Shown here piece after piece: positions 1-64,000 of a stretch of 64,000 nt of DNA (position 1 is its first letter; the number at the start of each line of letters is the position of its first letter). This stretch comes from an endosymbiont of Galathealinum brachiosum (GTDB taxonomy: Bacteria > Pseudomonadota > Gammaproteobacteria > SZUA-229), in assembly GCA_003349885.1 (NCBI GenBank), contig QFXC01000011.1, forward strand, positions 1 through 64,000, read 5' to 3'. Below the pieces are notes generated by a model. That model was given only the letters and a program-made list of their open reading frames with translations, did no database searches and was not told the origin of the DNA. The translations under genes and the position numbers were made by a program.

Positions 1-100
1 TTATAAAACGTTTTTCAGTAACCTGTAAAGCGCTTTCTTTAACTTTCCTTGCCGTCTTTTTCGTTTAACCTTTCAGCTAACGACCCGTTTGCCTTAACGA

Positions 101-136
101 GGAGGCGCATTCTACAGCTTTGATTCTAACCGTCAA
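101..136 (-). promoter_or_regulatory. Strong sigma70 promoter, rRNA-operon type, reading leftward
   Basis: On the minus strand there is a -35 box TTGACG (131-136), a 16-base spacer and a -10 box TAGAAT (109-114). The GC-rich GCGCCTCC follows at the expected start point. The sequence upstream (137-200) is rich in A and T tracts, like an UP element. GC-rich discriminators of this kind are typical of stringently controlled rRNA and tRNA promoters in gammaproteobacteria. About 100 bases of leader without a reading frame follow to the window edge, so the target is probably a 16S rRNA gene beyond position 1. That target is inferred. Confidence 0.6.
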
Positions 137-224
137 CACCTTTTTTAGACTTTTCTAATAAAAGTTTTTCACTCTTCTTTTCAATAACTTAGAAACACTA
201 TAAATAAAGCCTTATAAGTTCTTT

Positions 225-1019
225 CTAGTCGTATTTCCCATAATGACAATGCATCAGATAACAGGCCCTTAACCCATGCAATAACAGCAGCCATGACAGA
301 TATATCCATATCAACAGGAACAGCAGCGCACTAAACGAACCATATAATGTACTGTATGTTTCATTTAACACGGTATATTGCACAAACATCCATTTAGCTA
401 CATGCCAGACCAGTGAAACAACAAATGAGACCTTCAATGCTATACGTACATTTATCTGCATATTTGGCGAGACTTTGAATAACACGAAAAACAGCATCCA
501 GATCATAAAATACGACAAAATAGCAAACTCACCCAAAACCGAATGACCTTCACCTGTTATCTGCTGAATATAATCTGACAGGTAAAATGACACTCCGAGA
601 GTCGCAGGCATCAGGAAAGCCAGTATCAGATAGGTTGCAATGCTATGCAGAAAACTGTGATTAGGCACCAGAAAGATTTTATTAACTACATACTGGTAAT
701 TTCGATAGAATAAAACAGATGCAAAAACGATATATACCAGCCCCATACTACCCATGCGCCCGGCATTACTCATAAACCCCTCAAGATAATTAGTAATGGT
801 TTCCGCATGCGAGGGAATCAGACTCTCAACCAGGAAGACCTTAACCAGGTCAAAGTATTCCTGAAAAACTCCTAATTGATGCAATATAAAAAATAACACC
901 CATAACATAGGAATTATTGACAACACACTATAAAAACTCAGGCTAGCTGCAAAGAAACTAATATCATCATCAAGAATTGAAAATAACTTACCTAACCAGT
1001 ACTGTATTTTACTTCTCAT
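225..1019 (-). CDS. YihY/BrkB family inner membrane protein
   Basis: 264 residues, mostly hydrophobic, with about six membrane segments. The N-terminal stretch DDDISFFAASLSFYSVLSIIP and the C-terminal segment LYGSFSALLFLLIWIYLSW are the hallmark regions of the YihY/BrkB (UPF0761) family. The length is close to the usual 280-290 residues. The molecular role of the family is not settled; older tRNase and serum-resistance assignments are unreliable. No strong ribosome binding site is visible at the ATG. The gene stands alone, divergent from the thioredoxin-fold gene on its right, with the rRNA-type promoter beyond its 3' end. Confidence 0.85.
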   Translation of the reverse strand: MRSKIQYWLGKLFSILDDDISFFAASLSFYSVLSIIPMLWVLFFILHQLGVFQEYFDLVKVFLVESLIPSHAETITNYLEGFMSNAGRMGSMGLVYIVFASVLFYRNYQYVVNKIFLVPNHSFLHSIATYLILAFLMPATLGVSFYLSDYIQQITGEGHSVLGEFAILSYFMIWMLFFVLFKVSPNMQINVRIALKVSFVVSLVWHVAKWMFVQYTVLNETYSTLYGSFSALLFLLIWIYLSWLLLLHGLRACYLMHCHYGKYD

Positions 1020-1098
1020 ATCACTATAGAATTTATGTCATTATTATTTTAAGTCACAGTATAGTCATAACTCAGCCAGCGGACACCACAGATTAGAC

Positions 1099-3162
1099 AT
1101 GAACAACCCTGATAATAACCTTCAAAATGAAACCAGCCCATACCTCCTGCAACATGCAGACAACCCTGTTAACTGGTATCCGTGGAATAATCACTCTCTT
1201 GAATTAGCCAAAAGCCAAAATAAACCCATTTTACTTTCTATTGGGTATTCCGCCTGCCACTGGTGCCATGTAATGGCACATGAATCATTTGAAGACACTA
1301 AAACTGCCCGCATAATGAATCAAAATTTCATTAATATAAAAGTGGACCGTGAAGAACGACCTGATCTGGATAAGATATACCAGACTGCACATTCACTACT
1401 CACTTCTCGTGCGGGAGGCTGGCCATTAACTGTTTTTTTATCCCCTCAAAACCAGATGCCTTTTTTTGCAGGCACTTACTTTCCTGATAAACCCCGCTAC
1501 AACATGCCAGCGTTTAGCGAAATCATGCACATGGTTACTGACGCCTATAAAAACAAACAGGATGAAATACAAAAACAGGATATTTCAATTCAGGATATTT
1601 TAAAAAATTCTTCTACGTACGCATCTACAAACGTTGTATTAAATTCTCTCCCGTTAGATCTTGCACGTAAACAACTGGAAAGCGCCTTTGACACTGAAAC
1701 GGGAGGGTTCAGTGACGCCCCCAAATTTCCTCACCCTGACATGCTTGAACATTGCCTACGATATTATCTATTTCTAAAGTCTCAGGGAAAAAATGATTCT
1801 AAATCATTACATATGCTCGCCCTCTCATTGGACAAAATGGCACTCGGTGGTTTTCAGGATCAAATTGGAGGTGGATTTTTTCGTTATTCAACCGATGAAT
1901 ACTGGATGGTTCCTCATTTTGAAAAAATGCTTTACGACAATGCCCAGTTACTTAATTTATATACACAGGCATATCTGGTTACACACAATACGTTATACAA
2001 ACAAACAATAGAATCAACAGCCGACTGGATAATACGTGAAATACAAACCAGTGAAGGCGGTTATTGCTCAGCTCTGGATGCAGACACGGAAAAAGTTGAA
2101 GGCAAAACTTATTTATGGACACCCCAACAAATTAAAGACGCATTAACTGATGAAGAATTTAACGTTTTCGAGAAAAAATATAACCTGGCTGAAAAACCCA
2201 ATTTAGAAGACAGCTGGCATTTACACAGCAATATTGAAGACAAAACTTTAGCTGATGCCTTAAACATGGAGAAAACAAAAGTAGAGTTAACCCTTCAATC
2301 TGCGAGACAAAAATTACTATCCATTAGAAATACACGCTCCCAGCCGGGAAGAGATGACAAGATTTTGTGTGCATGGAACGCACTTATGGTTCGCGGCATG
2401 GCACAGGCCGGAAGAAGACTAAACAACCCGTCATATATATCTTCTGCCTTTACTTCAGCTGAATTCATTTACAACACTTTATGGAAAGACAAAAGACTGC
2501 TTGTTAGCTATAAAGATGGCAAAGCACATTTAAATGCATACCTTGATGACTATGCTTATTTATTACAGGGCATTCTCGAGCTACTTCAATGCCAATGGAG
2601 CAACAAATATTATGAATGGGCGATTGAAATAGCCGATAGCCTGCTCACTTATTTTGAAGATAACGAACAGGGCGGCTTTTTCTTTACCAGTCACGATCAT
2701 GAGCAATTACTTTATCGCAGCAAGACATTTTCTGATGACGCTATGCCAAATGGAAATGCGGTTGCCGCTAGCGCCCTAATACAATTAGGCCTGCTAAGCG
2801 GCAATACAAAATACCTGCAGGCTGCAGAGCAAACCATCCGCAGCTGTTACTCAGCTCTCAGCGAACAGGCTATTTCTCACTGCAGTTTATTACATGCTCT
2901 GGAGCTTTACTTGAAACCCGGGCTGATTATTGTTCTACGAGGCACTGAAACCGGCTTGAAAAAATGGCAACAAATAACAAACCGTCAATTTATTCCTCAA
3001 CTAACCTGCGTTGCAATTAATAACGATATTGCACCAAGCAACTCATTGAACGATAAAAAACCCAACGGTGATATCTGCGCCTATATATGCGAAGGCACAT
3101 CGTGTTTACCCGTTATCACTCATATTGGTGATTTTAAAAATTACATTCAAGGACTGTCATGA
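1099..3162 (+). CDS. Thioredoxin-fold DUF255 protein (YyaL/SPATA20 family)
   Basis: 687 residues. The N-terminal signature [20 protein letters not shown] and the thioredoxin-like CHWCHVM motif (near residue 55) followed by HESFED identify the DUF255/YyaL family. Residues beyond about 200 form the (alpha/alpha)6-barrel part related to N-acylglucosamine 2-epimerases, including [12 protein letters not shown] and [15 protein letters not shown]. The length is typical. The biochemical function of the family is unproven; the paired cysteines suggest a redox role. It lacks a signal peptide, so it is probably cytoplasmic. Its stop overlaps the start of the next gene by four bases (ATGA), so the two are probably translationally coupled. 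Confidence 0.9.
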
Positions 3163-3533
3163 ACTTAATCAGTCATTATAAGAATATAAAAGCATACGTA
3201 ACCCGGGACGGTTCGGAAATTCGTGAACTTATGCACCCGGACACACAGGGAAATAAATTACAAAGCCTTGCGGAAGCTATTGTCAAACCAGGGGAAATCA
3301 CTTTATTACACAAGCATATTAAAAGTGAGGAAATCTACTTTATTCTTCAGGGAGAAGGCAGCATGACTCTGGGCAATGAAACCATACAGGTTAATAACGG
3401 AGACAGTATCTGTATAACACCGGGTACAAAACACAATATCAGAAACACAGGTAATGAAGATTTAAAAATCCTGTGCTGCTGCTCACCTGCTTACTCACAT
3501 GATGATACAGAAATCGCACAGGGTGCCATATAA
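3159..3533 (+). CDS. Small single-domain cupin protein
   Basis: 124 residues forming one cupin barrel. Motif 1 is seen as [17 protein letters not shown], giving the H-x-H...E metal ligands. Motif 2 is seen as [18 protein letters not shown], giving the last histidine. Such small cupins bind a metal and act as isomerases, dioxygenases or binding proteins; the substrate cannot be read from the sequence. The cluster CCC near residue 108 is unusual. The start overlaps the end of the DUF255 gene, so both are likely made from one mRNA that ends at the terminator at 3581-3610. Confidence 0.85.
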
Positions 3534-3580
3534 AATCGAATATACTACTCAACACTCTATAAACACTTTATAACAACCAT

Positions 3581-3610
3581 AAAAAAAACCCCGAAAAACG
3601 GGGCTTTTTT
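3581..3610. terminator. Bidirectional rho-independent terminator
   Basis: Stem CCCCG (3589-3593), loop AAAAA, stem CGGGG (3599-3603), with an A-run before and a T-run after. It can therefore stop transcription from the cupin gene on the plus strand and from the SPOR lipoprotein on the minus strand. Confidence 0.85.
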
Positions 3611-3661
3611 ATTTCACTTAACATGTCCCGAATTAATCAGAACTAATCCGGACAATAAAAG

Positions 3662-4273
3662 CTACTGACTCATCACTGCCTGAACCGAACCAACCGTTCT
3701 AATCCATGGCTGCGTTTCAAGCCCCTGTAAACTTTCAAGAGCCTGCTCAGCTTCAGCTTTAGATCCATACACACCAGACATCAAAACAAACCACACTTTT
3801 CCGTCGACTGTAGTTTCTGCAACCCATTCATCAGAAAGCTGATTTTGCTGTGCAAAATAGTTTAACTGATCCATAGAACTTGAAGCAACGACCTGCACTG
3901 CAAACATACCTGCAGGCTGCTCTGCCAGACTACCACTTACTGCAACAGCCTCTGGCTCTTCTTCTATAATTTCCAGTTCAGGCTCAGCCATTGGTTCTTC
4001 CATTGGCTCCTCAACAACCGCCTCTGATTCAACCATCGCCGTGTCTTCTTCAGCAGCAACGAAACCTACGGGCTCAATTGTTTCTTCTTCCTGATACGCT
4101 GGCTCAATTTGATCAATTGCCAGAGGTTCCGGCTCAGCATTCTGCTCAGCTCTGCTATCCCAGGGTGATGATGACTCACTCCATGGAGATGGCTTTGATG
4201 AACAGGCAGCTAGTGCCACAGTGCCCGCAAGCACAAGGGTAATCGGTAATATTTTTTTGCTTATTAGAGTCAA
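3662..4273 (-). CDS. SPOR-domain lipoprotein, copy 1
   Basis: About 204 residues. A signal peptide ends in a lipobox (VALAAC, then SS), so it is predicted to be a lipoprotein. The Asp/Ser that would decide inner or outer membrane is Ser, favouring the outer membrane. A long acidic E/P/A-rich linker follows. The last ~80 residues (FAVQVVASS...VWFVLMSGVYGSKAEAEQAL) look like a SPOR peptidoglycan-binding domain, ending in PWIRTVGSVQ. Start choice: a TTG at 4273 lies seven bases after AGAGGA (4281-4286) and gives a clean signal peptide. An ATG at 4291 or TTG at 4306 would add 6-11 residues. A paralogue lies at 4897-5475. A role in septal or cell-wall structure is likely from the domain but not shown. 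Confidence 0.8.
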   Translation of the reverse strand: MTLISKKILPITLVLAGTVALAACSSKPSPWSESSSPWDSRAEQNAEPEPLAIDQIEPAYQEEETIEPVGFVAAEEDTAMVESEAVVEEPMEEPMAEPELEIIEEEPEAVAVSGSLAEQPAGMFAVQVVASSSMDQLNYFAQQNQLSDEWVAETTVDGKVWFVLMSGVYGSKAEAEQALESLQGLETQPWIRTVGSVQAVMSQ

Positions 4274-4539
4274 TGTCCTATCCTCTGTCATTTTTTGTTG
4301 TTGCAAACCAGATAAAGCCCTTAAGTCACTAAATTGCTATTTAGCGTCTTTATTTAAATTTTAGCCTTAAAATATAGCTGTATCACATTATTTTACATAC
4401 GAATATTAGGGAGTCTAGCTCATAAATGCCCGTTAAAAAAGCCGATTAGTTCAAATACTTCATTAAAATTACATTTTATAAAAAAATCCTCGAGATAACC
4501 TACACTCAATACTCAGAAAATTTTTCCAGGAGAATATAA

Positions 4540-4782
4540 ATGAGCACCCCCGAATGCCCTCAAAAAAGCCCTTATTTTGTTGAATTAGAACCCGGCACTT
4601 CCTACTGGTGGTGCTCCTGTGGAAAATCAAAATCACAGCCCTTTTGCGATGGCTCGCACAAAGGCAGTGAGTTCGTGCCGGTAGAAGTCACCGTTACAGA
4701 AAAGAAAACGGTCAGTCTTTGTGGCTGCAAACAGAGTAAAAATACACCAATCTGCGATGGCTCCCATAACAAGATAAGTTAA
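4540..4782 (+). CDS. Tandem CDGSH iron-sulfur protein
   Basis: 80 residues with two CDGSH-type 2Fe-2S sites: CSCGKSKSQPFCDGSH and CGCKQSKNTPICDGSH. Each has the C-x-C...C-x3-H ligand set of the family (3 Cys and 1 His). It has no membrane anchor, unlike mitoNEET, so it is a soluble bacterial tandem form, probably an electron-transfer or cluster-carrier protein. AGGAG at 4528-4532 stands seven bases before the ATG. It is encoded opposite to the two flanking SPOR lipoprotein genes, with its own terminator downstream. Function in bacteria is poorly known. Confidence 0.9.
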   Translation: MSTPECPQKSPYFVELEPGTSYWWCSCGKSKSQPFCDGSHKGSEFVPVEVTVTEKKTVSLCGCKQSKNTPICDGSHNKIS

Positions 4783-4836
4783 TATCATCTAACTCATCCC
4801 TGATATATACCCCTCATTACTATAAAAACAGGGCAT

Positions 4837-4873
4837 AAAAAAGCCCCTTTGTATTTCTACAAAGGGGCTTTTT
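4837..4873. terminator. Bidirectional rho-independent terminator
   Basis: Long inverted repeat AAAAAAGCCCCTTTGTA / TACAAAGGGGCTTTTTT around the loop TTTC. It lies between the convergent CDGSH and second SPOR lipoprotein genes and can end both transcripts. Confidence 0.9.
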
Positions 4874-4896
4874 AAGTAACAATCATGAAGATCTAT

Positions 4897-5475
4897 TTAG
4901 CGAACCAACTTCTGCACCGAACCCACACTTCTAATCCATGGAGCATCCTTCAGACTAGGTGCAATCTCATCACGTGCTGCAACTGCAGATGAATGATCAG
5001 GGTAAATATCAAGCAATAACACATGCCAGATAACACCGTCTCTCTCTGTTGCTACTATATATTGTGTAGAAACATGATTTTCCTCGGCAAAGCGAATCAC
5101 ACGATCAATATCAACCGATGCCATTAACTGCATCGTATAATAACTGGCCGGCTGATCCATGATAGAACCTTCTTCTGATACAGCTTCTGCAACCGCTTCA
5201 ACAGGCTCAGGTTCTGCCGCAGCTTCTGGCGCAAAACTTTCTACCGACTCCGTCTGATAACTTAATTCCACTTCACTTGCTGAATCAGCTGGCATTTCAA
5301 GATCTGCTTTATACGTTTCAGCCGCAGGCGCTTCAGGCTCAGCATTTCGTCGCTGATCCCAGACTGACTCACTCTTCGTCCAGGGAGCCGGCTCACTAGA
5401 GCAGGCATTTAACGCAAAAGCCACGCCGACAAGACCCAGTAATTTGAATAATGGATTAATTCGCTTAATTTTCAC
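4897..5475 (-). CDS. SPOR-domain lipoprotein, copy 2
   Basis: 192 residues. The signal peptide ends in lipobox ALNAC, followed by SS. Then comes an acidic A/E/P-rich linker and a C-terminal SPOR-like domain (YTMQLMASVDIDRVIRFAEE...WHVLLLDIYPDHSSA) ending PWIRSVGSVQ. The order, the SxPxPW...WDxRxNAEPE segment after the lipobox and the C-terminus match the protein at 3662-4273, so the two are paralogues. The sequences have diverged widely in the linker. It is predicted to be outer-membrane anchored and peptidoglycan-binding. GAGGATCT stands just before the ATG. The pair may act at the septum or poles; this is inference from the domain only. Confidence 0.8.
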   Translation of the reverse strand: MKIKRINPLFKLLGLVGVAFALNACSSEPAPWTKSESVWDQRRNAEPEAPAAETYKADLEMPADSASEVELSYQTESVESFAPEAAAEPEPVEAVAEAVSEEGSIMDQPASYYTMQLMASVDIDRVIRFAEENHVSTQYIVATERDGVIWHVLLLDIYPDHSSAVAARDEIAPSLKDAPWIRSVGSVQKLVR

Positions 5476-5727
5476 TGTAGATCCTCGTTTTTAGTATTTA
5501 TTATTAATAATAAGTTTAGCTGATTATAGACCATTCTTAAAGTATTACATTAACATCGCCCACGAGAACCAACTAAACAGTATGTTTTATAAATTTCAAA
5601 CTTTAATTTTTTACCACTAATGGAGATAACCCGGAAGGCATAATTTAATGACACAAAACTAAGAACCAGCAAAAAAAACATGAAGCTAAAAATCTTAAAA
5701 ATTAATAAAATAGCCCATTAAAGTGAC

Positions 5728-6546
5728 TTATCTTGTTTCTGCGATTAAGCGAAAGCCTGTTACTTCATAAGCAACACCCGGTTTATTAGCAGCACGATAT
5801 CCGGGTCGTATTAAATGAACAGGACAGTGATAAGATCCACCACGTCGAACTTTGGACAGGCCAGTATCTGGCCCTTTTGAATTCCGGGCTGTATATTTTT
5901 CATATGCATCCGGCGCATACCAGTCATCAACCCACTCCCAGACATTACCCAGCATATCGTACACACCATATGCATTGGGCTTACGTGATGCTACCGGTTG
6001 CTGAACATCGCCTGAGTTATGAATAAACCATGCATAGTCTTCAAGCACATCAATTGATACCGGCCTTAGCTCGTTACTACCTGCTCTGGCTACATATTCC
6101 CATTCAACTTCAGAAGGCAGACGATAGCGATACTGCTTATCCAGCTTGTTAATTTCTTCTACAAAACGCTCAGCCATAAACCAGTTAACTGAAACCACAG
6201 GCAGGTTTTTCCAGTTATCCTGATTCCAGAACTTTTCTGGGCCGGGTCTGTTTTCCATAACAGATAACCACTGCTGCTGCGTCACTTCTGTTTGCGCCAT
6301 ATAAAAATCATCACTTATTTTTATATTATGTCGTGGCAACTCATCCTTTAACTCATTCTCTTTTGGTTCAGGCACTTCCATTAATGCTGATGCGAAGTCA
6401 TCCAGCCCCATATAAAAGCTTCCCGCGGGAATTTTTACAAATGTCATTCCCCACTGATTTACCCGCGTTTCCAAAGCGACTGCATTTGCCTGAAAGAAGC
6501 ACATCAAAATCGCACTGCACAACAACAAGAGTCTTTTACACGTCAT
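5728..6546 (-). CDS. Exported FGE/SUMF1-like protein lacking the second active-site cysteine
   Basis: About 272 residues with an N-terminal signal peptide (KRLLLLCSAILMCFFQANA). The formylglycine-generating-enzyme fold is clear: FVKIPAGSFYMG, LPVVSVNWFMAERFVEEIN, YRLPSEVEWEYVARAG, YDMLGNVWEWVDDWY and VRRGGSYHC...GFRLI. True FGEs use two cysteines in GGSY-x-C-x4-C. Here the first is present but the position of the second is Ile (CPVHLI), so copper-dependent formylglycine synthesis is doubtful. A role as a binding or maturation factor, as in many bacterial SUMF1-like proteins, is more likely. The start is ATG 6546; ATG 6561 is an alternative. Either overlaps the upstream CPXCG gene, so the genes form one operon with pilU. 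Confidence 0.8.
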   Translation of the reverse strand: MTCKRLLLLCSAILMCFFQANAVALETRVNQWGMTFVKIPAGSFYMGLDDFASALMEVPEPKENELKDELPRHNIKISDDFYMAQTEVTQQQWLSVMENRPGPEKFWNQDNWKNLPVVSVNWFMAERFVEEINKLDKQYRYRLPSEVEWEYVARAGSNELRPVSIDVLEDYAWFIHNSGDVQQPVASRKPNAYGVYDMLGNVWEWVDDWYAPDAYEKYTARNSKGPDTGLSKVRRGGSYHCPVHLIRPGYRAANKPGVAYEVTGFRLIAETR

Positions 6547-6730
6547 CTTCTGTAAACACATTTATCTGTACCTGTTGAGAGTCACCAACCATTATACGAA
6601 CATTAATGGGCCTACAACATACCTGACAGTCTTCTATATATTGCTGATTTTCACCACAGTCATCTATACCTATTTCAATTAGCTCCCAGCAATACGGACA
6701 CTGAACTTCCATGTATTCAGGGGAGCGCAT
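6536..6730 (-). CDS. CPXCG-type cysteine-rich zinc-ribbon protein
   Basis: 64 residues. Two pairs, CPYC (residues 11-14) and CQVC (35-38), make a small zinc-ribbon typical of the CPXCG-motif family, though Trp replaces the Gly (CPYCWE). The C-terminal half is a short beta-rich tail ending in acidic residues. These proteins are common in gammaproteobacteria and have no known function. The ATG overlaps the stop of pilU by one base (TAATG), so it is probably translationally coupled to pilU; an internal Met7 would give the more usual N-terminus. The FGE-like gene overlaps its 3' end. Confidence 0.75.
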   Translation of the reverse strand: MRSPEYMEVQCPYCWELIEIGIDDCGENQQYIEDCQVCCRPINVRIMVGDSQQVQINVFTEDDV

Positions 6731-7962
6731 TAACCTTTTGAAACGCCATCTGTTTCCAGGTCTGGTAATGCATCATCCGGATCACCCATACTTAAACTAG
6801 GCATACTTTCTTCATCTTCACCCTCTTCTTCTGGTTTTTCTTTTTCCATTAAGGACAAACCACCAAAAGAGTCCTCTTCATTCTGTTTCACCCTTTCCTC
6901 GGATCCCTCACCAAGTTCAATTTTGAGGCGTAAATTATTTTCAGAATCCGCATTTTTTAATGCTTCATCCATAGAAATTTTGCCCTTTTTATGAAGCTCC
7001 AGCAATGCACTATCAAAAGTACACATTCCCATACCTTCTGATTTTTCCATTACTTCCTTAATTTCAGAAACCTCCCCCCTCTTAATCAGCTCTTCTATTC
7101 TGGGCGAGTTCAATAAAACTTCAATTGCCGCACAACGCTTATTATCAACCGTTGGTATCAGACGCTGAGATACAAAAGCCTTCAGGTTTAATGATAAATC
7201 CTGTAACAATTGTGCATGGCGCTCTTCAGGAAAAAAGTTAATAATTCTATCCAGTGCCTGATTGGCATTATTCGCATGTAATGTAGAAATAGCCAGATGC
7301 CCTGTTTCGGCAAAGGCCAGCGCATGCTCCATGGTCTCCTGATCTCGAACCTCACCAATCAATATGACATCGGGTGCCTGACGCAGGGTATTTTTTAATG
7401 CATCTTCAAAACTATCCGTATCCACACCCACTTCTCGCTGATTAACAATACAACCTTTATGTGAGTGCACATATTCAATCGGATCTTCGATTGTGATGAT
7501 ATGACCTTTACTATGGGTATTTCGATGATCAATAAGCGCCGCTAAAGAAGTCGATTTACCAGAGCCTGTTCCACCAACAAACAGAATGATACCCCGCTTG
7601 ACCATAATCACTTTTTTCAATATGTCCGGTAAACCAAGATCTTCACAATTAGGGATTTCCGCATTGATATAGCGAATAACCATTGATACTTCATTACGCT
7701 GCTTGAAGATATTGACACGAAAGCGCCCAACACCCGATTCAGATATAGCCAGGTTCATTTCAGGCTTATGCTCAAACTCTGCCTGCTGCTCTTCAGACAT
7801 AATTTCCATTGCCAGAGACTTCACCCAACCCGGTGGTGCGGCCTTCTTGGATAATGGTGTCATCACACCATTGAACTTGGCGCTAGGCAGGGCTCCGGTT
7901 GACAGGTAGAGGTCTGAGCCATCTTTTTCTGCTAACACTTTAAGGTAAGGGCTGATTTTCAT
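6730..7962 (-). CDS. pilU: Type IV pilus retraction ATPase PilU
   Basis: 410 residues. Residues 1-110 are the PAS-like N-terminal domain (GSDLYLSTG...GRFRVNIFKQR). The RecA-like ATPase follows with Walker A GGTGSGKST (near 131-139), the Asp box, Walker B DVILIGEVRD and the His box TLHANNANQALDRI. The match to PilU rather than PilT is supported by NTLRQAPDVI, FAETGHLA, the region TFDSALLELHKKGKISMDEAL and the GLSLM near the end. The tail beyond ~370 is acidic and longer than in Pseudomonas PilU. PilU assists PilT in pilus retraction at the inner-membrane face. No pilT lies next to it here; it leads a three-gene operon with the CPXCG and FGE-like genes. Confidence 0.88.
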   Translation of the reverse strand: MKISPYLKVLAEKDGSDLYLSTGALPSAKFNGVMTPLSKKAAPPGWVKSLAMEIMSEEQQAEFEHKPEMNLAISESGVGRFRVNIFKQRNEVSMVIRYINAEIPNCEDLGLPDILKKVIMVKRGIILFVGGTGSGKSTSLAALIDHRNTHSKGHIITIEDPIEYVHSHKGCIVNQREVGVDTDSFEDALKNTLRQAPDVILIGEVRDQETMEHALAFAETGHLAISTLHANNANQALDRIINFFPEERHAQLLQDLSLNLKAFVSQRLIPTVDNKRCAAIEVLLNSPRIEELIKRGEVSEIKEVMEKSEGMGMCTFDSALLELHKKGKISMDEALKNADSENNLRLKIELGEGSEERVKQNEEDSFGGLSLMEKEKPEEEGEDEESMPSLSMGDPDDALPDLETDGVSKG

Positions 7963-8108
7963 TGATGGGGTGTCCTTGGTTTAATTACAACACCTATTGA
8001 TAATAGTCGATCTATATCAAAATTCACGATGAAACCAGCCTAATAATTGAAGAGATTTCAATATACCAAAATTTATAAAATTAAATTCCTTAATTAAAAT
8101 ATAAAAAC

Positions 8109-8522
8109 TTAATTACTCGCAGGCAAACCCTGCAAAACATTACCTTTTACAGGTGCAGATAAAAAAGTTTTTTTCAATAAAAAGAATGTGAATTCTTCAT
8201 TTCGATTCCACGCCATCAATGACATGCAACGAGCAAGGAAACAATATTCAAACAAAACCATTGCAGCCGTTCCAATTAACTGCCACCAGTACACCCAGAA
8301 CATAAACGGTAATTGGGCAATAATTAATAATGAAAAATAAGTTAATCTCACCTGTACAGGGAAAGCAACAAGGCTCTTTTCCCGTAAAATAAAATGCAAA
8401 ACCTGAATAAAGTTTAAAACAATAACGACATATAAACTTTGTTGATTTCCTGATACAACACCCATTAATAAAAGTGTTGTTACAGCCCAATACCACCAGA
8501 CGATATTATTAGAAAATTTCAT
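8109..8522 (-). CDS. Small integral membrane protein of unknown function
   Basis: 137 residues with four predicted membrane segments (near residues 7-24, 28-46, 60-78 and 82-98) and a more polar C-terminal 35 residues. Aromatic residues are rich (WWYW, FWVYWWQL). I do not recognise a family. AGGAG stands just before the ATG. It is the last gene of a leftward operon behind the DsrE protein and the methyltransferase, 58 bases after the DsrE gene, with a hairpin in that gap. The context suggests a role in sulfur or metalloid handling, but nothing in the sequence itself proves it. Confidence 0.65.
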   Translation of the reverse strand: MKFSNNIVWWYWAVTTLLLMGVVSGNQQSLYVVIVLNFIQVLHFILREKSLVAFPVQVRLTYFSLLIIAQLPFMFWVYWWQLIGTAAMVLFEYCFLARCMSLMAWNRNEEFTFFLLKKTFLSAPVKGNVLQGLPASN

Positions 8523-8541
8523 ATTATTCTCCTGTTACATC

Positions 8542-8574
8542 TTACGTCACACCTAAAATTCAGGCATGACGTAA
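8542..8574 (-). promoter_or_regulatory. Intercistronic hairpin between the DsrE and membrane-protein genes
   Basis: An inverted repeat TTACGTCA (8542-8549) / TGACGTAA (8567-8574) fills most of the 58-base gap. It has no T-run on the minus strand, so it is more likely an mRNA processing or stability element than a terminator. Confidence 0.4.
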
Positions 8575-8580
8575 TAAACC

Positions 8581-8958
8581 TTAAAAAGAAAAGGTCTGTC
8601 GACCCGCTGTTTGCTCTAGCATGGCTACAGCCCCCATCAATTCTACCTGCTGTAAAATATTATCTTCCGTTAAACCATGTGTTTTGGCACACGGAGGGCA
8701 AACACCTATTTTTCCACCATTTTCAATATATGTTTCCAGTAGCTCACTCACGGGCGCAAAACTTTTAGGCACTAATGATCCTGCTGCCCCCTGCTTTGCC
8801 AGCTCAACACCTTCCATCGTTAACCAGATTAATACATCTTTTCCTGCAACCAGTGCGCTATTCGCCAAAACCAGCGGGGTCGCCACTCGATCTGTATCAC
8901 TGCCAAAAGAAGTCAATGTAAACAGATAGTTATTTGATTGTGTATTTTGAGTCGTCAT
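8581..8958 (-). CDS. DsrE-family small sulfur-relay-like protein
   Basis: 125 residues with the DsrE/F fold pattern: an N-terminal beta strand (YLFTLTSFGSD), a long helix with PLVLANSALVAGKDVLIWLTMEGVELA and a late cysteine pair in KIGVCPPCAKTHG. The cysteine region is where DsrE, TusD and related proteins carry the persulfide-binding Cys. Cytoplasmic. It is most likely a sulfur-trafficking or thiol-binding protein. AAGGA precedes the ATG. It lies 32 bases after the ArsM-like methyltransferase in the same operon, which links it to methylation of a thiol or metalloid by context only. Confidence 0.8.
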   Translation of the reverse strand: MTTQNTQSNNYLFTLTSFGSDTDRVATPLVLANSALVAGKDVLIWLTMEGVELAKQGAAGSLVPKSFAPVSELLETYIENGGKIGVCPPCAKTHGLTEDNILQQVELMGAVAMLEQTAGRQTFSF

Positions 8959-8990
8959 GATTTTATTCCTTTTAATGTATTAATTTATTT

Positions 8991-9815
8991 TTAAACTTCA
9001 GAAAAAATACTATCCGGTTTACGCGCCAGGACAGAAATGCTTTTAACACCATATGTCTCTGTCGCCCCCTGCGCATTATCGGAAATAAAATGATATTCAG
9101 GGTTATCTATAACTGTTTCTATAATTAAACCTGCAGATCGAATGGCATCCAGATAATTCTCAACCTGCAATGCACCTCCTATGCATGCTGCCCATAAAGT
9201 TGCATCACAGGTAATACCTTCTGGTAACTGCACTTCCGTTACAATGTCCGACAATGCCAGACGGCCACCCGGCTTTAACAGGCGATTAACTTCCATAAAC
9301 ACCTTGTTTTTATTAGGTGCAAGATTAACAACACCATTACTGATAACGACATCGAAACTTTCATCTTCACAGGGTGCAGCCTGTATATAACCTTTCAGAT
9401 ATTTAATATTTTTAAAACCGGATTCTGTTCTTAATGAGTCCGATTTTTTAAGCTGGGCATCTGTCATATCTATACCAACAACTTCACCGTTCTGCCCAAC
9501 CTGAGTCGCGGCATAAAAAGTATCCATACCCGCTCCACTACCCAGGTCGACCACTTTTTCGCCTGCTTTTATATTCGCCAGGCCAAAGTAATAACCTACC
9601 CCAGCAAACGACTCTATCGCCGCTGAGGGAATCATACCCAGATACCTGGCCGGGTAACCCAGACGCTCTGCCATCTGATAGCCCATTTCAAAATGAAAAT
9701 CACCCTGTGGATTTTCAGCCACATCCTGATACATTTGTTTTACTTTCATCTCAAGATCACTCGCATTAACGTCTGTATTATTTGCCAGGTCTAGTTTTTC
9801 TGCTATTGCACTCAT
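8991..9815 (-). CDS. SAM-dependent methyltransferase, ArsM-like
   Basis: About 274 residues. Motif I of class I methyltransferases is VVDLGSGAGMDTF; then come VVGIDMTDAQL, FDVVISNGVVNLAPNK, RLLKPGGRLALSDIV and WAACIGGAL. This layout follows arsenite methyltransferases, including the later Cys in the C-x-GGAL segment. However, the essential ArsM cysteine in SN-C-V-x-N-L is Gly here (SNGVVNL). Arsenite is therefore not a safe substrate; a thiol, sulfide or other metalloid is possible. Start: ATG 9815 has GGAGG eight bases upstream, while ATG 9830 has none. It leads the operon with the DsrE and membrane proteins. Confidence 0.78.
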   Translation of the reverse strand: MSAIAEKLDLANNTDVNASDLEMKVKQMYQDVAENPQGDFHFEMGYQMAERLGYPARYLGMIPSAAIESFAGVGYYFGLANIKAGEKVVDLGSGAGMDTFYAATQVGQNGEVVGIDMTDAQLKKSDSLRTESGFKNIKYLKGYIQAAPCEDESFDVVISNGVVNLAPNKNKVFMEVNRLLKPGGRLALSDIVTEVQLPEGITCDATLWAACIGGALQVENYLDAIRSAGLIIETVIDNPEYHFISDNAQGATETYGVKSISVLARKPDSIFSEV

Positions 9816-9951
9816 TATTGAGTCCTCCATATTGATTTCAAAAATGAATCTACTTAAGACCCTTGTAAAAAATTAACTTACCGGGACCTGCTGTAGAGAC
9901 TGAGTACAGAATAAGGTTGCAATGAATTTAAAACGCGGAACAAAAGGGAAT

Positions 9952-9977
9952 AAAAAAAAGGACATATGTCCTTTTTT
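9952..9977 (-). terminator. Rho-independent terminator
   Basis: Palindrome AAAAAAAGGACATATGTCCTTTTTT. On the minus strand it ends in a T-run and lies just after the AhpD-like gene, separating it from the methyltransferase operon. Confidence 0.65.
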
Positions 9978-10060
9978 AAAAATCATACAAATAAAATTAA
10001 TTACACCGTTGGTGTTATATTTAAATCTAGAATATTATCCAGATCCTATCTTTATTAACA

Positions 10061-10666
10061 TCAACCCGTTCTGACATGTTTTCCTTTATGTTTATTACTA
10101 ATATCTACACTACTTTGTTTTGGGTTCCATCTATATTCAACAAACTCTTCATCAAGAGGAATCTGAATAAGATTATTAGTTAAGTTACTGAATGTTTTTA
10201 CGCATACCCCCAAAATAACTTCCAGTGCCTGCTCTGCTGTATAACCTGCCGATAAAAAATCCTGTAAATGATCTTTATTGATAACGCCTTTACTATTTGA
10301 CAGTACACTTGAAAATGTCTGCAATGCTTCAAGTCGCACATCATTAATTCTATCTCTATCTCTAACCGCATTAATCGTATTGGTATCAACTCCCTGCATT
10401 TCTGCAAATGCACTATGACCTGCCACACAATAACTGCATTCATTTTCAACACTCACAGCGGCTTGTATAACCTCACGTTCGGTCGGAGTAAAATGTGTTT
10501 CACTCATTTGTGTATTAAGCTGCATAAATGCACGTAAAGCCGGTTCTGACTCCGCTAAAGTTGCAAACACATTGGGAACAAAACCCAACATATTTTCAAC
10601 AGATAGAAGCAATTTGTCAGCGGGAAATTTTGCAGTTTCAGCGGTATAAAGTGGATATGGTTTCAT
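10061..10666 (-). CDS. AhpD-like carboxymuconolactone decarboxylase-family protein
   Basis: 201 residues. The conserved core ENECSYCVAGHSAFA (near residues 74-88) has the E...C-x2-C...H relay of AhpD peroxidases. The flanking helices, including FTPTEREVIQAAVSVEN, fit the all-helical CMD fold. The likely activity is alkylhydroperoxidase or thiol peroxidase in the cytoplasm. The C-terminal 30 residues are polar and extra. It is divergent from the HxlR regulator with 188 bases between them, and that gap carries a palindromic operator candidate. HxlR-type regulators often control adjacent divergent oxidoreductase genes, so regulation by it is plausible. Confidence 0.85.
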   Translation of the reverse strand: MKPYPLYTAETAKFPADKLLLSVENMLGFVPNVFATLAESEPALRAFMQLNTQMSETHFTPTEREVIQAAVSVENECSYCVAGHSAFAEMQGVDTNTINAVRDRDRINDVRLEALQTFSSVLSNSKGVINKDHLQDFLSAGYTAEQALEVILGVCVKTFSNLTNNLIQIPLDEEFVEYRWNPKQSSVDISNKHKGKHVRTG

Positions 10667-10759
10667 AAGTCACCTGTTCTTTGTATTATTAATAAAAATG
10701 TCTTTGTTTTGCTGTAATCAATACTAAGAATTGATGGTATGTACCTCTACTGCAGGAGT

Positions 10760-10787
10760 TGTAGTGGAGCACTACATTTTATGTAGT
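10760..10787. promoter_or_regulatory. Candidate HxlR operator, copy A
   Basis: A perfect inverted repeat TGTAGTG-GAG-CACTACA (10760-10776) overlaps a second one, ACTACAT-TTT-ATGTAGT (10771-10787). The same motif (TGTAGT-N5-ACTACATTTTATG) occurs at 11597-11618 before the MddA-like gene. Placement between the divergent AhpD-like and HxlR genes and repetition at a second promoter point to the local HxlR protein as the binder; this is inferred. Confidence 0.65.
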
Positions 10788-10854
10788 AACTCACTAGCAT
10801 TATTAGAGTTACTAATTTGTTATACTATAACTCCCCCCAAATAAGGAATGCCTT

Positions 10855-11538
10855 ATGGAATATGGTCAGTTTTGCCCTATCGCCAAAGCAACTGAAGTAT
10901 TAGGAGAGAAGTGGACTATTTTAATCGTTCGTGAAATTCTCATGGGTGGCACACGCTTTAATATGTTACAACGTGGCTTAAGCCTGATATCCCCTACCAT
11001 GCTTTCAAAGCGACTGGATTCTCTGGAGGAAGCAGGTCTCATTTTAAAACGCAAGATTCCTAATCAGAAGGGTTATGAATACTTTCCAACCAAATCCTGT
11101 GAAGAATTGTTACCTATTATCAAAACATTAGGTGATTGGGGAATGCGCTGGGCCAGAGAGAACCTGCCCGACAAAGACTGCGATGTGGAGTTATTAATGC
11201 TGTATTTAAAACGCAGCATCAATATCGATAATCTGATAGGCAATCAAACGGTTATCCGGTTTAAATTCACCAACCTAACGGAACATGCCACCTGGTGGAT
11301 TACAGTTGAAGGTGAAGAGGTTGATATTTGCGACACAGACCCAGGCAAAGATATTGATATTTATTTTACAACCGATGTCAGAACCATGGTAAAAATCTGG
11401 ATGGGAGATACAACTTACAAACGTGAAATGAAAAACGACACCCTAAAAGTAGTAGGCCATACAGCCCTTGTAAACACCATCAGTTCGTGGATGGCGGATA
11501 GCATGTACGCAGATTTGCAACCTGCCAGTGAAATTTAA
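10855..11538 (+). CDS. HxlR-family regulator with SCP2-like C-terminal domain
   Basis: 227 residues. Residues 1-95 are the HxlR winged helix: CPIAKATEVLGEKWTILIVREI, then TMLSKRLDSLEEAGLILKR and KGYEYFPT. The N-terminal Cys7 is the redox-sensing position in several thiol/quinone-responsive HxlR proteins. Residues ~120-225 resemble an SCP2 sterol-carrier-like ligand domain, a combination seen in a subset of the family. It probably represses the divergent AhpD-like gene and the downstream MddA-like gene through the shared palindrome. A -10-like TATACT lies at 10821-10826. Confidence 0.85.
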   Translation: MEYGQFCPIAKATEVLGEKWTILIVREILMGGTRFNMLQRGLSLISPTMLSKRLDSLEEAGLILKRKIPNQKGYEYFPTKSCEELLPIIKTLGDWGMRWARENLPDKDCDVELLMLYLKRSINIDNLIGNQTVIRFKFTNLTEHATWWITVEGEEVDICDTDPGKDIDIYFTTDVRTMVKIWMGDTTYKREMKNDTLKVVGHTALVNTISSWMADSMYADLQPASEI

Positions 11539-11596
11539 TCCATTCAAGAGACTAACTTTTCAGCTCCAAAACATTATTTTAACTAACTCCATAAAG

Positions 11597-11625
11597 TGTA
11601 GTTAGTTACTACATTTTATGATGTA
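11597..11625. promoter_or_regulatory. Candidate HxlR operator, copy B
   Basis: TGTAGT (11597-11602), five bases, then ACTACATTTTATG (11608-11620), followed by ATGTA. Nineteen of the motif bases are identical to copy A at 10760. It lies about 60 bases before the MddA-like gene. Confidence 0.6.
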
Positions 11626-11682
11626 TCCGTTCTATCCGTCTCACTGTATTATTTTTTTAAACAAACTAACGGAGAAATGATC

Positions 11683-12456
11683 ATGAAAAAACTAATGGTT
11701 TTACTTTACGGCATCACAAACTACAATCTCGGCTCAGCATCACTTGTTTGCCTGATTGCCTTTCTATTTAATTTCATACCTGAAAACCCCTATCTGAATA
11801 GTATTGATTATGGTAATCCGGGTAATACGGCCACCACTATCATAGTTAATCTGTTACTGATCACCCTGTTTGGTTTACAACATAGCATCATGGCCAGACC
11901 AAACTTTAAAAAGAAACTGATAAAATTCATTCCCGAACCTGCTGAACGCAGTACATTTATGTTAGTAACTGCGATTGCTGTTTTCATTTTATGCATATTT
12001 TGGCAACCCATGACAGGTATTGTATGGCAGGTACAAAATGCTAATCTATATAATGCCATATTAATTACAGGGTTACTTGGGTGGGGCATGGTATTTTACG
12101 CCACATTTATTATTAATCATTTTGATTTATTTGGTTTACGTCAGGTCTGGTTATATTTTAAGGGGCAGGAGTACACTCACCTACCATTCACCCAAAGTTC
12201 ATTGTACAAATATATACGCCACCCCATAATGAGTGGTGTTTTTATAGGTATCTGGCTCACCCCTACAATGACAACAGGTCACTTACTGTTCGCATTAGGT
12301 ATGTCGGTTTATATTGTTATCGGGGTTTATCATGAAGAAAAAGATCTGGTTAAGATAATCGGCAATCGGTATTTACGTTATATTGATTCAACAGGAAAAT
12401 TTTTCCCCAAAATGAATACCGATAAAAAAGACCTTACATATAAGCAAGAATTATAA
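11683..12456 (+). CDS. mddA: MddA-like membrane S-methyltransferase (methanethiol S-methyltransferase type)
   Basis: About 257 residues and five membrane segments in the isoprenylcysteine methyltransferase/NnrU-like fold. LQHSIMARPNFKK, PAERSTFML, FIINHFDLFGLRQVWLYF and YIRHPIMSGVFIGIWLTPTMT match the MddA family, which methylates methanethiol to dimethyl sulfide with SAM. RHP and the late E-E-x-D-L contribute to the SAM site. Substrate assignment is by family resemblance recalled from memory and could be another small thiol. Start: ATG 11683 has GGAG at 11671-11674; ATG 11677 is too close to it. It follows the HxlR gene and has its own copy of the palindromic operator. Confidence 0.7.
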   Translation: MKKLMVLLYGITNYNLGSASLVCLIAFLFNFIPENPYLNSIDYGNPGNTATTIIVNLLLITLFGLQHSIMARPNFKKKLIKFIPEPAERSTFMLVTAIAVFILCIFWQPMTGIVWQVQNANLYNAILITGLLGWGMVFYATFIINHFDLFGLRQVWLYFKGQEYTHLPFTQSSLYKYIRHPIMSGVFIGIWLTPTMTTGHLLFALGMSVYIVIGVYHEEKDLVKIIGNRYLRYIDSTGKFFPKMNTDKKDLTYKQEL

Positions 12457-12465
12457 TTTCATTAG

Positions 12466-12516
12466 AACACCATAATTCGACTTAATATAATATCGGATTA
12501 TGGTGTTAACTTTTTT
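12466..12516 (+). terminator. Hairpin terminator after the MddA-like gene
   Basis: An 11-base inverted repeat AACACCATAAT (12466-12476) / ATTATGGTGTT (12497-12507) with a 20-base loop is followed by AAC and a run of T. Confidence 0.65.
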
Positions 12517-12604
12517 CATAAAGCATTCTCAGGTGATTTCTATCAAGTAGTATTTGTTGAGGTAACAGTTTTTATCTCGCAAAGTCCGAGATATGATAAT
12601 TTCA

Positions 12605-13264
12605 TCACCAGGCGGCAGGTAAACTTCGCTCAATTATCATTTGTTTAGCCTGTTTACGAATATAACCACCTTTTTTCAGGTCTTGCATGATTCGACTCAC
12701 CATCTTACTTGATGCACCGACACGACTAGCCAAATCATTATAGGTCACTGGTTGATCGATTAACCAAATACCATTTTCCTGCTCAACAGCCATTTCCATT
12801 AGCGTTCTTGCCACTCGTCCATATACATCCATTAACGCCAGACTGCGTACATTTTCACTTAATGCCCTACAGCGCTGAGTCAATCCCCTGATAATTGCCA
12901 ATGAAATCTCAGGGTTATCTGTAATAGCCTTTATTAAATCTTTTTTTAATAAAACAGCAAACTGGCAATCTTCAAGTGCCAATACAGAAGCAGATCTTGG
13001 CCCATCATCAAAAAGTGATACCTCTCCAAAATACTCACCTTTTGACTGCGTATTTAAAACCACTTCTTTACCCGCATCGTCATTAAGATAAACCTTCACT
13101 CGACCTTCGAGAATGATATAGAGTGAATTAGTTTCATCGCCTTCATTTATTAAAATCGTATTCTTAGGATGACGACGAACTGTAAAATGCTTTCCCAGTG
13201 AATGAAGCTGCTCCGAGCTTAAAGCAGAAAACAACTGTATATTGTCAAATAAGTCCGTGTCCAT
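12605..13264 (-). CDS. Crp-family regulator with intact cyclic-nucleotide pocket
   Basis: About 219 residues. The N-terminal cyclic-nucleotide-binding domain includes NEGDETNSLYIILEGRVKVY and a complete phosphate-binding cassette GEVSLFDDGPRSASV, with the Glu, Arg and Ser that hold cAMP in Crp. The C-terminal winged helix contains TYNDLASRVGASSKMVSRIMQDLKKGGYI. No Fnr-type cysteine cluster is present. Start: ATG 13264 lies after AGGAT; ATG 13303 would add 13 residues. The gene is divergent, by 122 bases, from a hybrid kinase fused to a nucleotide cyclase. It is therefore the natural candidate effector for the nucleotide made next door. Confidence 0.85.
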   Translation of the reverse strand: MDTDLFDNIQLFSALSSEQLHSLGKHFTVRRHPKNTILINEGDETNSLYIILEGRVKVYLNDDAGKEVVLNTQSKGEYFGEVSLFDDGPRSASVLALEDCQFAVLLKKDLIKAITDNPEISLAIIRGLTQRCRALSENVRSLALMDVYGRVARTLMEMAVEQENGIWLIDQPVTYNDLASRVGASSKMVSRIMQDLKKGGYIRKQAKQMIIERSLPAAW

Positions 13265-13386
13265 TCTTATCCTATTAGTAAAAATTGAAGAAAGGCATAT
13301 CAAGCAAATAATATTTTTATAGAATACTATGATTTATAATACGTGACACCCCCCTGATTAAAAATATGGATATATCGAGAATTTAA

Positions 13387-15960
13387 ATGAAAAAATGGTT
13401 TTTAAACTTTGCCAATGCTGGTTGCCTTGAAACTGATACCGAATCAGAACGCCTTAAAAAGGCTATTCTGGTCACCATACCGACCGGTATTAGTATTGCT
13501 GCTATGCTCTGGTCTCTTGCTTATCTATACCTTGAGCGGCCTATTTCAGCGGCAATCCCTGGTGGTTATTCTCTTATCTCTATGATGAGCATTCTGTTAT
13601 TCATCAAAACTAAATATTATTCTTTTTTTAGATTCAGCCAATTATTTCTTATTTTATGGTTACCGTTCTTATTGCAATGGAGTCTTGGCGGCTTTCATGC
13701 TGGAAGTTCGGTTATGGTGTGGGCAATTCTGTCACCCGTAGGTGCACTGATGTTTCACGGAGTTAGACCTGCTATTCCCTGGTTTATTGCTTATCTTTTG
13801 CTGACTGTTATCTCGGGTGTTTTTGATAGTTATTTCAAGACCTTAATTGAACCACTATCTACTACAATCATTACTACCTTTTATGTCATGAATCTGGGTA
13901 CTGCTACATTATTAATGTATGCCGTTGTCAATTATTTTGTAATTGACAACAATCGAATCATTTCTGATGTTTCACGTGAAAAAGAAAAAGCGGAAAATTC
14001 AAAAGCAGTTATTGAAGAACAGGCGATAAAACTGATTGAAATGGATCAAATTCGAAGTCGATTCCTTGCTAATGTATCCCATGAATTTAGAACACCTCTT
14101 GCATTAACTATCGGCCCTTTGGAGGACGCATTAGAAGGACGCTTCGGTGAGTTCGACAAAATTTTGAATAAACAGTTACAGGTTATATTACGAAATAGTC
14201 GACGCTTACTAAGGCTGGTTAATCAGTTACTGGATATAAGTAAAGTTGAAGCCGGCGAAATGAAAGTTAATCTCCAGAACATTGATATCAATCATTTTAT
14301 CAGGGAAATATCTTTAGCTTTTACACCTTATGCAGAAAGAAAAAACATAGGATTCACAACTGATTTAGGTAACCATCCTATAAATATAAAATTTGATCCG
14401 GATAAAATTGAAAAAGTAATCAATAATCTGTTATCTAATGCTGTTAAGTTTACACCCGACAATGGCCGTGTAAGGTTAACACTCAAAGAAAACAATGAAG
14501 GCATTGAGATTACACTACGCGACTCAGGCCCGGGCATCGCCAAAAAAGATATTTCTCACATCTTTGATAGATTCTATCAAGTTGACGGATCATCAACACG
14601 AGAGCATGAAGGCACTGGAATAGGACTCTCTCTGGTAAAAGAACTTATTGAACTACATCAGGGTACTACCGAAGTAACAAGTGAAACGGGCTTTGGTTCT
14701 GAATTTAAAATAACGCTACCATTTAACACAGGTCATAGTACATCAAGCCATAACCCAAATGATGACACTTATAATTTAGACATTGAAATGGCATCTATGG
14801 ATATCGAATCCATGACAGACATTAAAGCCAATGCTAACCTGGATAAAAAATTAAAGGATACGTACAGCATATTAATTGTCGATGACAATAAAGACATTAG
14901 AGATTATTTAAACTCATGCCTTAAGAGCCAATACCATGTAGTTCAAGCTGAAGATGGCATTGAAGGGCTAAAAACGGCTAAACAGTATAATCCTGATTTA
15001 ATTATCAGCGATATTATGATGCCACGAATGGACGGTTACGAATTCTGCAAATCAATTAAATCAGACATTCAACTAAACCATACTCCTCTTATATTTTTAA
15101 CCGCTAAAGCATCTGAAGACATGAAAATACAGGGGCTGGAAGTCGGTGCCGATGATTACTTGTCGAAACCATTCAGCGCTAAAGAACTGTTAGCACGTGT
15201 CAGTAATCTAATTACCTTACGACAACAGGAAAAACAATTAAAACAGTTAAATCTTGAACTAGAAGGTAAAGTTAAAGATCAACTTGACGAACTAATAACT
15301 AACAAACGTCTAAACAGTTATTTTTCTGGAAAAATGCTTCAGCAACTACTTAACAATGAAGAAGCAGCTGCCTTAATTACACGCAGAAAAAAAGTCACTA
15401 TATTGTTCAGTGACTTATGCAACTTCACTGATCTAACAGACCGCCTTGAATCGGAGCAGACAACTTTAATTCTTAATCAGTATCTAACAGAGATGACTGC
15501 ATTAGTAGAAAAAAACGGGGGGACTGTAATACAGATAATAGGTGATGCTATTATGGCATTCTTTGGTGCCCCAGAAGAAATGGACGATAAAGTTCAGGCA
15601 ATTAATGCAATGAATCTTGGAATAGACATGCAAGCTAAAATAAAAAACCTGTCTAACAACTGGTTGTCACAGGGCATTGAATATTCCGCAAATATTCGTA
15701 TAGGTATTCACCAGGATTTTGTAACTGTAGGTAATTTTGGTTCCAGTCACTTTATGGAATACACAGCTGTAGGCAAGGGCGTCAACCTGGCTAGTCGTTT
15801 AGAGACCAGCTGTAACCCTGGAAAGATAAAAGTTAGTTACCCTGTTTACCTGCTCGCCAGAGATGATTTTTCTTTTGGTGAATTATCTGAAGAAATATTT
15901 AAAGGTTTCTCGCGAAAAATTAAAGTGTGTGAATACACCCCAAGCCTGATAAATTCATAA
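13387..15960 (+). CDS. Hybrid histidine kinase fused to a response receiver and a class III adenylate/guanylate cyclase
   Basis: 857 residues. Six membrane helices span about residues 28-190, without a large periplasmic loop. A coiled coil leads to HisKA with SHEFRTPL (His232). The ATPase domain has the N box NNLLSNAVKFTP, DSGPGIAKKD and GTGIGLSLV. The receiver has VDDNKD and Asp542 in ISDIMMP. A class III cyclase follows at about 665-850 with metal-binding Asp676 (LFSDLC) and Asp720 (IGDAIMAFFG), plus TAVGKGVNLASRLE. The order implies that autophosphorylation passes to the receiver and controls cyclase output. cAMP or cGMP specificity cannot be told with certainty. polB begins 10 bases after its stop, so the two may be co-transcribed. 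Confidence 0.9.
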   Translation: MKKWFLNFANAGCLETDTESERLKKAILVTIPTGISIAAMLWSLAYLYLERPISAAIPGGYSLISMMSILLFIKTKYYSFFRFSQLFLILWLPFLLQWSLGGFHAGSSVMVWAILSPVGALMFHGVRPAIPWFIAYLLLTVISGVFDSYFKTLIEPLSTTIITTFYVMNLGTATLLMYAVVNYFVIDNNRIISDVSREKEKAENSKAVIEEQAIKLIEMDQIRSRFLANVSHEFRTPLALTIGPLEDALEGRFGEFDKILNKQLQVILRNSRRLLRLVNQLLDISKVEAGEMKVNLQNIDINHFIREISLAFTPYAERKNIGFTTDLGNHPINIKFDPDKIEKVINNLLSNAVKFTPDNGRVRLTLKENNEGIEITLRDSGPGIAKKDISHIFDRFYQVDGSSTREHEGTGIGLSLVKELIELHQGTTEVTSETGFGSEFKITLPFNTGHSTSSHNPNDDTYNLDIEMASMDIESMTDIKANANLDKKLKDTYSILIVDDNKDIRDYLNSCLKSQYHVVQAEDGIEGLKTAKQYNPDLIISDIMMPRMDGYEFCKSIKSDIQLNHTPLIFLTAKASEDMKIQGLEVGADDYLSKPFSAKELLARVSNLITLRQQEKQLKQLNLELEGKVKDQLDELITNKRLNSYFSGKMLQQLLNNEEAAALITRRKKVTILFSDLCNFTDLTDRLESEQTTLILNQYLTEMTALVEKNGGTVIQIIGDAIMAFFGAPEEMDDKVQAINAMNLGIDMQAKIKNLSNNWLSQGIEYSANIRIGIHQDFVTVGNFGSSHFMEYTAVGKGVNLASRLETSCNPGKIKVSYPVYLLARDDFSFGELSEEIFKGFSRKIKVCEYTPSLINS

Positions 15961-15970
15961 TACTATCTCT

Positions 15971-18322
15971 ATGCACAAAGCTTTTTTACTAACTCGTCAG
16001 GCCTACGACACAAAACACGGCATTCAATTAGAACTCTGGTTTAACTCTGATTCTGGTCCTGTTCAGGTTTTTATAAACCAACAACAAGCTGTCTTTTTTA
16101 TACAACAATCAAACATTGATCGAGTAGCTCCGTTGCTTTCGAAAAACAGGGCTTATATAAAAAACATTAACCTGTTAGATTTTAAACGCCAACCCATGGC
16201 CGCTGTATATTGCAACTCCTTACAGTATTTTTATCGAATAAGAGACCAGCTAAAAGAAAATAACATCCCTGCATTTGAAACAGATATACGGCCGACTGAA
16301 CGTTTTCTAACTGAACGTTTTATTACAGGGCCTGTAACGCTAAATAACCCGGACAAGTTATCAACACTTACCAACCCTGCAATCAAGGCTGATGACTACA
16401 ACCCTGTACTGAAGCTAATGTCTTTAGATATTGAGACTTCATATGATACCGACGAATTATTTTCTATTGCTTATATTTGTGACAACATTAAAAAGGTTTT
16501 AATAGTCGGCAACAATCAACTCAATAACGATTTAATTCAAACCGTAACTGATGAAAAACAATTACTCACTTTATTCATTCAACATATACATAAATTTGAC
16601 CCAGATGTATTTATTGGCTGGAATGTTATAAATTTTGATTTTCGCTTTCTACAGAAGAAGGCAGATCAACTTAATGTGCCTTTAAAAATAGGCCGTAATC
16701 ACTCACTCGTAAAATGGCGCCAACATCATGCTGAAGCAAATCATTATTTCTTACATATCCCGGGAAGAGTGGTACTTGATGGCATAGACACATTAAAAAG
16801 TGCAACCTGGCAATTCTCAAGCTTTTCACTTGATAATGTTTCTAATGAATTATTAAACCGCGGAAAACTCATTCAACAACACAACAGTCATGACCCATTA
16901 TTTAAAGCCAAAGAAATCAAACGTCAATTTTATAAAGACAAAACATCACTGGCAAAATATAACCTCGAAGATTGCCAGCTTGTACTCGATATTTTTAATA
17001 AAGCAGAATTAATTCATTTTGCTATTGAACGCGCCCGCTTAACCGGCCTCGAAATGGACAGAGTAGGTGGCTCTGTTGCTGCTTTTGATAATTTATACCT
17101 ACCACGTTTACACAGAAAAGGTTTTACCGCACCTAACACAGGTGACTATGGGAGCGGCAATACCGCTCCTGGTGGTTACGTAATGAATTCTAAACCGGGG
17201 TTATTCAATAGCGTTCTTGTTCTAGATTATAAGAGTCTGTATCCGAGTATTATACGCACATTCAAAGTCGATCCTTATGCGCGAATTGCGGCTAAACAAC
17301 AAATAGATGATGACATTATTCCCGGTTATGACGGTGCCAGCTTTTCCAAGCAAGAGCATATACTTCCTGAAATCATTGCTGATTTATGGCAGGCAAGAGA
17401 CAAAGCTAAGCGTGAGAAAAACAAAGCTTTATCTCAGGCAATAAAAATCATTATGAATTCATTCTATGGCGTATTGGGAACTGCTGGTTGTCGCATTCAT
17501 GATGCACGCCTTACCAGCTCAATCACCAAACGTAGTCACGACATTATTAAACAGTCTGTTAAGTTAATTAATACTCAGGGATATGAGGTTATCTACGGTG
17601 ATACAGATTCAGTTTTTGTATCATTAGACAAAAGCGTAAAAAACAATGAAGCAAATAAGATTGGCCAGCATCTAATCGATATAATAAATAGCTATTGGAA
17701 ACAACATTTAAATGAAGATTTCGGTATTGAATCATATCTTGAAATGGAATATGAAACACACTTCAAACGCTTTTTTATGCCGACAATCAGAGGTTCAGAA
17801 AAAGGAAGCAAAAAGCGTTATGCCGGTGTTATCAGTACAGATAATGGTGATAAGATTATTTTTAAAGGACTCGAAAATGTTCGCACTGACTGGACACAAT
17901 TAGCCCGTGATTTTCAGCAGACATTATATTATAAAGTTTTTAATGACGAAGCATACGCTGACTTTATTCGACAAGTCGTCAAACAGTTATCTAATGGCGA
18001 ATTAGACCATCAGCTCACATATAGAAAACGACTACGACAAAAACTTGATCTCTATCAGAAGAATATACCTCCACATGCTCGTGCGGCTATAAATTCTGAA
18101 GCTATATTTAAGCGGGAGGGGAAACCTTCACGTTACCAGAACAAGGGATGGATTGAGTATGTTATGACCTTAAACGGCCCGGAAACACTGGAATGCCAGT
18201 CTTCTAAATTAGACTATGAACATTATATTGAAAAACAGCTAACGCCAATAGCGGACAGTATTCTTGCTGCATTAAATGACTCAATGGATAACATACTCAA
18301 TCGTCAATTTAATTTATTTTAA
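15971..18322 (+). CDS. polB: DNA polymerase II (family B)
   Basis: 783 residues, the same length as E. coli Pol II. The 3'-5' exonuclease motif is LSLDIETSYD (near 150), with a second acidic exo motif in FIGWNVINFDFRF. Polymerase motif A is DYKSLYPSII (near 418), motif B is IKIIMNSFYGVLG, and motif C is YGDTDSVFV (near 541). All catalytic aspartates are in place, so it should be active in lesion bypass, fork restart and proofreading. It starts 10 bases after the kinase-cyclase stop, with only a weak ribosome binding site, and ends before a clear terminator. An SOS-type LexA box was not found in the short gap. Confidence 0.95.
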   Translation: MHKAFLLTRQAYDTKHGIQLELWFNSDSGPVQVFINQQQAVFFIQQSNIDRVAPLLSKNRAYIKNINLLDFKRQPMAAVYCNSLQYFYRIRDQLKENNIPAFETDIRPTERFLTERFITGPVTLNNPDKLSTLTNPAIKADDYNPVLKLMSLDIETSYDTDELFSIAYICDNIKKVLIVGNNQLNNDLIQTVTDEKQLLTLFIQHIHKFDPDVFIGWNVINFDFRFLQKKADQLNVPLKIGRNHSLVKWRQHHAEANHYFLHIPGRVVLDGIDTLKSATWQFSSFSLDNVSNELLNRGKLIQQHNSHDPLFKAKEIKRQFYKDKTSLAKYNLEDCQLVLDIFNKAELIHFAIERARLTGLEMDRVGGSVAAFDNLYLPRLHRKGFTAPNTGDYGSGNTAPGGYVMNSKPGLFNSVLVLDYKSLYPSIIRTFKVDPYARIAAKQQIDDDIIPGYDGASFSKQEHILPEIIADLWQARDKAKREKNKALSQAIKIIMNSFYGVLGTAGCRIHDARLTSSITKRSHDIIKQSVKLINTQGYEVIYGDTDSVFVSLDKSVKNNEANKIGQHLIDIINSYWKQHLNEDFGIESYLEMEYETHFKRFFMPTIRGSEKGSKKRYAGVISTDNGDKIIFKGLENVRTDWTQLARDFQQTLYYKVFNDEAYADFIRQVVKQLSNGELDHQLTYRKRLRQKLDLYQKNIPPHARAAINSEAIFKREGKPSRYQNKGWIEYVMTLNGPETLECQSSKLDYEHYIEKQLTPIADSILAALNDSMDNILNRQFNLF

Positions 18323-18342
18323 TATTACTCACATCATCCATA

Positions 18343-18377
18343 AAAAAGGCCGACAACTAATTCGTTATCGGCCTTTT
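18343..18377. terminator. Bidirectional rho-independent terminator
   Basis: Stem AAAAGGCCGA / TCGGCCTTTT around a 14-base loop between the convergent polB and Q-rich protein genes, with an A-run before and T-run after. Confidence 0.8.
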
Positions 18378-18397
18378 GTTAGAACAATAATTAAACC

Positions 18398-19057
18398 TTA
18401 ATATCTACGCGGTCCATAATATGGAGCTGGTTGATAATAAGGATTAGGATTGTAATAAACAGGCGCTCTGGTTGCAGGTTGAGGCATATTCATATTTGGC
18501 CCACGATTCCATTGCTGTGATTTAAGCCATTGTTGCTGTTGAGCTTGCATCTGCTTCTTCCATTGAGCCTGTTGAGCTTTCTGCTTCTCAAGCATAGCCT
18601 GTTGCTGCTCAAGCATTTGTGCCTGCTGCTTATCACGCATAGCCTGATGTTCTTTAAACCAGGCGGGTTGCTTTGCTTTATCCAGACCAGGGTGATTTTC
18701 ACTCATTGGAATAGACTGTCTTGATTCCTGCATAGCTTTACGGCGTTCTGCCATCATATCAGCCATTGAATTCTGATTTATCGCCATTGCACTATTTTCA
18801 ACTGGTGTAACACTCTCAATCGCTGGTGCTGTTGCAACAGCATCAACATCTGAACTTCCAGATGATAAAACAATACCCACTATACCTGTTGCAAACATTG
18901 CAACGGTTAGTATTAATGCATATGGTGTTTTATTAGACTGATCTTTTTCAACTACTGTTTCTTCTGATTTACTTTCTTCTTCTGACGGCATAAGTCCCAT
19001 CTCCTCTAGTTTTTTAGCCACTTTTTCATTACTTTTATCTTTAGCTTTTTTTGTCAT
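18398..19057 (-). CDS. Single-pass membrane protein with Gln-rich coiled coil and Pro/Tyr tail
   Basis: 219 residues. A charged N-terminus (residues 1-44) rich in K and E is followed by one membrane segment (near 46-64, LILTVAMFATGIVGIVL). Then comes an Ala/Val linker and a long M/Q/K-rich helix (about 135-185, with repeats such as QAQMLEQQQAM). The tail is Pro/Tyr/Asn-rich (YYNPNPYYQPAPYYGPRRY). I do not recognise a family. It starts 60 bases after the stop of a dynamin-like GTPase on the same strand, so it may be its membrane partner. The low-complexity helix makes homology calls unreliable. Confidence 0.75.
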   Translation of the reverse strand: MTKKAKDKSNEKVAKKLEEMGLMPSEEESKSEETVVEKDQSNKTPYALILTVAMFATGIVGIVLSSGSSDVDAVATAPAIESVTPVENSAMAINQNSMADMMAERRKAMQESRQSIPMSENHPGLDKAKQPAWFKEHQAMRDKQQAQMLEQQQAMLEKQKAQQAQWKKQMQAQQQQWLKSQQWNRGPNMNMPQPATRAPVYYNPNPYYQPAPYYGPRRY

Positions 19058-19116
19058 AATTTATATCCTCTAAAATATGTAATCATTTAACTTCAATATG
19101 GTTAGTTGTTTACCTC

Positions 19117-20613
19117 TTAAATATCCGCATTAGACGACACGGACATGCTTTCTACTTCTTTATCTACATTCTTTGTATCCATTTTTCCGGATGGCATCGC
19201 AAACTGGTCATTTAATTTTTGAATAAATAGATCAGCCTGATTTTTAACTTTCTTTAATGTGTTTTTCGAAAAATAACCCCAACCAATTACCTGCGGCCTG
19301 ATTATGCTATGAAAGAACTGCGTGTTTTTTATAAATGCTCTTTTAATGCTCGCTTTATATGCATCCGAATATTTACCCGTCATTAATTTTTTAAGCTGCT
19401 TAATACCTGCATATTTTCGAGATGTAAAATGTATTACCAGAAGCAGGGAAAAAGCAACTAACGCCCCTGTTAACTGACCACCTGTTGATGAACTCGCCCA
19501 ATCGACAAGAGACAACAGCACCTCAGTAACCGATATGCTCGCCATCATAAGAGCACCGATAATTAACGTTATTGCAGCAATAACAAAAGCATCACGACGT
19601 AAAACACTTCTGCGCCAATCCGATAACATTGAGATTAATTTAGGTAGTTTTTCGTGCTCAATTTCTCGTGCTGTTTTATCTAACGCACCTATAATCCGAT
19701 ACACTCTATCAATATCTATCTGCGCTATTAGATCATTTATTTTATTTAAATCAGTATCACGTTTTTGCTCAAAACGCTTGCGTACAACTTCATCTTCAAT
19801 AACGACTGCTGCATCCGGATTATAAATTGTATAAAACTTCCCTGCGGTCAGACCTTCTGCAGACAATGCTCTTTGCCATGAGGCGATTACGTCTTCAGGA
19901 TTATCCTCTCTAACTGTGGCATCAATCTGGTTTAATATATAAACAAACTTATCCGCATTTTTCTGATAAATTTTATCCGCTACCAGATGTTTCAGAGTAT
20001 CACGCATAGCACCCGGTTCAGGATGGCGAGCATCAAAAAAGATCAGAACCAGATCAGATAAATCAATTATATAATCTGTGATTTTTAATGTTTCAGTTCG
20101 TTGATCGTCCGCATCAAAACCTGGTGAATCTATAAAAATCCGACCTTTTGATTTGATATCCGGACAGGTCTTCATTTGCATATAAGTATTAATTCGATCA
20201 CTTGCACCGGGACAGACTTTCTCAAGCACATCAGCCATGTGATAAAAAGGAAAACGTGGATCCGCTTCCAGTGAAATACCTGGTAATACCCGTGCCTGTT
20301 TTTCTGCCGAATAACAAATCACTGTAAATTTATCATCTACAGCCTGTGTACCTGTTTCCTGCAAAGGCGTATTGAGATAGTGATTAATAAAGGTAGATTT
20401 ACCCGCAGAGAAAGTCCCAAGAACTGAAATCAGCGGCCACCAGGGTATCTGGTTCGCATAAGATTCATCTCGGGCTAACAAACCCATTCGATAACCCACT
20501 TTATCAAGCTTTCTAAATTCCTGAACAGCGTTAACCAAAAGAGGGTTTTCAGTAGCCAGATGATTTTCCAGCTGCTCCAGACGTTGCTTTATCTGACTAT
20601 CCGCTCCAAACAT
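19117..20613 (-). CDS. Dynamin-like/EHD-like membrane GTPase
   Basis: About 498 residues. The P-loop is LGTFSAGKSTFIN (near residue 66), the switch I Thr lies in QETGTQAVDDKFT, G3 is DSPG (near 165) and G4 is NQID (near 235). Two hydrophobic segments near 345-370 and 385-405 would anchor it in the membrane, and a basic C-terminal helical region follows. GTFSAGKS is the sequence typical of the dynamin/EHD superfamily. Bacterial members remodel or repair membranes, but this one is uncharacterised. Start: ATG 20613 with GGAA six bases before; a TTG at 20625 is possible. The Q-rich membrane protein is next in the likely operon. Confidence 0.85.
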   Translation of the reverse strand: MFGADSQIKQRLEQLENHLATENPLLVNAVQEFRKLDKVGYRMGLLARDESYANQIPWWPLISVLGTFSAGKSTFINHYLNTPLQETGTQAVDDKFTVICYSAEKQARVLPGISLEADPRFPFYHMADVLEKVCPGASDRINTYMQMKTCPDIKSKGRIFIDSPGFDADDQRTETLKITDYIIDLSDLVLIFFDARHPEPGAMRDTLKHLVADKIYQKNADKFVYILNQIDATVREDNPEDVIASWQRALSAEGLTAGKFYTIYNPDAAVVIEDEVVRKRFEQKRDTDLNKINDLIAQIDIDRVYRIIGALDKTAREIEHEKLPKLISMLSDWRRSVLRRDAFVIAAITLIIGALMMASISVTEVLLSLVDWASSSTGGQLTGALVAFSLLLVIHFTSRKYAGIKQLKKLMTGKYSDAYKASIKRAFIKNTQFFHSIIRPQVIGWGYFSKNTLKKVKNQADLFIQKLNDQFAMPSGKMDTKNVDKEVESMSVSSNADI

Positions 20614-21138
20614 GAACGATTCCAATTTAAATGATTAAAATTAATTGCAGGCTTGAACACGGACACTAAAACAACTGTCTCGCCCTGCATCAATAAATAA
20701 ATAAAGAACTTTAGTGGATTTTACCCCATAAAAGTTCATTCCCTTTGCTTTATAACAACAGATTCTAATATTAATAGATATTTATAGAGTTTTTAACAAA
20801 CTATGTTAATTATCTTCAAATAACAGACGAATGACATATATACATGAGATCACTAAGCAATTAAAAATGCTCTATCTACCCCAAATACAGCTTTATACGG
20901 CAAAGTGAGGCGGCTTAAACCCTTTGTTGATAATTATGTGCTAAAATACTAATTCAATACTTAGAATAGTTTCCACGGCCTTCCACAGTTAGCATACCCT
21001 AAGCAGTAAGCCTGTTGTTTTATTTGTGAACATATTCATGGTATATCGATAGCTCCCCTTAAAAGTGGACTATGCTCACTAATACTGTGTACATGGCTTT
21101 CTATTGCCATTACACGCCCTATCATATAGGCAAAACAC
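20614..21138 (+). other. 525-base intergenic region and probable long deaD leader
   Basis: No reading frame with support was seen. The right half should hold the deaD promoter and a long 5' leader. A TTGATA at 20927-20932 and TAAAAT at 20942-20947 are present, but their spacing is poor, so I do not call a promoter. Cold-shock helicase genes often have leaders of this size. Confidence 0.4.
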
Positions 21139-22956
21139 ATGACTACCGACACGGTAACCTCATTCAGTGATTTATCACTGGATAAATCACTTCTTAAATC
21201 GATAAAAGACCTGGGTTATGAGACACCTTCAGCTATTCAGGCAGAAGCTATTCCCTTATTAATAGATGGACGAGACATCATTGGTCAGGCACAAACGGGC
21301 ACGGGTAAGACAGCCGCTTTCGCTCTGCCAATTCTGTCTAATCTCGATTTAAAGCAGAAAGATCCACAGGTTTTAGTTTTAGCACCTACTCGTGAACTTG
21401 CTATACAGGTCGCTGAAGCATTCCAGAAATATGCCAAAAATCTGAAAGGCTTCCATGTTCTGCCTGTATACGGCGGACAGGACTACAGAGGTCAGATCAG
21501 CGCTCTTAAAAGAGGAGTGCATGTTGTTGTGGGTACACCAGGTCGTGTAATGGATCACATGCGCCGTGGCACAATGAATTTAGAAAATCTCAAAGTACTC
21601 GTATTAGATGAAGCCGATGAAATGTTACGCATGGGTTTTATCGATGATGTCGAGTGGGTACTGGAACAAACGCCGAATAGCAGACAAATTGCCCTGTTTT
21701 CAGCCACCATGCCACAGCAGATACGTCGAATAGCAACCAAATATCTGAATAACCCAGAACAGGTTACTATCAAACAAAAAACCGCTACTGCCAGCACCAT
21801 TCGCCAGCGTTTCTGGCCCGTTAGTGGTGTGCACAAACTGGATGCATTAACCCGTATTCTTGAAGCCGAAGAATTTGATGCCATGATTATTTTTGTGCGC
21901 ACTAAAAATTCAACAGTAGAATTAGCAGACAAACTCGAAGCTCGAGGTTATGCCGCTGCAGCAATCAATGGTGACATTCAACAAAAGCAACGTGAACGCT
22001 CTGTTCAAAGCTTAAAAAACGGCAAACTGGATATTCTAGTCGCAACAGACGTTGCAGCCCGCGGACTTGATGTGCCACGCATTAGCCATGTATTAAACTA
22101 TGACATTCCCCACGATACCGAATCCTATATTCACCGAATTGGCCGTACAGGCCGTGCAGGCCGTGAAGGTGATGCCATTCTTTTCGTAGCTCCTCGCGAA
22201 AAACGCTTACTAAGTGCAATCGAACGCGCAACCAAGAAAAGCATCGAGATGATGGAACTACCATCAACTGAACTTATAAATGAGCAGCGTATAGATAAGT
22301 TCAAACAACGTATCAGCGAAACACTGGAATCACAGAAGCTGGATGTTTTCCGTAAAATGATTGAAGACTATCAGAAGGAACATGATACACCCGAGCTTGA
22401 AATTGCTGCGGCTCTTGCTCACCTTTTACAGGGTCAATCTCCTTTTCTTTTACAGAACAAACCACAAAAGAAAATGGATAAAAGCTGGAAAGACAGCGAT
22501 CGCTCATCAGACAGAAAACCCTCTCGCCGGGATCGTGAGCGCGACCGGGGTAGAGACCGTGGTGAACGTAATCAGGAAAGAGGCCGTGATCGGTCATCCA
22601 GAAGAGATAATCCACCCGCAGAAGACATGGCAAGTTACCGCATAGAAGTCGGTAACAACCACGACGTTAAACCCGGCAATATTGTCGGCGCTATTGCAAA
22701 TGAAGCCAATCTGGACAGTAAAAATATTGGCCACATAAAAATATATGACGATTACAGTCTGGTAGACCTGCCCGATGGCATGCCGAAAGAAGTTTTTAAT
22801 GATCTGAAAAAAGTATGGGTCTCGGGACAACAGTTAAAAATTTCACGACTGGTAACAGGTGATGAAAAAAGAACCTTAAAAATTGACAAGAAAAAATCCA
22901 AGAACCGAAAACGTGATAAGAAAAATGTCGGTAAGCGTCGTAAGACCAAAAAATAA
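21139..22956 (+). CDS. deaD: DEAD-box RNA helicase DeaD/CsdA
   Basis: 605 residues. Helicase motifs occur in order: Q motif TPSAIQAEAIP, I AQTGTGKT, Ia PTRELA, Ib TPGRV, II DEAD, III SAT, IV IIFVRT, V DVAARGLD and VI HRIGRTGRAGR. Residues ~450-495 are an R/D/E-rich linker (DRERDRGRDRGERNQERGRDR), and then a DbpA-type RNA-binding fold follows (YRIEVGNNHDVKPGNIVGAI). The tail is Lys-rich. The length and the C-terminal RRM-like domain point to DeaD/CsdA rather than RhlB or RhlE. It unwinds structured RNA in ribosome assembly and mRNA decay, especially in the cold. Confidence 0.93.
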   Translation: MTTDTVTSFSDLSLDKSLLKSIKDLGYETPSAIQAEAIPLLIDGRDIIGQAQTGTGKTAAFALPILSNLDLKQKDPQVLVLAPTRELAIQVAEAFQKYAKNLKGFHVLPVYGGQDYRGQISALKRGVHVVVGTPGRVMDHMRRGTMNLENLKVLVLDEADEMLRMGFIDDVEWVLEQTPNSRQIALFSATMPQQIRRIATKYLNNPEQVTIKQKTATASTIRQRFWPVSGVHKLDALTRILEAEEFDAMIIFVRTKNSTVELADKLEARGYAAAAINGDIQQKQRERSVQSLKNGKLDILVATDVAARGLDVPRISHVLNYDIPHDTESYIHRIGRTGRAGREGDAILFVAPREKRLLSAIERATKKSIEMMELPSTELINEQRIDKFKQRISETLESQKLDVFRKMIEDYQKEHDTPELEIAAALAHLLQGQSPFLLQNKPQKKMDKSWKDSDRSSDRKPSRRDRERDRGRDRGERNQERGRDRSSRRDNPPAEDMASYRIEVGNNHDVKPGNIVGAIANEANLDSKNIGHIKIYDDYSLVDLPDGMPKEVFNDLKKVWVSGQQLKISRLVTGDEKRTLKIDKKKSKNRKRDKKNVGKRRKTKK

Positions 22957-23021
22957 CAGGTTTTAAATCTATTGATCTAAACTATACTAATAACCTGCAT
23001 TACTTTAGGTTATTAGGATAG

Positions 23022-26000
23022 ATGACTGATAAAAACACTTCTGTTGGTGTAACACGCCGAGAGTACAACCAGTATGTAGCAACTGAGTCTATTGAAGACT
23101 ACGCTTTGCGTTATACACCCGCCAGCCACCGTAAATGGTCTGAATTTATGGTGGCGAATACGGCATTCGGCAATACCTCTTTCCTGGCGCTGGAAGCAAT
23201 AGGCGCCAGCATTGCCATTAGTTATGGCTTTCAAAATGCCTTCTGGGGAATTCTTTCTGCCTCGATTATTATTTTTCTAATGGGTTTACCCATTTGTTAT
23301 CAGGCCGCTAAAAATAATATTGATATTGATCTGTTAACCCGAGCTGCAGGTTTTGGGTATTTTGGCTCAACTATCACATCCCTTATCTACGCTACTTTCT
23401 GTTTCATTTTCTTTGCACTGGAAGCCGCCATTATGGCTCAGGCAATATACCTTTACACCGGTTTACCTCTGGCTATTGGTTACGCTCTTTGTTCAATCAT
23501 TATAATTCCCATTGTATTTTATGGTATGAGCGCAATCAGTCGCTTACAGTTTTTAACACAACCAGTCTGGTTCGTATTGATGGTTTTACCCTTTATTGTT
23601 GTGCTCAATAAAGAACCAGAATTACTCACTCACTTTTTTGAATTTACCGGAAACATATCTAACAGCTCTGAATTTTCAACTTACTATTTTGGTTTTTCCA
23701 TGGGCATCTCTCTCGCACTAATAGCGCAGATTGGAGAACAGGTAGATTACCTGCGTTTTATGCCTGATAAAACCAGTAATAACAGAATAAAATGGTGGGC
23801 ATCCGTTATTCTGGCAGGCCCTGGATGGATCATTATTGGTTTTTTAAAACAGATTGGTGGCATCCTGCTTGCGGCTCTTTTAATTATTGCAGGCGCTTCA
23901 GATTTTGAAATAAGAGAACCAATACATATGTATAACACTGCTTACACATATGTATTTGATAATCCGTCTACCGCATTAACCATTAGTTTAATTTTCGTTA
24001 TCATTTCACAAATTAAAATTAATGTAACCAATGCTTATGCCGGATCATTAGCATGGTCTAATTTCTTCTCACGCATAACTCATGCTCACCCCGGTCGTGT
24101 TGTCTGGCTTATATTTAATATATCAATTGCATTATTATTAATGGAAATGGGTGTTTTTGATGTACTCGAAAAAATACTTGGCCTTTACTCAACTATTGCC
24201 ATTGCCTGGATATCTGCAATAGTTGCCGACCTTGTTATTAATAAACCTCTTGGACTAAGCCCTCCAGTCATTGAGTTTAAACGTGCGCATTTATTCAATA
24301 TAAACCCGGTAGGCGTATTCAGCACACTCATAGCATCGGTTTCGGCTATTTTATGTTTTGCCGGTTTTTTTGGTTATGAACTTCAGGCATTTTCCTCAAT
24401 CGTTGCATTAGTTTTAGCTTTTATTTTATCTCCTTTTATTGCCTTTATTACAAAAGGAAAATACTACATCGCAAGAGAGTCACTGATTCTTGACAAGACT
24501 AAATTACATAAATGTGGTGTTTGTGGAATTCAGTACCATGCCATAGACATGGCCAGCTGCACGATGTATGACACTAACATATGTTCTCTTTGCTGCTCTC
24601 TGGAATCTCGCTGCCACGACGAATGCAAACCAGCAACCGAATTTAAACTCAGTAAAAAAATATCCTCAAGACTAGACGATTTTTTCAGCTCTTATCTACA
24701 ATCAAATTCTACACATCGAATAATCAGTTTCGCTTTAACATTTATCGGTTTATTAGGCTTAATCGGTTTTATTCTTTTGACCACCTACACTGTAAGAGCA
24801 ATCGACCTGGATGCAGCTTCATTACAAATCATAAAAAACACATATATTAATTTATTTTATATACTTTCTTTGATTTCATTAGTTGCTGCATGGTTAATAG
24901 TGTTAATGCACGAAGATCGTGAGTTTGTTGAAAGCGAATTGAAATATAAAAACCAGGAACTAATTAACAGTAAAACACGTTACCACCAGATTTTTGAAGA
25001 TAACTCCCTAATCAAAATAATTATCGACCCTGCCTCAGGAAAACTTGTAGAAACTAATAATGCTGCAGTCAAATTTTATGGTTACGATTCTGATACACTT
25101 TCAAATCTGCTTATTTTTGACCTCAACACAACCCCCAAAGACCAGGTAAAAACACTTATAAATAAAGTAAAAAACAAAGAGATAAACAGCTTCACGACAC
25201 AACACAAATTAGCTTCTGGTGAATTACGTGATGTAGAAATATTCCCCTGCCTTATACATACCGATGAAGGTGAATTTATTTACTCTGTAGTCATCGACAT
25301 TACTAACCGTTTACTCGTTGAGCAAAAATTAATTCAAAGCGAAAACCGTCTTGATCTTGCAATGTCAGTTGCTAATGATGGCATCTGGGACTGGAACATG
25401 GAAACCAATGAGGTTTTATTTGACGACCGTTATTACACCATGGCGGGCTATCAGGTCAGGGAGTTCCCTCAAACATTTGAAGAATGGAATAAACGCGTTC
25501 ATAAATATGATATTGAAAAAGTAATGAATTCAATTCTGCAATACACGTCTGGTGAAATTAATATATTTGATGTTAATTTTAGATTTTTATGTAAAAACAA
25601 TCATTATATGTGGATACGCGGACGAGGAAAAATAGTTGAAGTTAACTCACAGGGAAAACCATCACGCTTTATAGGCACTCACTCTGATATTTCACAACAA
25701 AAAATTGCTGAAGAAGCCTTAACTCAATCAACAAAAATGAAAGCGGTTGGCCAGCTCACAGGTGGCATAGCGCATGACTTCAATAATATTCTGGCTATTA
25801 TTCTAGGTAACATTGAATTAATGGAAGATGATATCAACTTCACGGATAAACTCAGAAAGAGATTCGACTCTATAACACACGCCACTCAGAGAGCTATTGA
25901 CTTAACAAAAAATCTACTCACCTACTCACGTATTGAAGAAACCAATACTCAGGTTATCAATATTAATTCGTCGATAAACAAATTACTCAGCCTGATTGAT

Positions 26001-26840
26001 CAATCATTAACCCCTATGATTAAAGTCATTTTTTTACCAGTAAAAGATGCCTGGATGACTGAAATCAACCCATCTGATTTTGAAAACTCATTATTAAACC
26101 TTGCCATCAATGCGCGTGATGCAATGCAGGGCGAAGGTATATTAACAATCAGTACTTTCAACACATATATCGAAAACCATAAAGGTTTAAAATCGGGTGA
26201 TTATATAGAAATTGATATATCAGATACCGGATCAGGCATTAATGAACAGGCGCTTAAACATATCTTCGAGCCGTTCTTTACAACTAAAGAGCAGGGGAAA
26301 GGCACAGGACTTGGCCTTTCTATGGTTCACGGCTTTGTTAATCGCTCCAGAGGTTTAATCACAGCTGAATCTGAAATGGGCACAGGCACCACATTTAAAT
26401 TATATCTACCTAGACATACTGGTAATAAGTTAACTGAGCCCTCCCCCGAGACGGCGTTATCAGAAAATATAACCGGAAAAGAGACATTACTACTTGTCGA
26501 TGATGAAATTCAACTACTGGAATTAGCAGAAGAATCACTATCTGACTCAGGTTATCAGATACTAACAACAGATAATGCAAAAAGTGCTTTAGAAATTTTA
26601 AAGCATAATCCCGATATCAAGCTGTTATTTAGCGATATTGTAATGCCAGATATGAATGGTTACGAACTAGCTGAGCGAGCACACAAACTATATCCACATT
26701 TAAAGATATTACTTACTTCAGGTGATACAAGTAAAGTCGTTATAAATAACAGTTATCAACATACACCTGAAGATCTACTAAATAAGCCTTACTCTCAATT
26801 AATGTTACATAAATCAATTAGAGATTTACTGGATAGCTAA
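23022..26840 (+). CDS. NCS1-type permease fused to a hybrid sensor histidine kinase
   Basis: 1272 residues. Residues ~20-490 form about 12 membrane helices resembling the purine/cytosine (NCS1) permease fold (RYTPASHRKWSEFMVANTAF, LEAIGASIAISYGF). A cysteine cluster at ~498-540 (C498-x2-C501, then CSLCC and CHDEC) looks like a metal site. Two more membrane helices (~565-625) follow, then two PAS domains (~655-770 and ~773-900). HisKA follows with GGIAHDFNN (His918), then an ATPase with EPFFTTKEQGKGTGLGLS and a receiver with Asp1205 (SDIVMP). The design parallels CbrA, in which a transporter-like module feeds a kinase. The ligand is unknown. I recall similar fusions in other gammaproteobacteria. 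No DNA-binding partner is adjacent. Confidence 0.88.
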   Translation: MTDKNTSVGVTRREYNQYVATESIEDYALRYTPASHRKWSEFMVANTAFGNTSFLALEAIGASIAISYGFQNAFWGILSASIIIFLMGLPICYQAAKNNIDIDLLTRAAGFGYFGSTITSLIYATFCFIFFALEAAIMAQAIYLYTGLPLAIGYALCSIIIIPIVFYGMSAISRLQFLTQPVWFVLMVLPFIVVLNKEPELLTHFFEFTGNISNSSEFSTYYFGFSMGISLALIAQIGEQVDYLRFMPDKTSNNRIKWWASVILAGPGWIIIGFLKQIGGILLAALLIIAGASDFEIREPIHMYNTAYTYVFDNPSTALTISLIFVIISQIKINVTNAYAGSLAWSNFFSRITHAHPGRVVWLIFNISIALLLMEMGVFDVLEKILGLYSTIAIAWISAIVADLVINKPLGLSPPVIEFKRAHLFNINPVGVFSTLIASVSAILCFAGFFGYELQAFSSIVALVLAFILSPFIAFITKGKYYIARESLILDKTKLHKCGVCGIQYHAIDMASCTMYDTNICSLCCSLESRCHDECKPATEFKLSKKISSRLDDFFSSYLQSNSTHRIISFALTFIGLLGLIGFILLTTYTVRAIDLDAASLQIIKNTYINLFYILSLISLVAAWLIVLMHEDREFVESELKYKNQELINSKTRYHQIFEDNSLIKIIIDPASGKLVETNNAAVKFYGYDSDTLSNLLIFDLNTTPKDQVKTLINKVKNKEINSFTTQHKLASGELRDVEIFPCLIHTDEGEFIYSVVIDITNRLLVEQKLIQSENRLDLAMSVANDGIWDWNMETNEVLFDDRYYTMAGYQVREFPQTFEEWNKRVHKYDIEKVMNSILQYTSGEINIFDVNFRFLCKNNHYMWIRGRGKIVEVNSQGKPSRFIGTHSDISQQKIAEEALTQSTKMKAVGQLTGGIAHDFNNILAIILGNIELMEDDINFTDKLRKRFDSITHATQRAIDLTKNLLTYSRIEETNTQVININSSINKLLSLIDQSLTPMIKVIFLPVKDAWMTEINPSDFENSLLNLAINARDAMQGEGILTISTFNTYIENHKGLKSGDYIEIDISDTGSGINEQALKHIFEPFFTTKEQGKGTGLGLSMVHGFVNRSRGLITAESEMGTGTTFKLYLPRHTGNKLTEPSPETALSENITGKETLLLVDDEIQLLELAEESLSDSGYQILTTDNAKSALEILKHNPDIKLLFSDIVMPDMNGYELAERAHKLYPHLKILLTSGDTSKVVINNSYQHTPEDLLNKPYSQLMLHKSIRDLLDS

Positions 26841-26942
26841 ATCATTAACTATAAAATAGACAAAGTGCTATTTATACCCTTTATTATTAGCTCTAATTGA
26901 GATGCAATACTAAAAAATGCTTCAACCAGTCATCCAATCAGT

Positions 26943-26984
26943 CACTCATGACTCACATTCCATGGTACTATGAGTGGCATTTTT
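26943..26984 (+). terminator. Possible terminator after the permease-kinase gene
   Basis: CACTCAT (26943-26949) pairs with ATGAGTG (26970-26976), followed by GCATTTTT. It ends three bases before one candidate start of the next gene, so it may instead be a leader hairpin. Confidence 0.4.
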
Positions 26985-26986
26985 CA

Positions 26987-28252
26987 ATGCAGACAGATTT
27001 TTTAAATATGAAATTTAATAAAAGTTTCGACTCCTCGAACACCATCCCCCCTAATGCGATAGAAAATGCTATCTCGCAAATGGAAAACGGCATGCTATAT
27101 CGATATGGACATATCGATGGTGATAGTGAAGTTTCCAAACTGGAAGCCGCTTTCGGTGAGTACACCGGGCATAAATACGTTGTTGCCGTTAATTCCTGTG
27201 GAAGCGCGATGTTTATTGCCCTCAAAGCCATGGGCATTAAACCGGGCGAAGGTGTTTTTACCAATGCTTTTACCTTTACAGCCGTACCTAGCAGTATCGT
27301 TCATGCTAATGCTGTACCCGTTTATGTTGAATGCAATGATCAATATGTTATTGATTTAAAAGACTTTAAAAAACAGATTGCTGACAATCCAGACGTTAAA
27401 TACTTCATTCTTTCTCATATGCGCGGCCACATTGCTGAACTGGACAAGATCAAGGCTCTTTGCGATGAGAACGGCATCAGACTGATAGAAGATTGCGCAC
27501 ATGGCCTTGGCAAACGCTGGAATGCAGAAGACATGGATAAAAGTCATTTTGTAGGCCACCACTGCGAAGTAGCCTGTTACAGCACACAAAGCCATAAAAT
27601 ACTCAATTCAGGTGAAGGTGGCTTTATAGCAACAAACGATGAAAAACTGGCCGCTTACTGCATTCTTGCCGCCGGTTCATATGAAGGCCTGTATAAAAAA
27701 CACCTGGCTCGCCCTATGGATGACAATCTGTTTGAAAGCATCAAATTTGATGTACCAAACTTTAGCCTGCGTATGAATAACCTGACAGCTTCCATATTAC
27801 GTCCACAGGTAGAATTAATTGATGAACGCATCGCATCGTATAAGGAAAAATACGAACGCATAATCGACATTCTTTCACCCGTAGAACACATTCATATTCC
27901 CGCCCCTGTAGACAACGCTGAAAATGTGGGAGATAGCCTGCAATTTAATCTGATTGATTTTGATGAATCCGACGTGGCAAATTTCATAGATAATGCAGCT
28001 GAAAAAGGCGTTATAATTCAAGTATTTGGAAGAAATAACAATGCTCGTGATTTTCGTAACTGGCAATATTCCTTTAAAGATATGCCTGCCTGCGATAAAA
28101 CGGCAAAACTGATTTCCTTTGCCTGCGATCTACGCTTACCCATGTCTTTCACACTGGAAGATATAGAGATAATAGGCACTATCATTACAGAGGTTATGGC
28201 TGAAACCACTGCTGCCATACCTTCATCTAAAATGACAGCTGCTGCAGGTTAA
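26987..28252 (+). CDS. DegT/DnrJ/EryC1/StrS-family PLP aminotransferase
   Basis: About 421 residues. The family signatures are an N-terminal GHIDGDSEVSKLEAAFGEYTGHKYVVAVNSCGSAM, AFTFTAVPSSIVHANAVPVYVE, LIEDCAHGLG (Asp of the PLP ring-nitrogen contact) and the Schiff-base Lys in STQSHKILNSGEGGFI. Such enzymes usually transaminate nucleotide-linked keto sugars; the substrate here cannot be read. No sugar-nucleotide genes lie nearby, so it stands outside the usual cell-surface cluster. Start: ATG 26987 or 27008. A longer frame from 26897 would run through the hairpin at 26943-26984 and adds a non-conserved segment. Confidence 0.82.
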   Translation: MQTDFLNMKFNKSFDSSNTIPPNAIENAISQMENGMLYRYGHIDGDSEVSKLEAAFGEYTGHKYVVAVNSCGSAMFIALKAMGIKPGEGVFTNAFTFTAVPSSIVHANAVPVYVECNDQYVIDLKDFKKQIADNPDVKYFILSHMRGHIAELDKIKALCDENGIRLIEDCAHGLGKRWNAEDMDKSHFVGHHCEVACYSTQSHKILNSGEGGFIATNDEKLAAYCILAAGSYEGLYKKHLARPMDDNLFESIKFDVPNFSLRMNNLTASILRPQVELIDERIASYKEKYERIIDILSPVEHIHIPAPVDNAENVGDSLQFNLIDFDESDVANFIDNAAEKGVIIQVFGRNNNARDFRNWQYSFKDMPACDKTAKLISFACDLRLPMSFTLEDIEIIGTIITEVMAETTAAIPSSKMTAAAG

Positions 28253-28259
28253 CTACTTT

Positions 28260-28291
28260 TCTGGTTGGAGTCAGTAGTGACTCCAACCAGA
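28260..28291. terminator. Hairpin between convergent genes
   Basis: A perfect 14-base inverted repeat TCTGGTTGGAGTCA / TGACTCCAACCAGA with loop GTAG lies between the aminotransferase and msrB genes. The T-runs are weak, but position and strength favour a two-way terminator. Confidence 0.65.
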
Positions 28292-28297
28292 CTTCTG

Positions 28298-28873
28298 TTA
28301 TTTCTCGCTTATTTCAAACAACTCAAGATATTTACCATAACCACTATCAACTAACTGCTCTCGTGGTATAAAACGCATCGCTGCTGAATTCATACAGTAT
28401 CTCAGACCTGTCGGAGCCGGCCCATCAGTAAACACATGGCCTAAATGCGAATCCGCATATTTGCTTCTGATTTCTACACGTTTATAAAACAATAGAGAGT
28501 CTTCCCGCTCTACTATATTCTCCTTCACAAGCGGACGGACAAAGCTAGGCCAACCGGTACCTGATTTATATTTATCTTTAGAAGAAAAAAGAGGTTCCCC
28601 ACTGGCGATATCAACATAAATTCCGTCCCGTTTTTCATCCCAGTATTCATTATCAAACGGTGTTTCTGTTGATTCATGCTGGGTAACCGAATATTGCAAT
28701 CGGCTCAGTCGTTTCTTTAACTCATCATCAGATGGCTTATTATATGGCTGCGCGGAAGTAGTGCTATTACTTGCCGCAACAGAATGGGGAGTTTCCTGTA
28801 TCTTATTGTATTCACTAGCAAAAACAGCTATTGAGGCTGTTACAAATATAGTTAAAAGCAGTATTTTCTTCAT
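28298..28873 (-). CDS. msrB: Exported peptide-methionine (R)-S-oxide reductase MsrB
   Basis: About 191 residues with a signal peptide ([18 protein letters not shown]), then the MsrB domain: [40 protein letters not shown] and the catalytic Cys in [11 protein letters not shown]. The two CxxC pairs that bind zinc in E. coli MsrB are absent ([10 protein letters not shown] and [11 protein letters not shown] replace them), so this is a non-zinc form. It should repair methionine-R-sulfoxide in periplasmic proteins. Start: ATG 28873 with AGGA eight bases before; ATGs at 28882 and 28897 are alternatives. It probably needs a periplasmic electron donor, which is not visible here. Confidence 0.88.
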
Positions 28874-29009
28874 TAAAAACATCCTAATATTTAACACTCT
28901 TATTACGTCAAATTAAGACTACTAAACTCACTTTTTGTTCATATATTAATACGCTTTCAGGGCTCAAACTCCACTTTTTCGACTATGCAGGCAGCTTTTA
29001 ACAGACAAT

Positions 29010-29042
29010 AAAAAAGGGTAACCCCGTAGAGTTACCCTTTTC
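29010..29042 (-). terminator. Rho-independent terminator of the cold-shock gene
   Basis: AAAAAGGGTAAC / GTTACCCTTTTTC with an eight-base loop, 47 bases after the csp stop on the minus strand and followed there by a T-rich run. Confidence 0.85.
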
Positions 29043-29088
29043 AGCTTCAAGCCCTCAATTAAGAGGGCATGCGAGTGTTTAATTTAAA

Positions 29089-29295
29089 TTAAACAGCTAC
29101 GATGTTTTCAGCTTGAGGACCTTTCTGGCCTTGAGTTACAGTGAACTCAACTTTTTGACCTTCAGTCAAAGTTTTGAAACCTGAACCCTGAATTGCACTG
29201 AAATGTGCAAAAACGTCAGGACCATTTTCCTGCTCGATGAAACCAAAACCTTTAGATTCGTTGAACCATTTAACAGTACCAGTTGTAGTAGACAT
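29089..29295 (-). CDS. CspA-family cold-shock RNA-binding protein
   Basis: 68 residues, all of it one cold-shock domain. RNP1 is KGFGFIEQ and RNP2 is DVFAHFSAI, with GTVKWFN at the N-terminus and QGPQAENIV near the end in the usual form. It binds single-stranded RNA and acts as an RNA chaperone. The sequence alone does not say which Csp paralogue it is or whether it is cold-induced. A leader of about 158 bases separates it from a strong promoter, as in E. coli cspA. It ends in a clear terminator and is monocistronic. Confidence 0.95.
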
Positions 29296-29453
29296 AATTT
29301 TCTATCCTATATTTCTTAAGTAATTAATGCCCATTCGCAATAAAGCTTCAGGGCGGTTGTGCTGGAAGTGTTTACATATGAGAACAGGACGGAGTACTAC
29401 AGTTGGAACTTCGAAATGTGTTTGTGCATAAGTATTAACGGCACTTTCTAGCT
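29296..29453 (-). promoter_or_regulatory. Long 5' leader of the cold-shock gene
   Basis: About 158 bases lie between the inferred transcription start near 29453 and the ATG. The length matches the thermosensing leader of E. coli cspA, but I cannot confirm a cold box or the fold by eye. AGGATAG stands before the ATG. Confidence 0.5.
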
Positions 29454-29459
29454 AAGTGA

Positions 29460-29487
29460 AGTATATACCGCTTTATATCGTAGTCAA
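29460..29487 (-). promoter_or_regulatory. Sigma70 promoter of the cold-shock gene
   Basis: Minus-strand -35 TTGACT (29482-29487), 16-base spacer, -10 TATACT (29460-29465). Confidence 0.7.
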
Positions 29488-29540
29488 CGATATTGGCAAT
29501 TAATATTGACTGATTTACCGCTTATTCAGCAAAAATCGAC

Positions 29541-29816
29541 TTATTTGCTTTCTAATTGTTGAGTTGAGCTGTTTTGACTAAAAAAAGCCTTCATTTTTTC
29601 GAATAAAGAAAGTTTTACTGACTTTTTATGAATTGCCGATAACCTGATTTTATGTGATTTTCTGTATTCTATTAATTCTTCCTGACGACGCTCAAAAGAT
29701 TCATTCGCTCGATGCACCATCTCACTATATTCATCAGACGACATGTCCCCTGATGTGCTATCAACGTTACTGCTTAATAATGGCTTAGTGCTGCCGCCTT
29801 TAGGTGAGCTACACAT
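29541..29816 (-). CDS. Small hypothetical protein
   Basis: 91 residues. The N-terminal third is Ser/Gly-rich and low complexity. The middle (residues 30-55) is a charged helix (YSEMVHRANESFERRQEELIEYRK), and the C-terminal part is basic. No membrane segment, signal peptide or known motif was seen. GGAG before the ATG supports translation. It lies between the cold-shock promoter and the copper operon, in the same direction as both, with no evident partner. Confidence 0.5.
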   Translation of the reverse strand: MCSSPKGGSTKPLLSSNVDSTSGDMSSDEYSEMVHRANESFERRQEELIEYRKSHKIRLSAIHKKSVKLSLFEKMKAFFSQNSSTQQLESK

Positions 29817-29961
29817 GAAAAACTCCAGTCAGTATCAACGGATAGAACCGTTTAAATATAATTATTAACAAAATAGACCTTAATTATGACTAATAGTTGC
29901 ACAATAACTAGGTAATAAAAAAATATAATGGCGCGTAATAAAATAAATTAATAGAAGCAGC

Positions 29962-30174
29962 TTACTCAGGAATTAAAATTGCGTTATAACCTTCTTTATC
30001 TATAACCCGCGATATTTCCTCCGCTGAAAGTTCACTTTTAATAAATGCCATTTCCGATTCAAAATCGATTTCAAAAGATTCTACTCCCGACTTTGCCTGT
30101 AGTGCTTTTTCAATTTTTAAAACACAACTTTCATCATTTAATCCATTAATTCTAAAATAGTGCTGTTCAGACAT
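29962..30174 (-). CDS. HMA-like small protein with a degenerate metal site
   Basis: 70 residues with the ferredoxin-like HMA pattern of copper chaperones: YFRINGLNDESCVLKIEKAL...GVESFEIDFESEMAFI...GYNAILIP. The normal GMxCxxC metal loop reads GLNDESC, so Asp replaces the first Cys and only one cysteine remains. Copper binding would be altered or lost. GAGG stands just before the ATG. It starts 42 bases after the cusA stop on the same strand and is most likely the last gene of the efflux operon. It occupies the place where CusF or CopZ-like partners often lie. Confidence 0.75.
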   Translation of the reverse strand: MSEQHYFRINGLNDESCVLKIEKALQAKSGVESFEIDFESEMAFIKSELSAEEISRVIDKEGYNAILIPE

Positions 30175-30215
30175 GTAAACCTCAAAAACTAATTTATATT
30201 ATAAATTTTTTAATA

Positions 30216-33200
30216 CTAGAAAAATGTTTTACGTTTCATTAATAAAAAAATTGAAGGCAAAACAACCAGTGTAAGAATGGTTGCACTAACCATGCCTCCC
30301 ACCATAGGAGCTGCAATTCTTCGCATAACTTCTGAACCTGTTCCACTTCCCAGCATAATGGGTAACAAACCTGCAATAATGGCCGCTACTGTCATCATAA
30401 TAGGTCGTACACGTAATAATGCTCCTTCAGTGACGGCCGTTCGTAAATCATGTTCCGTAATCTGACGATTTTCTGCTTTCGCTAAATCAATATATTTTTG
30501 CAATGCCTGATTTAAATACACCAGCATCACAACACCAATTTCAACCGACACACCGGCCAGTGCAATAAAACCGACACCAACTGCGACTGACAAATTATAA
30601 CCCAGTAAATATAATAACCAGAAACCACCTATCAAAGCCATGGGTAAAGTTCCCATAATTAATGCAACCTCTGAAATTTTGCGAAAGTTCATATACAGAA
30701 GTAATACAATTATTCCCAACGTAATAGGCACAACAGCTGATAATCTTTCTTTAGCCCGCACCATATATTCATATTGCCCTGACCAGGCAATTGAATAACC
30801 TGCAGGCAATTTAACCTGTTGTGCAACTACGCGCTGTGCTTCTGCTACATACGAGCCAAGATCTCGCCCTTCAATATCAACAAACGTCCAACCATTAGGT
30901 CTTGCATTTTCACTTTTAATCACTGCAGGCCCGTCATCTACTTTTATATCGGCTACTTCACCTAATGTAATTCGCGCACCGGATGGTGTAATCATCGGTA
31001 AGTTTTTAAGCATATGAATAGAGTCACGCATATCTCTCGGATAACGTAGATTAATCGGATATCGCTCAAGACCTTCGACAGATTCGGAAACCTTCATCCC
31101 TCCTAACGCGGTACTCACCACATCATGTACATCAGCAATGTTTAGCCCAAATCGAGCAGAGGCCAGTCTTTTAACATCAACAGTTACATAACGCCCTCCG
31201 GCAACACGTTCTGAATAAGCTGAAGCTGTTCCTGGCACTTGCAATACTGCTTTTTCAATTTCTTTACCAATCTCTTCTATTATTTTTAAATCTGCACCCG
31301 CAACTTTTATTCCAACAGGTGTTTTAATTCCAGTTGCAAGCATGTCTATACGGGTTTTTATTGGCATCACCCATGCGTTAGTTAAACCCGGAAATTTAAT
31401 TAAATTCGTTAGCTCCCGTTTTAGTTTTTCCGTTGTCATTCCTTCACGCCACTGATCACGTGGCTTCAACTGCACAGTTGTTTCTATCATAGTTAAAGGC
31501 GCAGGATCAGTGGCCGTTTCAGCACGACCAATTTTCCCAAATACGGATTTAACTTCTGGCACTGTTTTAATTAATTTATCCGTTTGTTGTAATAACTCCT
31601 GTGCTTTACCAATTGAAATTCCGGGAAAAGTCGTAGGCATATACATTAAATCACCTTCATCCAGATCCGGCATAAATTCTGATCCTAATTGCGTTGCAGG
31701 CCACAAACCAGCAATAACAATTATAAAAGATCCACTCAACACTGTTTTGGGTGAATGTAAAACGAGATTTATGAATGGTTTGTAAGCAGCCATTAAAACA
31801 CGATTAACTGGATTCTTATTTTCAGGCGTTATGTGACCTCTAATAAAATATCCCATTAAAACGGGCACCAGCGTAATAGACAAACCAGAAGCCACTGCCA
31901 TCGCAAATGTTTTAGTGTAAGCAAGGGGAGAAAACAGTTTTCCCTCCTGCGCTTCAAGCGTAAATACAGGCATAAAACTTAAGGTAATTATGATCAATGA
32001 AAAAAACAATGCGGGTCCAACTTCGGATGCAGATTTTGAAACCAGTTGCCAGCGTCTTGTTTCACTTATTTCATCACCTCCCTGCTTTTCATTTTCAATA
32101 TGTTTGTGCATGTTTTCAATCATTACAATTGCTGCATCGACCATGGCGCCAATAGCAATTGCAATACCACCCAAAGACATTATATTTGCATTCATACCCT
32201 GTGAATGCATGATAATAAAAGCACCTAGAATACCGACAGGCAAAGATAAAATTACTACTAGGGCTGAACGCATATGAAATAAAAATACTGCACACACCAA
32301 TGCAACAACCAGAAACTCTTCAATCAGTTTTGTATTTAAATTATTTACAGCCCGGTTAATTAATTCAGATCGATTATATGTTTCAACTATTTCTACTCCA
32401 TCAGGCAGGCCCTTTTCCAGTTCTGCCAGTTTTTTCTTAACGCCTTTGATTGTAGTTAATGCATTTTCTCCAAACCGCATAACAACCACGGCACCGACAA
32501 CCTCTCCCTCACCGTCGAGTTCAGCAATACCCCGACGCATTTGTGGCCCTTTTCTAACTTCTGCCACATCTTTCAATAAAATAGGTGAGCCATTTTCATT
32601 TATTCCCAGCGGGATTTCACGTAAGTCCTGTTGACTGTCGATATAACCTGTAGCTCGAACCATGTATTCAGCTTCAGCCATCTCTATAACAGAACCACCG
32701 ATTTCCTGATTAGCCCGTTTTATTGCTGATTTTATTTTTGAAATCGGCAGGTTATAAGCTCGTAAACGATTAGGATCGAGCACGACCTGATACTGTTTCA
32801 CCATCCCCCCGATCGTCGCAACCTCAGAAACTCCCGCAACAGTCTGCAATTCATACTTTAGAAACCAGTCCTGTAATGATCGCAACTGAGAGAGATCATT
32901 TTTACCTGTACGATCGACCAGTGCATATTCATATACCCAACCAACACCTGTTGCATCTGGCCCTAAAGTTGGTCTGGCAGATTCAGGCAATTTACTGGTT
33001 ACCTGATTTAAATATTCAAGCACCCGTGATCTTGCCCAGTATGGATCAGTGCCATCTTCAAATATTACATAAACATATGAATCACCAAAAAAAGAATAGC
33101 CCCTGACATTCTCTGCTTTTGGTACAGATAACATAGCTGTGGTTAATGGATAGGTCACCTGATCTTCCACAACTCGTGGAGCCTGACCGGGAAAAGATGT

Positions 33201-33350
33201 TTTGATAATAACCTGTACATCTGACAAATCAGGAATCGCATCTAATGGTGTGTTTTTAATTGCATAAATTCCCCAACCGGTAATAATTAATGTAATCAGT
33301 AGAACCATAAAACGATTATGAATAGACCAGTTTATAATGCCGGTAATCAT
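30216..33350 (-). CDS. cusA: Copper/silver RND efflux pump CusA
   Basis: About 1044 residues, full length for a heavy-metal RND protein. The N-terminus (INWSIHNRFMVLLITLIITGWGIYAIKNTPLDAIPDLSD) and GQAPRVVEDQVTYPLTT are typical. GGIAIAIGAMVDAAIVMIEN and the late GFIALAGVSVEIGVVMLVYLNQA carry the proton-relay segments. TRIDMLATGIKTPVGIKV has the Met of the Cus subgroup rather than the Czc form. Inner membrane, working with CusB and CusC to export Cu(I)/Ag(I). Start ATG 33350, one base after the cusB stop, with GGAGA before it. Confidence 0.92.
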   Translation of the reverse strand: MITGIINWSIHNRFMVLLITLIITGWGIYAIKNTPLDAIPDLSDVQVIIKTSFPGQAPRVVEDQVTYPLTTAMLSVPKAENVRGYSFFGDSYVYVIFEDGTDPYWARSRVLEYLNQVTSKLPESARPTLGPDATGVGWVYEYALVDRTGKNDLSQLRSLQDWFLKYELQTVAGVSEVATIGGMVKQYQVVLDPNRLRAYNLPISKIKSAIKRANQEIGGSVIEMAEAEYMVRATGYIDSQQDLREIPLGINENGSPILLKDVAEVRKGPQMRRGIAELDGEGEVVGAVVVMRFGENALTTIKGVKKKLAELEKGLPDGVEIVETYNRSELINRAVNNLNTKLIEEFLVVALVCAVFLFHMRSALVVILSLPVGILGAFIIMHSQGMNANIMSLGGIAIAIGAMVDAAIVMIENMHKHIENEKQGGDEISETRRWQLVSKSASEVGPALFFSLIIITLSFMPVFTLEAQEGKLFSPLAYTKTFAMAVASGLSITLVPVLMGYFIRGHITPENKNPVNRVLMAAYKPFINLVLHSPKTVLSGSFIIVIAGLWPATQLGSEFMPDLDEGDLMYMPTTFPGISIGKAQELLQQTDKLIKTVPEVKSVFGKIGRAETATDPAPLTMIETTVQLKPRDQWREGMTTEKLKRELTNLIKFPGLTNAWVMPIKTRIDMLATGIKTPVGIKVAGADLKIIEEIGKEIEKAVLQVPGTASAYSERVAGGRYVTVDVKRLASARFGLNIADVHDVVSTALGGMKVSESVEGLERYPINLRYPRDMRDSIHMLKNLPMITPSGARITLGEVADIKVDDGPAVIKSENARPNGWTFVDIEGRDLGSYVAEAQRVVAQQVKLPAGYSIAWSGQYEYMVRAKERLSAVVPITLGIIVLLLYMNFRKISEVALIMGTLPMALIGGFWLLYLLGYNLSVAVGVGFIALAGVSVEIGVVMLVYLNQALQKYIDLAKAENRQITEHDLRTAVTEGALLRVRPIMMTVAAIIAGLLPIMLGSGTGSEVMRRIAAPMVGGMVSATILTLVVLPSIFLLMKRKTFF

Positions 33351-33351
33351 T

Positions 33352-34716
33352 TTATTTCTCCATATCCATATCACTCATTCTCAACAGGCTTGCTTTCATA
33401 CTGGCTTCTGAGTCAATTAAAAACTGTGCCGATATTACTATTTTTTCACCTCCCTCTATTCCTGATTTAATTTCGACTTGATCTCCCGATTCCATACCAG
33501 CCACTACTTCACGTTGTTCAAATTTACCATTCCCTTTAGCTACAATTAACCGCTGATTTTTCCCCGTTCTAATCAAAGCTTCACGTGGCACACTTAATAC
33601 ATTATTTTTTGCATTACCATTTATTAAAACACTTGCATACATATTTGGTTTTAAAACCTCATCTGCATTATCAAACTGCAAACGCACTCTAAGCGTTCTA
33701 TTTTTGACATCTAAACTCGGGTATACATAATCCACTTTTCCATTCCATACCCGACCCGGAACGAATGAAAGCCCAACATCTGCAGCCTGGCCTAACGCCA
33801 CCCACTGACTCTGACTTTCAAACACTTCGGCAAGCACCCAGACACTGGATAAGTCAGCCAGTGTCATTACGCGGTTTGCAGGTTTCACATACATCCCTTC
33901 CCGTACACTTAACATAGATACAATTCCATCCTGAGGCGCATATACTTTAATCACACGAGGAGCCTTACGATTACTGGCTAACCTGATTATCTGCTTATGT
34001 CCTACTCCCAGTGAAATTAACTTCTCTTTAGATGCAGAGATTAATCGTTTATTTTTTGATTTAAGTGCCTGCACATATTCTTCCATTGAATTAACCAGCT
34101 TAGGAGAATATAAATCAAATAACCGCTGGCCTTTTTTTACCCGATCACCCTCTATTTTTATTGCCATATTTTCTATCCATCCATCAACTCTCAAATGAAC
34201 ATGACTCACTCTTGATTCATCCAGACCAACATAACCAACGGTTTCTATTTTTCGTGACAACTTACCTTCTATCACATCAGCAGTGCGTACTCCCATATTA
34301 TTCTCTACCGAAGGCGATATTTTTACGACGTTTCCTCTATCTGTTATATCAATATCACCTTCATCATACACAGGCACTAAATCCATACCCATTGGTGACT
34401 TTCCCGGTTTATCACGACGATAATTAGCATCCATTGGCGCCACCCAGTAAAGTAGTTTTCTTTCTGCTTTTTCCTGTTTTTGCTCCTGATCAATCAAAAC
34501 TAGCTTCATTCCACAGATAGGACAGCTACCCTCTTTATCTTTTATAATATTTGTATGCATCGGACACTGATACTTTGGATCCAGGTGTTTAACGCTATGC
34601 TCAATAGCCGTTTCAATATCTGTATTTTCAATTCGTTGTTTTGACAAATAACCTACCGATATAAAAACCACCATCGTCAGCATAATCATGCCACTTACTT
34701 TTTTATGCTGTTTCAT
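33352..34716 (-). CDS. cusB: Copper/silver efflux periplasmic adaptor CusB
   Basis: 454 residues. An N-terminal anchor (residues 8-24) leads to two heavy-metal-binding modules: YQCPMHTNIIKDKEGSCPICGMKLV, and a Cys-free variant YWVAPMDANYRRDKPGKSPMGMDLVPVY. The membrane-fusion core follows, with VEGKLSRKIETVGYV-like barrel strands, the VSHVHLRVDGWIENM hybrid segment and a helical hairpin (~200-245). The Met-rich C-terminus (MRMSDMDMEK-like) fits copper. It links CusA to the outer-membrane channel. GGAGA precedes the start, which overlaps the TolC-like gene by four bases. Confidence 0.9.
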   Translation of the reverse strand: MKQHKKVSGMIMLTMVVFISVGYLSKQRIENTDIETAIEHSVKHLDPKYQCPMHTNIIKDKEGSCPICGMKLVLIDQEQKQEKAERKLLYWVAPMDANYRRDKPGKSPMGMDLVPVYDEGDIDITDRGNVVKISPSVENNMGVRTADVIEGKLSRKIETVGYVGLDESRVSHVHLRVDGWIENMAIKIEGDRVKKGQRLFDLYSPKLVNSMEEYVQALKSKNKRLISASKEKLISLGVGHKQIIRLASNRKAPRVIKVYAPQDGIVSMLSVREGMYVKPANRVMTLADLSSVWVLAEVFESQSQWVALGQAADVGLSFVPGRVWNGKVDYVYPSLDVKNRTLRVRLQFDNADEVLKPNMYASVLINGNAKNNVLSVPREALIRTGKNQRLIVAKGNGKFEQREVVAGMESGDQVEIKSGIEGGEKIVISAQFLIDSEASMKASLLRMSDMDMEK

Positions 34717-35969
34717 TTTTCGTCTCCCACCAGATACTCAAGATCTGACATGGTTTTATTAAATTGATATTTAAGTTTTAACTCGGCAAGACTGGTATTA
34801 AATTCTGTAACCTGAGCTTTAGATAAAGTAATGAAATCGACAACACCACTTTGATAACCACGCATAGCTACTTCAGCATTCTGTTTCGCCTGTGGATTTA
34901 TTTTTTCACTATACAAGGCAAGACGCTGCTTAAATTTTAATAATCTTACATGCGTTTGCTTTAACTGTTTTAACAACTCTCGCTCAACATCAATCTTCTG
35001 GTATCGAGCGCTGTGCATTTCACTTCTGCTTGCTGCCACCTGCCGATCCTGTCGCTGCTCTGTAAAGACAGGCAGGTCTACTGTCACCATTGCTGTTAGA
35101 AAATCAGCCCGATCCGAGCCGTCATTATTTTCACCCTGACGATAACCGTATCGAACATCCATCCCCCATTGGACACTATATTTATCCTGAGTTAGTGCAA
35201 GCTCACTTTTCCGTTTATTCAGCTTTTCATTTGCCTGTTTAATCAAAGGATGATTTTTTAGCCCTGACTGCAATATTTCTACAGATTGAGTTAAATTAGA
35301 GCTTTCTTCCGGTAGGCTTTCATTCACCGTAACCCGCTCAATACCAAGCCATTTAATTAACGACTCCTGAGATACCATCAGTTCACTTTGCATTGTCTGT
35401 AACTTATCGTCTAAGAGTGATATATCCAGCTCAGCCTGCACAACACTTTGCTGGTCTGTACGGCCAGAGGCATAAAATGACTGATTAATATCCAGCATCT
35501 CTTCAAAAATTTTACGGTTCGACTGAATTATTTTTAATGCCTGCTGGCGATACCAGACTTCATACCAGCTTTTTTTAACATCCCTGACAACCTGACGTTT
35601 ACGCAACTCAACCTTACCTGCTTCTACCCCGGCATTAGCCTGCATTATGTCTGCGTTATTTTTAAGTTTTTCACCCCGCGGAAACATTTGTTGATAACCC
35701 ACAACCAGTTGCGTCATCGGCTCCTGATCTAAGTCAAAAGTATCAACCGGCACAGCCTGAGCACCAAACCGTAACGTCGGATCTTCCCAGGTTTGCGATG
35801 CATAACTTAACTGATGCCATGCATCCTGTTGTGCTACAAATCCGGACACCAGAGAGTCATTTTTCAATGCCAGTTCCAGAGCCTGATTGAGATCCAGTGA
35901 CTCTCCAGCATTAACCGTAAAAACAGTTGCAAAAAGCGCTATAACCGATAGTTCTCTTAAGGCCTTCAT
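34713..35969 (-). CDS. cusC: TolC-family outer membrane efflux protein (CusC-type)
   Basis: 418 residues with a signal peptide (ALRELSVIALFATVFTVNA). Two repeats of the TolC fold follow: LDLNQALELALKND at the start of the first and a matching helical repeat from ~200, with the late YQSGVVDFITLSKAQ as in this family. There is no lipobox Cys, unlike E. coli CusC, so it is not a lipoprotein. It forms the outer-membrane duct of the Cus pump. First gene of the cusCBA order, overlapping cusB by four bases. A 20-base palindrome lies 48-67 bases before its start. Confidence 0.85.
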   Translation of the reverse strand: MKALRELSVIALFATVFTVNAGESLDLNQALELALKNDSLVSGFVAQQDAWHQLSYASQTWEDPTLRFGAQAVPVDTFDLDQEPMTQLVVGYQQMFPRGEKLKNNADIMQANAGVEAGKVELRKRQVVRDVKKSWYEVWYRQQALKIIQSNRKIFEEMLDINQSFYASGRTDQQSVVQAELDISLLDDKLQTMQSELMVSQESLIKWLGIERVTVNESLPEESSNLTQSVEILQSGLKNHPLIKQANEKLNKRKSELALTQDKYSVQWGMDVRYGYRQGENNDGSDRADFLTAMVTVDLPVFTEQRQDRQVAASRSEMHSARYQKIDVERELLKQLKQTHVRLLKFKQRLALYSEKINPQAKQNAEVAMRGYQSGVVDFITLSKAQVTEFNTSLAELKLKYQFNKTMSDLEYLVGDEK

Positions 35970-36016
35970 GCCTTATCCCTCATTAATATATTTAATACGT
36001 GTGCGTATGCGAATTA

Positions 36017-36036
36017 GTTGTGTCTATAGACACAAC
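36017..36036. promoter_or_regulatory. Perfect 20-base palindrome before cusC
   Basis: GTTGTGTCTATAGACACAAC is fully self-complementary. A related site, TGTCT-TAT-AGACA, lies at 36473-36485 before the upstream Met/Cys-rich gene. Two similar sites at the heads of two adjacent metal-linked genes suggest an operator, though a mRNA hairpin is possible. The binding protein is not identifiable here. Confidence 0.55.
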
Positions 36037-36062
36037 ACATATAGATAAACGAGATGAAAAGC

Positions 36063-36449
36063 TTAAATCAGAAGAAGAGTTTTAATGAGTAAGGGAGGGG
36101 GTGAAACCTGTGCAACATTTAGAAAAAACGTTTTACTATATTGTTTCCTGTTTAACTGGCCTGCATTTTGATCCAGCATTTCAAGCAATACAACAGAGCG
36201 ATTTGTAAATTCAGGTAGTGAAACTACACCATCAAAAGACTGGTTATTCAGCGCCAAAACACTATCACATACAGCTGGAGGACAATGGCAGCCCTCCATT
36301 TCAACCATAGTAGATTGCTGCATTTGCACTTTCATAGCAGCATGAGCCGGTAATTGCATACTCAAATTCAATACAGACAGCACAAACATTGCCAGTACAA
36401 GTCTGGCATATCGTTTGATTAAGGCTGGCTGATGTCTTTTATGTAACAT
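36063..36449 (-). CDS. Exported or anchored Met/Cys-rich small protein linked to the copper operon
   Basis: 128 residues. A hydrophobic segment (residues 15-36, LVLAMFVLSVLNLSMQLPAHA) could be a signal peptide ending AHA or an anchor. The mature part begins with Met-rich MKVQMQQSTMVEMEG and then CHCPPAVCD, a plausible soft-metal site. The C-terminus is PPPLLIKTLLLI. It resembles the small DUF2946-like proteins often found before copper efflux operons, but I am not sure of the family. It lies 93 bases before cusC on the same strand. A periplasmic copper-binding role is inferred. Confidence 0.6.
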   Translation of the reverse strand: MLHKRHQPALIKRYARLVLAMFVLSVLNLSMQLPAHAAMKVQMQQSTMVEMEGCHCPPAVCDSVLALNNQSFDGVVSLPEFTNRSVVLLEMLDQNAGQLNRKQYSKTFFLNVAQVSPPPLLIKTLLLI

Positions 36450-36472
36450 ATCTAAATTTGAGCTTAATTTCG

Positions 36473-36485
36473 TGTCTTATAGACA
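36473..36485. promoter_or_regulatory. Partial palindrome matching the cusC site
   Basis: TGTCT-TAT-AGACA, 24 bases before the start of the Met/Cys-rich gene, shares both half-sites with the palindrome at 36017-36036 but has one extra central base and shorter arms. Confidence 0.4.
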
Positions 36486-36758
36486 GTATAGCTGTAAATA
36501 AATTCATATGAAATTTAAAATCCCTATAAATATCTTTACGTTACCTGATAGATCATATTTCACTAATATTCCTCAATTGCTTCATATGAATGGTTACCTT
36601 TTGTTTTAATTCATTATAATAGGGGGAGCCAAAATATATTATGGCTATATATGTGTCTTTTATCACATACAAGGGTTAGAGATCTTCTCTAATATTCAGA
36701 CAGGCAAGGATATGCCATATTATTTCAAATATACTAATTTTTATCCCCAGGTGGTTGC
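36486..36758. other. Divergent intergenic region before the second Crp/Fnr gene
   Basis: With the site above, the gap between the Met/Cys-rich gene and the Crp/Fnr gene is 309 bases. AT-rich, no supported reading frame. It should hold the promoters of both genes. I saw no clear Fnr (TTGAT-N4-ATCAA) or Crp box. Confidence 0.4.
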
Positions 36759-37478
36759 ATGCAGTTATACAATACCCAGACGTCCTTATCGGACGCTACT
36801 GAGCTTAGTCGTTTTCAAAAAATCAATTCCACCTATACTGAACTTGCAGATATCAGAAATAAGACATGGATAGACACTATTGATAATGCTCGTCTTCTGG
36901 AAGCCGCTCCTGATACGACTTTATTCAGTGGAAATGCCACCTGTAACAATTTCATGTTAATTCTTGAAGGCACTATTAGAATATATCAGACAGCAGAAGA
37001 TGGAAGAGAAATCACTCTGTACCGTGTCGAAGCAGGTGACCTTTGCATACTCAGCTTAAACAGCCTACTTAAGAACAAATCGTTCAATGCTATTGCAGTT
37101 ACCGAATCCAATGTTAGAGCACTCGTTATAAGCTCTAACAGTTTCAAAACCATGATGAATGAAATCGAACCTTTTCGTGATTATGTTATTTCAACACTAA
37201 CAGAAAGACTTTGCGAAACTATCTATCTAATACAGGACACTGCCTTTAATCATTTAAATATGCGCCTTGCCTGTATGTTAGGTAGTCTGTTTGAAAGAAA
37301 CCAGGGTCCTACTCTGAAAATAACACATCAGGAACTGGCTTTTGAACTTGGCACAACCCGCGAAGTAATTAGCCGGATACTAAAAGAGTTTGAAAGACAG
37401 GACTGCGTTAAACTTTCTCGTGGTTATATTGAGTTATCATCAGCAGAGGGACTACAGTGGTTTTCCGAGCCTGCATAA
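36759..37478 (+). CDS. Crp/Fnr-family regulator without a canonical cAMP pocket
   Basis: 239 residues. The N-terminal beta-barrel has FMLILEGTIRIYQTAEDGREITLYRVEAGDLC. Where Crp has GE...PRSA this protein has GDLCILSLNSLLKNKSFNAIAV, so cAMP binding is unlikely. The Fnr four-Cys cluster is also absent; single cysteines at ~62 and ~110 could sense redox or a ligand. The C-terminal winged helix is HQELAFELGTTREVISRILKEFERQ. It is probably a redox, NO or metabolite sensor. AGGTGG stands before the ATG. It is divergent from the copper operon, and a link to it is possible but unproven. Confidence 0.82.
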   Translation: MQLYNTQTSLSDATELSRFQKINSTYTELADIRNKTWIDTIDNARLLEAAPDTTLFSGNATCNNFMLILEGTIRIYQTAEDGREITLYRVEAGDLCILSLNSLLKNKSFNAIAVTESNVRALVISSNSFKTMMNEIEPFRDYVISTLTERLCETIYLIQDTAFNHLNMRLACMLGSLFERNQGPTLKITHQELAFELGTTREVISRILKEFERQDCVKLSRGYIELSSAEGLQWFSEPA

Positions 37479-37631
37479 AATTTAAATTATTTTTTCTATT
37501 TGTATGTTTTGTTACATACGTGCCATCAAATTTTATCTATATTTAATCCACGATCTTTGAGACAAAAGATAGTATATTGACAGCATAAGGACGTGCTGTA
37601 TTTTTAATTCCTAAAGTTGTAGAAAACCTAA

Positions 37632-37985
37632 ATGAATACAATCAGCGAATATAACTGGCATGGGCATGATATAAAAATTCAGGCAAACGCAAGTCCTAAA
37701 TATTTATGGTTGGATTACAGGTTAAATCTACAAATAGATAATAGAAAGATAAATTCCTCCAATAAATGTTCCTTAATTCGCTCACAGACTTCTTTCTTAC
37801 TAAAGCATAACGGTCGAAATTTAAAAGGAAAGATAATTTCAGCAGGCTTTCCTCTTACCCCTGTTATCTCTCAGTTAACAATTGTAGATGACTCCATTCT
37901 GGGTAAGTCAAAAATATTAATTGGTAAAAGAATTTTCACCTACCTTCTATTATTTATAGCGATTCTAAGTTTAAATATGTTATAA
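37632..37985 (+). CDS. Small hypothetical protein with C-terminal membrane anchor
   Basis: 117 residues, basic. The first ~95 residues are beta-rich and soluble (YNWHGHDIKIQANASPKYLWLDYRLNLQID...). The last 16 residues are a hydrophobic tail (FTYLLLFIAILSLNML). No family was recognised. There is no good ribosome binding site, so its start is uncertain, but the clean frame and the separate position before a convergent gene support it. The gap on its left (37479-37631) is AT-rich and should contain its promoter. Confidence 0.5.
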   Translation: MNTISEYNWHGHDIKIQANASPKYLWLDYRLNLQIDNRKINSSNKCSLIRSQTSFLLKHNGRNLKGKIISAGFPLTPVISQLTIVDDSILGKSKILIGKRIFTYLLLFIAILSLNML

Positions 37986-38057
37986 ATATTTTCGTTACTT
38001 CCAGAAATACACTGACATCCTCTTAATAACTATCCATATCATAAATAAAATTAAAAA

Positions 38058-38621
38058 CTAATCGACCAGTGTCATGCCATCCGTATTAGGTGGTGGTGGA
38101 TCATCATCCTTTTTTATCTGGCCAAGATCACTTCCTACTGGAGACATCCCCATTCCACTGATATCCAGTTCAGGCTCATCAACTTCTTTTATTTCATCCT
38201 GCATATCACTTCCCAATGGAGCAATGCCAGCAGACAAATCTGATATATCACCTGCATTAATTCCCAGCGGATCCGTTTGTGGTGCGGCAGGCGCATCAAC
38301 ATTTAAACCTGCAGATGTAGCAACTGTCACCGGTGCAGCTGTAGCCACTTTAACTTCAGGTTCTGCTGGTTTTGTCCGGGCCGCTTCATTTAAGGATTTA
38401 ATTTCACAAACCGCCCCCGCATTATCAAGTGCCTTGTGATATTTGTTTGCTGTTGCCTGATCAATATTCTTTTTAATGACCATGCGTTTACCTGAAAACA
38501 GATGTTCCAGTTTTGTAGCATCGGCCTTAAACATCGTTCCAACTTTAGCTTTTACCTGCTCAAGATCAGCACCGTCTTTGATCTGCCCTGAAAAAGCCAC
38601 TTCAAATAATTCATCGCTCAT
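38058..38621 (-). CDS. Hypothetical protein with N-terminal alpha/beta domain and disordered tail
   Basis: 187 residues. Residues 1-80 form a compact alpha/beta unit (LFEVAFSGQIKDGADLEQVKAKVGTMFKADATKLEHLFSGKRMVIKKNIDQATANKYHKALDNAGAVCEI) that I recall from hypothetical proteins of other gammaproteobacteria; its shape suggests the DsbD-independent, L7/L12-like small fold, without certainty. The rest is Ala/Pro/Asp-rich and probably disordered, with two repeats of a motif like GMGMSPVGSD and GIAPLGSDM. It is cytoplasmic, has AAGGT before the ATG, and is divergent from ppnN. Function unknown. Confidence 0.7.
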   Translation of the reverse strand: MSDELFEVAFSGQIKDGADLEQVKAKVGTMFKADATKLEHLFSGKRMVIKKNIDQATANKYHKALDNAGAVCEIKSLNEAARTKPAEPEVKVATAAPVTVATSAGLNVDAPAAPQTDPLGINAGDISDLSAGIAPLGSDMQDEIKEVDEPELDISGMGMSPVGSDLGQIKKDDDPPPPNTDGMTLVD

Positions 38622-38801
38622 CTTTTATTACCTTCACGATTTTTTCCAATAACATAAATTTAACACTATACTTTTAGCATAACCATAATAATTGAGTCTA
38701 AGAACTCAGATATAATATCGTTGTTATCACATTTTATTACTCTATACATTACTTATAGAATATTTTGGGACAAATATCCCCCCTGAGTCGATGGAAAAAT
38801 T

Positions 38802-40172
38802 ATGAGCAAGCACAGTGAATTATCACGCATAACGCCCCATGGACGTATGGCAACCCTATCTCAAATAGAGGTGAATCAGTTAAAAAATGATAGCGAATCC
38901 GCAAGTTATGATATTTACCGACGTTGTTCACTGGCCGTATTAAACGTAGGCAGTGAAGTTGATGACACTAAAAAGGTACTTGAAGAGTATTCAGATTTTG
39001 ATATCCGCGTTATTCAGCAGGAACGAGGAATCAAGCTTGAAGTAGAGAATGCACCCGCCCGTGCATTTGTTGATGGCAACATGATTACCGGTATTCAGGA
39101 ACATCTGTTTTCTGTATTACGTGACATAGTTTATGCTAGAAATGAACTGGAAACCCGCTCAAAATTTGATCTTACATCACAGCACGGTATCACCAACGCC
39201 GTATTTCATATATTACGAAATGCCAATGTTTTAGAGCCAAACAAAGACCCTAATCTTGTGGTTTGCTGGGGCGGTCACTCTATCAAACGAGTTGAATATG
39301 ACTACACCAAAGAAGTAGGGCACGAACTGGGCTTAAGGGGGCTGGACATTTGTACCGGCTGTGGCCCTGGTGCAATGAAAGGCCCAATGAAAGGCGCAAC
39401 CATAGGCCATAATAAACAACGTATTTATAATGGTCGTTATATCGGCATGACTGAACCAGGAATCATAGCGGCAGAGTCACCTAATCCGATAGTGAATGAG
39501 CTGGTTATTTTACCGGATATAGAAAAACGCCTGGAAAGTTTTGTACGCACAGGACATGGCATTATTATCTTCCCTGGCGGCGCTGGCACCGCTGAGGAAA
39601 TTCTATACATACTGGGTGTATTATTACACCCTGCAAACAAGGAGCTACCTTTTCCACTTATTTTGACCGGGCCCAAAAGCTCTGAAGAGTACTTTAAAAA
39701 GATCCACCACTTTATTGAGAACACTTTAGGTTTTGAAGCGCAGCAACGTTACAAAATTATCATAGATGATCCGGCACTGGTTGCACGCGAAATGAAAAAT
39801 GGCATGGAGGCCGTGAAAGATTTCAGACGATACAATAGTGACGCTTATTATTATAACTGGATTCTTGAAATAGATAATGAGTTTCAGAACCCGTTTGTTC
39901 CCAACCATGAAAATATGTCAAAACTGGAAATTAATACCGATATGGAAACCCATCATCTGGCGGCTAACTTACGCAGGGCATTCTCAGGTATCGTCGCAGG
40001 AAACGTGAAAGAGGAAGGCATCAAAGCAATAGAGGAAAATGGTTTATTTGAAATTCGTGGTGATAAAAAGATCATGAAACCACTGGATGACTTACTTGAA
40101 TCATTTGTACAACAAAATAGAATGAAACTACCCGGTACAAAATATACACCCTGTTACAAAATCATTACCTGA
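38802..40172 (+). CDS. ppnN: Pyrimidine/purine nucleotide 5'-monophosphate nucleosidase PpnN
   Basis: 456 residues, the usual length. The LOG-family nucleotide site is GHGIIIFPGGAGTAEEILYILG, with the preceding TGCGPGAMKGPMKGA and the family-specific N-terminal domain (PHGRMATLSQIEVNQL). It cleaves the N-glycosidic bond of nucleoside monophosphates to give ribose 5-phosphate and a base. In E. coli it is activated by (p)ppGpp and tunes persistence versus growth. It is cytoplasmic and stands alone between divergent and unrelated genes. Confidence 0.93.
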   Translation: MSKHSELSRITPHGRMATLSQIEVNQLKNDSESASYDIYRRCSLAVLNVGSEVDDTKKVLEEYSDFDIRVIQQERGIKLEVENAPARAFVDGNMITGIQEHLFSVLRDIVYARNELETRSKFDLTSQHGITNAVFHILRNANVLEPNKDPNLVVCWGGHSIKRVEYDYTKEVGHELGLRGLDICTGCGPGAMKGPMKGATIGHNKQRIYNGRYIGMTEPGIIAAESPNPIVNELVILPDIEKRLESFVRTGHGIIIFPGGAGTAEEILYILGVLLHPANKELPFPLILTGPKSSEEYFKKIHHFIENTLGFEAQQRYKIIIDDPALVAREMKNGMEAVKDFRRYNSDAYYYNWILEIDNEFQNPFVPNHENMSKLEINTDMETHHLAANLRRAFSGIVAGNVKEEGIKAIEENGLFEIRGDKKIMKPLDDLLESFVQQNRMKLPGTKYTPCYKIIT

Positions 40173-40475
40173 TTCTTTTAGGTTCTTCTTATACCCTGTT
40201 GTCATACTATCGAGAATTTAACAGAGTCTACTACCTACACTGTCAACTTTTGGTGGCATGGGTTATGGGGACAGAGCGCAAAAAGCAGCGTTCTTTCCCC
40301 GCGGGTGATGTTTCATAGCAACGTATACATTCACCAGTAATTTAATCTGATTCATACCCATTTCTGACCATTACACCCAATTACTATACCTTTGATTTAA
40401 CTAATATTTTTCTAATTTTGAACTATACTTAACGTATAACCATCAATTAGAAACACTCATGGGGAGATGTTTTTT
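40173..40475. other. Intergenic region with a strong hairpin
   Basis: At 40267-40300 GGGGACAGAGCGC pairs with GCGTTCTTTCCCC around AAAAAGCA (12 pairs with one mismatch). It has no T-run and could be a repeat-type hairpin or small RNA stem. No supported reading frame is present in the rest. Confidence 0.4.
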
Positions 40476-41057
40476 ATGTTATCAGGGGAGATCACACCTT
40501 TAATTCTAACGCTGGATAAAGCCGGGCGGCCTATTGACTGGATTAACTGGCAGGAGGCGGTAAATCTTTATATGCGTAAGCAGGTTGCGTGGACAGCCAG
40601 TGAAACGACTCTTCGTTTGTATGGCGGTACCTGCCAGCAAACAGGCCTGAGATCTTACCTGGATCTCAATACAATTATCGCAATACGCGGTGCACAACCT
40701 AAATACAATCATGACATCACTCCCCTGCTAACTAATCGCGCCCTGTTCGAACGCGATCGACATACCTGCCTGTATTGTGGCAATCACTTTAAGCTCTCCC
40801 TGTTAACACGAGACCACGTTAAACCCCGTGCGCAAGGGGGGAAAGATGTCTGGAGAAATGTGGTAACAGCTTGCAAGTCATGCAATGTAAGAAAAGCCTG
40901 CTTTACACCTGCACAGGCTCATATGCCTTTGTTAGCTCTACCCTATGCACCAAATAAAGCAGAAGCCATGATTCTGGCCAACCGAAAAATATTAACGGAC
41001 CAGATGGATTTTTTGCGTAATCATGTACCCCATGAAAGACGAAGTGATTTTAATTAA
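40476..41057 (+). CDS. HNH endonuclease
   Basis: About 193 residues. The C-terminal half carries an HNH nuclease: FERDRHTCLYCGNHF...LTRDHVKPRAQGGKDVWRNVVTACKSCNVRKA, with the zinc pairs CxxC...CxxC, the DH and the N. The N-terminal half (IDWINWQEAVNLYMRKQVAW) matches the common stand-alone HNH proteins of gammaproteobacteria. Its substrate is unknown. Start: ATG 40476 is nine bases after GGGGAG; ATG 40467 is adjacent to it. The last eight bases overlap the end of the convergent epimerase-like gene. There is no sign that it belongs to a phage or defence cluster. Confidence 0.85.
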   Translation: MLSGEITPLILTLDKAGRPIDWINWQEAVNLYMRKQVAWTASETTLRLYGGTCQQTGLRSYLDLNTIIAIRGAQPKYNHDITPLLTNRALFERDRHTCLYCGNHFKLSLLTRDHVKPRAQGGKDVWRNVVTACKSCNVRKACFTPAQAHMPLLALPYAPNKAEAMILANRKILTDQMDFLRNHVPHERRSDFN

Positions 41058-41943
41058 TTTGAATTAAATTTTTAAGGCCCGCATCCAGATCTGGATATTT
41101 CAAACGGGTTTCAAAATTATCCAATAATTTTTTATTTGAAATTCGTTTCGATTCGGCAAGATAAGATAACATTCCCGATGACAACTCCTGTTGAGCCTGT
41201 GACAAACTTATTTCTTCAGGTCGTGGTAGCTTCAATGCATCCGCCACCTTAGTAAAATAATCATTCATTGTAGATGGAGAACCATCACAACAATTATATA
41301 TTCCCGAACTTACAGTCTTCAGTAAAGCTTCTACACAAAATGCTGAAAGGTCATCTGCATGTATTCGATTGGTAAGTCCCGAATCTTCTGCATTAACAAT
41401 CGGCTCACCGGAGGTAATACGTTTTACTGGTAGTTTATCGGTGGCATATATTCCCGGCACTCGAAACACAATACATTCCACCTGAGTATCATCACAATAT
41501 TTTTGCAACCGGGTTTCAGCACTTAATCGTCTGAATGCTCTATCTGCCTGAGGATTGGCTGGATGCAACTCATCTATCCACTCTCCCTTGCAGTTACCAT
41601 AAACCCCTGTTGTGCTTATCAAAACTATTTTTAATGGTGGTACAGTTAATGATTTCAGTTTTAAAACAAAGTTTTTCATTCTGGTGTCAGTGTCACCTTT
41701 TCGCTGAGGTGGAACCAGATAAACCATAATACTATTTTGAAACCCTGATATTGTCTCTTCGTTCAGTCCTAGATCTGAATCACCCAGATCCATTAATATT
41801 GTTTGCAAGCCCTGTGAATCACAGTCACTTTTTGAATTTCTGCTATTCACAAAACAACACGGCTCTACATCCATGCTTTTTAAAAGATGTGCAATCTTTT
41901 TACCGATGTAACCACAACCAATAATATTTATCTTTTTCAACAT
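41050..41943 (-). CDS. NAD(P)-dependent epimerase/dehydratase-like protein (YeeZ type)
   Basis: 297 residues. The Rossmann motif is IIGCGYIGKKIA (GxGxxG) at residues 7-18. STTGVYG is followed by WIDELHPANPQADR, then RVPGIY and NRIHADDL as in the atypical SDR group that includes YeeZ. The catalytic Tyr-x3-Lys is not in its standard place; the A-ETRLQ segment takes its position as in other atypical members. Probably a soluble reductase or epimerase of unknown substrate. GGGG stands before the ATG. It converges on and overlaps the HNH gene by eight bases. Confidence 0.8.
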   Translation of the reverse strand: MLKKINIIGCGYIGKKIAHLLKSMDVEPCCFVNSRNSKSDCDSQGLQTILMDLGDSDLGLNEETISGFQNSIMVYLVPPQRKGDTDTRMKNFVLKLKSLTVPPLKIVLISTTGVYGNCKGEWIDELHPANPQADRAFRRLSAETRLQKYCDDTQVECIVFRVPGIYATDKLPVKRITSGEPIVNAEDSGLTNRIHADDLSAFCVEALLKTVSSGIYNCCDGSPSTMNDYFTKVADALKLPRPEEISLSQAQQELSSGMLSYLAESKRISNKKLLDNFETRLKYPDLDAGLKNLIQIN

Positions 41944-41962
41944 AAAGTTATTCTACCCCAAA

Positions 41963-41994
41963 TAAAAAGCCCCGGCTAAACCGGGGCTTTTTTT
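41963..41994. terminator. Rho-independent terminator
   Basis: AAAAAGCCCCGG / CCGGGGCTTTTTT around a five-base loop. It ends the small secreted protein gene on the minus strand, just before the epimerase-like gene. Confidence 0.85.
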
Positions 41995-42016
41995 AAAACT
42001 TATTCGTAAGTTTTAT

Positions 42017-42418
42017 TTAGAACTTTTCATCACAATGGCTCACGCGCGCATCATAATACCGCTCACAGGTATATGCATCACCACCTCGAGCATAACACTG
42101 GCCACGCTGCTTATAAGAAAACTCGCGACAATGGCCCCAGGTATTACTCAATTGCAACATTTTTTCATTATGCTGCTGCTTTTTCGCTTTTTTAGCTTTC
42201 CATGGGTTACTACCCAACTTGGTATGCTCGCCGGGACGTGATGGGCTAAATTTATTTTTAAATTCAGCTGTCATTTTTTTCTTTTCCCACTCTGTCAGAT
42301 TATGCTGTGATACTGATTTACCACTAAATACACCTCTGTCGGCAGCAACTGCTACATTTATAGGAAGGATGATCGCCAGTGCAATTGCACATATACCTGT
42401 AATTCGGCTTCCAGTCAT
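42017..42418 (-). CDS. Small secreted basic protein with four cysteines
   Basis: 133 residues. A signal peptide (GICAIALAIILPINVAVAA) gives a mature protein of about 107 residues. The middle is Lys-rich (KAKKAKKQQHNEKM). The C-terminal part holds four cysteines (CREF...GQCYARG...YTCERYYD...SHCDEKF), likely forming two disulfides in the periplasm. No family recognised. AGG precedes the ATG, and its own terminator follows. The 278 bases upstream (42419-42696) contain no supported gene. Confidence 0.7.
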   Translation of the reverse strand: MTGSRITGICAIALAIILPINVAVAADRGVFSGKSVSQHNLTEWEKKKMTAEFKNKFSPSRPGEHTKLGSNPWKAKKAKKQQHNEKMLQLSNTWGHCREFSYKQRGQCYARGGDAYTCERYYDARVSHCDEKF

Positions 42419-42696
42419 AATTGAACCTGTTTAATAGTTAAAATTGAATTTTTATTTCCGGTTAATACCGAAGAAATATTTTAAATCAGAGAACTCTGAT
42501 CAACATTAATCATTTGCCATAAACACCGAGTAAACTCGAGGTGCTAAACGGGTTCCCGTTGCTTTTACGCTAATAAGAACAGACGGAATATTACCAAAAC
42601 TTGTGAAGTGTTTCAATATTTTTGCACATGAAGCCTTTGATTTCATTATAAATACACCCAAATGGGTGGTTTAATAGATCAATATTACTCTCTATA

Positions 42697-43350
42697 TTAT
42701 TGCGGAATAATGTCCTCAAAGGAGTCGAGCAGATGATAAAGATCATGCTCCTTATCAGGCTCAGTACTATCTGGCTGTTTTATCGCCAGTAAATGGCCGA
42801 TACCATATTCAGCGGCAGCATCCAGCACACTAAAGTTATCATCAATAAACAGGGTTGATGCCTTATCGACATCTTCGACTTTTTCAAGCGCTAACCAGAA
42901 CGCCTGCTCCTCTTTCGCATGGTGTAATTCGTGTGAGGTAATAATATGATGAAAATAATGACCAAGTCCGGTTTTCTGAAATTTAACCTGAAAACTCAAA
43001 GGATGCGCATTAGTTACCAGCACAACGCGCTTACCATGCATATGTAAAGCTTCCAGAAACTCCACCACATAAGGCCTGATTGAAATTTTATCGCGTATAT
43101 TGTGTTTTAACGCAGCAATATCTAAGCCTAGTTCCTTGCTCCAGTACTCCACACAATACCAGTTAAGACTGCCATAAACCTCTGTATACTTCTTATTCAA
43201 CAGACTATGAGACTCTTCAATGGAAAGCTGATAATGTTCAGCGTATTGTTCAGGCACATATTTTAGCCAGAAATGGTTATCAAAATGCAAGTCCAGTAAT
43301 GTGCCGTCCAGATCAAGGAAGACGGTTTTAATTTTTGACCAGTCAATCAT
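42697..43350 (-). CDS. yrfG: HAD-superfamily nucleotidase (GMP/IMP nucleotidase YrfG type)
   Basis: 217 residues. HAD motif I is FLDLDGTLLDL, motif II VTNAHP, motif III the Lys in HAKEEQAFWLALEK, and motif IV FIDDN. The cap is helical (NHFWLKYVPEQYAEHY). The sequence around DLHFDNHFW matches the YrfG group, which dephosphorylates GMP and IMP. It is cytoplasmic. It is divergent from nudE, a pairing kept in E. coli where yrfG and nudE are neighbours. The substrate is assigned from that resemblance. Confidence 0.8.
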   Translation of the reverse strand: MIDWSKIKTVFLDLDGTLLDLHFDNHFWLKYVPEQYAEHYQLSIEESHSLLNKKYTEVYGSLNWYCVEYWSKELGLDIAALKHNIRDKISIRPYVVEFLEALHMHGKRVVLVTNAHPLSFQVKFQKTGLGHYFHHIITSHELHHAKEEQAFWLALEKVEDVDKASTLFIDDNFSVLDAAAEYGIGHLLAIKQPDSTEPDKEHDLYHLLDSFEDIIPQ

Positions 43351-43411
43351 AAGAATTTCAGGTATCCGTTAGAGCTTCCTATAATACAAAAAAAGATACA
43401 TTATATCGAAT

Positions 43412-43966
43412 ATGAATACTAAACCTAAGATCCTGAATCGTAAAATACACAGTCAAAGTCGATTATTTACCATAGAAAAAATCGATCTTCAATTTAGTAA
43501 TGGCCAGTTACATCAGTATGAACGCATACGTGCTCCAGGCGCAGGTGCCGTTTTAATCATCCCTGTCATCGACGAAGAACACGTTATTATGATTCGAGAG
43601 TATTCAGTTGGTACTGAACGATATGAACTGGTTTTTCCAAAAGGTAAGATTGATGATAATGAAGACATTCTTCAGGCTGCAAACAGGGAATGTATGGAAG
43701 AAATTGGCTATCGTGCAAACAAATTAACTCCACTGGGTCAAATGACAATCGCACCGGGTTATCTGGGTTTTATAACGCACATAATACTAGCCGAAGACTT
43801 ACAGGCAGAAAAACGCCAGGGCGATGAACCTGAAGAGTTACAGCAGGTAATCTGCAATATAAACAAGATTGATGAAATTATAAATAATGAAAATCTCAGT
43901 GAAGCGCGAAGTATTGCAGCGCTTTATCAGGTGCGTGATATTTTAAAAACTCGTTCAGGTGAATAG
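43412..43966 (+). CDS. nudE: ADP-compound hydrolase NudE
   Basis: 184 residues. The Nudix box is GKIDDNEDILQAANRECMEEIGY (Gx5Ex7REUxEExGU), with the preceding IREYSVGTERYELVFPKG and a late FITHIILAEDL, typical of NudE. It hydrolyses ADP-ribose, Ap3A and NADH to AMP and the phosphorylated remainder. It is cytoplasmic. cysQ begins six bases after its stop, and both enzymes clear toxic adenosine nucleotides, so they are an operon with a shared logic. Confidence 0.9.
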   Translation: MNTKPKILNRKIHSQSRLFTIEKIDLQFSNGQLHQYERIRAPGAGAVLIIPVIDEEHVIMIREYSVGTERYELVFPKGKIDDNEDILQAANRECMEEIGYRANKLTPLGQMTIAPGYLGFITHIILAEDLQAEKRQGDEPEELQQVICNINKIDEIINNENLSEARSIAALYQVRDILKTRSGE

Positions 43967-43971
43967 ACAAC

Positions 43972-44781
43972 ATGAATAATCAGGATGACCTTAACCTTGA
44001 ATACCTGTGTCAAAACGCACTTAGCATTGCACGAATTGCGGGTAAAAAAATTCTTGAGATATATGATTCAAAATTCACCATAGAACATAAATCAGATAAC
44101 ACCCCTCTTACAACTGCAGATCTGGCCGCAGATAGAATAATACAAACTGCATTAAAAGAATTAACACCTGACATTCCTGTTTTAACAGAAGAATCTGATT
44201 CCGTTCCATTTGAAATTCGTAAACAGTGGAATCGTTACTGGCTGGTTGACCCCCTTGATGGCACGCGTGAATTCATCAAACGCAATGGTGAATTCACCGT
44301 TAATATAGCACTGATTGAAAACCACCGAAGCATTATAGGTGTTATTAATGCACCTGTTTTACAAACTGATTATTTCGCCTGGAAAGAAGGGCATGCCTTC
44401 AAAAAAACATTGGGGCAACCCATAGAGCAAATTTACTGCCGAAAGGCAAACCCTGAAAAACTGGTTATCGCAGGTAGTCGATCTCACCCATCTGATAACC
44501 TACAGGCTTATCTTGAGAAACTGGGGAACGTTGAACTCTTAAGTGTTGGTAGCTCTTTAAAATCCTGCATGGTCGCAGAAGGTAGTGTCGATTTATATCC
44601 CCGCTTAGGTTTAACATCTGAATGGGATACCGCTGCCGCTCACTGCATTGTTGAAGAGGCTGGTGGCATGATGACACAAACTGATTCAAGCGATTTACTC
44701 TACAACACTAAAGATAGTTTACTCAATCCTGAATTTTTTGTGTTTGGTGATAACACGATTAAATGGAAATCATTTTTATAA
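43972..44781 (+). CDS. cysQ: 3'(2'),5'-bisphosphate nucleotidase CysQ
   Basis: 269 residues. The inositol-monophosphatase-like metal motifs are LTEESD...WLVDPLDGTREFIKRNGEFTVNIALI and the late WDTAAAHCIVEEAGG, with TTADLAAD at the N-terminus. GTREFI with RNGEFTVN is the CysQ signature. It removes the 3'-phosphate of PAP (3'-phosphoadenosine 5'-phosphate), a by-product of sulfate assimilation, giving AMP. It uses Mg2+ and sits at the inner face of the membrane. Second gene of the nudE operon. A nine-base inverted repeat (44800-44808/44832-44840) follows it. Confidence 0.92.
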   Translation: MNNQDDLNLEYLCQNALSIARIAGKKILEIYDSKFTIEHKSDNTPLTTADLAADRIIQTALKELTPDIPVLTEESDSVPFEIRKQWNRYWLVDPLDGTREFIKRNGEFTVNIALIENHRSIIGVINAPVLQTDYFAWKEGHAFKKTLGQPIEQIYCRKANPEKLVIAGSRSHPSDNLQAYLEKLGNVELLSVGSSLKSCMVAEGSVDLYPRLGLTSEWDTAAAHCIVEEAGGMMTQTDSSDLLYNTKDSLLNPEFFVFGDNTIKWKSFL

Positions 44782-44799
44782 AAAACTAACGGAGCCACT

Positions 44800-44840
44800 T
44801 TTCTAACCTTAATGGTAATGGTAGCTGGATTGGTTAGAAA
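44800..44840. terminator. Hairpin between convergent cysQ and small secreted-protein genes
   Basis: TTTCTAACC / GGTTAGAAA with a 23-base loop and no T-run. Position suggests termination, but the form is weak. Confidence 0.35.
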
Positions 44841-44866
44841 GACCATAAACAGCGCAATACGGAATT

Positions 44867-45232
44867 TTAATTGACTACTTTCCACTGGTTATCAATGGAA
44901 CAGAAATTAAAGTAACTTACAGCTGACTGCTTTTTTGACTGATTTCTCAATTTAAGTCGTTTGCATATTGAGTCTTTCTGCTTGTATTGTTTTATCACGG
45001 TAATTTCACCACGATTACCTGTTTCAGCATTAAACCAGTTATGCCTGTCTCCAGGCTTATTATTTTTTAAAACCTGTGTATATTCTTTCTGCAGTTTCAA
45101 AATATCACTCTCAGTAAAATCAGTAATCACTGCATACTTTAAAAAACCAACATTGGATGCATTTAGCTGAAATGGCGTTAGAAGTGTTACAGCAATTAAT
45201 AATAACTTTCGATTTATATTTAGATCGTACAT
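44867..45232 (-). CDS. Small exported protein resembling the surface-antigen (RT0821/Lpp0805) C-terminal domain
   Basis: 121 residues with a signal peptide (LLLIAVTLLTPFQLNA). The rest follows the short surface-antigen pattern: ILKLQKEYTQVLKNNKPGDRHNWFNAETGNRGEITVIKQY, then CKRLKLRNQ...AVSYFNFCSIDNQWKVVN, where the NxETGNxGxI and the paired late Cys are the recognisable marks. Such domains occur in outer-membrane lipoproteins; here there is no lipobox and no glycine-zipper part, so it is the domain alone. Periplasmic. AGAGAG precedes the ATG. It is divergent from the radical SAM gene. Confidence 0.6.
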   Translation of the reverse strand: MYDLNINRKLLLIAVTLLTPFQLNASNVGFLKYAVITDFTESDILKLQKEYTQVLKNNKPGDRHNWFNAETGNRGEITVIKQYKQKDSICKRLKLRNQSKKQSAVSYFNFCSIDNQWKVVN

Positions 45233-45348
45233 CTGCTCTCTCTAAAACGATTGATTCGGACTAATGGTATGACATATATGCCTTGAGGTCGAGAATACCA
45301 CTGATTACTGGGGTTAATTAATTCACTAAATATGCTAAATTTCTCCCT

Positions 45349-47124
45349 ATGAATACCGTAACACAAACCAAAAAATCACCTGATATTAGTATACAGTCCG
45401 GGCGTCCGTCTGGTGAAATAAAACTAAGTCCGGAGGCACAACAGGATGTACATCAGGCCTATCTTGTCACGATGCGCCAACGATTCAAGACAGAAATAAA
45501 CCGGCTTACCCGTGGCGACATGAATGATTTACTAGAAGCCGAATCTGCAGATGCCAGCAATCTCAGTTTTATCATGACCTATATCTATGGCTTGAACTGG
45601 TTACAACAGAATATACATAGCCTGTTTCAAGAGGAAGTACTCGCTGCATTTGCAAATGGTCCTCAGGCTTTTTTAATGCAACTTATTATTCAAAGCGACA
45701 ATACTGCGGAGTTTATTGACGCTTATATTAATTATTGGCAGCACTATCAGGGTGAACCGCAATTACAGCAACAACAAATTCTACAGTTGTTACAGGATTC
45801 GAACAGTCCGCAAGAACTAAGTAGCACAATTGAAGCCACCTGGAATAGTTTACATTTATTCAGTAAAAGCTTCGCCATAGGATATAAAGACATTGCCAGA
45901 CAGGAAAAAGACCGCTACGCAGGAATGCTGGCAGAAGAAGATAAAGAACGTTTAAAACTGGTAGATCAATTACCCGATGTACCCTCGTTAAATTTATTCA
46001 GCAAACTCGGTATCATTCCTGCAATGGGCTGTCCACAAACCTGTCGTCATTGCATGTTTATTTTTCGTCCATTAATGAAGAACACCGATGATCCAGAACT
46101 ATTATTTCAAATATTGAACAAGTTAACGACTTCTATACTGTTTACCGGCGGTGACCTGACAAAGCATCTGGAACATTTTTATAACGCTATCACCAATATG
46201 CAACATGTCACAACTTTTGCTATTTTGTTAAATGGTGACTTCGCGAATAGCCGTAAGGTTACCGAAGAAATTATTGGAAATATGGCTAAAGCGATTCGTC
46301 GTCGACCAATCACCTGGCCACGAGCTAAAGTAAATCTGCAAATCAGTTTCGATGAGTTTCATCAGGAAGTTATTGTTAATAAGCAAGGGCAGTTAAAAGA
46401 GCGCATTCCCGTTGTCAAAATAGCTAATATCGTTGAAGCAGCACCTAAATTTATCGATGAAATTCAACTTTGCTTATGCCATAAACAAAGTCATTTGAAT
46501 TTTTCCATGGATGTTTTCAAAAAAGGTGTATTTGCCCGACTTGCAAAAGAACTGGGCAGACGCGGGCATCAAATTCAGATTTTATCAACGGGACCGTCCG
46601 CACGACTAAAACGTAACCCTCATGCACCAGACATACCTGCACAGGTCATCAAAGACGCAACGTTTGTTTTAAGCAAATACCCGCAAGCACCTTTAATGTT
46701 AACCAGCTCGACAATAGATGCATATGGACGAGCTGAAATGATGGAGTTACATGAATCTGTAAATGAGCGAGACCTGTTGAAACAAATGCTTGATGGAAAA
46801 GGAACGAGTGGAGAGACATTTGATAAAGATTTGATGTTCTGGTTTAACGGCTGGGCGACTCTGTTCTCTGCTGTTCATATGTGTCTGGGTAATGTATTTG
46901 AGGATGGTATTGAAACCATTAGACAACGACAGGCTAAAGATCCATTAAGCAATGCAATGTTTCGTTTTGATATTCGTTTATTAGATTATTACCGCGAGCA
47001 TCATAATGATCTGGACAGTATTGTTGAGAAATCTACCGGACCTCATCATCTATTTCACTGCATAACTGAAGATGCTGCAATGCGGTTGCATATGACTAAA
47101 CGTCTAATCGAGTCAGATTTTTAA
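45349..47124 (+). CDS. Orphan radical SAM enzyme with a large N-terminal helical domain
   Basis: 591 residues. The first ~215 residues are helical and lack known motifs. The radical SAM cluster motif is GCPQTCRHCMF with cysteines 228, 232 and 235 (Cx3Cx2C). The SAM-contact FTGGD (~265) follows, and LQISFDEFHQE is a later barrel strand. Near the end, HMCLGNVFEDGIETI resembles the closing line of a SPASM domain, but the Cys set for extra clusters is missing. The product is therefore unpredictable. It stands alone: no peptide precursor, transporter or partner was found in the gaps either side. Confidence 0.8.
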   Translation: MNTVTQTKKSPDISIQSGRPSGEIKLSPEAQQDVHQAYLVTMRQRFKTEINRLTRGDMNDLLEAESADASNLSFIMTYIYGLNWLQQNIHSLFQEEVLAAFANGPQAFLMQLIIQSDNTAEFIDAYINYWQHYQGEPQLQQQQILQLLQDSNSPQELSSTIEATWNSLHLFSKSFAIGYKDIARQEKDRYAGMLAEEDKERLKLVDQLPDVPSLNLFSKLGIIPAMGCPQTCRHCMFIFRPLMKNTDDPELLFQILNKLTTSILFTGGDLTKHLEHFYNAITNMQHVTTFAILLNGDFANSRKVTEEIIGNMAKAIRRRPITWPRAKVNLQISFDEFHQEVIVNKQGQLKERIPVVKIANIVEAAPKFIDEIQLCLCHKQSHLNFSMDVFKKGVFARLAKELGRRGHQIQILSTGPSARLKRNPHAPDIPAQVIKDATFVLSKYPQAPLMLTSSTIDAYGRAEMMELHESVNERDLLKQMLDGKGTSGETFDKDLMFWFNGWATLFSAVHMCLGNVFEDGIETIRQRQAKDPLSNAMFRFDIRLLDYYREHHNDLDSIVEKSTGPHHLFHCITEDAAMRLHMTKRLIESDF

Positions 47125-47775
47125 CAGCCTATAATGATGACCACATTAGTGTATTACTAACAACAATGTAAGCGTATAAATATTTATTGTCTATTCGGCT
47201 TTTTTATTTTAATTTCACTAGTTTCAACATAATAAAGACTGTCACATAATTCTCTACCCCCTGCCCTGACCGGGCCTTCACGCACTTTTTATTTCAGTCA
47301 CCCCCTCTCTGCTTTATTACTCCTTTTGCTTCTGAACTTCTTATACAGGTAAACGACAGAGTCAGGTGTTAGCGACTCCATCGAAACCGGCTAATATACA
47401 TAATAGACCCGCCTTAAGAATCTTACATATAACATTCATTTTACAAAAGCGGATATTAATGAGCTATTTATAAATGGACATGATGTGTCCATACATAAGC
47501 CTTGATTAATCCACTTTATGTCCCGCATGCGGCCGGAAACAAAAACTAATTAATACCCTGTAGTTTTATAAAACATCCAATTTAACAGGTAGATTCATGT
47601 TTTTTGATACCTGTCATAAACAAAAACGACACCTTTAATTATCATTACTGTTTAAGCTCAATAGAAATGATAATAATCTAACTATATTTAAAATGACCTA
47701 TACTCAAGAAAAACATAAATTCATATTTCATTATCTATGTAAACACACACTATTTTCGGGATGTCCTTAAATTAG
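47125..47775. other. 651-base noncoding region
   Basis: No supported reading frame on either strand. An inverted repeat ATGGACA-TGATG-TGTCCAT lies at 47474-47492 and could be an operator for the kinase gene on the right. A C-rich stretch lies near 47260-47310. The region is long for this window and may hide a small RNA. Confidence 0.4.
47474..47492. promoter_or_regulatory. Inverted repeat upstream of the second hybrid kinase
   Basis: Seven-base arms ATGGACA / TGTCCAT with five bases between, about 285 bases before the kinase start. Binding protein unknown. Confidence 0.35.
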
Positions 47776-50082
47776 ATGACTGATTTCAATATCATCAATA
47801 AAATATCAATTAAAAACAAAACCTACCTACTGGTTTTACTGAGCGTCGTCGTTGCTCTGATTTTATTATTTGTATCTAATAATGGGCTTAAAGCTATTCT
47901 TATTGAACAGGAAAATCTAACATACTCAACAAGCATAGAACGATACACTAATAAACTAATACTTGAAGAGCAGCGATACCGGTTAAATACAAATGGCTCA
48001 ATATATGATTTCAAAGCAGCCAATAGAGCCTATGACAACGCCATATCCTATATGGACAAGTTACATCAAATACTCAGTGAAGTAGATAAGCTAAACAACA
48101 GCAGTCTTTTACTGGAAAATTCTAAAAGAACTCGCCAGTCAACAAATCAGTATAAAAACCTGTACTTGAGAGGCGTATCACTATTAACAGAATTAAAAAA
48201 ACAGGCCACCATTCTGGAAACTGAAGGCGAATACATTACTCTAATAATTCAGGAATATGTAGAATCAAAAAGAACTGAGATTAAACAGGATTTATCCAAG
48301 GAAACCATCGAAAAAATCAACAACGGGTCCAATATCTGGCAATACACCTACGTCACAAGACTGCATGAAAAAAAATATCGACTAAGCCCGGACAACGTCG
48401 TGCTTGATGCATTCAATAATGATTACCAGTTTATGATGGCAGAATGGAAGCGCCTTAAAAAAATGTCTAACCAGTCATTTGAAATCAATAAACTGAACGA
48501 CTTCAATGCATCTTCTAAAAAATACAAAAACGCCATGCGGTTATGGGTTGATTTCAATAAACAACTGGTTACAGAAGTCTTACCAAAAATGAAAGAACTG
48601 GGAAATAATGTTATTGCCAGCGCAATTCAATCTGCAAATCTATCTGTTAAGCACATGTCAGATAAGCGCAACAATATTGCTCTAACATTACTCACCGTCA
48701 GTATTTTTACCATTTTACTGGGAATACTAATTGGTTCAATGATTGCAAAATCAATTTCACAACCACTGGGCAAACTGAAAGAGCATGCCCTTGCCATTAG
48801 TGACGGTAAATATGAAACCAGAATAAAAGTCATCTCAAAAGATGAAATTGGGCAATTAGCAGATGCCTTCAACCATATGACTACAACCATTGCAAAAGAA
48901 ATGGCTAGAAGAGAACAGGCAGAAAAGGCACAAAGACGCTCTCAAAAAATGGATGCTGTCGGCCAGCTTACCGGCGGCATTGCACACGACTTTAATAATA
49001 TTCTTGGCATCATTCTGGGTAATCTTGAGTTACTTGAAATTTACGCGAACAACAATGAAGACATCATCACACGAGTACACATTATAGAAAAAGCCGGTTT
49101 ACGCGCCGCAGATCTCACTCGTCAATTACTCAGTTTTTCTCGTCGTGAAGCTAAACAGATATCAACCGTTAATATTAATCAGGCAATCAGTGAAATGACT
49201 GAAATAATTTCACGCTCACTCACGCCTGAAATTGAAGTTAAATATATATTAACAGAAGATCTGTGGCTAACCGAAATCGACAAAGGCGACTTTAGCGACA
49301 CTTTACTCAACTTATGCATTAATGCACGCGACAGCATAAAAGATCACGGTTACTTAACAGTTGAAACCGGTAACGTAACGATTGACACCCCCCCTGCTGA
49401 GACTGCCAACTTAAATACAGGTCAGTATATAAAGCTATCTATAAGTGACTCCGGAGAAGGTATTTCAGATGAATTTAAAGAACGCATTTATGAGCCTTTT
49501 TTTACAACCAAAGAACAGGGGAAAGGAACAGGACTGGGACTGTCCATGGTTTACGCATTTGTTAATCGATCCAACGGTTTTATAACTTGCGACTCTAAAA
49601 CAGGAGTAGGCACCACCTTCAACATTTACCTGCCCAAAGCAAATATAGAAGCACCATTAACAATGACACAAAATAAAAACCCGGTTGACCCTCTACCTGC
49701 TGGTAATGAAACTATTTTAATTGTAGACGATGAAGAGGCTTTAATAGAATTAGCTAAAGATATGCTTGAAAATAAGGGCTACCACATACTCACAGCCAGC
49801 GATGGAAAACAGGCATTAGAACAACTCGCTAAATCACCTGAAATTAAGCTACTGTTTAGCGATATTGTAATGCCCAACGGGATTAATGGTTACGAGTTAG
49901 CTGAGCAGGCCACCTTAAATCGAAACGACCTTAAAGTATTACTGACATCTGGTTTTTCCGAAAAGGATGAACCTCGGGATAACAAAATACGCTTCAATAA
50001 AAACCGCCTTAATAAACCCTACAGTCAGGCAGAACTTTTAACAAAAATTCGCTCCACATTAGATGAAACCGAAACACATTAA
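47776..50082 (+). CDS. Membrane hybrid histidine kinase with helical periplasmic sensor
   Basis: 768 residues. A first membrane helix (~16-33) leads to a large, charged, helical periplasmic region (~35-295) resembling the bundle sensors of chemoreceptors. A second membrane helix (~298-322) is followed by HAMP (~323-375), HisKA with GGIAHDFNN (His404), an ATPase with EPFFTTKEQGKGTGLGLS, and a receiver with Asp696 (SDIVMP). From HisKA to the end it is strongly similar to the permease-kinase at 23022-26840, including SQKMDAVGQLTGGIAHDFNN. The two are thus paralogues with swapped inputs. No response regulator with a DNA-binding domain is adjacent, so an unlinked output is likely. Ligand unknown. 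Confidence 0.88.
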   Translation: MTDFNIINKISIKNKTYLLVLLSVVVALILLFVSNNGLKAILIEQENLTYSTSIERYTNKLILEEQRYRLNTNGSIYDFKAANRAYDNAISYMDKLHQILSEVDKLNNSSLLLENSKRTRQSTNQYKNLYLRGVSLLTELKKQATILETEGEYITLIIQEYVESKRTEIKQDLSKETIEKINNGSNIWQYTYVTRLHEKKYRLSPDNVVLDAFNNDYQFMMAEWKRLKKMSNQSFEINKLNDFNASSKKYKNAMRLWVDFNKQLVTEVLPKMKELGNNVIASAIQSANLSVKHMSDKRNNIALTLLTVSIFTILLGILIGSMIAKSISQPLGKLKEHALAISDGKYETRIKVISKDEIGQLADAFNHMTTTIAKEMARREQAEKAQRRSQKMDAVGQLTGGIAHDFNNILGIILGNLELLEIYANNNEDIITRVHIIEKAGLRAADLTRQLLSFSRREAKQISTVNINQAISEMTEIISRSLTPEIEVKYILTEDLWLTEIDKGDFSDTLLNLCINARDSIKDHGYLTVETGNVTIDTPPAETANLNTGQYIKLSISDSGEGISDEFKERIYEPFFTTKEQGKGTGLGLSMVYAFVNRSNGFITCDSKTGVGTTFNIYLPKANIEAPLTMTQNKNPVDPLPAGNETILIVDDEEALIELAKDMLENKGYHILTASDGKQALEQLAKSPEIKLLFSDIVMPNGINGYELAEQATLNRNDLKVLLTSGFSEKDEPRDNKIRFNKNRLNKPYSQAELLTKIRSTLDETETH

Positions 50083-50258
50083 AGCCATCTGTTTTTAAGA
50101 AATATAAAAAATAGTTGCCGAGCCATAACTAAAATTTTACGAAAGAAATTCACTCTATAAGCCGAAGCCAGAATCACAGTAGGCGAAGCAATTAAATCAG
50201 GATCTGGTTCAATCCTTTTACAAAGTCATACATGCCTATGAGTATTTTAGATATAGCA

Positions 50259-53153
50259 TTATTCTTGCGAGTTACCTAATCGTTCTATCCCCGACATTAC
50301 AGGTGATAGCTCTGCTAAAGCAGCATCAAGTGATTTTTCTAGATTTTCAGTATCAGTATTACAACAAGCCTCTTCTAAGGCTTTAGCCGCTTCCTGTAGA
50401 GCCGATGCACCAACCGTACCTGCAAGCCCTTTAAGACTATGAGACAGACGCATTGTCGCATCCGGGTCGCTCTCATCCAATTGAGCTTTCCTGAACTTCA
50501 ATTCAAAATCATGATAATTATTATAGAAATTGATTAGTAGTTTACGGTAGATAGAAGCATCATCCATCGCATGACCAAGACCTATTTTAATATTTATACC
50601 CGCGAGCTCTGAAAATTTATTATTTATCGTAACAGGCTCTAACTTAGGGATTACCGCATCATCATGATTTACGGCCGGGAGTGATGTGGGTGAAATCCAT
50701 TTAGCCATTGTAATGAACATCTGATAAACATTGATAGGTTTACCAATAAAATCATTCATTCCAGATGCCAGCGTTTTTTCACGATCCCCTGTCATCACAT
50801 TAGCCGTCATCGCAATCACAGGTAATTTTTTTAATTCTTCCTTTTCTCGAATCCTTCGAGTCGTCTCATAACCATCCATAACTGGCATCTGACAATCCAT
50901 GAGAACGCCATCAAAGCTTTCTTTTTCAAGAACATCCAGTGCCTCTTGACCGTTACAGACTGCTTCAGCAGTGAGGCCATTTATTTGTAGAAGTTCAAGT
51001 GCTAAATCCTGATTAACCTCATTGTCATCGACTAATAGAATTTTACAACCCTTAAGGCTGATGATAGCTTTTTCAAATTCATCACTGTGTGAAATATCAG
51101 ATGAATGACGTGAAGATAATTTTCCCTGCTGTTTATTAAAATGCGCAGTAAAATGAAAGGTGCTGCCAATATCAGGCTGGCTCTCTACCCAGATTTTACC
51201 ATTCATCATTTCCACCAAATTTTTACTGATCGCGAGCCCAAGGCCAGTACCACCATATTGACGTGTAGTCGATGCATCAGCCTGTGTGAAAGATTGAAAA
51301 AGGTTGCGCTGTTGCTTCTCTGTCATCCCAATACCAGTATCGTGTACCCAAAAATGAATCAGTGCCTCTTCATGTTTATCATTTTCAACCTTGGCACCAA
51401 TCGTAATCGTCCCTGTTTCGTGACTAAATTTAATGGCATTATTACCAAGATTGAGTAGAATTTGTCCAAGTCTTAAAGGGTCACCTATGAGGGCAACCGG
51501 TGTATCTGGGGCGATATCATATTTAAGAGAAATTCCGTGTTCTTCACACTTGTGCCCTATTATATTGGTCATATTGTCGATCACATCTTCAAGACGAAAA
51601 TCAATCACTTCCATCTCTAATTTGCCTGACTCAATCTTGGAGAAATCAAGAATATCATTGAGAATATGCAGCAGGTTTTCAGAGGATGAATTAACTTTCT
51701 TAATATAATTTCTTTGTTTTGAATTCAAATCTGTTTGAAGAGCTAAATTAGACATGCCGATAATGGCATTCATTGGGGTGCGTATCTCATGACTCATATT
51801 GGCGAGAAAGACTCCTTTGGCAGTATTGGCTCTCTCAAGCTCATCTTGCGAACTATGTAAATGGTTTAACATAATTTGAAATGAGTTTGCCAATGTGCCG
51901 ATTTCATCACCACTATCAATAGATGGTACGTTTATTCTATCGCCAGCAGCTATCCTGTTAGCCGCTGTGGTGAGACTTTTAACTGGCCGTGTAATCATCC
52001 GGCTCACCATAAAACCAAATAATATGCATAATAACAGGGCGACGACCAACACTATCCATTCAACAGATATCACCATATTGACTTTGTCATACGAGGTTGT
52101 GGCCATCAATCCTACTGCCTCATGCATGTCCTGAAGCAAATGATTACTCATACTTGTCAGTTGATTTAATAATGTGAAGTATTCAAATGTATTAACTTCT
52201 ATGACTCTAATCTTTTCTGATATGGATCGTAAGATATGCCAGTCTTTTTCAATATGCGCCAATAACTTGTCGATATGAGGCGCCTTATTGCCGGGTATCT
52301 CAATTTTTTGAGTCATTGCAAAATCGGTGAAAGTAGCCCCACCATAACGCAGTGCTTTATGTGAAATTTCAAATAATTCAGCTGTTATGTCTGCATTTTG
52401 TGCATTGTCATCCTTTAGTAACGTATTCGCTAACATTGGGTCTTTTGTAATATTTGCCGAAACAGACAGAATCCCCATTAAATCATTTACGATAAAATCA
52501 CGTTTAGGGCTGTCAGGATGTTTATTATGACATTCCACACAAGTTGAATGTGCAATATCAGCTGTGGCGTATTGAAGTATTGCACCACCTTCAAACGGCG
52601 CTTTCTCAAAATAAAAAGTACCTGGATCTTTTTTTAGTGCATTCCAGGCGCGAATTTCAAAGTCGCTTACAATGCCTTTGTCGGGGTGTATATTCCATTT
52701 ACTTAATAACTGGTATGAATAGCCAGCGTCACTCTCAAGTAATGCAGATACTTCCTGAATAAATGTAACTGGTAAAGGAATCTGGTTTGTTTGTGAATGA
52801 TAATTGCTTGAAGCACTGATATTAAGCTCTGTACGTGCTATTTTTTTAACGATGTTGTTAGTGTAATATTCGCGATCGGCCATAATCTGTCTGGATGCAG
52901 CACTGGCCAGTTGCTTAGCCGCTGCTACAGCCTGGTGGTTCTCTAGCTCTTTTAAGACCTCCATCGTATATTTCTGGCTTAACATACGTTGTCGACCAGC
53001 AATATCGATGATTGTTGAATCTTTTGCCTGCTGTAGCAGACTGGTAACAGTATAAATAACAATCGATATTAGAATGACACAGAAAAAGAGAGTAATTGAA
53101 AGTAGCTTGTTGCTAACTGACAATTTTTTAAAATCAAACATTTTTTTAAACAC
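50259..53153 (-). CDS. BarA-type tripartite hybrid kinase with c-heme sensor domain
   Basis: 964 residues. Membrane helix (~19-40), then a PilJ/NarX-type segment [12 protein letters not shown] (~51-62). The periplasmic part has CVECH (Cys205, Cys208, His209), a covalent heme c motif within a Tll0287-like (DUF3365) region that ends [10 protein letters not shown] second membrane helix (~360-380) leads to HAMP, His[16 protein letters not shown] (His455), an ATPase ([22 protein letters not shown]), a receiver with Asp753 ([11 protein letters not shown]) and a C-terminal Hpt domain [13 protein letters not shown] (His905). A four-step phosphorelay in one chain. The heme suggests sensing of redox state, NO or oxygen; this is inferred. 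Confidence 0.9.
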
Positions 53154-53614
53154 TTTCCCTTTTAGAAGAAGCCTGTATCCCAGAATCTTTTTCCAAACAT
53201 ATAACTATTTTTAGGCAATGACATCAATTATAGCAGAATGGAACAGGGGGGCATCAGGGCTCGAAAGTATGTTTAATATTAAAGAAGTATCGATAGTATC
53301 CAGAGTGTTACCTTACTTCAGCTATTGAATCGTCAGCTTCGAAATGAATCTCCTTATATTTCTATATTAGGGCTATGTGAGAATTCAAAATAAAAATTGA
53401 AATACCTGTTCTTCTATAGAACAAAAGTTGAATACCGTCTTTTGAAGTGCTACTTCAGTGAGCAGCAGCCTGTTAATAACTCGCCACCAAGCTACTGTTT
53501 CTGACCGTTAGCAAACTGATAAATTAAGAATACTATCTAAGCCCTAAAACTACTCAGTCGGCCTGATATGAACATAGAAATACGCCTTTAGAAAAGCTAA
53601 TAAAACTTAATAGG
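53154..53614. other. Noncoding region left of the tRNA-associated island
   Basis: 461 bases between the BarA-type kinase and the left direct repeat. The left part should contain the kinase promoter on the minus strand. No reading frame is supported; I saw no clear decayed gene. It differs from the chromosome on the far side of the island. Confidence 0.4.
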
Positions 53615-53690
53615 TTTATAACTAATTGAATACATAAATTAAGTTGTGGTCGAACCTGAAATTGAACCAGGGATACGCGAATTTTCAATC
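53615..53690 (-). repeat. Left direct repeat: decayed copy of tRNA-Phe 3' half plus downstream flank (att-like)
   Basis: Matches 56511-56588 in the same orientation, about 80% identity by eye with two short gaps. The match covers ~30 bases downstream of the tRNA (TTTATAACTAATTGAATA...) and the tRNA from CCA back to the anticodon loop. This is the arrangement left by integration of an element into the 3' end of a tRNA gene. Confidence 0.75.
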
Positions 53691-53705
53691 GCCCGCACTT
53701 ACCAG
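53647..53705 (-). pseudogene. tRNA-Phe fragment, non-functional
   Basis: The T-arm (CCTGG-TTCAATT-TCAGG) and anticodon loop TTGAAAA are recognisable. A three-base deletion has removed part of the acceptor 3' strand, the anticodon stem has mismatches, and the D-arm and 5' acceptor strand are missing. It has no promoter. Confidence 0.75.
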
Positions 53706-54280
53706 CCACCTTTTTAAAAATCCTATATAAACAAGCGCTTACGGCACTCGCAATTTGCTTAATAAACCTGAAAAGCCTATATCCATCTTATTTCGACACA
53801 TTTTTTAACACAAAATCTTTGTGCATTAATCAAGAGAAGCTAACCAAGCACATGCAACAAGCGAGGATATATAATCCCCGCGCAAATAACTAGAACACCC
53901 CATATAACAGGATACTTAACTATTTACATTATAAAAGGCGCACTTAAAGCGCATAAGACAGCCAAAATTAGTGAATTAATTCATACCCCAACAACTTTAG
54001 CTCATTTTAAAAAGCAGCCACTCCCGACCACCACCTCATAACAAGCACACATTATGTTGACTCGAAATGACTGCTGTTAGCCATAAGCGGAACTGCACTA
54101 ATAATGACCTGACTTCACCATACGACCCAAAGCTGACGCTCATCTTTTAGAAAAACTCATTTGTCGTAGTCCTTTACAGTAATCAACCTTCAATAATTAC
54201 AGATTGAGTAAATTTCTTTTAAAACAGTAGGCTACGAATTTGGCTTAAATATTGCACATTCGTTTGAAGGATTAATAAAA
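53706..54280. other. Noncoding left part of the island
   Basis: 575 bases without a supported gene. A stretch near 54060-54150 (CTGCTGTTAGCCATAAGCGG and AAGCTGACGCTCAT) has a repeat-like look that I could not assign. The promoter of the PEP-CTERM-type gene should lie near the right end. Confidence 0.4.
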
Positions 54281-54313
54281 ATGACTAAATGTGTAAAGGA
54301 AAATGACAAATGA
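54281..54313 (+). CDS. Ten-codon leader reading frame before the PEP-CTERM-type gene
   Basis: ATG 54281 with AAGGA ten bases before encodes MTKCVKENDK and stops at TGA 54311-54313. That stop overlaps the ATG of the next gene in ATGA form. It is too short to judge as a protein; it may couple or regulate translation of the downstream gene. Confidence 0.35.
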   Translation: MTKCVKENDK

Positions 54314-54978
54314 AATTCTTAAAAATAGTAATAACTATTATCGCTATAGCACTATCTACTAGTCCCAAAGCCGCGTTAATTAGCCAAGATTTAAATACGC
54401 TAGGTGATGGTCTCTTAACTTACGATGATGAAACCGGATTGCAGTGGCTAGATCTAAGTGAAACTTACATTAACGGGTATCATAATTCTTATTTTTCATA
54501 CGAAGAGATAGTAACTGGGTTTTCAACAGGAGGAGCCTTTGAAGGTTATAGATATGCTACCGTTGCTGAAACTCAAGATCTTTTGATTAAATTTGGTCTA
54601 CCACAAATTGATTATAGAAACGAAAGCCCTAATGAGGCTTACAGAAATGCTATCACGTATATGAGTGAAACTATGGGCGTAACAGATAATCAACCATATC
54701 TTAATGGAACTCAAGGCATAGCTGTTGATAGTGATGAGAACATTAGTATATTTGGTGGCACTAGTTCAGATTTAGAGCAATGTGCAGCTGATAACGCGAA
54801 TTGTACAGACTGGCAATATATTCTTGCAGATCAAGGCTCGCTGATTAATAATCCAACCCAAACATATGCAGTTGGGCACTTTCTTGTTGTCAGCGCAGTT
54901 CCTGTACCAGCTGCAATTTGGTTGTTCGGCTCTGGTCTTATTGGTTTAGTTGGATTTGCTAGACGTAAGAAGGCATAA
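54310..54978 (+). CDS. Secreted protein with VPxPA/PEP-CTERM sorting signal
   Basis: 222 residues. Signal peptide (FLKIVITIIAIALSTSPKA), then a beta-rich body with LTYDDETGLQWLDLSETYINGYHNS and GYRYATVAETQDLL, as in many PEP-CTERM proteins that begin with a short lectin-like region. The C-terminus is VPVPAAIWLFGSGLIGLVGFARRKKA: the VPxPA motif, a membrane segment and a basic end, which is the exosortase-recognised tail. No exosortase or EPS genes occur in this window, so processing depends on loci elsewhere. It lies inside the tRNA-Phe island and may have come with it. AAGGA stands before the ATG. Function unknown; probably surface or matrix. Confidence 0.82.
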   Translation: MKFLKIVITIIAIALSTSPKAALISQDLNTLGDGLLTYDDETGLQWLDLSETYINGYHNSYFSYEEIVTGFSTGGAFEGYRYATVAETQDLLIKFGLPQIDYRNESPNEAYRNAITYMSETMGVTDNQPYLNGTQGIAVDSDENISIFGGTSSDLEQCAADNANCTDWQYILADQGSLINNPTQTYAVGHFLVVSAVPVPAAIWLFGSGLIGLVGFARRKKA

Positions 54979-55000
54979 AATTTAAATCAAAACTGACATT

Positions 55001-55035
55001 AGAAAGCCTGCTAAATTTCAGCGGGCTTTTTTGTT
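55001..55035 (+). terminator. Rho-independent terminator of the PEP-CTERM-type gene
   Basis: AAAGCCTGCT / AGCGGGCTTT (one mismatch) around AAATTTC, followed by a run of T. Confidence 0.8.
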
Positions 55036-55101
55036 TTATGAAGCGCAGCTTTTAATGACTCTAAAAAAGATAAAATAATTCACTCAAGTTCTGCATTAGG
55101 G

Positions 55102-55128
55102 TGCGGATTCAACCGGTCAATGCAACAT
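55102..55128. repeat. IS30 terminal inverted repeat, left
   Basis: TGCGGATTCAACCGGTCAAT followed by GCAACAT; exact reverse complement of 56304-56330. Confidence 0.9.
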
Positions 55129-56269
55129 ATTGGTTAAATTGTTCTGCTGGTGTTTCATAGTTTAACGTTTTTCTGGATCGTTCGTTGAGTCTTCTTGCTA
55201 CCGCATTTAACTTAGCTTGTGAGTGTGCTGATAAGTCTGTCCCTTTAGGAAAATATTGTCTCAACAGTCCATTTGTATTTTCATTGGAGCCTCGTTGCCA
55301 GGGAGTCTGTGGGTCACAAAAATAAACTTTAATGTCCGTCGACAAAGTAAAACGTTTGTGTTCTGCCATTTCTTTACCACGATCCCAGGTTAATGATTTA
55401 TATAATTCACGTGGTAACTTATGTGCCTGTTTAATTAATACATCAACAACCGTCTTGCTATCTTTAGCATCAACTTTAGCTAATAAAACATAACGTGTAT
55501 TTCGTTCGACCAGTGTGGCGATCTGACTATTATGACTTCCTATTATCAAGTCGCCTTCCCAGTGACCAGGAACAGCACGATCTTCAACTGATGAAGGCCT
55601 TTCACTAATTGAGATTGCATCAGTAATTTGTCCGTGATCAGGTGTTTTCTGTGTATGATGACGTGAACGACGCATAACTCGAGCTCGTCTTAAATACTGC
55701 AATAACTCTTTCTTCAAAGCACCTCGGGCTTGTATATAAAGACTGCGATAGATTGTTTCGTGTGACACCTGATAGTTCTCATCATTTGGATAGACTTGTT
55801 TAAGCCATCCAGCAATCTGTTCTGGTGACCATTCTAATCGAAGCTTGCTTGTCACGATGCGTGCTAATGATCGGTTCTCTGCCAGTTTACAGATTTTAGG
55901 TCGATGTGCACGATCCCACGCTGATTTATCTGCAAGACTTGCTCGATATTTTTTCAATCCATTATTACGATTAATTTCACGACTCACTGTTGAGGGTGCT
56001 CGATTTAGTGAAGCCGCGATTGTTCGGATAGACTGACCCGTTGCTATGCCACGGGATATTTCTTCTCGTTCAGCTAAAGACAGGTGGTGAGATGAGCGAT
56101 GACGTGAATCTGGCCGTATACCGCCAGATTCTGCAAGGATGCGTTCGATAGAACCATGGTGACGATCAAATAATCGAGCAATAGAACCTAAAGTTTCTCC
56201 TTTTTGCCAACGATCCCACATTAAGGCTTTTTGTGTTTCGGTGTAATAAAATCTTTTTCGATATTTCAT
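55109..56269 (-). CDS. IS30-family transposase
   Basis: About 386 residues. Two N-terminal helix-turn-helix units (RWQKGETLGSIARLFDRHHGSIERIL and LAEREEISRGIATGQSIRTIAASLNRAPSTVSREI) bind the ends. The DDE core has GHWEGDLIIG (first Asp), LTWDRGKEMAEH (second Asp) and RGSNENTNGLLRQYFPKG (Glu). No stop or frameshift, so it is expected to be active. Start: ATG 56269 lies nine bases after GGAGG; ATG 56278 is too close to it. The stop lies inside the left inverted repeat, as is common in this family. Confidence 0.93.
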   Translation of the reverse strand: MKYRKRFYYTETQKALMWDRWQKGETLGSIARLFDRHHGSIERILAESGGIRPDSRHRSSHHLSLAEREEISRGIATGQSIRTIAASLNRAPSTVSREINRNNGLKKYRASLADKSAWDRAHRPKICKLAENRSLARIVTSKLRLEWSPEQIAGWLKQVYPNDENYQVSHETIYRSLYIQARGALKKELLQYLRRARVMRRSRHHTQKTPDHGQITDAISISERPSSVEDRAVPGHWEGDLIIGSHNSQIATLVERNTRYVLLAKVDAKDSKTVVDVLIKQAHKLPRELYKSLTWDRGKEMAEHKRFTLSTDIKVYFCDPQTPWQRGSNENTNGLLRQYFPKGTDLSAHSQAKLNAVARRLNERSRKTLNYETPAEQFNQYVALTG

Positions 56270-56303
56270 TTTCAACATCCTCCTCTCTGTATTTAGAGAA
56301 TAG

Positions 56304-56330
56304 ATGTTGCATTGACCGGTTGAATCCGCA
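56304..56330. repeat. IS30 terminal inverted repeat, right
   Basis: Exact reverse complement of 55102-55128, adjacent to GG on the outside. Confidence 0.9.
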
Positions 56331-56510
56331 GGTGAAAGCAGCCAATCGACAGCTTAATGTTGAGTGCTAATTTTAGCCCACTTAAACATACTAAAAGATC
56401 ATAACTGTACATCCGATTCCACTGACGTAACCAAATGTTATATATAATGAATTGTTGCAGAGAATTGCGCCGCCAGTGCGCCATTAGTATTACATCGAAA
56501 TACACTGAAT

Positions 56511-56588
56511 TTTATAACTTATTGAATATATAAAGAAAAAGTGGTGGCCGAACCTGGAATTGAACCAGGGACACGCGGATTTTCAATC
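56511..56588 (-). repeat. Right direct repeat: flank and 3' half of the intact tRNA-Phe (att-like)
   Basis: Partner of 53615-53690, same orientation. It includes the functional tRNA 3' half, which is the usual result when the incoming element restores the tRNA gene. Confidence 0.7.
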
Positions 56589-56617
56589 CGCTGCTCTACC
56601 GACTGAGCTATTCGGCC
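56542..56617 (-). tRNA. tRNA-Phe (anticodon GAA)
   Basis: 76 bases including an encoded CCA. Acceptor stem GGCCGAA / TTCGGCC, D-arm AGCTC...GAGC, anticodon stem GCGGA-TTGAAAA-TCCGC with anticodon GAA, T-arm CCTGG-TTCAATT-CCAGG. All four arms pair fully. Confidence 0.97.
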
Positions 56618-56671
56618 ATTTTTAACCTTTTTCATCTGCTTTTAGAGAGCTCTAAATCGCAGAGAGCGCGT

Positions 56672-56700
56672 ATTAAAACGGCTAACCCTCTTTTAGTCAA
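56672..56700 (-). promoter_or_regulatory. Promoter of tRNA-Phe
   Basis: Minus-strand -35 TTGACT (56695-56700), 17-base spacer, -10 TTTAAT (56672-56677), then GC-rich ACGCGCTCTC, a discriminator like those of stringently controlled stable-RNA promoters. About 45-50 bases separate the start point from the tRNA. Confidence 0.65.
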
Positions 56701-57068
56701 GTTTTAATTAATATTCTTAAAAAAACCCTCAATACAATTATTCTTTAAATTCCATAAAAACAACATATTTAGCACACTCTTCTAATCAAAAAACAAAAAC
56801 AATCGCTCGAAATAAATAACTTAATATCTTTATGTTTGGCGAAAAACAAAAAAACATGCATTTTAACCTGCAACATATCATAACAAATGATAAACCCTTT
56901 AAATACAATTAGATAGACAGTACGAATAATCGGAAATCTCACTTCACTTGACAATTAACGCATTAAAATGCAAGTATCGATAGACTATTTATACAATAAA
57001 TAGATAAAAATAAGAAAATAATAATATTAAAGCATATTTTTACATTAAATGATTTTAGGAGTTTACTT
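56701..57068. other. AT-rich region before the metalloprotease gene
   Basis: 368 bases with no supported gene. It should hold the protease promoter; AGGAG at its end is the ribosome binding site. No clear operator was seen. Confidence 0.4.
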
Positions 57069-59312
57069 ATGTTCAGCAAAACACTGGTTGCAACTGCCGT
57101 TGCTGCCACCCTTACCTCCGCCTACTGGCTTCAATCAGAAACACAACCATCAGTAGAATCTGCAACAGAAAATACAGGTCGAACGACCGAGCTCAGAAAA
57201 ATACCCTCGCGGCATCTAACCACAAATAATTCGCTCCCACCACCAGCGCCAATACCCAACCAGCTTGTAGCAAACCTATCTTCTTCCAGCACCGTAAATA
57301 GCCAGGCTCAACGAAATACAGGCAGCCATCAGTCCCGCTTTCCTCAACAAAGAGCCAGTGACGACGATAATATTTTTATTTCACACTCCCAAAAGCAGCC
57401 TCTTTTTGCGACCACTGCAGACGACGCTAGAAAGCTGATTTTGCAATCCGGTAATCAACACCTGCAGATACAGCAGGGGGACGATTTATTACTTAAAACC
57501 AGTAAACGAGACCAGAAAGGAAATGTGATTTATAAGTATGGTCAAACCTATGAGGGGATTCCTGTTTTTGGCCGTGAGCTTGTCGTACAGATTACGCCCA
57601 GCGATGAAGTCGGCTTAATTGCCGGGCAGTTTGAATCAAATATCAAACTCGATACCTCTCCATCAATGACAGCAAGTACTGCGATGGATATTGCCTTCAG
57701 CGCCTTCAAGGAAACACCAACGGACACGCCCACTGTTCTGGAAGCACCTCAGTTAGTCGTTTATACCGATGAAAAGATTGCTCCCGTCTTAACCTATCGT
57801 GTCGTTGTTGAATACAACACTCTACAAACTGGATATAAAAAAGAACAGGTTTTTATTAATGCCAATTCTGGCCAACCGATTAACCATATCACCCTGATTT
57901 ACAGTGCTTTTAATTACAGCATTCACACACTCAATAACCAGTGCCTGTCACAAAATGGCTCTGGTTTGCCGGGCACCGAAATAACTAAAGATGACGGTGA
58001 GCACGCGGCAGGTGTTGATGCTAACTCCGGGCATGCTTACTGGTTTTACAAACACATGTTCAATCGTGACTCATGGGATAACAGCGGACGTAAACTGGTG
58101 AGCACGATTCACGCACGTTTTCAGGGATCGAATGGGTCATGCGGCTCAGACAACGCTTTTTTCACAGGAAGCCAGATGATCTACGGTGATGGTGATACCG
58201 GTTTAAAAAACCCGGGAGCCGCTATTGATATTTTTGGTCATGAGTTTAGCCATGGTTTTACCTCAGCAGAAAGCAACCTGACTTATCAGAATCAGTCCGG
58301 CGCTATTAATGAATCTATATCCGATGTAATGGGTGTCGGTGTTTCTATCTGGAAAACATCAGGCGGCAGTAGCACGGGCAACCCCTCCAGTTTTAACCCA
58401 ACCGATAAAGACTGGGATATGGGAGAAGATGCCGCGCTCACTCAAAGCTGGCAGCGCCATATGGATGATCCGGAAGAAAACGGCAAGAGCAAGGATGACT
58501 ACAACGACCGATACACTGGATCAGATGATAACGGTGGCGTGCATAGTAATAGCGGCATAATGAATCTGGCTTTTTACCTGCTTTCTGAAGGAGGCACACA
58601 CCCGAGAGGCAACACCACAATCGACGTCACGGGTTTAGGTGCTGAAAAAGCACTGCAAATTTACTACTATGCCAATGACAACCTGTTCACTAGCTCAACA
58701 AATTTTGAGGATGCCCGTCAGAAACTGGCAACCGCAGCAAAAACCTTATATAGCTGCGAAGAATGGGAGGCGGTTCATCAGTCATATGATGCGGTGAATG
58801 TACCGGGCACACGGGGTGATGAATGCGGCTCTGATGACACGGGCGGCGGGGATACCGGTGGCGGCACCGGAGGTGATACTGGCAGCGGCGACGCAGGCGA
58901 CACGACTCAACCACCATCATCTGGTGACAATATAGCGCTGGGTAGCGCCTATAGTGCATCTAGCCAGTACTCATATAACTATGCACCCGGCAATGCAACA
59001 GATGGTAATACCGGTAGTTACTGGGTTTCCCGTAATATCTACAATCCATCAAGCACTGAACATATCCTGCTAAACCTTGGCAGTAACCAGTCTTTTAGTC
59101 AGATTGATATTAACTGGGGTGGCTCAGATGCAGCAGGTAACCTATCTGTCTATGTCTGGAGAAATAATCAGTGGACATATGTAGGTGGTAACTCAGGATC
59201 ACCCGCAAGAAGCGTGAACTTTGCCAGCACTCAGGGACAGTATATTGCAATCACGATGAAAAATGGACTGTATCGTCGATGGTATGCAATTAAAGAGCTG
59301 GAAATACACTAG
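57069..59312 (+). CDS. Secreted M4 (thermolysin-type) metalloprotease with discoidin-like C-terminal domain
   Basis: 747 residues. Signal peptide (LVATAVAATLTSAYW), then a propeptide with FTP and PepSY-like parts (~80-270, including YGQTYEGIPVFGRELVV). The catalytic domain has GHEFSHGFT (zinc His391, catalytic Glu392, His395) and the third ligand Glu415 in GAINESISD. DNGGVHSNSGIMN supplies the transition-state His. A GGGDTGGGTGGDTGSGD linker (~597-615) leads to a final F5/8 type C (discoidin) fold of about 125 residues (ALGSAYSASSQYS...WYAIKELEI). Probably an extracellular protease held to sugars or surfaces by the tail. It is the only gene of its transcript. Confidence 0.92.
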   Translation: MFSKTLVATAVAATLTSAYWLQSETQPSVESATENTGRTTELRKIPSRHLTTNNSLPPPAPIPNQLVANLSSSSTVNSQAQRNTGSHQSRFPQQRASDDDNIFISHSQKQPLFATTADDARKLILQSGNQHLQIQQGDDLLLKTSKRDQKGNVIYKYGQTYEGIPVFGRELVVQITPSDEVGLIAGQFESNIKLDTSPSMTASTAMDIAFSAFKETPTDTPTVLEAPQLVVYTDEKIAPVLTYRVVVEYNTLQTGYKKEQVFINANSGQPINHITLIYSAFNYSIHTLNNQCLSQNGSGLPGTEITKDDGEHAAGVDANSGHAYWFYKHMFNRDSWDNSGRKLVSTIHARFQGSNGSCGSDNAFFTGSQMIYGDGDTGLKNPGAAIDIFGHEFSHGFTSAESNLTYQNQSGAINESISDVMGVGVSIWKTSGGSSTGNPSSFNPTDKDWDMGEDAALTQSWQRHMDDPEENGKSKDDYNDRYTGSDDNGGVHSNSGIMNLAFYLLSEGGTHPRGNTTIDVTGLGAEKALQIYYYANDNLFTSSTNFEDARQKLATAAKTLYSCEEWEAVHQSYDAVNVPGTRGDECGSDDTGGGDTGGGTGGDTGSGDAGDTTQPPSSGDNIALGSAYSASSQYSYNYAPGNATDGNTGSYWVSRNIYNPSSTEHILLNLGSNQSFSQIDINWGGSDAAGNLSVYVWRNNQWTYVGGNSGSPARSVNFASTQGQYIAITMKNGLYRRWYAIKELEIH

Positions 59313-59334
59313 AAACCAGGAATTGATAGAAGCA

Positions 59335-59396
59335 ACCGCGAACTGAAGCTCTCTCCTACAGGAAAGCACCTGTGGAGTGAACTTTAGGTCGCGACA
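59335..59396. repeat. Inverted pair of REP elements (REPIN-like)
   Basis: Left arm on the minus strand CTGTAGGAGAGAGCTTCAG then TTCGCGG; right arm on the plus strand CTGTGGAGTGAACTTTAG then GTCGCGA, 10 bases apart. Both match the Pseudomonas-type REP pattern CTGTgGGAGcGaaCTTnnnCGCGA. It sits between the convergent protease and yggX genes, the usual place for such elements. Confidence 0.6.
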
Positions 59397-59410
59397 TCTT
59401 CCAGATGATA

Positions 59411-59686
59411 TTAACTTGCTGGAGGAACAAAACCTTCGGGCGCAGTTGTACTTTCACCACTGAAGAAAAACTTTTCCATTTCATCTTCCAGAAATTTACG
59501 CGCTTTGGGCTCAATCGGGGTTAATCGATATTCATTAATCAACATGGTCTGATGCTGCAACCATTCCGCCCACGCCTCTTTTGAAACACTATTATAAATT
59601 TTTGCACCCAGATCACCCGGATAAGTTGGACGATCAAGACCTTCCGCTTCACGCCCTAATTTTACGCATTGCACCATACGACTCAT
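59411..59686 (-). CDS. yggX: Fe(2+)-trafficking protein YggX
   Basis: 91 residues, the usual size. [53 protein letters not shown] is the full YggX signature, with Cys7 in its conserved place. It helps keep iron-sulfur enzymes active under oxidative stress. It is cytoplasmic. It starts two bases after the mutY stop, with its ribosome binding site (GAGGAA) inside the mutY end, so both are made from one mRNA, as in E. coli. Confidence 0.95.
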
Positions 59687-59688
59687 GG

Positions 59689-60762
59689 TTATTCCTCGTT
59701 TAAACGATTTAACAAACTGCTGACCGGAGCGGCCAGGCCCAGAGATTGACTCTCCGCCTTGCTACCTCGATCATTCTTGCAGGCTTTATACCAGACTCTG
59801 CGCTCCGCTTCCATCACACTTTGATCAGGGTTATTCACTTCTACAACACAGGGCGTGATATCCAGATGAAAATGGCTGAAGGTATGACGCACTACAGGTA
59901 GCTCATCACTGGCATTAATATCAAACTGATAATGCGTGTTGCACCAGTCTTTTACAGACTCGATCACCGGCATTTCAGGTAAACTCCACAAACCTCCCCA
60001 GATACCCGTCGGTGGTCGTTTTTCTAATAAAATCTGTTTTTTATCATTACGTAATAACAACATGCGAACTGTTTTAACCGGCAGTGTTTTCTTTGGTTTT
60101 GGCGTTGGTAATAATGCTACCTGTTGCGTAGCCAAAGCAGCACAGTCATCACTTAACGGGCACGACTCACAATCGGGCCTGGATCGCCTGCACAAGGTCG
60201 CACCTAAATCCATTATCGCCTGAGTATAATCAGCCAACTGTTTTTCAGGCGTATGCATCTCAGCAAAAAGCCAGAGTTGATCCTGAATTTTTTTCTGCCC
60301 CGTCCAGCCATGCACCGCATGAAATCGTGACAATACCCGTTTAACATTTCCATCCAGAATGGCATGTCGCTGACCTTCTGCCTGCGCTAAAACTGCACCC
60401 GCGGTAGAACGCCCGACTCCAGGCAAGGCAAGAACATCATCAAAATTTAACGGAAAAAGCCCACAATGCTCATCACGCACCTGCTGCGCTGCTTTATGTA
60501 AATTACGCGCACGGGCGTAATAACCTAAACCCGACCAGTGATGTAACACATCATCTTCATGTGCATTCGCCAGTGCATTTACATCAGCAAAACTCTGCAT
60601 GAATTTTTCATAATACGGTATTACCGTTTTAACCTGGGTTTGCTGCAACATTATTTCTGACACCCAGACCGTATAAGCATTACGATTTAACTGCCAGGGC
60701 AGATTTTTTCTGCCGTATTTTTTATACCAGATTAATAGTTTTTTTGAGAATGTCATATTCAT
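59689..60762 (-). CDS. mutY: A/G-specific adenine glycosylase MutY
   Basis: About 357 residues. The HhH motif is [21 protein letters not shown] with the catalytic Asp in [13 protein letters not shown]. The 4Fe-4S loop is C-x6-C-x2-C-x5-C ([17 protein letters not shown]). The C-terminal Nudix-like domain ([30 protein letters not shown]) recognises 8-oxoG. It removes adenine mispaired with 8-oxoguanine. Start: ATG 60762 is nine bases after AGGGA; 60771 and 60756 are other candidates. It heads the mutY-yggX operon after the AsmA-family gene. Confidence 0.95.
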
Positions 60763-60784
60763 TAAAAACATTCCCTAACCGTCA

Positions 60785-63070
60785 TCATTTAAACCAACCT
60801 TTGATCTTCTTTCTGTATTTATCTTCATATTTATCTATTTTTTTATCTAGCTTTTTCTTCGCTTCTTTTTTTGCTTCATTTTTTAAAACTTTGCCAAGCC
60901 CTTTTTTCCACGACTTCTTACCAATGCTAACGTCAGGCGACAAGAATGCCCCCTTAATATATAACGGCATTGGAACATTCAACAACTGATCTTCAACTTT
61001 TTCTAACTTCTCAGGTTTTATATCGATAACCAATCTATAATTTAGCACCTCTTTCACTAAATTTATTTTTCCGGCTCCCATTATATTAAATCTTGAAGAC
61101 ACCAATAACAAATCTTTATTGTCAACAATACCATTACGAATAACAAATGATCCTCGCGCTTTTTTTAGAGCCGTTGCCTCTTTTGGTTTATACTTACCTA
61201 TCCATTTTTCTTTAACTTTAACGCCCTTACTTACAGCGTAGCCAACAACACCTTTGCGCACAAAATACTCTGCATCCACACCATGTAATTTAGCCTTGCC
61301 CATTTTTACATCAAAACGACCATTACTGCCTGCAATCAACTGATTCACCGACTGCCCTTTAGTTTTAATATCTATATTTAAATGTGTTACACCACTTATC
61401 GACACGCTTTTTTCACCCAGCATATCCTGCAGCACAGGATCAATAATAGAGTCCGCGTTTAAAGATTTACCCTTAAGTTTAAACTGATAGCGCGGAGAAT
61501 TATTACGTACATCTAATCGCGCAGATGAAACCACACTCCCCTTCAACAGGTTCGCAGTTAACACCGGCAAATGTATTAACCCCTGTTTTGCAGTTATTTT
61601 TGTTTTAAAATTCGAAATAGCCTGATCAGAAACAACCAGCGAGTTAATCGCCAACTCACCATTCACATCCAGTGAGCGCAGCATTGAAACCGGCAAGTCT
61701 ATAGGGACATCAATATTAGCCGCACCGGCTGGTGAATTTTTCTGCACCCCTGCCATCGGTTTTGCTGCAGGCGGAAAATAGTCATCAAGATTAATCTGAT
61801 CCACATCCAGCGCGAACTTAACAGCGGGTTTATCAAAGTTTTGTAACCGGGCATCTGCAAGCACCTCTGTTTCATCCAGCTTCAACTTAAGCCCGCTTAT
61901 TTGCAGATAACTTTCACTCGCAACCATATTTAAATTCATACTTGCATTTTTTAATACCGCTTTACTTTTTGTAACGGGCACCTTAATTGCTAATGCTTTA
62001 AATATTTTTTCTGGATCGAAATTTTCTAACTCAATCTGGGCTCTCAATTTTGGCGATGTCAGTAATTTTGTTACCACTAACTGACTTTTCAGTTTAAGCC
62101 CCAGACTTTGCAATAACAGCTGCTCTATTTTTGCTGTTTCTTTTATTAGATCAATGTCGGCATCACCACGAAAGCTGACTTTTAATTTTTCATCTGGAAT
62201 CGATTTTCCCTGCATTTCAATATCCAGTGCATAAGCCGGTAAAATAAAATGCTGTTTATTTAAATCTGCATTAAGACTTGTATTTAAACTAAGTTGCAAA
62301 CCTTTTAACTCTTCCTGATCCAGTACGGCATCAATCGCAACATTCAAATCTGCCAGTTTCAGTTTCTGTGCGGAAGCGCTTATATCAACACTTGTATTAA
62401 GTTCAAATTTGACAGTTGTTTTTGGTTCGGCTAATTCAAGCAAGGCAGAGAGCGCCACGGGCAATGATTCACCCGGGCGTATCGCCCCCGTATCCAGATT
62501 GAAATTTTGTATTGCGACAATCTGCCCAGTGCTCGCATCATCCCAGTTAATACTGGCATCTTTAATTTCTACCCCATTAATAAGTAACGCCGCTAACGGA
62601 TCAGCTGGCACCTCTTCCGAGTCTTTTGTCACATCTGTTGTTGCCGCTTTGAAAGCCACTGGCTCCGCCTGCTTTTCAAGTATGTCATCCCAGTTGGTTT
62701 TAGCTTTTTTATTTTTTTCAAGAAACAGCTTAAGACCATGCAAACGCAGCGTATCTATACGAACTTCCTGATTCAGCAATGGCAGTAATTCAACCCGTAC
62801 ATCCAGACGTGTAATTTGCAGCATTTTTTCGGCTTTAAACCCATTGGCATTACTTAAGCTTATTTCTTGTAGCTCGACACCTAACCAGGGAAATACCGAT
62901 GGTTTAATATCTTCAAGCACCATCTCACGACCGGTTTGCTGTTTAACCTGCTCAGTAATTAATGGCCTGTAATCATTTGCATCAAATGTGGCAACAAACA
63001 CTCCACCAACAATAACCAGTAATAACACAACACCGGCAAGGACATAGAGGCTGATTTTTAAAAATTTCAT
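60785..63070 (-). CDS. AsmA-family envelope protein
   Basis: About 761 residues. An N-terminal membrane helix (KISLYVLAGVVLLLVIVGGVFV) leads to FDANDYRPLITEQVKQQTGREMVLE, the AsmA N-terminal signature. The long middle is beta-rich, with repeated VKFALDVDQINLDDYFPPA-like and VTVDI-like stretches. The C-terminal AsmA region is SRFNIMGAGKINLVKEVLNYRLVIDIKPE. The last 30 residues are Lys-rich. It belongs to the lipid-bridge (AsmA/TamB-like) group, probably moving phospholipids across the periplasm. Start: ATG 63070 with GGAGA before; ATG 63112 would add a non-conserved segment. mutY begins about 22 bases after its stop. Confidence 0.9.
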   Translation of the reverse strand: MKFLKISLYVLAGVVLLLVIVGGVFVATFDANDYRPLITEQVKQQTGREMVLEDIKPSVFPWLGVELQEISLSNANGFKAEKMLQITRLDVRVELLPLLNQEVRIDTLRLHGLKLFLEKNKKAKTNWDDILEKQAEPVAFKAATTDVTKDSEEVPADPLAALLINGVEIKDASINWDDASTGQIVAIQNFNLDTGAIRPGESLPVALSALLELAEPKTTVKFELNTSVDISASAQKLKLADLNVAIDAVLDQEELKGLQLSLNTSLNADLNKQHFILPAYALDIEMQGKSIPDEKLKVSFRGDADIDLIKETAKIEQLLLQSLGLKLKSQLVVTKLLTSPKLRAQIELENFDPEKIFKALAIKVPVTKSKAVLKNASMNLNMVASESYLQISGLKLKLDETEVLADARLQNFDKPAVKFALDVDQINLDDYFPPAAKPMAGVQKNSPAGAANIDVPIDLPVSMLRSLDVNGELAINSLVVSDQAISNFKTKITAKQGLIHLPVLTANLLKGSVVSSARLDVRNNSPRYQFKLKGKSLNADSIIDPVLQDMLGEKSVSISGVTHLNIDIKTKGQSVNQLIAGSNGRFDVKMGKAKLHGVDAEYFVRKGVVGYAVSKGVKVKEKWIGKYKPKEATALKKARGSFVIRNGIVDNKDLLLVSSRFNIMGAGKINLVKEVLNYRLVIDIKPEKLEKVEDQLLNVPMPLYIKGAFLSPDVSIGKKSWKKGLGKVLKNEAKKEAKKKLDKKIDKYEDKYRKKIKGWFK

Positions 63071-63152
63071 TCTGTTCTCCGAACAGTTACAATGTTTTAT
63101 CTGGTAACACACGATACGTTTACCGATGTTAGCTTAAATAACAGGGACCCAT

Positions 63153-64000
63153 ATGAAAATACTCGATTTCTTTTTTGATGCCTACGACAACCTGCGCAGT
63201 GTACTGGGTGGAAAATCCAGTCAGGGTGAAAATCATTCCGGCCTGCTTACTCGCATTGTTCCGCCTGTACTGATTTTATTCGTTTTATTTGTCCTCATCG
63301 TTGGTTTCATATGGAATGTTGAACCCGATAGTTTTAACGCTATTCAACACGCTGCATCATTATCTGAAGAACGCAATGAAGAAGTTACAACCGGTTATAT
63401 TACAACCACCGCATTAATTGTTACCGCTGAAACCTTACTTGATAAACGAGGCGGTTACCTGAGTAACGACATGATGCCCCCCGGCCTGTTTATGGACAAT
63501 ATCCCGAACTGGGAGTTCGGCGTTTTAACTCAAATTCGAGATTTAACACTGGCCCTAAGAAACGATATTACCCGTTCTCAGTCACAGTCAGTTGAAGACA
63601 AGGATATCATTGAGGCTGATAATAAATTTCGTATCGACTCAGAGTCCTGGTTATTACCACCGGCTGAATCAGAATATCGAGCAGGCATCAATTCTCTTTA
63701 CAGCTACCTTGGACGCTTATCAGACGAAAACACACAGGATGGCCAGTTTTATGCCCGCGCTGACAATTTGAGTGAATGGCTTGGTCTGGTATCTAAACGC
63801 CTGGGCAGCCTGTCGCAAAGATTAAGCGCCAGTGTTGGTCAGGCACGCTTAAACACCGATCTGGCAGGTGATGCTGATGCCCAGCAATCAACACCTACGG
63901 CCGGTGTTGTTGAAGTGCGAACCCCATGGTTAAAAATTGATGATGTATTCTTCGAAGCACGGGGTAGCGCCTGGGCTCTGAGTCAGTTATTAACCGCTGC
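63153..64000 (+). CDS. DUF2333 family protein, cut by the window edge
   Basis: The frame is open from ATG 63153 to 64000, giving 282 codons without a stop. A membrane helix (~40-60, VPPVLILFVLFVLIVGFIWNV) follows a short charged N-terminus. GGYLSNDMMPPGLFMDNIPNWEFGVLTQIRDLTLALRNDITRSQSQS and the later ESWLLPPAESEYR are the core of DUF2333, a gammaproteobacterial inner-membrane family of unknown function. The usual length is about 340 residues, so roughly 60 are missing. AGGGA stands before the ATG. It is divergent from the AsmA-family gene. Confidence 0.85.
   Translation, partial: MKILDFFFDAYDNLRSVLGGKSSQGENHSGLLTRIVPPVLILFVLFVLIVGFIWNVEPDSFNAIQHAASLSEERNEEVTTGYITTTALIVTAETLLDKRGGYLSNDMMPPGLFMDNIPNWEFGVLTQIRDLTLALRNDITRSQSQSVEDKDIIEADNKFRIDSESWLLPPAESEYRAGINSLYSYLGRLSDENTQDGQFYARADNLSEWLGLVSKRLGSLSQRLSASVGQARLNTDLAGDADAQQSTPTAGVVEVRTPWLKIDDVFFEARGSAWALSQLLTA

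Follow-up and report, generated by a model that had tools for sequence, protein, structure and literature searches.

Sensor kinases that use a transporter as their input domain are known. CbrA and MxtR/CrbS are SLC5-STAC kinases, in which a transporter domain with the LeuT fold is connected to a PAS-HisKA-HATPase output and which respond to nutrient-type ligands (PMC7096432, PMC13022988, PMC7918813). CbrA is reported to transport histidine while it signals (PMC7096432, PMC13022988), and MxtR has a receiver as well. In Ks-Amt5, the ammonium transporter-histidine kinase of Kuenenia, a transporter module has likewise been turned into the sensor of a kinase for a nitrogen compound, but this module has the Amt fold and is unrelated to the one described here (PMC5764959). 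GrtK (PMC12918730) was also considered as a characterised member and was rejected, since it carries a PilS-like domain and is unrelated. The window protein analysed here shares with the CbrA group the LeuT-fold transporter domain followed by PAS-HisKA-HATPase and a putative nutrient-type ligand, and with MxtR also the receiver. It differs from this group in that its transporter module is NCS1-like instead of SLC5/SSS, an eight-Cys knob and two extra helices take the place of STAC, its relatives lie in an amide/urea gene context, and GGDEF-EAL variants exist.

The window is the whole stretch of DNA that was analysed (64,000 nucleotides). It contains at 23022-26840, on the plus strand like all its parts given below, an open reading frame of 1272 residues that begins with ATG and is free of internal stops. 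It encodes an NCS1-type sensory module, a Cys cluster, TM13-14, a PAS-PAS pair and a hybrid histidine kinase with a receiver. The 12-helix NCS1-like module covers residues 1-485 (23022-24476). Hydropathy reveals, in addition to the N-terminal helices, two transmembrane helices at about 563-596 and 607-632 (24708-24917), which are also seen in the structure prediction and lead into a long signalling helix. Pfam assigns the first PAS domain to PAS_9 (residues 666-761; 25017-25304), the second to PAS_3 (799-887; 25416-25682), and the following regions to HisKA (910-973; 25749-25940), HATPase_c (1022-1131; 26085-26414) and Response_reg (1157-1266; 26490-26819). The motif check identifies the H-box (AHDFNN, 917) with the phospho-acceptor His918, the N-box, both the G1 and G2 boxes, and the Asp and Lys motifs of the receiver with the phospho-acceptor Asp1205. 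The protein is thus a hybrid histidine kinase, as judged by its HisKA domain with an H-box, its HATPase N/G boxes and its receiver Asp. The preliminary description had placed a permease, a Cys cluster, two PAS domains, a kinase and a receiver in one chain with two extra membrane helices, and the intact frame, the order of the Pfam domains and the hydropathy confirm this arrangement. A DEAD-box helicase gene ends 65 bp upstream of the frame and a DegT aminotransferase gene lies downstream on the same strand; these neighbours give no hint of the ligand. A sigma-70 promoter/terminator scan at the gene start gave no match.

The N-terminal ~485 residues match none of the Pfam models, and the NCS1 model PF02133 matches 0 of 29 members (the window protein and 28 more), even at an E value of 10. 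Direct sequence searches of the module against Pfam and the PDB are empty, so its kinship was traced by comparing folds and by way of an intermediate sequence. An AF2 model of residues 1-573 was built from a 6-sequence alignment and is of moderate quality (mean pLDDT 67, pTM 0.68). The best five PDB matches of this model in Foldseek are Mhp1 (three) and CodB (two), both NCS1 proteins, with 4d1a, 2jln and 2x79 of Mhp1 and 7qoa of CodB at the top (E 9e-9 to 1e-7), and the structures of Nramp, SGLT and APC rank below them. The module has in common with Mhp1 and CodB (PDB 2jln, 4d1a, 7qoa) the fold, a conserved Asn in TM8 and a DxxRF-type motif after TM6, but its sequence identity to them is 16-18%, and they have neither a Cys domain nor a kinase. 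The intermediate, L103, is an NCS1 protein of 497 residues whose match to PF02133 exceeds the cut-off. Its alignment with the window module covers 474 residues and shows 24% identity (E 4e-33), and its gene adjoins that of a double carbon-nitrogen hydrolase. The fold and the intermediate protein suggest that the module is NCS1-like or NCS1-derived, a label that is used because PF02133 does not match it and the link runs through the intermediate only. Homology search had been named as a possible refutation of the NCS1 assignment; the predicted fold is nearest to Mhp1 and CodB, and the search supports the kinship through L103.

Pfam finds no SSS (SLC5) match in the window protein, and SLC5 folds such as SGLT rank under NCS1 in the fold comparison. 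The region at 24450-24750 contains the Cys cluster and the two helices and shows no family match of any kind at E values up to 10, so that a CbrA-like STAC linker was dropped for this region. These tests exclude the window protein from the SLC5-STAC group, and the earlier idea of a CbrA-like principle with a different transporter family is upheld. A paper that describes an NCS1-kinase fusion, or the biochemistry of any member, was not found in the open-access literature that was searched. These results indicate that the protein is a real and new variant of transporter-type sensor kinase on the CbrA principle. In addition to SLC5, NCS1 would then be a second transporter family with the LeuT fold from which bacteria take the sensor of a histidine kinase.

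The 71 receptor-type homologues have, without exception, all eight residues of the Cys cluster (Cys498, 501, 513, 521, 524, 525, 531 and 535, within residues 498-536; 24513-24629), a conservation far beyond chance. Two stand-alone permeases lose them selectively. The Acinetobacter protein has lost exactly C513, C525, C531 and C535, whereas in the distant L146/L158 protein exactly two, C501 and C524, are changed, His is found nearby, and the other six Cys are kept. Because the loss is site-wise, the cluster splits into C498, C501, C521 and C524 on one side and C513, C525, C531 and C535 on the other, and it is predicted to form two separate four-Cys sites that are interleaved as in RING or FYVE domains. 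Structure prediction of residues 481-670 gives a beta-beta-beta-alpha knob, then TM13, then a long helix that holds TM14 and the signalling helix. A fold search with the knob model returns many RING, FYVE and PHD domains, each as a non-significant match (E 0.4-7). The knob is probably a RING/FYVE-like mini-domain that would bind two zinc ions, and the metal-type Cys site that had been noticed at about residues 498-540 gains weight from its invariance and its pattern of loss. All eight Cys are also kept in the stand-alone permeases L005, L012 and L129, indicating that the knob is not built solely for coupling to a kinase. We know of no comparable Cys cluster in Ks-Amt5.

The loci of the relatives, which were gathered by sequence and not by context, point to the ligand. 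UrtA, FmdA or UreC is encoded within the fetched flanks of 61 of the 68 receptor-length relatives; the adjacent divergent gene is UrtA in 39, and a response-regulator gene lies directly downstream in 57, the one that was checked being REC plus GerE/LuxR. Four of the seven exceptions belong to the window clade, two are near contig ends, and one is an Acinetobacter locus with a stand-alone copy next door. This urt/fmd/ure context spans 18 family codes, and the annotated plasmid loci contain urtABCDE, formamidase, FmdB, nitrilase or amidase, the kinase and the regulator. A five-gene transporter adjoining formamidase in Bradyrhizobium has been argued to carry an amide other than urea (PMC3098086). 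The stand-alone permeases also adjoin formamidase or amidase genes: L157 (9067-10749, 553 aa) shares its strand with formamidase FmdA, 19 bp away, and has UAAP1, UAAP2 and urea carboxylase in divergent orientation, L012 (8968-10650, 560 aa) adjoins an aliphatic amidase gene and follows a kinase copy, and L005 lies between two genes read from sequence as amidases. Because the relatives are found beside urt/fmd/urease genes and the stand-alone permeases in formamidase/amidase loci, the likely ligand class of the module is that of urea or short-chain amides and not that of nucleobases. Gene context by itself does not discriminate between urea, formamide and acetamide. The kinase is proposed as a candidate regulator of formamide/urea-amide utilisation clusters. 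Such clusters are frequent both in Pseudomonadota and on Klebsiella plasmids, and in the literature found they are described without a sensor.

The positions of the putative pocket are consistent with this ligand class. E134 in TM3 (E134 and A135; 23421-23426) aligns with Q121 of the Mhp1 substrate site, and Glu is invariant here. In TM8 (Q330-x-K332-x-N334-x-x-N337-x-Y339-A340; 24009-24041), N337 aligns with Mhp1 N318, and K332 falls in the Na2-equivalent stretch, where the register is uncertain by one residue. The pocket residues given by the alignment are identical in the window clade and in the urt/fmd/ure receptors, and for the window protein itself we infer the ligand class from the relatives and from these unchanged positions. 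The preliminary description had looked to purines, pyrimidines and hydantoins, which the urt/fmd/urease genes beside the 61 relatives and the formamidase/urea-carboxylase locus of one stand-alone permease argue against. A sensor that retains the classical NCS1 substrates would agree with the NCS1 fold of the module, and Mhp1 and CodB are characterised NCS1 transporters of hydantoins and cytosine, respectively. This explanation is nevertheless improbable, because none of the 29 members matches PF02133, the context of the relatives is overwhelmingly that of urea and amides, the position of Mhp1 Q121 is an invariant Glu, and the window genome itself contains no PF02133 match. For this subfamily the context also speaks against transport of nucleobases, hydantoins, allantoin or related vitamins.

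The stand-alone permeases L005, L012 and L157 have the same module including the Cys cluster, at 52-55% identity to the window protein, but lack TM13-14 and any signalling output. They also lack six otherwise near-invariant residues that set the receptors apart, F54, E58, A135, I172, A340 and T353, of which E58 belongs to TM1, A135 to TM3 and A340 to TM8. This comparison includes five stand-alone proteins. Among 71 receptor forms, 70 have F54 and E58 (TM1, residues 54 to 58; 23181-23195) and one has a gap there from a truncated contig, and none of the 5 stand-alone permeases has them. Ala at positions 135 and 340 of the receptors is replaced in the stand-alone permeases by Gly and Ser, respectively. 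The distant NCS1 proteins L103, L130 and L131 have Gly at 135 and Ser at 340 as well, and the receptor states therefore look derived. It may be guessed that an E58-K332 salt bridge replaces sodium. In a first tree, rooted with one distant NCS1 protein, the stand-alone permeases are nested within the receptors. In a second tree, which includes an intermediate and two more outgroups and excludes the Cys domain, the receptors form one clade with the stand-alone permeases outside (support 96). The second tree is preferred because the outgroups share G135/S340 with the stand-alone permeases; long branches remain in it. Because the stand-alone loci lie beside amidase/formamidase genes, the receptor module is likely to descend from an amide/urea-type permease or to be sister to one. 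Such close stand-alone relatives allow the transporter and receptor states to be compared residue by residue.

These residues also bear on whether the protein is a true transceptor, which would go on transporting its ligand while it signals, as CbrA is reported to do with histidine (PMC7096432, PMC13022988). The retained fold and pocket residues and the precedent of CbrA speak for this possibility. It is judged unlikely all the same, because the receptors differ from the stand-alone permeases at the six positions, including one each in TM1, TM3 and TM8, the outgroup NCS1 proteins agree with the stand-alone permeases at 135 and 340, and dedicated urt transporters adjoin most receptors.

The fusion is not rare. 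Of 399 Pseudomonadota genomes that were sampled, 52 contain strong matches to the module, defined in the genome samples by an E value below 1e-100; the raw tally of 64 takes in weak NCS1-like matches and one partial contig. The plasmid collection PLSDB contains 536 records with the module, 342 of them labelled Klebsiella. The Acinetobacter records labelled as plasmids are chromosome-sized and unannotated in the collection, and were read by open reading frame only. Strong matches are rare in Campylobacterota (2 of 397 genomes), and those in Bacillota (2 of 399) are stand-alone permeases. The module recurs as a sensory input. Its presence among the relatives of the window genome is patchy (3 of 40 genomes).

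The window protein, its paralogue L065, L001, L002, L003, L173 and L174 form one clade (support 99), a small group from gammaproteobacteria and Campylobacterota in which kinase and GGDEF-EAL outputs alternate. The output is PAS-GGDEF-EAL in L065 and L001 and PAS-PAS-GGDEF-EAL in L002. The other members have a kinase, which lacks PAS domains in L003 and L173 and is preceded by a PAS-PAS pair in L174 and in the window protein, the latter with a receiver as well. In kinases outside the clade HisKA lies about 150-205 residues after the Cys motif, as compared with about 400 in the window protein, and those that were scanned have no PAS domain. The LuxR-type regulator and the urt/fmd/ure genes are absent at the window locus, and a search of its genome for a LuxR-type partner gave receiver-only or generic matches, none of which is assigned as a partner. 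Genome-wide searches of the window genome did not detect FmdA, urease or UrtA, the search for UrtA being run without a positive control alongside. FmdA was not detected in the genomes of L001-L003 either and was found in those of L004 and L005. The window protein is thus an orphan receptor, a sensor kept without detectable FmdA, UrtA or urease pathways, and what sets it apart is the inserted PAS pair, the swap with a GGDEF-EAL output and the loss of the usual metabolic partners.

Because amide genes are missing nearby and the three markers are undetected in the genome, the ligand of the window protein may have drifted. An alternative explanation is that the clade has been re-tuned, so that the pocket or the Cys cluster reports, for example, redox state or a metal and the PAS domains add input. 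The orphan context, the undetected marker genes, the two inserted PAS domains and the swapped outputs would fit such a change. The pocket-segment residues are, however, the same as in the amide-linked receptors, and the equal retention of the eight Cys in L005, L012 and L129 suggests a structural role rather than clade-specific sensing, so that re-tuning is regarded as rather doubtful. A degenerate or pseudogenised fusion without function would account for the absence of conserved neighbours and the patchy presence. It is very improbable, because the frame is intact, the kinase, receiver, pocket and Cys residues are all kept, and the paralogue is intact too.

The explanation that we hold to be fairly probable is that the gene encodes a receptor kinase of the membrane in which an NCS1 permease, converted to the input half, senses a small amide, with the Cys knob and TM13-14 as the coupler. 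The anatomy, the conservation, the gene context of the relatives, the fold similarity to NCS1 and the lack of detectable FmdA, UrtA or urease in the genome are observations; the ligand, the metal, the signalling path and the absence of net transport are what we infer. The NCS1 pocket, formed according to the alignment by E134, the Q236/E239/Q240 stretch and N334/N337, would bind urea, formamide, acetamide or a small amide closely analogous to them. On the cytoplasmic side, the RING/FYVE-like knob with its eight Cys and probably two zinc ions would read the resulting conformational change of the permease bundle, and TM13-TM14 and the long helix would carry it on to PAS-PAS-HisKA-HATPase. Phosphate would move from His918 to Asp1205 and on to an Hpt or regulator. 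In most relatives the module would drive a hybrid kinase and the adjacent LuxR-type regulator beside urt/fmd or urease genes. In the window clade it would have been cut loose from these genes and joined to a kinase here and to GGDEF-EAL in the sister from the same genome.

A more far-reaching proposal is tentative, and we regard it as possible rather than probable. The receptors would form a new class, in which an NCS1 permease for short amides with a two-zinc cross-brace knob was converted once to a non-transporting receptor (E58, A135, A340) and spread as a plug-in kinase input beside urea/formamide genes. In gammaproteobacteria and Campylobacterota without detectable formamidase it would have been re-wired to kinase and c-di-GMP outputs, with amides as an environmental cue instead of a nutrient signal.

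The same input module is seen on kinase and c-di-GMP outputs within one genome. One GGDEF-EAL copy and one PAS-PAS-kinase copy occur together in the window genome and likewise in that of Sulfurimonas (G475), and the GGDEF-EAL paralogue in the window genome is intact and 74% identical to the window protein. This paralogue lies close to genes read from sequence as form II RubisCO and cbbQ/cbbO, which suggests that the host is probably an autotroph.

The NCS1-derived module with the eight-cysteine cluster (positions 23022-24740 of the window) is represented by no model in Pfam or in NCBIfam, despite being frequent in Pseudomonadota. The genome of the window encodes a paralogue of the window protein, L065 (G000:C3:73000-92900, positions 7849-11520 of the locus, minus strand). 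The sensory modules of the two proteins are 74% identical, and the output of L065 is PAS-GGDEF-EAL in place of the kinase. Genes read from the sequence as those for form II RubisCO, cbbQ/cbbO and a LysR regulator are located nearby. The receptor kinases of loci L059 (894 residues, 8863-11547) and L063 (885 residues, 8799-11456) represent a shorter variant; no receiver domain is detected in the one of the two that was scanned. Both are adjoined by the gene for the formamidase FmdA on the same strand.

The sensor family, of which L010 (8974-12354) is a member, is matched on 342 Klebsiella plasmid records in a search of PLSDB. In the one record inspected, the sensor occurs together with urtABCDE and formamidase, and arsenic resistance genes are close by.

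In the Bacillota genome G806, a urea carboxylase cluster is followed by two unassigned membrane-protein genes (L157, 16753-19335), the first of which is matched by no NCBIfam model. The NCS1 permease of L103, which passes PF02133, has as its neighbour a protein in which the carbon-nitrogen hydrolase domain occurs twice (7949-11168 for both). This arrangement suggests that further amide-type NCS1 transporters exist outside the eight-cysteine group. In a distant NCS1 protein of Alicyclobacillus (L158, 566 residues, 9664-11364), the cluster is Cys/His-substituted and reads CPIDH...CSHDC...C...C; this intermediate form is useful for tracing the origin of the eight-cysteine cluster.
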